From: Myxococcota bacterium
GTDB lineage: Bacteria > Myxococcota_A > UBA9160 > PR03
DNA length: 25,607 bases
Direction: 5' to 3'
Assembly: GCA_030066475.1 (NCBI GenBank)
Contig: JASJBO010000068.1
Coordinates: forward strand, 1-25,607
A program made the position numbers and the translations under genes. Positions 1-25,607 of this stretch are shown piece by piece. Position 1 is the first letter of the stretch. Every line of letters starts with the position of its first letter. The notes below the pieces were generated by a model. It saw only the letters and a list, made by a program, of their open reading frames with translations, searched no databases and was not told the origin of the DNA.

Positions 1-576
1 GCCGAGTTCTGGCAGCGGCTGGGCCGCGGCGAGTACGACACCGGCGAGTTCAAGCGCCTCGCCAAGGACGGCCGCGAGGTATGGCTCCAGGCCTCCTACA
101 ACCCGATCTTCGACATGAACGGCCGCCCCTTCAAGGTGGTGAAGTTCGCGGCGGACATCACCCGCGAGGTCGAGCGCCGCAGCCTGGCGCTGCTCGAGAT
201 GTCCACGCCGGCCGCGAAGATCTGGGACGGCGTGCTCTTCATGCCGATCGTGGGCATCGTCGACTCCCGGCGCTCGACCGACATCATGGACAAGGCGCTC
301 TCGAAGATCGCCGACATTCAGGCCCACACCCTGATGCTCGACGTGAGCGGCGTCGCCATCGTGGACACCGCCGTGGCCAACCACCTGATCAAGGTGGCGA
401 AGGCAGCCGTCCTGATGGGCTGCAGCACGATCATCTCGGGCATCTCGCCGGCCATCGCGCAGACCATCGCCGAGCTCGGCATCGACCTGGGCTCGATCCG
501 CACCAGCTCGAACATCGAGACGGCGCTCCAGCAGGCGATCGGCAGCGACGCCCGGGAGGGCCGGCGCCGGCCCTGA
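1..576 (+). CDS. PAS-STAS regulatory protein (RsbR-like), 5' truncated
   Basis: The frame is open from base 1, so the N-terminus lies outside the window; 191 residues are visible. Residues 1 to about 55 are the second half of a PAS sensor domain, with the pattern GEFKRLAKDGREVW, then NPIFD, then KVVKFAADIT, as in the PAS domains of energy-taxis receptors. Residues about 65 to 185 form a STAS domain; IVDTAVANHL followed by GISPAIAQTIAELGIDL is typical of RsbR/RsbS stressosome co-antagonists, where the Ser/Thr in the VDTA region is the phosphorylation site for RsbT-type kinases. The likely role is cytoplasmic signal sensing coupled to a partner switch; no RsbS, RsbT or RsbX partner is visible. 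A Met at 115 is only an internal residue of the PAS domain. Family assignment is firm, partner and signal unknown. Confidence 0.88.
   Translation, partial: AEFWQRLGRGEYDTGEFKRLAKDGREVWLQASYNPIFDMNGRPFKVVKFAADITREVERRSLALLEMSTPAAKIWDGVLFMPIVGIVDSRRSTDIMDKALSKIADIQAHTLMLDVSGVAIVDTAVANHLIKVAKAAVLMGCSTIISGISPAIAQTIAELGIDLGSIRTSSNIETALQQAIGSDAREGRRRP
557..574. repeat. Perfect 18-bp palindrome at the end of the PAS-STAS gene
   Basis: AGGGCCGGC is followed directly by its reverse complement GCCGGCCCT, running over the last codons and into the TGA stop. It could form a hairpin in the mRNA, but there is no T-run after it, so I do not call a factor-independent terminator. Confidence 0.4.
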
Positions 577-665
577 GTGACTCAGCGGGAAGCGTGCGCG
601 GCGCGGAGCGATCGGAGCCCGACCGGGGCGACCAGGCTCGCGATGAGACGCTACGCCCCTCCCCG

Positions 666-857
666 ATGCCCGTGTCCGAACGCGAACGCGCCTACATGGC
701 GCGCATTGGTCGGCTCAAGGCGGCGTCCCACGCGGAGGCCGCCGCGAAGCACCAGGCCCTGCCGTTGGCCGCGCGGCTGCGTCAGAGCTGGCTGCTCTTC
801 CCCAGCTTCCGCGATGCGGCACGATCCGGCGAGGGGGAAGAGGTTCCGTCCCGGTGA
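666..857 (+). CDS. Small hypothetical protein, 63 residues
   Basis: An ORF from ATG at 666 to TGA at 855-857. The protein is Arg- and Ala-rich and probably helical: an amphipathic N-terminal part (SERERAYMARIGRLKAASHA), then ALPLAARLRQSW and a short acidic tail. The order of a helix, a His/Ala stretch, an 'LPLAxRLRxS' segment and an aromatic resembles small orphan proteins I have seen in deltaproteobacterial-type genomes, but I cannot name a family. No clear Shine-Dalgarno precedes the ATG, and the run-on tail of the minus-strand gene at 782-2908 overlaps it antisense. It lies 89 bases after the STAS gene on the same strand. It may be real; coding status is uncertain and function unknown. Confidence 0.45.
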   Translation: MPVSERERAYMARIGRLKAASHAEAAAKHQALPLAARLRQSWLLFPSFRDAARSGEGEEVPSR

Positions 858-2908
858 CCGGCCAAAGCTCCGTTCGGAATCGTCCGATTCCGGGACGCAT
901 GACTGTCCCCCTCCGTGTCGCCCTCTACGCCAGAGTCTCCACCGCTGACCAATTCCTCGATCCCCAGCTCGACGCCTTGCGCAAGTACGCAAGCGCACGG
1001 GCTGGGAGCCCAGTGAGTTCCGGGATGACGGACGGTCTGGCCGGAGCGATCAGCGGGAGGGGCTGAAGGCGCTCCTGGACGCCGCCCGTCGCCGTGAGAT
1101 TGACGCTGTGGCGCGGTGAGCTCGGGCTCCCGGTAGACCGGGAGGTCCGAGTGTCCGGAGGCGAACCGCCGCCCAGGCGGAAGGCGCGTCCGCTTCCTGG
1201 TAGCGTGGTGACGTCGTCGAAGAGGAGCTGACGCGCGCCCAGGTCGAGACGCCTCGTGAGGCGTTGCTCCGGGTCCGCGCGTCCGCGCGACTCTGAGCGC
1301 GAGCAGCGCCGCGAACGCGACGGCGACCGCAGCCATCCCGTCCGCCTCGGGGAGCGTCGTCACGAAGAGCCCCGTCTCGTCCCCGTACCCCGAGACGGCC
1401 GAGAGAGCGATGCGCTCGAGCGCTCGGTCATGCGCGATGCGCAGAGACATGCTCTCCACCGGCGCGCCCGGGTCGAACTCGAGCGGCTCGCCCTCGTGGA
1501 TCAGCAGCCGGATGACGCCCGAGGGCTCGATCGCGTAGTAGGCAACGACCCCCGGATAGTGCTGGGTCGTCCTGAGCTCCGCGCGCACGAGCGTTCGCCC
1601 CGAAGCGGCGATCGCCAGGACGGCGAGGGAGGCGATCTCGGCGTCCGCGACGAAGGGCGCCGGCTGACCGCCCCACAGCCGCAGGCGGCTCACGCCCGCC
1701 GCGTCCGGGCTCCAGACGCCCTCGAGCCGTTCGAAGGTTCCCGGCAAGCCGGCGACGGCCGAGAACGCGAGCTGGCCCGTGTCGTTCATCAGGGGCGCCG
1801 GGACGCCCCAACGAACCGTCCCGATGGCCTGGAAGACCCAGCCCGGCGGAGCGCCTGGCGCCGGGTCGCCCAGGGCAAGCCGGAGGGTGGGCTCTTCACC
1901 CTCCACCACGTCGTAGACACCGGTCGCGGCGTCGGCGAAGGCAATGCGTCCGCCCGGGCTCGAGATGAGGAACAGCTGCCCGAGTCTCGTTCCGTCCGGG
2001 GCTTCCCCCTCACGCGCGATCAGCTCGAGACCCGACGACGCCTTCCAGCGGAAGATCGCGCTGGCGAAGGGGCCCGACGGGCCCAGACGCAGCCACGCGT
2101 TGACGAGGAGCCGCCCATCGTCGTCCAGCCGAAGCGTCGAGAACGAGTGCCAGACGGGCCCGGGGGTGTCCGTGATCTCCGGGATCTCATCGCCTTCGAC
2201 AGCGACGAGCTCGACTCCCCCGAGCCCGTCCGGGCCGAAGAGCGCGAATGCAACGGGTGCCAGCGGATCCAGACCGCAGAGATCACCGAACCGCAGCTTG
2301 GCCACGAACGCGACGTTGCCGCCTGGTCCGACCGCGATTCGACCGCCGATCGGAGACTCGTTCGTCGATCCGTCGCTGTTGTAGCGCCACCCTGGGCCCA
2401 GCCCGGCCACCGCTTGCCCTGGCTGCGCGACGAGCGAGACACCGGCGCCCGGAAGCCAGCGGAACAGTCCGTCCCCCGAGCGGTCTACCGCGCAGTCGTC
2501 CAGGAAGACGCTCTGGGCGAACGTTGCCGCGTGGGGGCCCGTTGCCCGCCAGAACACCTGCCCGTCGGCGAAGAGCGGCGGCGAGGAGCCCTGCACCAGC
2601 CGATCGTCGATCATCGCGAGCAGCTCGACCTCGGCATCGGACCGCCATTCGTGCAGGCCCCGGACCCCGTCCGCGTGGCTCTCGAAGACCACACCGTCGT
2701 CCGTGACTGCGACGACGGCATTCACGAAGAAGGGGGAATGCGGCCGGTCCGCGACCGGAGTCCATTCGACTGCCGTCGCACCCCACGGCAGGAGCAGCAC
2801 CACGCCCAGGGCCAAGGCACGAAGTAGCGTGCGCTCCGCACACGGAGGTCCGGACCGAGGCCTATACCCGCGTCGCGTGGCCGGAGCGCTCACGAACCGA
2901 TGCACCAT
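782..2908 (-). CDS. Secreted NxxGxxAF-repeat (DUF7453-like) protein with C-terminal anchor and abnormal run-on tail
   Basis: The ORF starts at ATG 2908 and stops at 782-784 (708 codons). Residues about 29-47 are a hydrophobic signal segment (LLRALALGVVLLLPWGATA). The body has repeated short beta units such as NDTGQLAFSAV and GGRIAFADA, which match the 'choice-of-anchor tandem repeat NxxGxxAF' family, predicted extracellular. Near residue 535 the protein has a sorting-like tail: LPEADG, a hydrophobic helix (MAAVAVAFAALLALRV) and ARTR, where such proteins normally end. Here no stop follows. The frame runs on for about 150 low-complexity basic residues, antisense to the small gene and the recombinase remnant. 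The true product probably ended near base 1250 and lost its stop by rearrangement. Function unknown; identity moderately sure, tail almost surely not native. Confidence 0.7.
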   Translation of the reverse strand: MVHRFVSAPATRRGYRPRSGPPCAERTLLRALALGVVLLLPWGATAVEWTPVADRPHSPFFVNAVVAVTDDGVVFESHADGVRGLHEWRSDAEVELLAMIDDRLVQGSSPPLFADGQVFWRATGPHAATFAQSVFLDDCAVDRSGDGLFRWLPGAGVSLVAQPGQAVAGLGPGWRYNSDGSTNESPIGGRIAVGPGGNVAFVAKLRFGDLCGLDPLAPVAFALFGPDGLGGVELVAVEGDEIPEITDTPGPVWHSFSTLRLDDDGRLLVNAWLRLGPSGPFASAIFRWKASSGLELIAREGEAPDGTRLGQLFLISSPGGRIAFADAATGVYDVVEGEEPTLRLALGDPAPGAPPGWVFQAIGTVRWGVPAPLMNDTGQLAFSAVAGLPGTFERLEGVWSPDAAGVSRLRLWGGQPAPFVADAEIASLAVLAIAASGRTLVRAELRTTQHYPGVVAYYAIEPSGVIRLLIHEGEPLEFDPGAPVESMSLRIAHDRALERIALSAVSGYGDETGLFVTTLPEADGMAAVAVAFAALLALRVARTRGPGATPHEASRPGRASAPLRRRHHATRKRTRLPPGRRFASGHSDLPVYREPELTAPQRQSHGDGRRPGAPSAPPADRSGQTVRHPGTHWAPSPCACVLAQGVELGIEELVSGGDSGVEGDTEGDSHASRNRTIPNGALAGHRDGTSSPSPDRAASRKLGKSSQL
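899..1119 (+). pseudogene. Serine recombinase (resolvase/invertase) remnant, frameshifted and truncated
   Basis: From ATG at 899 the frame reads LRVALYARVSTADQ then LDPQLDALRKYA, the N-terminus of resolvase-type serine recombinases; the Ser in ARVST is the catalytic nucleophile. Around 990-1003 the similarity moves to another frame, where 1003-1116 reads WEPSEFRDDGRSGRSDQR, GLKALLDAARRREIDAVA and then a stop at 1117-1119. In the intact family this is followed by the VxxLDRxxRS segment, the rest of the catalytic core and an HTH DNA-binding domain, none of which is present. The gene therefore carries one frameshift and has lost more than half of its length. It marks a former mobile element. Identity is firm; the exact frameshift base is not resolved. 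Confidence 0.85.
1120..1264. other. Non-coding junction between recombinase remnant and secreted-protein gene; two hairpins
   Basis: No convincing gene is seen here. There are two inverted repeats: CTCCCGGT-AG-ACCGGGAG at 1127-1144 and ACGCCTC-GT-GAGGCGT at 1249-1264. The second sits exactly where the recognisable part of the minus-strand protein gives out and could be the decayed end of that gene or the edge of an insertion. Neither hairpin has a T-tract. Confidence 0.4.
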
Positions 2909-2952
2909 CCGGTGCCTATATCATGGCGCGGACGACGAAAGCAAAGCACTCG

Positions 2953-2992
2953 ACCCGAAGCTCGGCGGGTGCGAGTGCTGCGTCCGCACTCG
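2953..2992 (-). terminator. Possible hairpins downstream of tRNA-Pro
   Basis: On the minus strand, after the tRNA 3' end, there is a 7-bp inverted repeat CGAGTGC (2972-2978) with GCACTCG (2986-2992), then ACCCG (2953-2957) with CGGGT (2966-2970). The minus strand continues with a weakly T-rich stretch read from about 2948 downward. They could end the tRNA transcript; support is weak. GCACTCG also occurs at 2946-2952. The remainder of 2909-3005 shows no gene. Confidence 0.3.
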
Positions 2993-3005
2993 GACCTGTG
3001 TGCAG

Positions 3006-3081
3006 TGGTCGGGGTGGTGGGATTCGAACCCACGACGCGGAACCCCCAAAGTTCCGGCTCTGGCCGCTGAGCTACACCCCG
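3006..3081 (-). tRNA. tRNA-Pro (anticodon UGG), CCA encoded
   Basis: Read on the minus strand, the acceptor stem CGGGGTG pairs with CACCCCG, then A and the encoded CCA follow (3006-3008). The D-arm is GCTC/GAGC, the anticodon stem GGAAC/GTTCC holds the loop TTTGGGG with anticodon TGG at 3046-3048, and the T-arm GTGGG-TTCGAAT-CCCAC is perfect. Total length is 76 nt. The C1-G72 start is typical of bacterial tRNA-Pro. It lies 14 nt after the stop of the beta-propeller gene on the same strand and may be cotranscribed with it. Confidence 0.97.
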
Positions 3082-3095
3082 GCCTGGGCTTCAGA

Positions 3096-4439
3096 CTAGC
3101 CGATGCGAGCGGAGCGGGCGTGGCCCGAGCCGCGGCGGCGCCAGGCCAGCGCGAGTGCCGCGGGCAGGACCTCGACCCCGAGCAGGCCGCAGGTCGGCTT
3201 CTTCTCGGGCGGCTGCCCGTACGCGGGGCGCCAGCTCTCGGTGTTGTCGTGCGGGGCCAGGCACTCGGGGTCCTCGGGGTGGTCGAAGAGCCCGTCGCCG
3301 TCGTTGTCGATGCCGTCGCTGCACTGCGGGCCCTCGTCGAACCACGGCAGCGGCCCCTCGCAGCCGGGATCGTCGGGGTAGTCGACGAAGCCGTCCCGGT
3401 CGTTGTCGAGCCCGTCGTCGCACGGCGGCTCCTCGGTCCCGTCGTGCGACCCGGTGCAGCCGGGGTCGCTCGGGAAGTCGGTCTTGCCGTCTGCGTCGTC
3501 GTCGATCCCGTTGTCGCAGGCGGGCGGCGCCGGTTCGCCGGGAACGACCGCGATCGCGCGCAGGCTGGGGCGGGAAGGGGCGAGCACGCGCTGGACGCCC
3601 GTCTCGGGATCGATCTCGACGAGCGCGGCGCCGAGCTGGCTCACGTAGATGCGGCCGTTCCCGCCGAGGGCGATCCGGTGGGGAGTCTCGAGCTTGTCGC
3701 CCTGGGCGACCAGGCTCTGCGCTCCGTCCGGAAGGCTCACGCGGATAATGGCCCGGGTATCCAGATCGGCGACGAGGAAGGAGTCGGCGCTCTCGGGCAC
3801 GATGGAGGAGGGGCTGTCGAGGAGGCCATGCGCCGAGACCACCTCGCTGGTTCCGGTCTCGGGGTCGAGCGCCACCAGGAAGCCGCCGTCGGAGGCGAAG
3901 TTCCCCGCGAGCGCGACGAGGAAGCGACCGTCCGGAAGCAGCGCCAGCGCCGAGAGCCTGGTTCGCGAGCAGCTCACCTCGCAGTCGACGTCCTCGAAGA
4001 GCGGGTGCGCGTCACCCGTCTCGGGATCCATCTCCCACAAATCGTCGGGGTAGCTCCTGATCATGAAGATGCGGCCCGTCGGGCCGACCACCACCTGCTC
4101 CACGTTGCCCGCCGCGAAGCTGCCACTCCGAATGGGCGTGACCTCCGCAGTCTCGAGATCGACGCGCGCGATGAGACCATTGATGGCCGTGATCAGGTCG
4201 CCGTCGGGAGTGAGTGCGATCGACCTCACCGGGTGGTCGTCGACCAGGACGGTCTGGCGCAACGTCGCCGGCTCGACCCGGTTCAGCGTCCCTGCGCCGG
4301 CGGACGCGGCGATGAGGTCTCCAGGCGCCACGAGCGTCTGCTCCTCGGCCGGCTCGCTCGGCGGCGACTCGACCCCGTGGGCCGGGAGACTCGACAGGAA
4401 GGCGGCGAGCAGCAGAGCCAGGCGGAGCCAGTGCGACAC
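3096..4439 (-). CDS. Secreted beta-propeller protein with three Asp-rich repeats and a Cys-Gly C-terminal anchor
   Basis: 447 residues from a GTG start at 4439, preceded by GAGGAT at about the right distance. Residues 1-22 are a signal peptide ending near LSSLPAHG. Residues about 35-305 hold repeated blades with motifs such as GRIYVSQLG and repeated 'DPETG', typical of NHL/SMP-30-like six-bladed propellers. Residues about 310-415 carry three repeats of the type C-D-x-G-I-D-N-D-x-D-G-x-x-D-x-P-x-D-P-G-C, about 37 residues apart, probably calcium-binding and disulfide-linked. The end, CGLLGVEVLPAALALAWRRR, is a Cys-Gly, hydrophobic helix, Arg cluster resembling the C-terminal sorting tails of Myxococcota-like surface proteins. 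A surface-exposed, possibly lipid-anchored protein is inferred; its ligand is unknown. Confidence 0.85.
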   Translation of the reverse strand: MSHWLRLALLLAAFLSSLPAHGVESPPSEPAEEQTLVAPGDLIAASAGAGTLNRVEPATLRQTVLVDDHPVRSIALTPDGDLITAINGLIARVDLETAEVTPIRSGSFAAGNVEQVVVGPTGRIFMIRSYPDDLWEMDPETGDAHPLFEDVDCEVSCSRTRLSALALLPDGRFLVALAGNFASDGGFLVALDPETGTSEVVSAHGLLDSPSSIVPESADSFLVADLDTRAIIRVSLPDGAQSLVAQGDKLETPHRIALGGNGRIYVSQLGAALVEIDPETGVQRVLAPSRPSLRAIAVVPGEPAPPACDNGIDDDADGKTDFPSDPGCTGSHDGTEEPPCDDGLDNDRDGFVDYPDDPGCEGPLPWFDEGPQCSDGIDNDGDGLFDHPEDPECLAPHDNTESWRPAYGQPPEKKPTCGLLGVEVLPAALALAWRRRGSGHARSARIG

Positions 4440-4489
4440 GACAGCATCCTCGGTGAGGTCCGATCAGGGCAGACGCAGAGTAATGCGGG

Positions 4490-4495
4490 ACGCTA
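4490..4495 (-). promoter_or_regulatory. Candidate -10 box (TAGCGT) for the beta-propeller gene
   Basis: On the minus strand TAGCGT fits the TAnnnT pattern that recurs before several genes here and lies about 50 nt before the GTG start at 4439. No good -35 box is seen. The rest of the 145-base gap at 4440-4584 shows nothing else convincing. Confidence 0.3.
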
Positions 4496-4584
4496 ACACA
4501 GCAGCGGGCGTCGGGAGGCGGGAAGCGCGCTGGGGCCAAGGGCCCGGCGCGGCGAAGCGCGCAGCGAGCCGCAGGCGAGCGAAG

Positions 4585-5250
4585 TCAAGCCAGCTGGATC
4601 AGCTGGAAGACGCGGTCCTCCATCCACTCGAGCAGCGCGCGCAGGGCCTCGGGGTTGATCTCGTGGCCCATGTCGAACTCGCGGAAGCTCAAGTTCACCT
4701 CGTAGCGCAGCAGGGTGTCGCGCGACTCGCGCGCGCGGTCGACGGGGATCATCGGATCCTGCGTGCCGTGCATCACCAGCACCGGCCGGCCCTTGTGCTC
4801 GTCGCTCGGCGGGGCGCCGGTGGCGAGGTCGCCGGGCAGCCAGGACGACAGCGCCGCCAGGCCCGCGAAGCGCTCGGGCTGGCGCAGGAACAGGTCGTAG
4901 GCCATCACGCCGCCCTGGCTGAAGCCCAGCAGCACGAGGCGCGTGGGGTCGATCGGGTAGCGCTCGACGGCGGCGTCGAGGAAGTCGCCCAGCCGGCGCG
5001 AGGCCACCGCGAACTCCTCGGCATCGGGCGGGCGACCCATCGAGATAGGGAACCAGCCGAAGCCGACCATGCCCTGGCCGATGTCGACGCCGATCGGCCC
5101 CTGGGGGCACAAGACCAGCGCCTCGCCGCCGTGCAAGATGGGGGCGAGGCCGAACAGGTCGTGCGCGCTGGCGCCCCAGCCGTGCAGCGCCAGCACGGTG
5201 GGGAACGGGCCCTCCCCGGGAGGGACCTGGACGTTGTGCAGCAGCTCCAT
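4585..5250 (-). CDS. Alpha/beta hydrolase, phospholipase/carboxylesterase family
   Basis: 221 residues when started at ATG 5250 ([12 protein letters not shown]). The frame is open 19 codons further, but that part would run into the leuC control region and looks non-coding. [13 protein letters not shown] supplies the oxyanion-hole region, GFSQGG is the nucleophile elbow with the catalytic Ser, [13 protein letters not shown] carries the acid Asp, and DMGHEI the catalytic His, so the triad is complete. This is the Abhydrolase_2 (acyl-protein thioesterase/carboxylesterase) layout at normal family length. There is no signal peptide, so it is a cytoplasmic esterase acting on small acyl or phospholipid esters; the substrate cannot be read from sequence. 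It diverges from leuC with an 80-base gap. Confidence 0.9.
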
Positions 5251-5256
5251 CGCCGC

Positions 5257-5262
5257 ACCATA
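5257..5262 (-). promoter_or_regulatory. TAnnnT box 6 nt before the hydrolase ATG; possibly leaderless
   Basis: On the minus strand TATGGT is followed by only six bases and then ATG (5250), with no Shine-Dalgarno between. If this is a -10 box, transcription would begin at or next to the ATG. Confidence 0.35.
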
Positions 5263-5330
5263 GACCACGGCCACCGGGCAGCCCACGGCGCCGGGTGCTA
5301 TGCCCACGCTTTCGGAGCGAGGACCACCCG

Positions 5331-6737
5331 ATGAGTGGACGCAGGAGCCTGCTCGACAAGGTCTGGGACGCCCACACTGTGCGCGAGCTGCCGAGCGGGC
5401 AGACGCAGCTCTTCATCGGGCTCCACCTGATCCACGAGGTCACCAGCCCGCAGGCCTTCGAGGCGCTGCGCGAGGCCGGCCTGCGGGTGCGCTTCCCCGA
5501 GCGCACCTTCGCGACGGTGGACCACATCATCCCCACCGACTCGCAGGCGCGGCCGCTCTCGGACGAGCTGGCCGAGCAGATGATGCAGGCGCTCGAGCGC
5601 AACACGGCCGACGCCGGCATCCGCTTCTTCGGGCCCGAGAGCGGGCGGCAGGGCATCGTGCACGTGATCGGGCCCGAGCTGGGGCTCACCCAGCCGGGGA
5701 TGACGATCGCCTGCGGCGACAGCCACACCTCGACCCATGGCGCCTTCGGCGCGGTCGCGTTCGGGATCGGCACCAGCCAGGTGCGCGACGTGCTCGCCAC
5801 CCAGTGCATGGCGGCGGCGCGCCCCAAGGTGCGGCGCATCGCGGTGGGCGGAAAGCTCGCCGCCGGCGTCTACGCGAAGGACGTGATCCTGCACATCATC
5901 CGGCGCCTCGGCGTGAAGGGCGGCATCGGCTACGCCTACGAGTACGCGGGCCCGGTGCTCGAGGCGATGACGCTCGAGGAGCGCATGACGGTCTGCAACA
6001 TGTCGATCGAGGGCGGCGCGCGGGTCGGCTACGTGAATCCCGACGAGACCACCTTCGAGTACCTGAAGGGGCGCGCCTACGCGCCCGAGGGCGCGGCCTT
6101 CGAGCGCGCCGTCGCCTGGTGGCGCTCGATGGCGAGCGACCCCGGCGCCGACTACGACGACCGCGTCGAGCTGGAGGGCGCCGACATCGCGCCGACCGTC
6201 ACCTGGGGCATCAACCCCGGCCAGGCGATCGGCGTGGACGAGCCGGTGCCGAGCCCGAACGACGTCGAGGTGGCGGAGCGCGCCTCGTTCGCCGAGGCCC
6301 TGGCCCACATGGAGCTGAAGGCGGGCGAGCCGATCGCGGGCCAGAAGATCGACGTGGCCTTCATCGGCTCGTGCACCAACGGGCGCATCTCCGACCTGCG
6401 CGAGGCGGCGCGGGTGGCGCGCACCGGCCAGGTGGCGGCGGGCGTGCGCACCTTCGTGGTGCCGGGCTCGCAGGAGGTGCAGCGCCAGGCCGAGGCCGAG
6501 GGCCTGCCCGAGGTGTTCCGCGCCGCGGGCTTCGACTGGCGCGAGCCGGGCTGCTCGATGTGCCTGGCGATGAACCCCGACAAGCTGCGCGGCAACGAGC
6601 TGTGCGCCTCGTCGAGCAACCGCAACTTCAAGGGCCGCCAGGGCTCTCCGACCGGACGCACGCTGCTGATGTCGCCCGCGATGGTGGCGGCCGCTGCCCT
6701 GAAGGGGCAGGTGGTGGACGTACGGGAGGTGCTGTGA
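5331..6737 (+). CDS. leuC: 3-isopropylmalate dehydratase large subunit
   Basis: 468 residues, normal for bacterial LeuC. The ATG at 5331 ([17 protein letters not shown]) is chosen over the upstream in-frame ATG at 5295 because the family N-terminus begins here and GCGAGGA lies just before it. With LeuD it isomerises 2-isopropylmalate to 3-isopropylmalate in leucine biosynthesis, in the cytoplasm. Family motifs: HIIPTD near residue 66, [26 protein letters not shown], and [11 protein letters not shown]. Cys348, Cys408 and Cys411 are the three ligands of the 4Fe-4S cluster. The stop overlaps the leuD start (TGATG), so the subunits are translationally coupled. leuA and leuB are not in the window. 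Related (homo)aconitase-family activities such as citraconate hydration cannot be excluded by sequence alone. Confidence 0.97.
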
Positions 6738-7342
6738 TGGCCGCCGATCCGGTGACTCACGTGAGGGGCCGTGGCTGCGCGCTGCGCGGCACCGACATCG
6801 ACACCGACCGCATCATCCCGGCGCGCTTCCTGCGCTGCGTGACCTTCGACGGGCTCGGCGAGCACGCCTTCGAGGACGACCGCGAGCAGGCCAAGGGCAA
6901 CCACCCGCTCGACGACGAGCGCTTCGCCGGCGCCTCGATCCTGATCGTCGGCCGCAACTTCGGCTGCGGCTCGTCGCGCGAGCACGCGCCCCAGTCGCTG
7001 ATGCGCTTCGGCTACCGCGCCTTCGTGGGCGAGTCGTTCGCCGAGATCTTCTTCGGCAACTGCACCGCGCTCGGTCTGCCGTGCGTAACGCTCGCGCCCG
7101 ACGAGCTCGAGCGCCTGATGGAGAGCGTCGAGCTGGACCCCGCGCAGGAGCTGGCGCTCGACCTCGAGGCCGGCACCCTGACCTCGCGCGCGGGGACCCA
7201 GCGCGTGGCGATGCCCGACGGCGCGCGCCGTCAGCTCACCGAGGGCAGCTGGGACGCCACCGCCGTGCTGCTCGAGGCCGGCGACGCGATCGAGGCGACG
7301 GCGGGCGCCCTGCCCTACGCCAGCGGCTTCGCGGCCTCCTGA
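6737..7342 (+). CDS. leuD: 3-isopropylmalate dehydratase small subunit
   Basis: 201 residues. The ATG at 6737 shares its A with the end of the leuC stop codon. The short swivel-domain subunit shows GTDIDTDRIIPARFL near residue 20 and GRNFGCGSSREHAPQSL near residue 75, the substrate-recognition and structural motifs of LeuD, followed by GESFAEIFFGNC. It pairs with LeuC to form the active dehydratase. It is followed after nine bases by the convergent stop of the crotonase gene, so the two genes leave no room for a conventional terminator. Confidence 0.97.
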   Translation: MAADPVTHVRGRGCALRGTDIDTDRIIPARFLRCVTFDGLGEHAFEDDREQAKGNHPLDDERFAGASILIVGRNFGCGSSREHAPQSLMRFGYRAFVGESFAEIFFGNCTALGLPCVTLAPDELERLMESVELDPAQELALDLEAGTLTSRAGTQRVAMPDGARRQLTEGSWDATAVLLEAGDAIEATAGALPYASGFAAS

Positions 7343-7351
7343 GGCCCCGCC

Positions 7352-8122
7352 CTACTCGAACTTCGGGTCGCGCTTGTCCAGGAACGCGGCCATGCCCTCG
7401 CGCGCCTGGTCGCTCGAGAAGAGCGCTCCGAACGCCTGCTGCTCGAGCGCGTGCGCCACGCGCACGTCCGCGTCCTGCCCCTCCTGGAGCACGCGCTTGG
7501 CAGTGGACACCGCGAGCGGGCCCTTGGCGGCGATCTGGTCCGCCACCTTCAGCGTGGCGTCGAGCAGCGCGTCGGGCTCGAACACGCGGTTGGCCAGGCC
7601 GATGCGCAGCGCGGTCTCGGCGTCGATCGGCTCGCCCGAGAGCCCCAGCTCCTTGGCCCACGCCACGCCCACGCGGCGCAGCAGCCGGCTGGTGCCGCCG
7701 AAGCCGGGGATCAGGCCCAGGTTCACCTCGGGCTGGCCGAAGCGCGCCTTGCTCGACGCGTAGATCCAGTCGCAGGCGCAGGCCAGCTCGCAGCCGCCGC
7801 CCAGCGCGAAGCCGTTCACCGCCGCGATGGTCGGCACGGGCAGCGCCTCGAACGCGGCGAAGCTCGCGTGGCCGAGGCGACTGAAGGCGAGCGCCTCGGC
7901 GGGGCCGAGCTGACTCATCGCCGCGATGTCCGCGCCCGCCGCGAAGGCGCGGCCGCTGCCCGTCAGCACCAGGGCGCGCAGCGAGGCGTCGCCGGCGAGC
8001 CCGGACGCGGCGTCGCGCAGCGCGTCGAGCGTCGCGGTGTCGAGAGCGTTCAGGACGTCGGGGCGGTTCAGGGTGAGGAGCGCGACAGGGCCGCGCCGCT
8101 CGAGCAGGACCGGATCGTTCAA
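7352..8122 (-). CDS. Enoyl-CoA hydratase/isomerase (crotonase family)
   Basis: 256 residues. The start is TTG at 8122 with GGAGGT five bases before it. The crotonase fold is complete: FAAGADI near residue 60 forms part of the CoA-binding oxyanion hole, Glu112 in GGGCELACACD and Glu132 in FGQPEVNLGLIPG are the two catalytic glutamates, and PGFGGTSRLLRRVG follows. Both acids present supports true hydratase activity, adding water to trans-2-enoyl-CoA (short-chain, crotonyl-type). The C-terminus (FLDKRDPKFE) is the usual 'FxEKRxPxF' ending. It is cytoplasmic, in beta-oxidation or a related CoA pathway. It diverges from the DUF1499 gene and converges on leuD. Chain-length specificity is not deducible. 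Confidence 0.93.
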   Translation of the reverse strand: MNDPVLLERRGPVALLTLNRPDVLNALDTATLDALRDAASGLAGDASLRALVLTGSGRAFAAGADIAAMSQLGPAEALAFSRLGHASFAAFEALPVPTIAAVNGFALGGGCELACACDWIYASSKARFGQPEVNLGLIPGFGGTSRLLRRVGVAWAKELGLSGEPIDAETALRIGLANRVFEPDALLDATLKVADQIAAKGPLAVSTAKRVLQEGQDADVRVAHALEQQAFGALFSSDQAREGMAAFLDKRDPKFE

Positions 8123-8143
8123 GGGGGACCTCCGCGGCGGCGG

Positions 8144-8180
8144 AGCGTATCACACGCGCGTCGCTCCCCCGTGGTATCGT
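8144..8180. promoter_or_regulatory. Divergent candidate -10 boxes for crotonase and DUF1499 genes
   Basis: TACGCT on the minus strand (8144-8149, within TGATACGCT) points to the crotonase. TATCGT on the plus strand (8175-8180, within TGGTATCGT) points to the DUF1499 gene. Both fit TAnnnT, lie 21-30 bases before their starts, and leave room for the visible ribosome binding sites. Confidence 0.45.
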
Positions 8181-8210
8181 CCGCCGGACCGCTCGGGGGA
8201 GGAGAGGCCC

Positions 8211-8927
8211 GTGAACGAACGCAGCTCGCTGCTGGCTTCGGCGGCCGCCGTCCTGGCCTTCCTCGCGGTGCTGGGCGTCGCCCTCGGCGTGGCGCTGGCG
8301 CACCTGGGCGTGGTGGCGCCCATGACGGGCTTCCAGCTCTTCCTGCTCGCCGCCCTCGACGCGCTGCTCGCCATGGTGGTCGGCGGCCTGGGCCTGCTCG
8401 CCACCCGCGCGCGGCCCGGGCGCCCTCGCGCCCTCGCCGGACTCGGCGTGGGCGCTCTGGTCGTCGGCCTCGTGCTCGTGGGCGCCCTGCCGGGACGCGG
8501 GCTGCCGCGCATCAACGACATCACGACGAGCCCCGACGACCCGCCCGCCTTCGTGCAGGCAGGCCAGCTCACGCCGAACCAGGGGCGCGACATGGGCTAC
8601 CCCGACGGCTTCGCCGCCCAGCAGCGCGCTGCCTACCCGGACCTGGCGCCGATCCGCGTCGCCGCGCCGCCGGCCGAGGCCTTCGAGCGCGCCCGCGAGG
8701 CCGCGCTCGCGCTGGGCTGGCAGGTCCAGCGCTCCGACGCCGCCGCCGGCCTGCTCGAGGCCGCGGACACCTCGAGCCTGTTCCAGTTCGTCGACGACGT
8801 GGTGGTGCGCGTGCGTCCGGCGGACGGCGGCTCGGTGGTGGACGTACGCTCGAAGTCGCGCGACGGTCAGGGAGACCTGGGCATCAACGCGCGGCGCATC
8901 CGCGCCTTCGCCGAAGAGCTCCGCTGA
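8211..8927 (+). CDS. DUF1499 membrane protein
   Basis: 238 residues from GTG at 8211, preceded by GGGAGGAGAG, a strong ribosome binding site; the longer frame upstream is antisense to the crotonase. Residues about 7-28, 37-60 and 70-90 are three hydrophobic transmembrane segments. From about residue 97 the soluble DUF1499 domain follows: LPRINDITTSPDDPP, then YPDLAPIRV, ALGWQV, FVDDVVVRVRP, and a closing VDVRSKSRDGQGDLGINARR, which matches the conserved 'R.S..G..D.G.N..RI' ending of that family. Function of DUF1499 is unknown; it is an inner-membrane protein with an external or cytosolic soluble domain. Its stop lies three bases from the convergent PEP-CTERM gene. Confidence 0.9.
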   Translation: MNERSSLLASAAAVLAFLAVLGVALGVALAHLGVVAPMTGFQLFLLAALDALLAMVVGGLGLLATRARPGRPRALAGLGVGALVVGLVLVGALPGRGLPRINDITTSPDDPPAFVQAGQLTPNQGRDMGYPDGFAAQQRAAYPDLAPIRVAAPPAEAFERAREAALALGWQVQRSDAAAGLLEAADTSSLFQFVDDVVVRVRPADGGSVVDVRSKSRDGQGDLGINARRIRAFAEELR

Positions 8928-8930
8928 GCG

Positions 8931-9530
8931 CTAGCGCCGGAAGCGCCTGCCCAGGCCCACCACGGCCAGCGCCATCAGCATCGCCGTGCCGGGCTCCGGG
9001 AGCGTCAGGTTGAAGGTGTGAACGAAGTCGGTCGGGGCGCCGTCCGCCGTGAGCGTGAAGCCGGTCTGGCCGAACGTGATGCCGCACGTGCTCAGCTCGC
9101 CGCCGACGAGCGTGCAGGCGCCGGTCGTGATCGGAGCCAGATCGTTGAAGCCAACGCCGTCGAGGGTGCCGTCGACGTCCACGCTGCCGGTGAAGGGCAC
9201 CAGCGTCACCGTGTTGCCGCCGACCATGCCGGTCACGCCGGTGGCCACGTAGGTCGTGTTGGTGAAGGTGACGGCGCCACCCGAGCCGCTGAAGTCCGAC
9301 TGGGCGACCGTCAGGCTGATGTCCAGCGTGCTGCCGTCGAAGTCGATCGACCCCGTTGCGGCCGCGATCGCGTCCAGCGAGAAGGTCTGGCTGGCGGCGC
9401 AGGTCCCCGATCCGCTCGGGCACCCGAAGCCCGCGTCGAGCCCGGGACCGCCCACGGACAGGGCGAGGGCCGGACCGGCCAGCAGGGCAGCGACCAGACC
9501 AGCCAGCAGCATGAGCAGTCTTCTCTGCAT
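8931..9530 (-). CDS. PEP-CTERM sorting domain protein
   Basis: 199 residues when started at ATG 9530, which has its own strong AGGGAGGG ribosome binding site eight bases upstream and begins a complete signal peptide (MQRRLLMLLAGLVAALLAG, cleavage near ALALS). The body is a beta-rich, Thr/Gly/Val exoprotein with two Cys pairs. The end is a canonical PEP-CTERM tail: LPEPGTA, hydrophobic helix MLMALAVVGLG, then RRFRR, the signal for exosortase/archaeosortase-type processing and surface display in exopolysaccharide-making Gram-negatives. The frame is open upstream to the ATG at 9899, so a 322-residue fusion is also possible. No exosortase gene is in the window. Product role is unknown. Confidence 0.9.
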   Translation of the reverse strand: MQRRLLMLLAGLVAALLAGPALALSVGGPGLDAGFGCPSGSGTCAASQTFSLDAIAAATGSIDFDGSTLDISLTVAQSDFSGSGGAVTFTNTTYVATGVTGMVGGNTVTLVPFTGSVDVDGTLDGVGFNDLAPITTGACTLVGGELSTCGITFGQTGFTLTADGAPTDFVHTFNLTLPEPGTAMLMALAVVGLGRRFRR

Positions 9531-9899
9531 CAGAACTCCCTCCCTGTCCTTCCCGAGTCGATCCAGCTTCAGCGCACCGGCGCCGGTCTGCACCTCGACG
9601 GCTCCGAGGTCGACCGTGTAGCCCGTCAGCGGCCCGCCGAGCACGATCTGGCCGAAGGGCTCCGTCACCAGGCTCAGGTCGGTCAGAGCGGGTGTTGCGG
9701 CGTCGAACGCCAGGAAGCCACCGGCCAGGTCGAGCGAGACCGGCGCGGGCAAGGTGGGAATGGGGATGGGCGCACTGCCCCCGACGGGCGTCAGGCTCGC
9801 GCTGACGACGACGTTGGCCCCGGTCACGTCGAAGAGCGAAGCCTGGACGGTGGGGGCGATCAGCAGGACCGCGAGCGAGACGGCGAGTTTGCGGATCAT
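9531..9899 (-). pseudogene. N-terminal part of a second secreted protein, reading in frame into the PEP-CTERM gene
   Basis: From ATG 9899, with GAGGAGG just before it, the frame gives a signal peptide (MIRKLAVSLAVLLIAPTVQA) and about 100 residues of beta-rich exoprotein, with segments SLFDVTGANVVVSASL, LDLAGGFLAFD and PLTGYTVDLGAVEV. There is no stop: KLDRLGKDREGVL leads straight to the Met of the next signal peptide, so the ORF 9899-8931 is unbroken (322 codons). A normal paralogue would have a C-terminal half and its own anchor here. I infer that a deletion between two tandem secreted-protein genes joined them in frame; a frameshift is the alternative, since a TGA exists in another frame near 9565. 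Promoter and ribosome binding site remain intact, so it is probably still transcribed and translated. Confidence 0.6.
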
Positions 9900-9947
9900 C
9901 GGGATGAGCCTCCTCACCCTGCGGGCAGGGGAAAACATCCCGTACCA

Positions 9948-9963
9948 AGCAAGCGGCGCGCCA
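9948..9963 (-). promoter_or_regulatory. Sigma-54 (RpoN) promoter upstream of the secreted/PEP-CTERM genes
   Basis: The minus strand reads TGGCGCGCCGCTTGCT, which fits the -24/-12 consensus TGGCACG-N4-TTGCW at all but one specified base, with the correct GG to GC spacing. The start would fall near 9938, leaving an mRNA leader of about 40 bases with GAGGAGG before the ATG at 9899. RpoN control of PEP-CTERM genes through PrsK/PrsR-type regulators is established for such systems, which supports the call. No activator site was identified upstream. Confidence 0.75.
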
Positions 9964-10059
9964 ACCGCGGATTCGCCGATTATCAGGGTCTTGACCGCTG
10001 TGGTTGCCGTCGCCCCGCGGAGCCGGCTTACAGCAATTGGGAAATCCGCTTCCACTAGC

Positions 10060-10197
10060 TGTTGGACTTCGTTCGGCTTCGCCTCACTGCGCGCGCCCTC
10101 CGGGCGCTTGCAGGGGGCTTCTGCCGGGCAGGCTCCCAGCCCTAGCCCTCGCGATCGGAGCGCCGCCTCTACCCCCGGGGGGCTCGCTGGCGGGCAT
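10060..10197. other. Intergenic stretch, possible dispersed repeat
   Basis: This is about half of the 298-base gap between the acyl-CoA synthetase stop and the PEP-CTERM promoter. It starts with a C/T-rich run (CTTCGTTCGGCTTCGCCTCA), then a GCGCCC-TCC-GGGCGC hairpin (10093-10107), CTGCCGGGCAG, and a CCCCCGGGGGG block near 10170. The composition is unlike the flanking promoter DNA (9964-10059), and the pattern resembles non-coding repeats seen in several copies in related GC-rich genomes. No gene is seen. Confidence 0.3.
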
Positions 10198-11832
10198 TTA
10201 GCCTGCGGCGGTCTCCAGCGCCTCCGCAGCCCGACGCTTCGCCCAGCGGTAGTCGGCCTTGCCGCTCGGGGCACGCAGCAGCTCGTCGACGAACACGAAC
10301 GCCTTGGGCGTCTTGTAGGCGGCGACGTGCTCGCGCGCGGTCGCCTGGAGCGCGGCCTCGTCGGGCTTCGCCCCCTGGCGCAGCCGCACGAGCGCGGTCA
10401 CCTGCTGGCCCCAGCGCGGGTGCGGCGTCCCCACCACCACGGTGTCGTAGACGTCCGGGTGGTGCTTGAGCGCGTGCTCGACCTCCTCGGCGAACACCTT
10501 CTCGCCGCCGGTGTTGATCGTGACCGAGTCGCGGCCCAGCAGCCGCAGGCTCCCGTCGGGCTCCACCACCGCGCGGTCGCCCGGCACCGCGAAGCGCGCG
10601 CCGTCCACGGTGGGGAAGGTGCGCGCGCTCTTCTCGGGATCGCCGTAGTAGCCGAGCGGGATGCGGCCGCGGCGCGCCAGCCAGCCCACCTCGCCCGACC
10701 CGGGCGCGACCAGGCCGGACAGGTCCTCCTTCAGCACGACGTTGTCGGGCGCCACGGCGAAGTCGCCCGTGGTGGCGCGGCGGCCCGCCTTCGAGACCTG
10801 CGAGGCCTGCGAGCCGCTCTCGGAGGAGCCCAGCGCGTCGAGGATGCGCACGCCGGGGAGGCGCTCGAGCAGCTCGTCCTTGAGCGCCGCCGTGAGGATG
10901 GCGCCGCCCGAGCTGATCGTGCGCAGCGCGGACAGGTCGTAGGCGCGGCGCGCGAGCTGGTCGGCGAGCGGGCGCCCGAAGGCGTCGCCCACGATCGTGA
11001 GCAGCGTCACGCGCTCGCGCTCGACCGTGGACCAGACGTCGTCCGGGTCGAGCCGGTCGGGGTGCGATTGCACCACCACCGCGCCTCCGAGGCACCAGAC
11101 GTTGAACGCCACCCAGTGCGCGGCGCCGTGCATGAAGGGCGGCGCCGGCAGGACTCGCACGGCGCGCGTCCCCGCCTTGTCGACGATCGCCTCCAGCGTG
11201 TCGGGGGCGCCCGCGCCGCCGATCGCCGACAGATAGACGTCCTCTTGGCGCCACAGCACGCCCTTGGGCATTCCCGTGGTGCCGCCGGTGTAGAGCGCGT
11301 AGAGGTCGTCGGGCGAGAGGTCGCGCGGTGCGGCGGGATCGCTCGCGGCGAGGGCCTGCTCGTAGTCGACGGCACCGGGCAGCAGCGGCTCGCCCGAGCC
11401 GTCCTCCACCTGGATCCACAGGCGCACGCCGGCCAGCCGATCGCGCAGCCGCGCCAGCGTGGGCGCGAAGCGCGCGTGGTAGACGACGGCCCGGGCGTCG
11501 CAGTCGTCGAACAGGTAGAGCAGCTCCTCGTCGACGTAGCGGTAGTTGACGTTCACCGGCACGCAGCGCGCCTTGAAGCAGCCGACCATGCCCTCCAGGT
11601 ACTCGTTGCCGTTGTGCAGATAGAGCGCCACGTGGTCCTGGCCCGACTCCCAGCCGGCCAGCTCGGCGCGCGGGCGGTGGCAGCCGAGAGCGTGCGCGGC
11701 GAGCAGCGCCGCCAGCCGGCGCGTGCGGTCGGTGACGTCCGCCCAGGACAGCCGGCGGTCGCGGAACACCAGGCACTCGCGCTCCGGATACGCCGCGGCC
11801 AGCGCCTCGTGGATGGCGGCCAGGTTCAGCAT
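10198..11832 (-). CDS. Acyl-CoA synthetase (AMP-forming, FadD19-like)
   Basis: 544 residues from ATG 11832, with GAGGAG upstream. It is an ANL-superfamily ligase: YTGGTTGMPKG (181-191) is the phosphate-binding loop, the adenylate-forming core continues through SSESGS, GYYGDPEKS and GDRAVVEPDG (Asp419 binds the ribose), LGRDSVTINTGGEKVFAEEVE is the hinge and A8 region, and PSGKADY supplies catalytic Lys525. Residues 68-104 (HVALYLHNGNEYLE, then VPVNVNYRYVDEELLYL) are characteristic of the FadD19/FadD17 branch, which activates steroid side-chain or long branched acids. A short extra segment near residues 50-63 (CHRPRAELAGWESG) is not usual. It is the last gene of a four-gene operon, overlapping its predecessor by 7 bases. 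Activity is sure, substrate inferred. Confidence 0.93.
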   Translation of the reverse strand: MLNLAAIHEALAAAYPERECLVFRDRRLSWADVTDRTRRLAALLAAHALGCHRPRAELAGWESGQDHVALYLHNGNEYLEGMVGCFKARCVPVNVNYRYVDEELLYLFDDCDARAVVYHARFAPTLARLRDRLAGVRLWIQVEDGSGEPLLPGAVDYEQALAASDPAAPRDLSPDDLYALYTGGTTGMPKGVLWRQEDVYLSAIGGAGAPDTLEAIVDKAGTRAVRVLPAPPFMHGAAHWVAFNVWCLGGAVVVQSHPDRLDPDDVWSTVERERVTLLTIVGDAFGRPLADQLARRAYDLSALRTISSGGAILTAALKDELLERLPGVRILDALGSSESGSQASQVSKAGRRATTGDFAVAPDNVVLKEDLSGLVAPGSGEVGWLARRGRIPLGYYGDPEKSARTFPTVDGARFAVPGDRAVVEPDGSLRLLGRDSVTINTGGEKVFAEEVEHALKHHPDVYDTVVVGTPHPRWGQQVTALVRLRQGAKPDEAALQATAREHVAAYKTPKAFVFVDELLRAPSGKADYRWAKRRAAEALETAAG

Positions 11833-12644
11833 CGGGACTCCTCGGCAGGCCTCGGGAAGCGGGCGAGCGCGCGCAGCGCGTCGAGCGTGGCGTCGACGCG
11901 CCACGCGAGCGGGGCCTCGGCGCCGGGCCAGGCGCCGTCGGCCGCCTGCTGCGCCCAGAGCAGCTCGCGCACCTCGGCGGCGCCGAGGCGCGCGCCGGGC
12001 AGACCGTGGGCGTCGCACAGCGTGAGCACGCGCGCGGCCTGCCAGGCCGACAGGCGTCCGGTGCGCACTCCGTGCTCGAGCTCGCGCCCGCAGCGCTGGA
12101 GCGCCGAGTCGGACAGCTCGTGCTCCTGGTTGGCGAAGAAGTGCGCGAACGCGGCGAGCGCACCGAAGTCCCCGCCGGCGAGCCGGCCGGCATCCCAACG
12201 GTCTGCGAGGAACCCACCGGCGGCGCGCAGCACGGCGGGGCGCACGCTCGCGGTGCGCGCCAGGAAGCCGGCGAGCAGGCCGGTCCACACGATGCGGGCG
12301 CTCGCGCCGGCTCCGTCCGGGCCCCACGAGCCGTCGTCGGCCTGGGCGCCCGCGAGCCAGCGCGCGGCGGCGGCGACCTCGCGCCCGCCACCGAGAGCGT
12401 GCAGCGCGTCGAGGGCGGCGAGCGCGGCCAGCGTCCCGGCCAGATTGCCGGGGCCGGCCACCGCGGCGCCGCGCGGCGCGAACGCGCCGGTCTCGTCCTG
12501 GACCCGCTGCAGCGCCTCGAGCGCCTTCGCGCGCGCGCCGGCGTCGCCGTCCTGCGCCGCCAGCCGGGCGCGGGCGAAGTCGTCGCCGTGAGACAGCACG
12601 AAGGCCCGCGCGCGCGCTCCGCCCTGTCCGGCCGCGCCGCTCAT
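11826..12644 (-). CDS. Terpenoid-cyclase-like alpha/alpha-barrel protein
   Basis: 272 residues, ATG 12644 overlapping the rlmI stop by 4 bases (ATGA). The protein is Ala-rich and all-helical. Two QW-type motifs, QADDGSWGPDG near residue 102 and QQAADGAWPG near residue 235, together with paired helices such as ALAALDALHALGG and VDATLDALRALARF, match the alpha/alpha toroid shared by prenyltransferases and squalene/terpene cyclases. No DxDD (type II cyclase) or DDxxD (type I) metal or acid motif is visible, and the length is about half of a squalene-hopene cyclase, so it may be a single-domain, perhaps non-catalytic or prenyl-binding relative. Tight packing before the acyl-CoA synthetase suggests a joint role in lipid or terpenoid handling; that is inference. 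Confidence 0.7.
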   Translation of the reverse strand: MSGAAGQGGARARAFVLSHGDDFARARLAAQDGDAGARAKALEALQRVQDETGAFAPRGAAVAGPGNLAGTLAALAALDALHALGGGREVAAAARWLAGAQADDGSWGPDGAGASARIVWTGLLAGFLARTASVRPAVLRAAGGFLADRWDAGRLAGGDFGALAAFAHFFANQEHELSDSALQRCGRELEHGVRTGRLSAWQAARVLTLCDAHGLPGARLGAAEVRELLWAQQAADGAWPGAEAPLAWRVDATLDALRALARFPRPAEESRC

Positions 12645-13810
12645 GCGCGCAGCAGCAGACCGGTCAGGTAGCGGCCCTCCGGATGGTCGAGGGCAACCGG
12701 GTGGTCGACGGGCGCGCCCAGCTCGCGCAGCACCTGGAGCGGGCGGCCCGCGTCGAGCGAGGCGCCGAAGGCGATCTTGCGGAACAGGTCGGGGCCCACG
12801 TGGTGCGAGCACGAGAACGCGAGCAGCAACGCACCGGGCTCGGCGCGCTTGAGTGCGAACAGCAGCACGTCCTTGTAGGCGCGCGAGGCGCGCGGCACGT
12901 CGCCGCGGCGGCGCGCCAGCGGCGGCGGATCGACCACGAGCAGGTCGTAGCGGCCGCCGTCGCTGCGCACGAAGCGGAACGCATCGGCGCGCTCGACCCG
13001 CACGCGCAGCTTGCCCGCGAACGGCTCCAGGTTCTGCTCGGCCAGCGCCAGCGCCTCGGCGGAGCCATCGACCAGCGCGACCGAGCGCGCGCCGCCGGCC
13101 GCCGCCGCCACCGAGAAGGCGCCGGTGTAGGCGAACAGGTCGAGCACGCGGCGTCCGGGGGCGAGCGCCTCGACCAGGTCGCGCGCGTCGCGCTGGTCGA
13201 GGTAGAAGCCGGTCTTCTGCCCGTGCCGGACGTCGACACGGTAGCGACGCCCGCGCTCGCGGATCGACACCGGCGCGTCCGGCGCCTGGCCCCACAGCGT
13301 GCCGGGCAGCGCCGCGATGCCCTCGCGGCGCGCCGCCGCAGCATCAGGTCGCTCGAGCGCACAGGCCGCCCCGGTGGCGTCGCGCAGGGCGCGCGCGATC
13401 TCGTCGCGGCGCGCGTGCATGCCGGCGCTCGCGCTCCGCACCACCAGCGCGTCCGCGTAGCGATCGACCACGAGCCCGGGCAGCCCGTCGCCCTCGGCGT
13501 TCACGAGTCGCACGGCGTCGGTGTCGCCGAGCAGGGGCTCGTCGGCGCGGCGCGAGACGGCCGCGGCCACCCGCTGCGCGATCAGGTCCTCCGCCGGCGG
13601 CTCCTTGCCAAAGGTGAGCAGTCGCACCCGGAGCTGCGAGGCCGGCGACCAGTGCCCGTGGCCGAGCGGCTCCCCATCGGCCGCCACCACGCGCACCCAG
13701 GCGCCGGGCTCGGGCTCTCCGGCCACGCTCGCCACGGCGCCCGAGAGCACCCACGGGTGGCGGCGCCGCGCGGAGCGGTCGCGATCGGGCTTCAGGAGCA
13801 CGTCGTACAC
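12641..13810 (-). CDS. rlmI: 23S rRNA m5C methyltransferase, RlmI family
   Basis: 389 residues from a GTG at 13810, 12 bases after the previous stop. Residues 1-75 form a PUA RNA-binding domain (HPWVLSGAVASV); the central part has an EEHEE-like domain; residues 195-389 are the Rossmann SAM-methyltransferase. Motifs: GQKTGFYLDQR (197-207), VLDLFAYTGAFS (222-233, SAM binding), VVDPPPL (292-298) and FSCSHHV (332-338) with the Cys typical of m5C enzymes. RlmI methylates C1962 of 23S rRNA in E. coli. Only the family is certain here; the exact base in this organism is inferred. It is the second gene of the minus-strand operon. Confidence 0.88.
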   Translation of the reverse strand: MYDVLLKPDRDRSARRRHPWVLSGAVASVAGEPEPGAWVRVVAADGEPLGHGHWSPASQLRVRLLTFGKEPPAEDLIAQRVAAAVSRRADEPLLGDTDAVRLVNAEGDGLPGLVVDRYADALVVRSASAGMHARRDEIARALRDATGAACALERPDAAAARREGIAALPGTLWGQAPDAPVSIRERGRRYRVDVRHGQKTGFYLDQRDARDLVEALAPGRRVLDLFAYTGAFSVAAAAGGARSVALVDGSAEALALAEQNLEPFAGKLRVRVERADAFRFVRSDGGRYDLLVVDPPPLARRRGDVPRASRAYKDVLLFALKRAEPGALLLAFSCSHHVGPDLFRKIAFGASLDAGRPLQVLRELGAPVDHPVALDHPEGRYLTGLLLRA

Positions 13811-13822
13811 GGGAGCGGGATG

Positions 13823-14944
13823 TTAGCGACTGGGGGCCGGGCGAACGGCGAGCAGCGCGGCGCGCAGGCGGGCGTGCTCCGAGGCGTCGAGCCAGGCGTG
13901 CAGCGGCGCCCAGTCCGCCGCGTCGAGCTGGCTGGGCACCAGCGGCGCCAGCCGGGCCAGCGACGCGACGATGCGGTCGCCCAGGTGGCCCAGCGCGGGC
14001 CGCAGCTCGTGCCCCAGATCGAGACGCGGCGCGCGCCGGGGCGGCTCCTGCTGGATCCGCTTGGCGAGCTCGATCTGGAGCCCGAACAGCCCCTCGACCG
14101 ACACGGGGTCGAGGCCGCCCGTGGCGGCGCGCCCGCGAGCGGCCTCGCGCACGCGGCGCTCGCGCGCACGGTCCTCGATCGGCAGGCCGCGCTCGTGCTT
14201 CCAGCGCGCCACCGCGGGCATCAGGCCGAGCCGGCGGGCCAGCAGGTCGAGCAGGTGGTCCACCTCGGTGCGCGGCGCGGAGCCGCCCAGCCAGGCGGCG
14301 CGGCGCTCGTCGAGCCAGCCCTCGTGCTCGACCAGCCAGGCGTCGATCGGCGCGGACAGCTCGGCGACCCGGCGGGGGGCGATCCAGTACACCTTGCGAT
14401 CGGCCGGCGGCTCGCAGCGCGCCGGCACGCCGGCGCGACGGAAGTGCGGCAGCTCGAACGAGTCGGTCACGATCGCGTCGAACTCGCCGCGCTCGAGCCG
14501 CCCGGGGAGCGAGCGGTTGTCGTCGACGGTCGCGATCCGCGAGACGTCGAAGTGCGCGCGCGCCCAGCGCTCCAGGGCGCCGCCGCGATTCACGCCCACG
14601 CGCGCCGGGTCCGGCGCGCCGAGCACGCACGGGCCGCCGGCGGCGACGGCGCGCGTGAGGAGCCCGCTGACCGCCCGCTCCGGCCGCCAGGTGACGCCGC
14701 TCATCGCCACGTCGAAGGCCCCCGCCTCGACCTGGGCGCGCAGCTCGGGCCAGCGGAACGAGACCCACTCGAGCTCGCGACCGAGATCCGCCGCCAGGTG
14801 CTCGGCCACCTCGACGTCGAAGCCGCGGCCGTCGACCGAGAAGGGGGCGTAGTCGCCGCTGGTCCCGACGCGCAGCACCGGTCGCGGCGTCGCGCACGCG
14901 ACCGACAGCAGGGCGAGCAGCGCGCAGCGGGCCGCGCGACCCAC
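13823..14944 (-). CDS. Exported cyclohexadienyl dehydratase - chorismate mutase (PheC-AroQ) fusion, probable lipoprotein
   Basis: 373 residues from GTG 14944, with GGAAGG five bases before; the longer frame upstream is non-coding. Residues 1-17 (CALLALLSVAC) end in a lipobox-like VAC, so Cys17 may be lipidated; otherwise it is a cleaved signal. Residues about 24-220 are a type-3 solute-binding fold of the PheC kind: RVGTSGDYAPFS, GFDVEVAEHLA, AMSGVTW, NRGGALERWARAHF, TVDDNRS, and TDSFE with Glu164 at the position of the PheC catalytic glutamate. Residues about 228-300 are an AroQ-gamma chorismate mutase: Arg238, Lys249 in ARWKHERGLPIED, Asp258, Arg261 and QIELAKRIQ. Together they would convert chorismate through prephenate to phenylpyruvate (or act on arogenate) in the periplasm. 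The last 70 residues are of unknown role. First gene of the operon. Confidence 0.85.
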   Translation of the reverse strand: MGRAARCALLALLSVACATPRPVLRVGTSGDYAPFSVDGRGFDVEVAEHLAADLGRELEWVSFRWPELRAQVEAGAFDVAMSGVTWRPERAVSGLLTRAVAAGGPCVLGAPDPARVGVNRGGALERWARAHFDVSRIATVDDNRSLPGRLERGEFDAIVTDSFELPHFRRAGVPARCEPPADRKVYWIAPRRVAELSAPIDAWLVEHEGWLDERRAAWLGGSAPRTEVDHLLDLLARRLGLMPAVARWKHERGLPIEDRARERRVREAARGRAATGGLDPVSVEGLFGLQIELAKRIQQEPPRRAPRLDLGHELRPALGHLGDRIVASLARLAPLVPSQLDAADWAPLHAWLDASEHARLRAALLAVRPAPSR

Positions 14945-14958
14945 GTGTACCTTCCGGA

Positions 14959-14976
14959 TCGGCTTCGACAAGCCGA
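14959..14976. repeat. 18-nt inverted repeat in the divergent control region
   Basis: TCGGCTT-CGAC-AAGCCGA, with 7-bp arms and a 4-base gap, fills the centre of the 41 bases between the PheC-AroQ start (14944, minus) and the first amidohydrolase start (14986, plus). Its arms end next to each gene's ribosome binding site, so it could be an operator for both genes or a hairpin in either leader. Confidence 0.5.
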
Positions 14977-14985
14977 GGAGGATAG

Positions 14986-16116
14986 GTGCTCGCGGGATCC
15001 GTCTCACGCCGCTGCTGTCTCGTGATGGCCGTCGCCACCGGCGTCGCGGCCGGGTTGGCCTGGGCCCAGCCCATCGAGCCAGACGACGAGGCGGCGTCCG
15101 CGACCCGGACTGCGGCGGAGGCACCCAAGAACCTCGCCTACAGCCGCAAGACCGTGCCCGGGATCGAGACCACGACGCTCGGACCGCGCCGCTTCCGCGT
15201 GATCGACGTGCACGAGCACGTGGTGGACGCCTACCACGCCGAGCGCCTGCTCGCCGCGATGGACCGCTTCGGCATCGAGCGCACCTGCCTGATGGGCTCG
15301 TCGTGGTACACCTTCACGTTGAATCCGCGCTTCGGCTTCGAGCGCTGGGAGCAGAACAACGAGCGGCTGCTGGCGATCCGGCGCGAGCACCCCGACCGCT
15401 TCTGCGTGTTCGTGACGCTCGACCCGGAGGCCTTCGACGCGCTGGCCCGGCTCCAGCAGTACGTCGCGAAGGGCGCCGACGGCGTCAAGCTCTACCTCGG
15501 CCACGGCGGCCAGCACGGCAAGGGCCCGTTCCACGTGATGCCGCTCGACGACCCGCGGCTGCGGCCGCTGTTCGCCTGGCTCGAGCAGACGCAGCTCCCC
15601 ATCACCCTGCACGTCAACCTGATCAAGTACCGCGACGAGTTCGTGCGCCTGATGGACGCGTTCCCCGAGCTGCGCGTCAACGTCCCCCACTTCGGCCTGC
15701 ACAAGAACACCGCCAAGCGGCTGGCCCGGCTCGAGGCCCTGCTCGAGCGCTACCCCAACCTGTATACGGACGTGAGCTTCGGCTGGCACCAGTTCCACCT
15801 GGAGGGCTTCGAGGCGCTGGCGAAGTGGCGCACGCGCTCCCGCGACTGGCTGACGCGCAACCGCGACAAGGTGATGTTCGCCTCCGACATGGTGCTCGAG
15901 CAGAGCAAGGACGACGCCTACATCGACGACACGCTGCGCTCGTACTTCCAGCTGCTCGAGTCGCGCAAGTTCCGCTTCTTCATGGAGCCGCGCTGGCTGA
16001 TGCACGGGCTCGCGCTCGACGACGAGACGCTGCGCGCGATCTACGAGACCACGCCGCGCCGCTTCCTGCGCATGGACGGCGCCGCGACCGCGCCCGGTCG
16101 CGCCGAGGGCGGCTGA
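14986..16116 (+). CDS. Exported TIM-barrel metal-dependent amidohydrolase
   Basis: 376 residues from GTG 14986, preceded by GAGGAGGA. Residues 1-28 are a signal peptide (SRRCCLVMAVATGVAAGLAWA); the paired Arg before the hydrophobic core is Tat-like but not a full consensus. Residues about 68-365 are an amidohydrolase-2-type barrel. Metal-site residues visible: His76 and His78 in IDVHEHVVD, Lys168 in GVKLYLGHG, His209 in LHVNL, His235 in VPHFG and Asp301 in FASDM. The set is complete, so activity is likely, as a hydrolase or decarboxylase in the periplasm. It is followed with a one-base gap by a paralogue, with aligned HEH, KLYxGH, AWxEQTxLP and SDM/TDM motifs. The substrate is unknown. Confidence 0.85.
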   Translation: MLAGSVSRRCCLVMAVATGVAAGLAWAQPIEPDDEAASATRTAAEAPKNLAYSRKTVPGIETTTLGPRRFRVIDVHEHVVDAYHAERLLAAMDRFGIERTCLMGSSWYTFTLNPRFGFERWEQNNERLLAIRREHPDRFCVFVTLDPEAFDALARLQQYVAKGADGVKLYLGHGGQHGKGPFHVMPLDDPRLRPLFAWLEQTQLPITLHVNLIKYRDEFVRLMDAFPELRVNVPHFGLHKNTAKRLARLEALLERYPNLYTDVSFGWHQFHLEGFEALAKWRTRSRDWLTRNRDKVMFASDMVLEQSKDDAYIDDTLRSYFQLLESRKFRFFMEPRWLMHGLALDDETLRAIYETTPRRFLRMDGAATAPGRAEGG

Positions 16117-16117
16117 G

Positions 16118-18799
16118 TTGCGCGCCGGTCCGCTCGCCCTGGCGCTGCTCGCGGCGCTGGTCGGCGGCTGCGACACACCGCCGAGCGAGTCCGAGCGGTT
16201 GGCGGCCCTCGAGGCTGAGAACGCGCTGCTGCGCCACCGGCTCGAGCGCGGCGGCGCCGGGCCGGACGACTTCGCGATCACCAACGCGCACGAGCACCTG
16301 ATGCGGCGCGACCACCTCGACAAGTACCTGGCGGCGGCGCGCGCCGCCGGCATCCGGCGCACGGTGTTCGTCGCGAGCCCCGAGTTCACGATCTGGGGCA
16401 AGGGCTCGAAGCAGGCGGGCATCCGCGAGAACCTCGAGGAGATCCTCGCCGGCGCGCGCGAGCATCCGGACGAGGTGGTGCCCTTCACGGCCGTGTCGCC
16501 GGAATGGGAGGATCCCCTGGCGGCGCTGCGCGCCGACGTCGCGGCCGGCGCGCGCGGCTTGAAGCTCTACAGCGGCCACTCGCGCTTCCACGACCGGCCG
16601 CTCGACGCGCCCAACATGATGCCGCTCTACGCCTGGGCCGAGCAGACCGGGCTGCCGGTGCTCTGGCACGTGCGCCTGCCCCGCTACCTGGCCGAGTTCG
16701 AGCGCGTGATGGAGGCCCACCCCGACCTGAACGTGGTGGTGGCGCACTACGCGGTGGTCTTCTGGGTGCCCAGCGCCGAGAACCTGGCCATGCTGCGGCG
16801 CCTGCTCGACCGCTACCCGCGCCTGCGCCTCGACACGAGCCTGGGCACGCGCCGCATCCTGGTGGACGGCCTGGCGCGCATGGCCGAGCACCGCGACGTC
16901 TGGCGCGAGCTGATCACCGCGTACCCCGACCGCTTCGTGATGGGGACCGACATGGTGGTCACCGGGAACCGCGAGAAGACGGTGCCGTGGATCCTCGAGG
17001 TCATGCTGGGCGCGCGCGCGCAGCTCGAGCGCGAGAGCTTCGTCCTGCCGCTGGCGGCCGGCTACAGCCGCTACACGCGCGACGACATCGACCCCACCGG
17101 CCGCCTGGGCGGCCTGGCGCTGCCCTCCGACGTCCTCGAAAAGCTCTACGAGACCAACCCCGCCGCCTGGCTCGACGCCTGGGACGGATCCAGCAGCGAG
17201 GCTGCCGGCCCCCAGTGGCCCGCGCTGCCACCGCTCTCGTGGAGCCGGCACGAGTCGCTCAAGGGCTGGCTGCTGGTGGCGCTGCCGCTCGCCGCCTGGC
17301 TCGCGGCGAGCGCGCGGCGCCGTCCGCTCGCCACCCGCCTGGCGGCGGGCGCACCGCTCGCGGGGCTGGCGCTGCTCGCCGTCGCCAACTACGCGGCCTG
17401 GGAGCGCGAGGTCCAGCCCGGGGGCGTCGAGGCCTACGACGTCTTCCACTACTACATGGGCGGCAAGTACCGCGCCGAGCTGGGGACCGAGCGCCTCTAC
17501 GCCTGCGCGCTGGTGGCCGATCGCGAGCAGGCCGCGCCGCGCTTCGAGCACGTCGACCTGGTGCGCGACCTCGCCAGCTACGAGGTGACCGCTGCCGACA
17601 CCGCGCTCGCCGACCCCGCTGCCTGCACGCGTCACTTCGAGCCGGCGCGCTGGGAGGCCTTTCGCGCCGACCTGGCCTGGTTCCAGCCACGCCTGACGCC
17701 GCGCACCTGGGAGCGCGTGTTCATCGACCGGGGCACCAACGCGAGCCCCGTCTGGCACCTGCTCGGAGGCGCCCTGGCGCGCATGACGCCGGCGTCGGCG
17801 CTGCCCCTCGTGGCGACGCTCGATCTGGTGTTCCTCGCCGTGGCCCTCGGCTGCGTGGCGTGGGCGTTCGGCGGACTCGCGTTCTGGGTGGCGCTGGCGT
17901 TCCTGGCCAGCTCGTTCGCGTCGCGCTGGCCGCCGATCGGCACCGCGCTGTTCCGCTACGACTGGGTCGCCCTGGCCGTCGTCGCGGTGTGCCTGCTCCA
18001 GCGTGGCCGCGCGCTCGGCGCCGGGGCGGCGCTGGCGGGCGCCGCCGGGCTGCGGCTGTTCCCGGTGCTGCTGTTCGCGGGTGTGGCGGCGCAGGAGCTG
18101 CGCCGCGCCTGGGCGGCACGGCGCCTCGACGAGCGCGGGCGGCGCCTCGCCCTCGGCTTCGCGGGCGCGGGCGCGCTGCTCGCCGGGGCCGCGCTGCTCG
18201 ACGGCGGCGCCGCCTCGTTCGGCGCGTTCGCCGAGAAGATCGGCGTGCACGCCGCGCCGGAGAACGTCTCGGTCATGCGGGTGGGCCTGCCCGTCGCAGC
18301 GGCCTGGCGCGGCGAGCTGTCGCCCGAGCAGGGGGCGTCGCGCGCGCTGCTCGACAACAAGCGCCGCCTGATGGCGCTCCAGGCCCCCGCCCTGCGGGTC
18401 CTGGCGCTGCTGTTCGCCGCCGCCGTGCTGGCCCTCGCGCCGCGCGTGCCGGTCCCGGAGGCCGTGCTGCTGGGCTTCGCGCTGCTGCCGCTCACGCTCC
18501 AGGCGTCCTACTACTACTACGTGATCGCCGTGGTCCCGGTCGTGATCCACGCCTGGCGCCTGCCGCGCTGGGACCACGCGCTGGCGCTCGCGCTCCTGAT
18601 GTGGCTGAACGCCGCGGCGCTGTTCCTGAACGAAGCGGGCGTGCCGCGCTACCTGATCCTGGCGCCCGGCTCCTGGCTGGTGGGGCTCTACGCGCTCTGC
18701 CTGTTCGGCATCGCGTGGCGCGCGCGCTCGGCCACGGCGTCGGCGCGAACGCGAGCCGACGCGCAGCACGCCACGCGAGCGCGAAGTCCCGTCAGCTAG
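16118..18799 (+). CDS. Lipoprotein amidohydrolase fused to a polytopic membrane (GT-C/GT87-like) domain
   Basis: 893 residues from TTG 16118. LVGGC is a perfect lipobox with Cys18; Asp follows at +2, the inner-membrane retention signal in E. coli. Residues 22-45 form a short leucine-zipper helix. Residues about 50-350 are an amidohydrolase barrel with His58, His60, Lys149, His184, His210 and Asp278 in metal-site positions, paralogous to the preceding gene. From about residue 380 to the end there are many hydrophobic helices, with an early loop motif NYAAWE, YDVFHYYMGGKY, LYACALVAD, then NASPVWHLLGG and FRYDWVAL, like polytopic glycosyltransferase-like families of unknown role. No stop or frameshift interrupts the join. 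The barrel would lie in the periplasm, tethered to the membrane enzyme. Domain halves are well supported; joint function is unknown. Confidence 0.8.
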   Translation: MRAGPLALALLAALVGGCDTPPSESERLAALEAENALLRHRLERGGAGPDDFAITNAHEHLMRRDHLDKYLAAARAAGIRRTVFVASPEFTIWGKGSKQAGIRENLEEILAGAREHPDEVVPFTAVSPEWEDPLAALRADVAAGARGLKLYSGHSRFHDRPLDAPNMMPLYAWAEQTGLPVLWHVRLPRYLAEFERVMEAHPDLNVVVAHYAVVFWVPSAENLAMLRRLLDRYPRLRLDTSLGTRRILVDGLARMAEHRDVWRELITAYPDRFVMGTDMVVTGNREKTVPWILEVMLGARAQLERESFVLPLAAGYSRYTRDDIDPTGRLGGLALPSDVLEKLYETNPAAWLDAWDGSSSEAAGPQWPALPPLSWSRHESLKGWLLVALPLAAWLAASARRRPLATRLAAGAPLAGLALLAVANYAAWEREVQPGGVEAYDVFHYYMGGKYRAELGTERLYACALVADREQAAPRFEHVDLVRDLASYEVTAADTALADPAACTRHFEPARWEAFRADLAWFQPRLTPRTWERVFIDRGTNASPVWHLLGGALARMTPASALPLVATLDLVFLAVALGCVAWAFGGLAFWVALAFLASSFASRWPPIGTALFRYDWVALAVVAVCLLQRGRALGAGAALAGAAGLRLFPVLLFAGVAAQELRRAWAARRLDERGRRLALGFAGAGALLAGAALLDGGAASFGAFAEKIGVHAAPENVSVMRVGLPVAAAWRGELSPEQGASRALLDNKRRLMALQAPALRVLALLFAAAVLALAPRVPVPEAVLLGFALLPLTLQASYYYYVIAVVPVVIHAWRLPRWDHALALALLMWLNAAALFLNEAGVPRYLILAPGSWLVGLYALCLFGIAWRARSATASARTRADAQHATRARSPVS

Positions 18800-19580
18800 T
18801 GCCCAGCAGCTCGCGCGTGAAGTTGGGCTGCCCGGTCGCCGCGGTCACGCCGCCGTCGATCACCAGCATCTCGCCGGTCACGTACGACGCGTCGTCCGAG
18901 GCCAGGAAGCAGACGGCCGCGGCCACCTCCTCGGGACGACCGACCCGGCCCATCGGGATGCGGCGGGCGTACTCCGGCCCGACGCGCGGGTGCTCGATCA
19001 GGCCCCGCGCCAGCGGCGTGTCGATCGGGCCGGGACACACCGCGTTCACGCGGATGCTCTCGTGGGCGTGGTCGATCGCCAGCGTCCGCGTGTAGTTCAC
19101 CACCCCGCCCTTGGCGGCGTTGTAGGCGCCCAGTCCGTAGTCGCCGTACAGGCCCGAGATCGAGGCGGTGTTCACGATTGCGCCGCCGCCGGTGGCGCGC
19201 AGGTGGGGGATGGCGGCGCGGCAGCCGTAGAAGATCGAGTGCAGGTCGACCGCGATCACCTCGTGCCAGGTCTGCGGGTCGAGGTCGGGCGCCTGCCCGA
19301 AGGCGCCGATGCCGGCGTTGTTGAACACGACGTCGAGCCGCCCGAAGCGCTCGACCGCCGCGTCGGTGAGCGCCTCCACCTGCTCGAGCTCGCGCACGTC
19401 CACCTCGCGGAAAGCCGCGGCGTCGCCCAGCTCGTCGGCCAGCGCGGCGCCCGCCTCGGTGTTGCGATCGCCGAGCTGCACACGGGCGCCCTCGGCCGCG
19501 AAGCGCCGGGCCGCGGCCGCGCCGATGCCCGAGGCGGCGCCCGTGACGAGCACCACGCGCCCATCGAAGCGCCCGCTCAC
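18792..19580 (-). CDS. Short-chain dehydrogenase/reductase (SDR, FabG-like)
   Basis: 262 residues from GTG 19580 (VSGRFDGRVVLVTG). It is a classical SDR: TGAASGIGAA near residue 13 is the nucleotide-binding glycine motif, FNNAGIG stabilises the core, and Ser in NTASISG with Tyr and Lys in YNAAK form the catalytic site; CPGPIDTP follows, and VIDGGVTAATG closes the fold. The Asp in LGDRN after beta-2 favours NAD(H) over NADP(H). It is a cytoplasmic oxidoreductase of an alcohol or 3-oxoacyl substrate, not further identifiable. Its stop overlaps the convergent amidohydrolase-fusion stop by 8 bases. The start lacks its own ribosome binding site and overlaps the stop of a 15-codon ORF. Confidence 0.92.
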   Translation of the reverse strand: MSGRFDGRVVLVTGAASGIGAAAARRFAAEGARVQLGDRNTEAGAALADELGDAAAFREVDVRELEQVEALTDAAVERFGRLDVVFNNAGIGAFGQAPDLDPQTWHEVIAVDLHSIFYGCRAAIPHLRATGGGAIVNTASISGLYGDYGLGAYNAAKGGVVNYTRTLAIDHAHESIRVNAVCPGPIDTPLARGLIEHPRVGPEYARRIPMGRVGRPEEVAAAVCFLASDDASYVTGEMLVIDGGVTAATGQPNFTRELLGTS

Positions 19581-19624
19581 GGTGTGCTCGCGCGGCGCGG
19601 GAGAGTGGAAGGCGAACGGGTCAT
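19577..19624 (-). CDS. Possible 15-residue leader peptide coupled to the SDR
   Basis: ATG 19624 follows GGAGGA with ideal spacing and opens MTRSPSTLPRRASTP, whose TGA overlaps the SDR GTG (GTGA). The SDR itself has no good ribosome binding site, so re-initiation from this mini-ORF would explain how it is translated. The peptide is basic, with no recognisable attenuator pattern. An indel in the sequence is the alternative. Confidence 0.35.
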   Translation of the reverse strand: MTRSPSTLPRRASTP

Positions 19625-19668
19625 GGGTTCCTCCGGAGTCGGGTCGGGCGTCGTCGGCGCGCCGAGGG

Positions 19669-19674
19669 TAGCTT
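19669..19674 (+). promoter_or_regulatory. TAnnnT box 9 nt before the UbiB-family gene
   Basis: TAGCTT is followed by nine bases and the ATG at 19684. No Shine-Dalgarno lies in that interval, so the mRNA could be leaderless or nearly so. No -35 box is evident. Confidence 0.35.
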
Positions 19675-19683
19675 CCCGGCCCG

Positions 19684-20997
19684 ATGCTCCCGCCTCCCGG
19701 TCGAGGACACGCGCTGCGCGTGGCGGCGCGGCTGCTCCAGGCGGTCGCGGCCGCCTGCGGAGCGGGGGTCGTGCTGCTGCGCGAGGGCTGGCGCCGGCGC
19801 GGACGCGACGGCTGGCTCGGCGCGCTGGGCGCCGCCCTGGTGCACGCGAGCAACCGGCTGGGCGCCACCTTCATCAAGGTGGGCCAGATCGCCTCGACCC
19901 GCGCCGACCTGCTGCCGCCCGCGATGATCGCGGAGCTCGCCACCTTGCGCGACCGCGTCCCGCCGTTCCCGTACTCGCAGGTGCAGGATACGATCGAGGC
20001 GAGCCTGGGCCAGCCGCTCGGGGCGCTGTTCACGTCGTTCGACCGCGAGCCGGTGGCGGCCGCCTCGGTCGCGCAGGTGCACCGCGCGGTGCTGCGCGAG
20101 AGCGGCGAGACGGTGGCCGTGAAGGTGCGGCGCCCGGACCTCCTCGAGAAGGTCGCGCTCGACCGCAGCATTCTGCGGTTCGCGTCGCGGAACCTCGAGC
20201 GCTGGGTCCCGACGCTGCGGCTGGTGGCGCTCGAGGCGGCCGTGGGGGAGTTCTGCGACGCCGTGGAGACCCAGATCCACCTGGACCGGGAGGCTGATCA
20301 CAACCGCCGCTTCCGGGCGAACTTCGCCGACGATCCCGACGTGCACTTCCCACGCCTGGTGCCCGCGCTGTGCTCGGACAGCGTGCTGACCATGGAGTTC
20401 GTGGAAGCCATCCAGGAGAGCGAGCTGGAGGCCAGCGGCGTCGACGTCGCCCGCGTGGTCGAGGCCGGCATGCGCTGCGTGTGCCGCATGGTGTTCCGCG
20501 ACGGCTTCGTGCACGCCGACCTCCACCCCGGCAACCTGCGCTTCACGCAGGCCAACGGCGTGGTGCTGCTCGATCTCGGTCTGGTCGGCGAGATGGCGGA
20601 AGCCGACCGGATCTCGACCGCGCAGGTGCTGTTCGCGTTCGCCACCGGGGACGGGCGCACCGTGGCGCGGCTGTTCCACGAGCACGCGCCGCATGCGGCG
20701 ACGCCGGACTACGAGCGCTACGAGCGCGAGGTGTGCGAGTTCGTCGAGCGCCTGCGCCACCGCGGCCTCGGCAACGTGGAGCTCACGATCGAGATCGGCC
20801 GCCTGCTCGACGTCCTGCGGCGCCACCGCATCCAGGCCAAGAGCCACATGACGATGGTGAACATCGCGCTCGCGACCGCCGAGGGCCTGGGCAAGCGCCT
20901 GGCGCCCGAGCTGAACCTGGCCCAGCAGGCCCTTCCCTACCTCGCCGAGGCGATCGGCGTGCCGCCCCCCGCGCCGGCGGCTGCCGGAGACCGCTGA
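19684..20997 (+). CDS. UbiB/ADCK (ABC1) family atypical kinase
   Basis: 437 residues from ATG 19684. Diagnostic motifs: Lys65 and Gln68 in [16 protein letters not shown] (the KxGQ inhibitory motif), an Ala-rich nucleotide loop [12 protein letters not shown] (124-135), Lys147 in [14 protein letters not shown] with Asp279 and Asn284, and DLG at 297-299. These proteins are ATPases or kinases that support quinone biosynthesis or lipid transport at membranes. One hydrophobic segment lies at residues 14-33, but the C-terminal membrane anchor usual in true UbiB is absent, and no ubiquinone genes adjoin, so I give no gene symbol. It is followed by the DUF255 gene after 35 bases. Confidence 0.92.
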
Positions 20998-21017
20998 GCG
21001 TCGCGCCGTCCGCCCGC

Positions 21018-21023
21018 TACCCT
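21018..21023 (+). promoter_or_regulatory. TAnnnT box 9 nt before the DUF255 gene
   Basis: TACCCT is followed by nine bases and the ATG at 21033, the same arrangement as at 19669-19684, again without a Shine-Dalgarno. Confidence 0.35.
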
Positions 21024-21032
21024 GCGCTCACC

Positions 21033-23096
21033 ATGGCCGACGCGACCCCCGAGCCCCCGACCAATCGGCTCGCCGAAGAGACCAGCGCCTACCTGCGCCA
21101 GCACATGCGGAACCCGGTGGACTGGTATCCGTGGGGCGCGGAGGCCCTCGAGCGCGCCCGTGCCGAGGACAAGCCGCTGCTCGTCTCGATCGGCTATAGC
21201 GCCTGCCACTGGTGCCACGTGATGGAGCGCGAGTCGTTCGAGGACGCGGGCACCGCCCAGCTCATGAACCGCGACTTCGTCCCGGTCAAGGTGGACCGCG
21301 AGGAGCGGCCCGACGTCGACCGGATCTACATGGACTACGTGGTGCGTCTGGCGGGCCACGGCGGCTGGCCGCTGACGGTCTTCTGCACGCCCGACGGCCG
21401 GCCCTTCTACGGCGGCACCTACTACCCGCCGGAGCCGCGCCACGGTCTGCCGTCGTTCCGCCAGGTGCTCGACCAGATCGCGCGCAGCTACCGCGAGCGG
21501 CGCGGCGACGTCGAGAAGGCCGCGGCGCAGGCGCTCGCCGTGCTGGCGCAGCGGCTCCAGGGCGTGGCGTCGGAGCTGCCCGGCCGCGCCACGCTGGCGC
21601 AGGCCGCGGCGCGCATCCTCGAGGGCGCCGACCGCCAGCGCGGGGGCCTGGGCCAGGGTGGCCCCAAGTTCCCGACCCCGACCGGGCTCGACGCACTGCT
21701 GGCCGCGGTGGACGTGCTGCCCGAGGCCGAGGCGCGCGAGGCGCTCGAGCACGTCGTCTTCAGCTGCCACGAGATGGCACGGCGGGGCCTCTACGACCAC
21801 GTCGGCGGCGGCTTCCACCGCTACTGCGTGGACGCCTCGTGGACGATCCCGCACTTCGAGAAGATGCTCTACGACCAGGGCCTGCTGCTGCGCGTCTACG
21901 CCGAGGCCTGGCGGCGCGGCGGCGCCCGCGACGACGACCTGATATGGCCGATCCGCGAGACGGTGGCCTACCTGCGCCGCGAGATGGCCGGCCCCGACGG
22001 CGGCTGGTTCGCCAGCCAGGACGCCGACAGCGAGGGCGAGGAGGGGCGCTTCTACGTCTGGACGCCCGAGCAGCTGGGCGACGTGCTGGGTGCCGAGCGC
22101 GGGGCGGCGTTCGGCGCGGCGTACGGCGTCGGGGTGCCGGGCAACTTCGAGCACGGCACGTCGCACCTGGTCGACGCCGCGCGGCGCCCGCGCGCGGAGT
22201 GGGCCGGCGAACGCGAGGCGCTGCGCGCGGCGCGCTCGACGCGCATCCCGCCCGACACCGACCACAAGCGCGTGGCCGCCTGGAACGCCTACACGATCTC
22301 GGGGCTGGCGCGTGCGGGCAGCCTGCTCGATGACGCCGCGATGCTGCGCGACGCGGTCGCCGCCAGCGACTTCGTATGGGAGCGCCTGCGCGACGCCGAG
22401 GGCCGCCTGCTGCGCAGCTACGATGGCGGGCGCGCCCACGTGCTGGGCTTCCTCGAGGACGTGGGCGCCCTGCTGGAGGCCCAGCTCGACCTGTTCCGCG
22501 CGGGGGCGGGCGACCGCTTCCTCGAGAGCGCGAGCGCGCTGGCCGACGACGTGATCGCGCGCTTCTGGGACCCCGACGAGCAGGACCTCTTCCTGACCGC
22601 GGCCGACGCCGAGCCGCTGCCGCAGCGGCCGCGCTCCGAGCCCGACGGCGCCACGCCGCACTCGGCCGGCATGGCGACGCTCGGCCTGCTGCGCGCCGCG
22701 ACACTCACGGGCAACGAGTCGTGGCGCCGCGTCGTCGAGCAGCTGCTGCGCGGGCAGGCGTTCGCCCTGGAGCGCCACCCCGAGGCGTTCCCCACGCTCG
22801 CGCGCGCCGCGGCGCTCGCCGAGCGCGGGCTCTCGGTGGCCGTGGTGATCGGCGCGCCCGACCACGCCGCGACCCGTGCCCTGGCCCTGCGCGCGCGCCG
22901 CCTGCTCGCACCCGAAGACGGTGTCGTCGTCGCGGCCCCGGGCGCCGCAGCGCCGCCGCAGCTCGACCCGACCTGGCTCGCGGGCCGCGAGCCCCAGGAC
23001 GGTCGCCCCACCGCCTACGTCTGCCGCGGCGTCACCTGCAGCCTCCCCGTCACGGACCCGGCCGAGCTGGCCCCGCTGCCCGCTGACTCGCGCTAG
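21033..23096 (+). CDS. Thioredoxin-domain protein, DUF255/YyaL (SSP411) family
   Basis: 687 residues from ATG 21033, the usual length for the family. Residues about 10-170 are a thioredoxin-like DUF255 domain: [23 protein letters not shown], and the redox motif CHWC at 58-61 in [14 protein letters not shown], then [11 protein letters not shown] and GGWPLTVF. Residues about 180-687 form an alpha/alpha six-barrel like those of sugar epimerases: [37 protein letters not shown] and [12 protein letters not shown]. The family is widespread, cytoplasmic in bacteria, and without an established reaction. The usual DDK-type motif before WN appears here as [11 protein letters not shown]. It is probably in one transcription direction with the upstream kinase-like and downstream DHS-like genes. 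Confidence 0.93.
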
Positions 23097-23118
23097 GGTC
23101 CGCCGCGAGGAGGGCTCG

Positions 23119-24168
23119 ATGGGCAACGCGCGGGAGATCGGAAAGCTACGCGACGGCCACCAGGACGGCCTGGAGCCGGTCCACCCGCTCGACGTGGGTG
23201 CCGCCAGCAGCGTCGACGCGCTGGTGCGCGGCATGGCGGGCACCGCCTTCGGCGGCCGTCGGCTCGGCGAAGCCGCCGACGTGTTCGAGGAGATGGTGCG
23301 CGACGAGGACTGCTTCCGCGTCGTGACCCTCTCGGGCGCCATGACCATCGCCAAGCAGGGGCTCGTGCTGTGCGAGATGATCGACCGCGGCTGGGTGCAG
23401 GCCATCGTGTCGACCGGCGCGCTGATGACCCACGGTCTGGTCGAGGGCGCCGGCATGCTGCACTTCAAGCACCGGCCCGGCATGGACGACGAGGAGCTCT
23501 ACCGCAAGGGCTACAACCGCGTCTACGACACCATCGAGCTCGAGAAGAACCTGTACGACACCGAGGAGGTGCTGGGCCGCGCGCTCGAGAAGGTGGCCGA
23601 CGGGGAAGTGCTGTCGAGCGCGCGCATGACGCGCCTGATCGGCGAAGACCTCGGCCGCCACACCGCCGAGCGCGCCATCCTGAAGAGCGCCGTCGCGCGC
23701 GACGTGCCCGTCTACGTCCCGGCCTTCACCGACAGCGAGCTCGGCCTCGACTTCGCGCTCTGGAACCGCGCCCGCGTGCGCGACGGCCGGCCCGCGATCC
23801 GCTTCGATCCCTTCCTCGACCTCGAAGACTTCACCGAGCGCATCGTCCCCGCCCGGCGTCTCGGCATCTTCACGATCGGCGGCGGCGTCCCGCGCAACTG
23901 GGCCCAGCAGGTCGCGCCCTACCTCGAGATCCTGAGCGCCCGCCTGAAGCTGAACCTCCCGCTGCAGCGCTACCGCTACGCCGTCCGCATCTGCCCCGAG
24001 CCCGAGCACTGGGGCGGCCTCTCGGGCTGCTCGTACGAGGAGGGCGTCTCCTGGGGCAAGTTCGTCCCGCCCAGCGAGGGCGGCCGCTTCGCCGAGGTCT
24101 ACGCCGACGCGACGATCGCCTGGCCGCTGGTGGTGCGGGCGGTGATCGAGCGGACGGAGAAGCGGTAG
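23119..24168 (+). CDS. Deoxyhypusine synthase-like protein (possible homospermidine synthase)
   Basis: 349 residues from ATG 23119, with GAGGAGG six bases upstream. The order of motifs follows the deoxyhypusine synthase fold: TLSGAMTIAKQGL, VSTGALMTHGLVEG, then IFTIGGGVPRNWAQQ for NAD binding, and EEGVSWGKF, where Lys314 corresponds to the active-site Lys that carries the aminobutyl group. The family moves an aminobutyl group from spermidine to a Lys of eIF5A; bacteria lack eIF5A, and many bacterial members make homospermidine by using putrescine as acceptor. That role, or another polyamine transfer, is therefore likelier. Cytoplasmic. It starts 22 bases after the DUF255 gene. Confidence 0.9.
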   Translation: MGNAREIGKLRDGHQDGLEPVHPLDVGAASSVDALVRGMAGTAFGGRRLGEAADVFEEMVRDEDCFRVVTLSGAMTIAKQGLVLCEMIDRGWVQAIVSTGALMTHGLVEGAGMLHFKHRPGMDDEELYRKGYNRVYDTIELEKNLYDTEEVLGRALEKVADGEVLSSARMTRLIGEDLGRHTAERAILKSAVARDVPVYVPAFTDSELGLDFALWNRARVRDGRPAIRFDPFLDLEDFTERIVPARRLGIFTIGGGVPRNWAQQVAPYLEILSARLKLNLPLQRYRYAVRICPEPEHWGGLSGCSYEEGVSWGKFVPPSEGGRFAEVYADATIAWPLVVRAVIERTEKR

Positions 24169-24182
24169 GCGAAGGTTTCCGG

Positions 24183-24200
24183 AGAAGAGGGCTTCTGGGA
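24183..24200 (+). repeat. Left REP-like hairpin / inverted repeat of the RAYT element
   Basis: AGAAGAGGGCTTCTGGGA. The first 14 bases form AGAAG-AGGG-CTTCT, a hairpin. It is an exact inverted copy of 24984-25001 on the other side of the transposase. Confidence 0.75.
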
Positions 24201-24274
24201 CGGAGCTGGCTCGTCGCGTCGGCGCTTCGATGGGCCACGTCGCCGGAGGCGGCTTGGGTCGGTGCCGGATGCGG

Positions 24275-24880
24275 TCAGCGCCCCTCGCGCCCGCCCGGGA
24301 CTTCGCCCGGATCCACCAGCCCGTAGCGGCGCCAGCCGCTACGCAGCAACCAGCTCCGCGGAAGCGCCACCTCCCGCCCCCCCGCCGGCCTCGGCCCCGG
24401 CACTCTCCGCTTCCACCCCGCGAACCACCGCCCCGACGACGCCTCGTCGAGCCGCACCAGCGGCGCCTTCCCCCGCCGCTCGCGCCAGTGCTTGCGCGCG
24501 TTGAGCAGCACGTAAGCGAGAGCGTTCCGCACCTCGCGCGGCGTCCGCAGCAGATGCAGGTGATAGCGCCCATCCAGCACTCGCCCGCTGCGTGCGAAGA
24601 CGCGGTTCACCGCGCGCGCCAGGCGCGCGGAGATCGACTTCATCCCGCACCCCAGCGCACGCTTCCCCGCCGCCTCGACGATCAAGTGGACGTGGTCGCG
24701 CTGCACCGAGTAGTGCGCCACGCGGAACTCGCCGCGCTCGCAGGCCTTGCGCAGCGAGGCGCGGAATTCGGCGACGAAGCGGCGCGTGCGCAGGGAGGGG
24801 ATTTCCTCGCGCACACGGATTGTCACGTGCGCCGGACACCCCTTCGGAACCCCGGCGCGCCGACTGCGCCCGGTCGGCAT
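24275..24880 (-). CDS. REP-associated tyrosine transposase (RAYT, Y1_Tnp/HUH)
   Basis: 201 residues from ATG 24880; the longer upstream frame is low-complexity and crosses the right repeat. The HUH nuclease core is intact: HVTIRV at residues 18-23, His63 and His65 in RDHVHLIVEA (metal site), and Tyr123 in LAYVLLNARKH (nucleophile), with SARLARAVNRVF and DGRYHLHLLRTPREVRNA between them. RWFAGW and a closing SWLLRSGWRRYGLVDP are typical of RAYTs in deltaproteobacteria. RAYTs bind and cleave REP hairpins and are usually single-copy, domesticated relatives of IS200/IS605 TnpA; no TnpB is present. All catalytic residues are kept, so it may be active. Confidence 0.92.
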   Translation of the reverse strand: MPTGRSRRAGVPKGCPAHVTIRVREEIPSLRTRRFVAEFRASLRKACERGEFRVAHYSVQRDHVHLIVEAAGKRALGCGMKSISARLARAVNRVFARSGRVLDGRYHLHLLRTPREVRNALAYVLLNARKHWRERRGKAPLVRLDEASSGRWFAGWKRRVPGPRPAGGREVALPRSWLLRSGWRRYGLVDPGEVPGGREGR

Positions 24881-24983
24881 TGCATCACCGCAACGCCCGG
24901 CACCGGCGCAGGCCGGCCGCACTCGCGAGCACCCGCGCCCCACGCCCGGTCCGCGCCAGCTACCCACCCCCGAGCCACCACCC

Positions 24984-25001
24984 TCCCAGAAGCCCTCTTC
25001 T
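24984..25001 (-). repeat. Right REP-like hairpin / inverted repeat of the RAYT element
   Basis: The plus strand reads TCCCAGAAGCCCTCTTCT, the exact reverse complement of 24183-24200. It lies 103 bases upstream of the transposase start. The DNA from 25002 to 25142 shows no gene. Confidence 0.75.
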
Positions 25002-25142
25002 GCCCCCTCCCAAGGCCCCCGGAGGATTCGGCGCAGCGCGCCCCGCACTACCCGTTCGAATATCCACCGGAAATCCGCCGGGAACCACCATTCCCTGCCG
25101 GTCCGATGTCACCCGGCGCCGTCGAATGGCCACTTCGAGAGC

Positions 25143-25150
25143 AAGGAGGT
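25143..25150 (+). promoter_or_regulatory. Consensus Shine-Dalgarno deciding the murQ TTG start
   Basis: AAGGAGGT, a full anti-16S match, lies eight bases before TTG 25159, the only in-frame start codon at a suitable distance. The GTG at 25152 is out of frame. Confidence 0.75.
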
Positions 25151-25158
25151 CGTGCGCC

Positions 25159-25607
25159 TTGTCGTCCGAGCCCCGCGCTCCGTTCCCGCCCCATCGCGAG
25201 TCCCCCGCCACCGAAGCGGTTCACGAGGCAACGGCCGACCTCGACCGCTGGGACATCCAGGAGGTGGTGGCCGCCGTCCACGCCGAGGACCGGCGCGCCT
25301 GGGAGGCCGTCGAGAAGGAGCTGCCGCAGATCGTGCGGGCGGCGCGCGTGCTGCTGACGGTGCTGCGCTCGGGGGGGCGCTGGTTCAACGTGGGGGCCGG
25401 GACCAGCGGGCGCATGGGGTGTCTCGATGCGGCGGAGATCCCGCCGACGTTCGGGCTGGCGCCCGAACGGGTGGTCGGCCTCATCGCGGGCGGACCGGCG
25501 GCGCTGTTGCGCGCCGTCGAGGGTGCCGAGGACGACAGAGCCGCGGGGGGGGCGGGGGGCGCGGGGCGCCGCCCCGCCCCCCCCCCCCCCCCCCCCACCC
25601 ACCACAC
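25159..25607 (+). CDS. murQ: N-acetylmuramic acid 6-phosphate etherase, 3' truncated by the window end
   Basis: 149 codons from TTG 25159 to the edge; family proteins are about 300 residues, so only the first half is present. The SIS-type sugar-isomerase domain is clear: ESPATEAVHEATADLDRWD, then GGRWFNVGAGTSGRMG (phosphosugar site), CLDAAEIPPTFG, VVGLIAGGPAALL and VEGAEDD, the MurQ signature. The enzyme cleaves the lactyl ether of MurNAc-6-phosphate to GlcNAc-6-phosphate and lactate in peptidoglycan recycling, in the cytoplasm. After VEGAEDDRAAG the reading becomes Gly/Arg/Pro repeats from the G/C homopolymers at 25546-25600 and should not be trusted. AnmK, its usual partner, is not in the window. 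Confidence 0.9.
   Translation, partial: MSSEPRAPFPPHRESPATEAVHEATADLDRWDIQEVVAAVHAEDRRAWEAVEKELPQIVRAARVLLTVLRSGGRWFNVGAGTSGRMGCLDAAEIPPTFGLAPERVVGLIAGGPAALLRAVEGAEDDRAAGGAGGAGRRPAPPPPPPTHH
25546..25607. other. G/C homopolymer contig end, probable artefact
   Basis: Runs of G (7 and 6) turn into a fold-back block and a run of about 17-18 C, then a CA-rich end. It interrupts the conserved murQ sequence and looks like a low-quality read end rather than genomic DNA. Confidence 0.7.

Follow-up and report, generated by a model that had tools for sequence, protein, structure and literature searches.

A predicted periplasmic amidohydrolase joined to a GT-C glycosyltransferase-like membrane domain in a Myxococcota bacterium

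A contig of 25,607 nucleotides from a Myxococcota bacterium (the window) contains an open reading frame that appears to join a lipoprotein-type amidohydrolase to a large polytopic membrane domain. This raises the questions of whether the two halves are indeed one protein, what each of them is, and what such a chain could do in the cell envelope.

One reading frame through the junction

The frame encodes 893 amino acids at positions 16118–18799 of the plus strand. Its first ATG, GTG or TTG codon is the TTG at 16118, and its stop codon ends at 18799. The TTG lies one base past the stop codon of an upstream gene (14986–16116, plus strand), with GAGGGCGG positioned five bases 5' of it. Across the junction, GC3 remains at 0.85–1.00 in seven 20-codon windows covering residues 336–415. 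In-frame ATG, GTG and TTG codons are absent from residues 336–386, where CTG alone occurs (at 370, 385 and 386), and thus the membrane half lacks an ordinary start codon of its own in its N-terminal region; the earliest GTG past residue 336 is residue 387, within the first transmembrane helix. The same frame, encoding the protein P0002, is found on another NCBI contig (7255 bases); internally, the two proteins differ only by D881G and Q883R. The original prediction of a single uninterrupted frame encoding one polypeptide is confirmed by the window and by P0002.

On the basis of the GC3 signal, the lack of a separate start for the membrane half and the frame of P0002, the fusion of a hydrolase with a GT-C domain is very likely real. 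Chance read-through was rejected on the strength of the codon-position composition and the second contig. The relatives other than P0002 that were found for either half are separate proteins, and both the window contig and the contig of P0002 are open through the junction. Such separation favours an assembly or sequencing artefact, an explanation that is hardly credible given that a second contig has the same frame and that the codon-position signal is unbroken across the junction. A plasmid origin was also considered and rejected, as tblastn against a plasmid collection gave no match.

The hydrolase half and its probable anchor

Residues 1–18 (16118–16171, plus strand) form a probable lipoprotein signal peptide with a lipobox-like VGGC and Asp at +2, read by eye as LVGGC-D at residues 14–19. 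The fused protein is probably lipid-anchored at its hydrolase end. A lipobox-like match near the N-terminus is also present in 41 of the 73 lone barrel relatives (loose pattern). The Asp at +2 had been proposed as an inner-membrane retention signal; the residue is present, but such a signal would be superfluous in a chain with a dozen membrane helices, and at this position a residue other than Asp is found in most of the lone barrel relatives read. The signal peptide is followed by a short helix at residues 24–43 (16187–16246, plus strand) in the full-length model. Its earlier description as a leucine zipper holds for the helix and not for a specific zipper, since many lone relatives have similar helices ahead of the barrel.

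The Amidohydro_2 TIM barrel comprises residues 52–356 (16271–17185, plus strand), as delimited by Pfam, alignment and structure comparison. The Pfam family (PF04909) matches residues 54–352 with an E-value of 1.2e-22 and a score of 81.5 bits, above the gathering threshold of 26.4. The metal site, of the cog2159 type, comprises H58, H60, H184 and D278 together with H210, which were assigned by order against the ligands listed in PMC6305744; all five positions are kept, as in the lone relatives, in 23 of 23 sequences. The barrel is complete, as had been predicted, and its intact ligands suggest a mononuclear-metal hydrolase that is presumably active. The lone Amidohydro_2 proteins (P0025–P0097) share the barrel at up to 63% identity and lack an attached membrane glycosyltransferase; 70 of the 73 are closer to the fused barrel than to its upstream paralogue.

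A profile search of PDB sequences with the barrel gave the uncharacterised entry 3irs as its best match. In structure comparison, the lactonases 4di9 (19.9) and 4d8l (19.5) are slightly ahead, with gaps under 1–2 meaning little. The 2-pyrone-4,6-dicarboxylate lactonase (4d8l/4di9) and ACMSD-type cog2159 enzymes function in aromatic catabolism. That the barrel might instead be a decarboxylase of the ACMSD, LigW or iso-orotate decarboxylase type is very unlikely. The cog2159 decarboxylases have a carboxylate-binding Arg at the catalytic His +11, according to PMC6305744, whereas the fused barrel has E221 at this position, and an Arg occurs anywhere from His+9 to His+13 in only five of the 23 sequences. 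The upstream paralogue has an Arg at the catalytic His +10.

The membrane half and its topology

The membrane half was modelled separately (model m57bef2c822cd), and the model adopts a GT-C transmembrane fold, the outcome anticipated for the C-terminal part. The nearest structure is PimE (a GT-C mannosyltransferase of family GT87; PDB entries 9dm5 and 9dm7), which aligns over model residues 39–512 at approximately 12% identity and with a weak Foldseek E-value (6.3e-3); the alignments of ALG3 and ALG9 reach back to model residues 34 and 32, respectively. The GT-C core, delimited by the model and structure comparison, corresponds to residues 399–874 of the fused protein (17312–18739, plus strand). 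The predicted YDVFHYYMGGKY loop is present in the core at residues 440–451 (17435–17470, plus strand), and models, alignment and comparison with PimE identify D441 as its putative catalytic residue, with Y445 at D+4. D441 is near the start of a helix (residues 439–450) in the full-length model, and an acidic residue (D or E) occupies its position in 26 of 27 aligned family members. In PimE, the residues compared are D58 and Y62 (PMC12041525). By position and spacing, D441 is the putative counterpart of D58, and would represent the catalytic acidic residue that GT-CA enzymes have at the JM1 tip, within their first periplasmic loop. The GT-C fold and the D/E-x3-Y motif together suggest a lipid-linked sugar as the substrate.

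Sequence profiles place the membrane half at the margin of classified families. The C-terminal half matches nothing in Pfam at an E-value of 0.01, and the fused protein gives no match of any kind to GT87 (PF09594). The relative P0018 passes the GT87 gathering threshold (30.6 versus 25 bits), and three of the 27 aligned core-family members match GT87 at an E-value of 0.01; the membrane half is a relative of GT87 and is not filed as a member. A search of PDB sequences with the GT-C profile returned nothing relevant, with no match at an E-value of 1 and Piwi alone at 1.6–1.7, which was taken as chance. Close characterised relatives were found for neither domain in the profile searches of PDB sequences. 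Another kind of fusion is seen in P0020, a GT-C relative of 1341 amino acids with C-terminal TPR repeats.

PimE lacks both the hydrolase domain and an additional N-terminal transmembrane helix, residues 378–398 of the fused protein (17249–17311, plus strand; model residues 18–38), which precedes the part matched by PimE. In 24 of 27 members, the loop that follows this helix is more positive than the stretch that precedes it; this signal is weak, given that seven of the 27 loops have only 2–4 residues and that two rows have no residues before the helix. Both ends of PimE are cytoplasmic (PMC12041525); with one extra helix and the positive-inside loop, the N-terminus of the fused protein is expected to be outside, where an exported barrel belongs. 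A periplasmic location of the barrel, as originally proposed, is thus topologically consistent.

The full-length model, computed from 36 sequences (alignment A6, with eight barrel rows), has both domains at good confidence and a pTM of 0.60. A barrel–membrane interface was sought in this model and no defined arrangement emerged, with pLDDT values below 50 at residues 359–380. Together with composition and the distribution of start codons, these values delimit a linker at residues 359–377 (17192–17248, plus strand), and a flexible tether between the two halves fits the model best.

Distribution, front-domain exchange and possible function

Three protein searches revealed no fused protein besides P0002 among the matches listed, in agreement with the expectation that the architecture is unusual. 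The search with the membrane half (best 7993 candidates scored) gave 23 proteins, and Amidohydro_2 is listed in P0002 alone. The search with the barrel half among proteins of 491–1563 amino acids (best 7995 candidates scored) lists three matches, and among these P0002 alone carries the membrane domain; this search missed P0096 (549 amino acids, found by the other barrel search), so that further fusions may have escaped it. The third search, for lone barrels, scored the best 7994 candidates. In the contigs of the species genomes, a full-protein search confirmed none of 96 pattern matches as a close relative, and a search with profile A2 confirmed one of 47, namely L001, which is only distantly related (29% identity). 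The two genomes of the class of G001 contained nothing closer to the fused protein. In the phylum of G001, GT-C matches occur in at least 135 of the 377 genomes sampled (up to three candidates scored per genome, with the centre genome and weak matches included). Of 63 GT-C frames retrieved from further genomes, none carries the barrel. A literature search of restricted coverage returned no report of an amidohydrolase–GT-C fusion in Myxococcota or of GT87 with an amidohydrolase, and the titles it gave for GT-C fusions with periplasmic or discoidin domains were unrelated.

A different secreted domain is found ahead of the same core. Sixteen of the 63 fetched frames (L048, L056–L058, L060, L062–L067, L069, L072–L074 and L077) have a discoidin-like domain before the core, a count that does not represent a rate since the frames were picked by best score or for a long open frame. 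The discoidin label derives from our own profile of five proteins and from weak Pfam matches, all below the cut-off of 28.2 bits (F5/8 type C-like; P0011, 26.5; P0017, 24.2; P0024, 16.7). In these proteins (for example P0011, P0013, P0016, L048, L057, L063 and L072–L074), the discoidin-like domain occupies the place that the amidohydrolase barrel has in the fused protein. Two to about six hydrophobic segments separate it from the core, mostly more than in the fused protein. L048 and L057 have two such segments before the D-x3-Y motif, as in the fused protein, whereas L063 and L072–L074, the four of the 16 that possess a lipobox, have four, and their motif lacks its His. A secreted domain ahead of this GT-C core, sometimes that of a lipoprotein, therefore recurs, and a front-end fusion as such is nothing out of the ordinary in this family. 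The expectation of an unusual architecture holds in part: the pairing with a hydrolase is found nowhere else among the matches listed, and a chain combining a lipoprotein with GT-C occurs in other members. The new element is the hydrolase joined to this core, in a single cluster among the matches listed, and the protein looks like a new pairing within an existing design and not a new kind of machine.

The discoidin-like domains, which are probably ligand-binding, also suggest that the barrel could be a binding or positioning module instead of an enzyme. This is unlikely, since all five metal and catalytic positions are kept in the fused barrel as in the lone relatives.

The genes around the fusion provide further context. 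The upstream gene encodes a paralogous amidohydrolase of 376 amino acids, recognized by Pfam, with a signal-peptide-like start and 35% identity to the fused barrel, and is a probable operon partner of the fused gene. Among the frames scanned, the other genes of the window are mostly metabolic, with no evident link to glycans. One minus-strand frame (13823–15124) combines a family-3 solute-binding domain (SBP_bac_3, residues 84–165) with a type II chorismate mutase domain (residues 290–359) behind a lipoprotein-like signal; its product may combine an exported cyclohexadienyl dehydratase and a chorismate mutase. A deoxyhypusine-synthase-like protein is encoded at 22876–24168 on the plus strand (best NCBIfam match of 243.8 bits, below its cut-off of 434). 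The plus-strand frame at 20370–23096 has a weak match (26.4 bits, residues 249–343) to the rhodanese/DsbD-like selenoprotein TsoB, and it overlaps a minus-strand frame (20937–23483), so that either strand may be the coding one.

No barrel is present in 18 GT-C neighbourhoods of 8–20 kb from other genomes (P0003–P0009 are not among them), which gives no sign of a conserved link between the two families. Barrel matches in genomes were few (2 of 188 and 2 of 57). The three lone-barrel neighbourhoods examined (L025, L026 and L086) contain no GT-C gene, and their barrels are of the upstream-paralogue type (34–37% identity to the upstream gene versus 30–32% to the fused barrel), so that they provide no adjacency test for a fused-type barrel. 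L025 and L086 have a lipobox-like signal at the start.

The absence of a barrel near the 18 GT-C genes is consistent with an accidental or recent fusion, in which unrelated, working envelope enzymes became joined when the stop codon separating their genes was lost, the membrane half now serving only to anchor the barrel, or vice versa. The occurrence of the fused form in one cluster only (among the matches listed), the flexible linker with no predicted arrangement of the halves, and the high GC content (0.736), which makes open read-through easier, all favour such an origin. We nevertheless regard it as doubtful: both active sites are intact, the membrane half depends on fused translation for want of its own ATG, GTG or TTG start near its N-terminus, and the GT-C family tolerates secreted front domains.

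The explanation that we favour, with somewhat better than even confidence, is that of an inner-membrane GT-C glycosyltransferase that uses a lipid-linked sugar and to which a periplasmic hydrolase from the same pathway is flexibly tethered. The C-terminal domain, with the fold seen in the model, would work at the periplasmic side, transferring a sugar carried by polyprenyl phosphate to an acceptor that is either a lipid or a glycan; D441 would serve as the catalytic base. The barrel would be kept at the periplasmic face by two attachments, its putative lipid and the linker that leads into the first membrane helix, and would most likely act on an acceptor, product or by-product of the same pathway, for example by taking off a lactone, an ester or an amide group either ahead of glycosyl transfer or following it. 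Such a tether would raise the local concentration, and a fixed interface would not be needed. Gene order suggests that the upstream paralogous hydrolase probably belongs to the same pathway, and two adjoining hydrolases would suit a pathway in which hydrolysis occurs at more than one step. More tentatively, the protein may be a bifunctional editor and glycosylator, in which the tethered metallohydrolase unmasks or trims an acceptor and the GT-C half glycosylates the same lipid-linked substrate, within a family that swaps its periplasmic front end between discoidin-like recognition domains and an enzyme.

The GT-C family is widespread, its core has no Pfam model of its own, and its members swap periplasmic front domains. 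Fusions of this kind give hints as to what orphan membrane glycosyltransferases act on. The presence of both a hydrolase and a glycosyltransferase in a single chain points to consecutive steps, and the barrel on its own represents a soluble handle for substrate screening.
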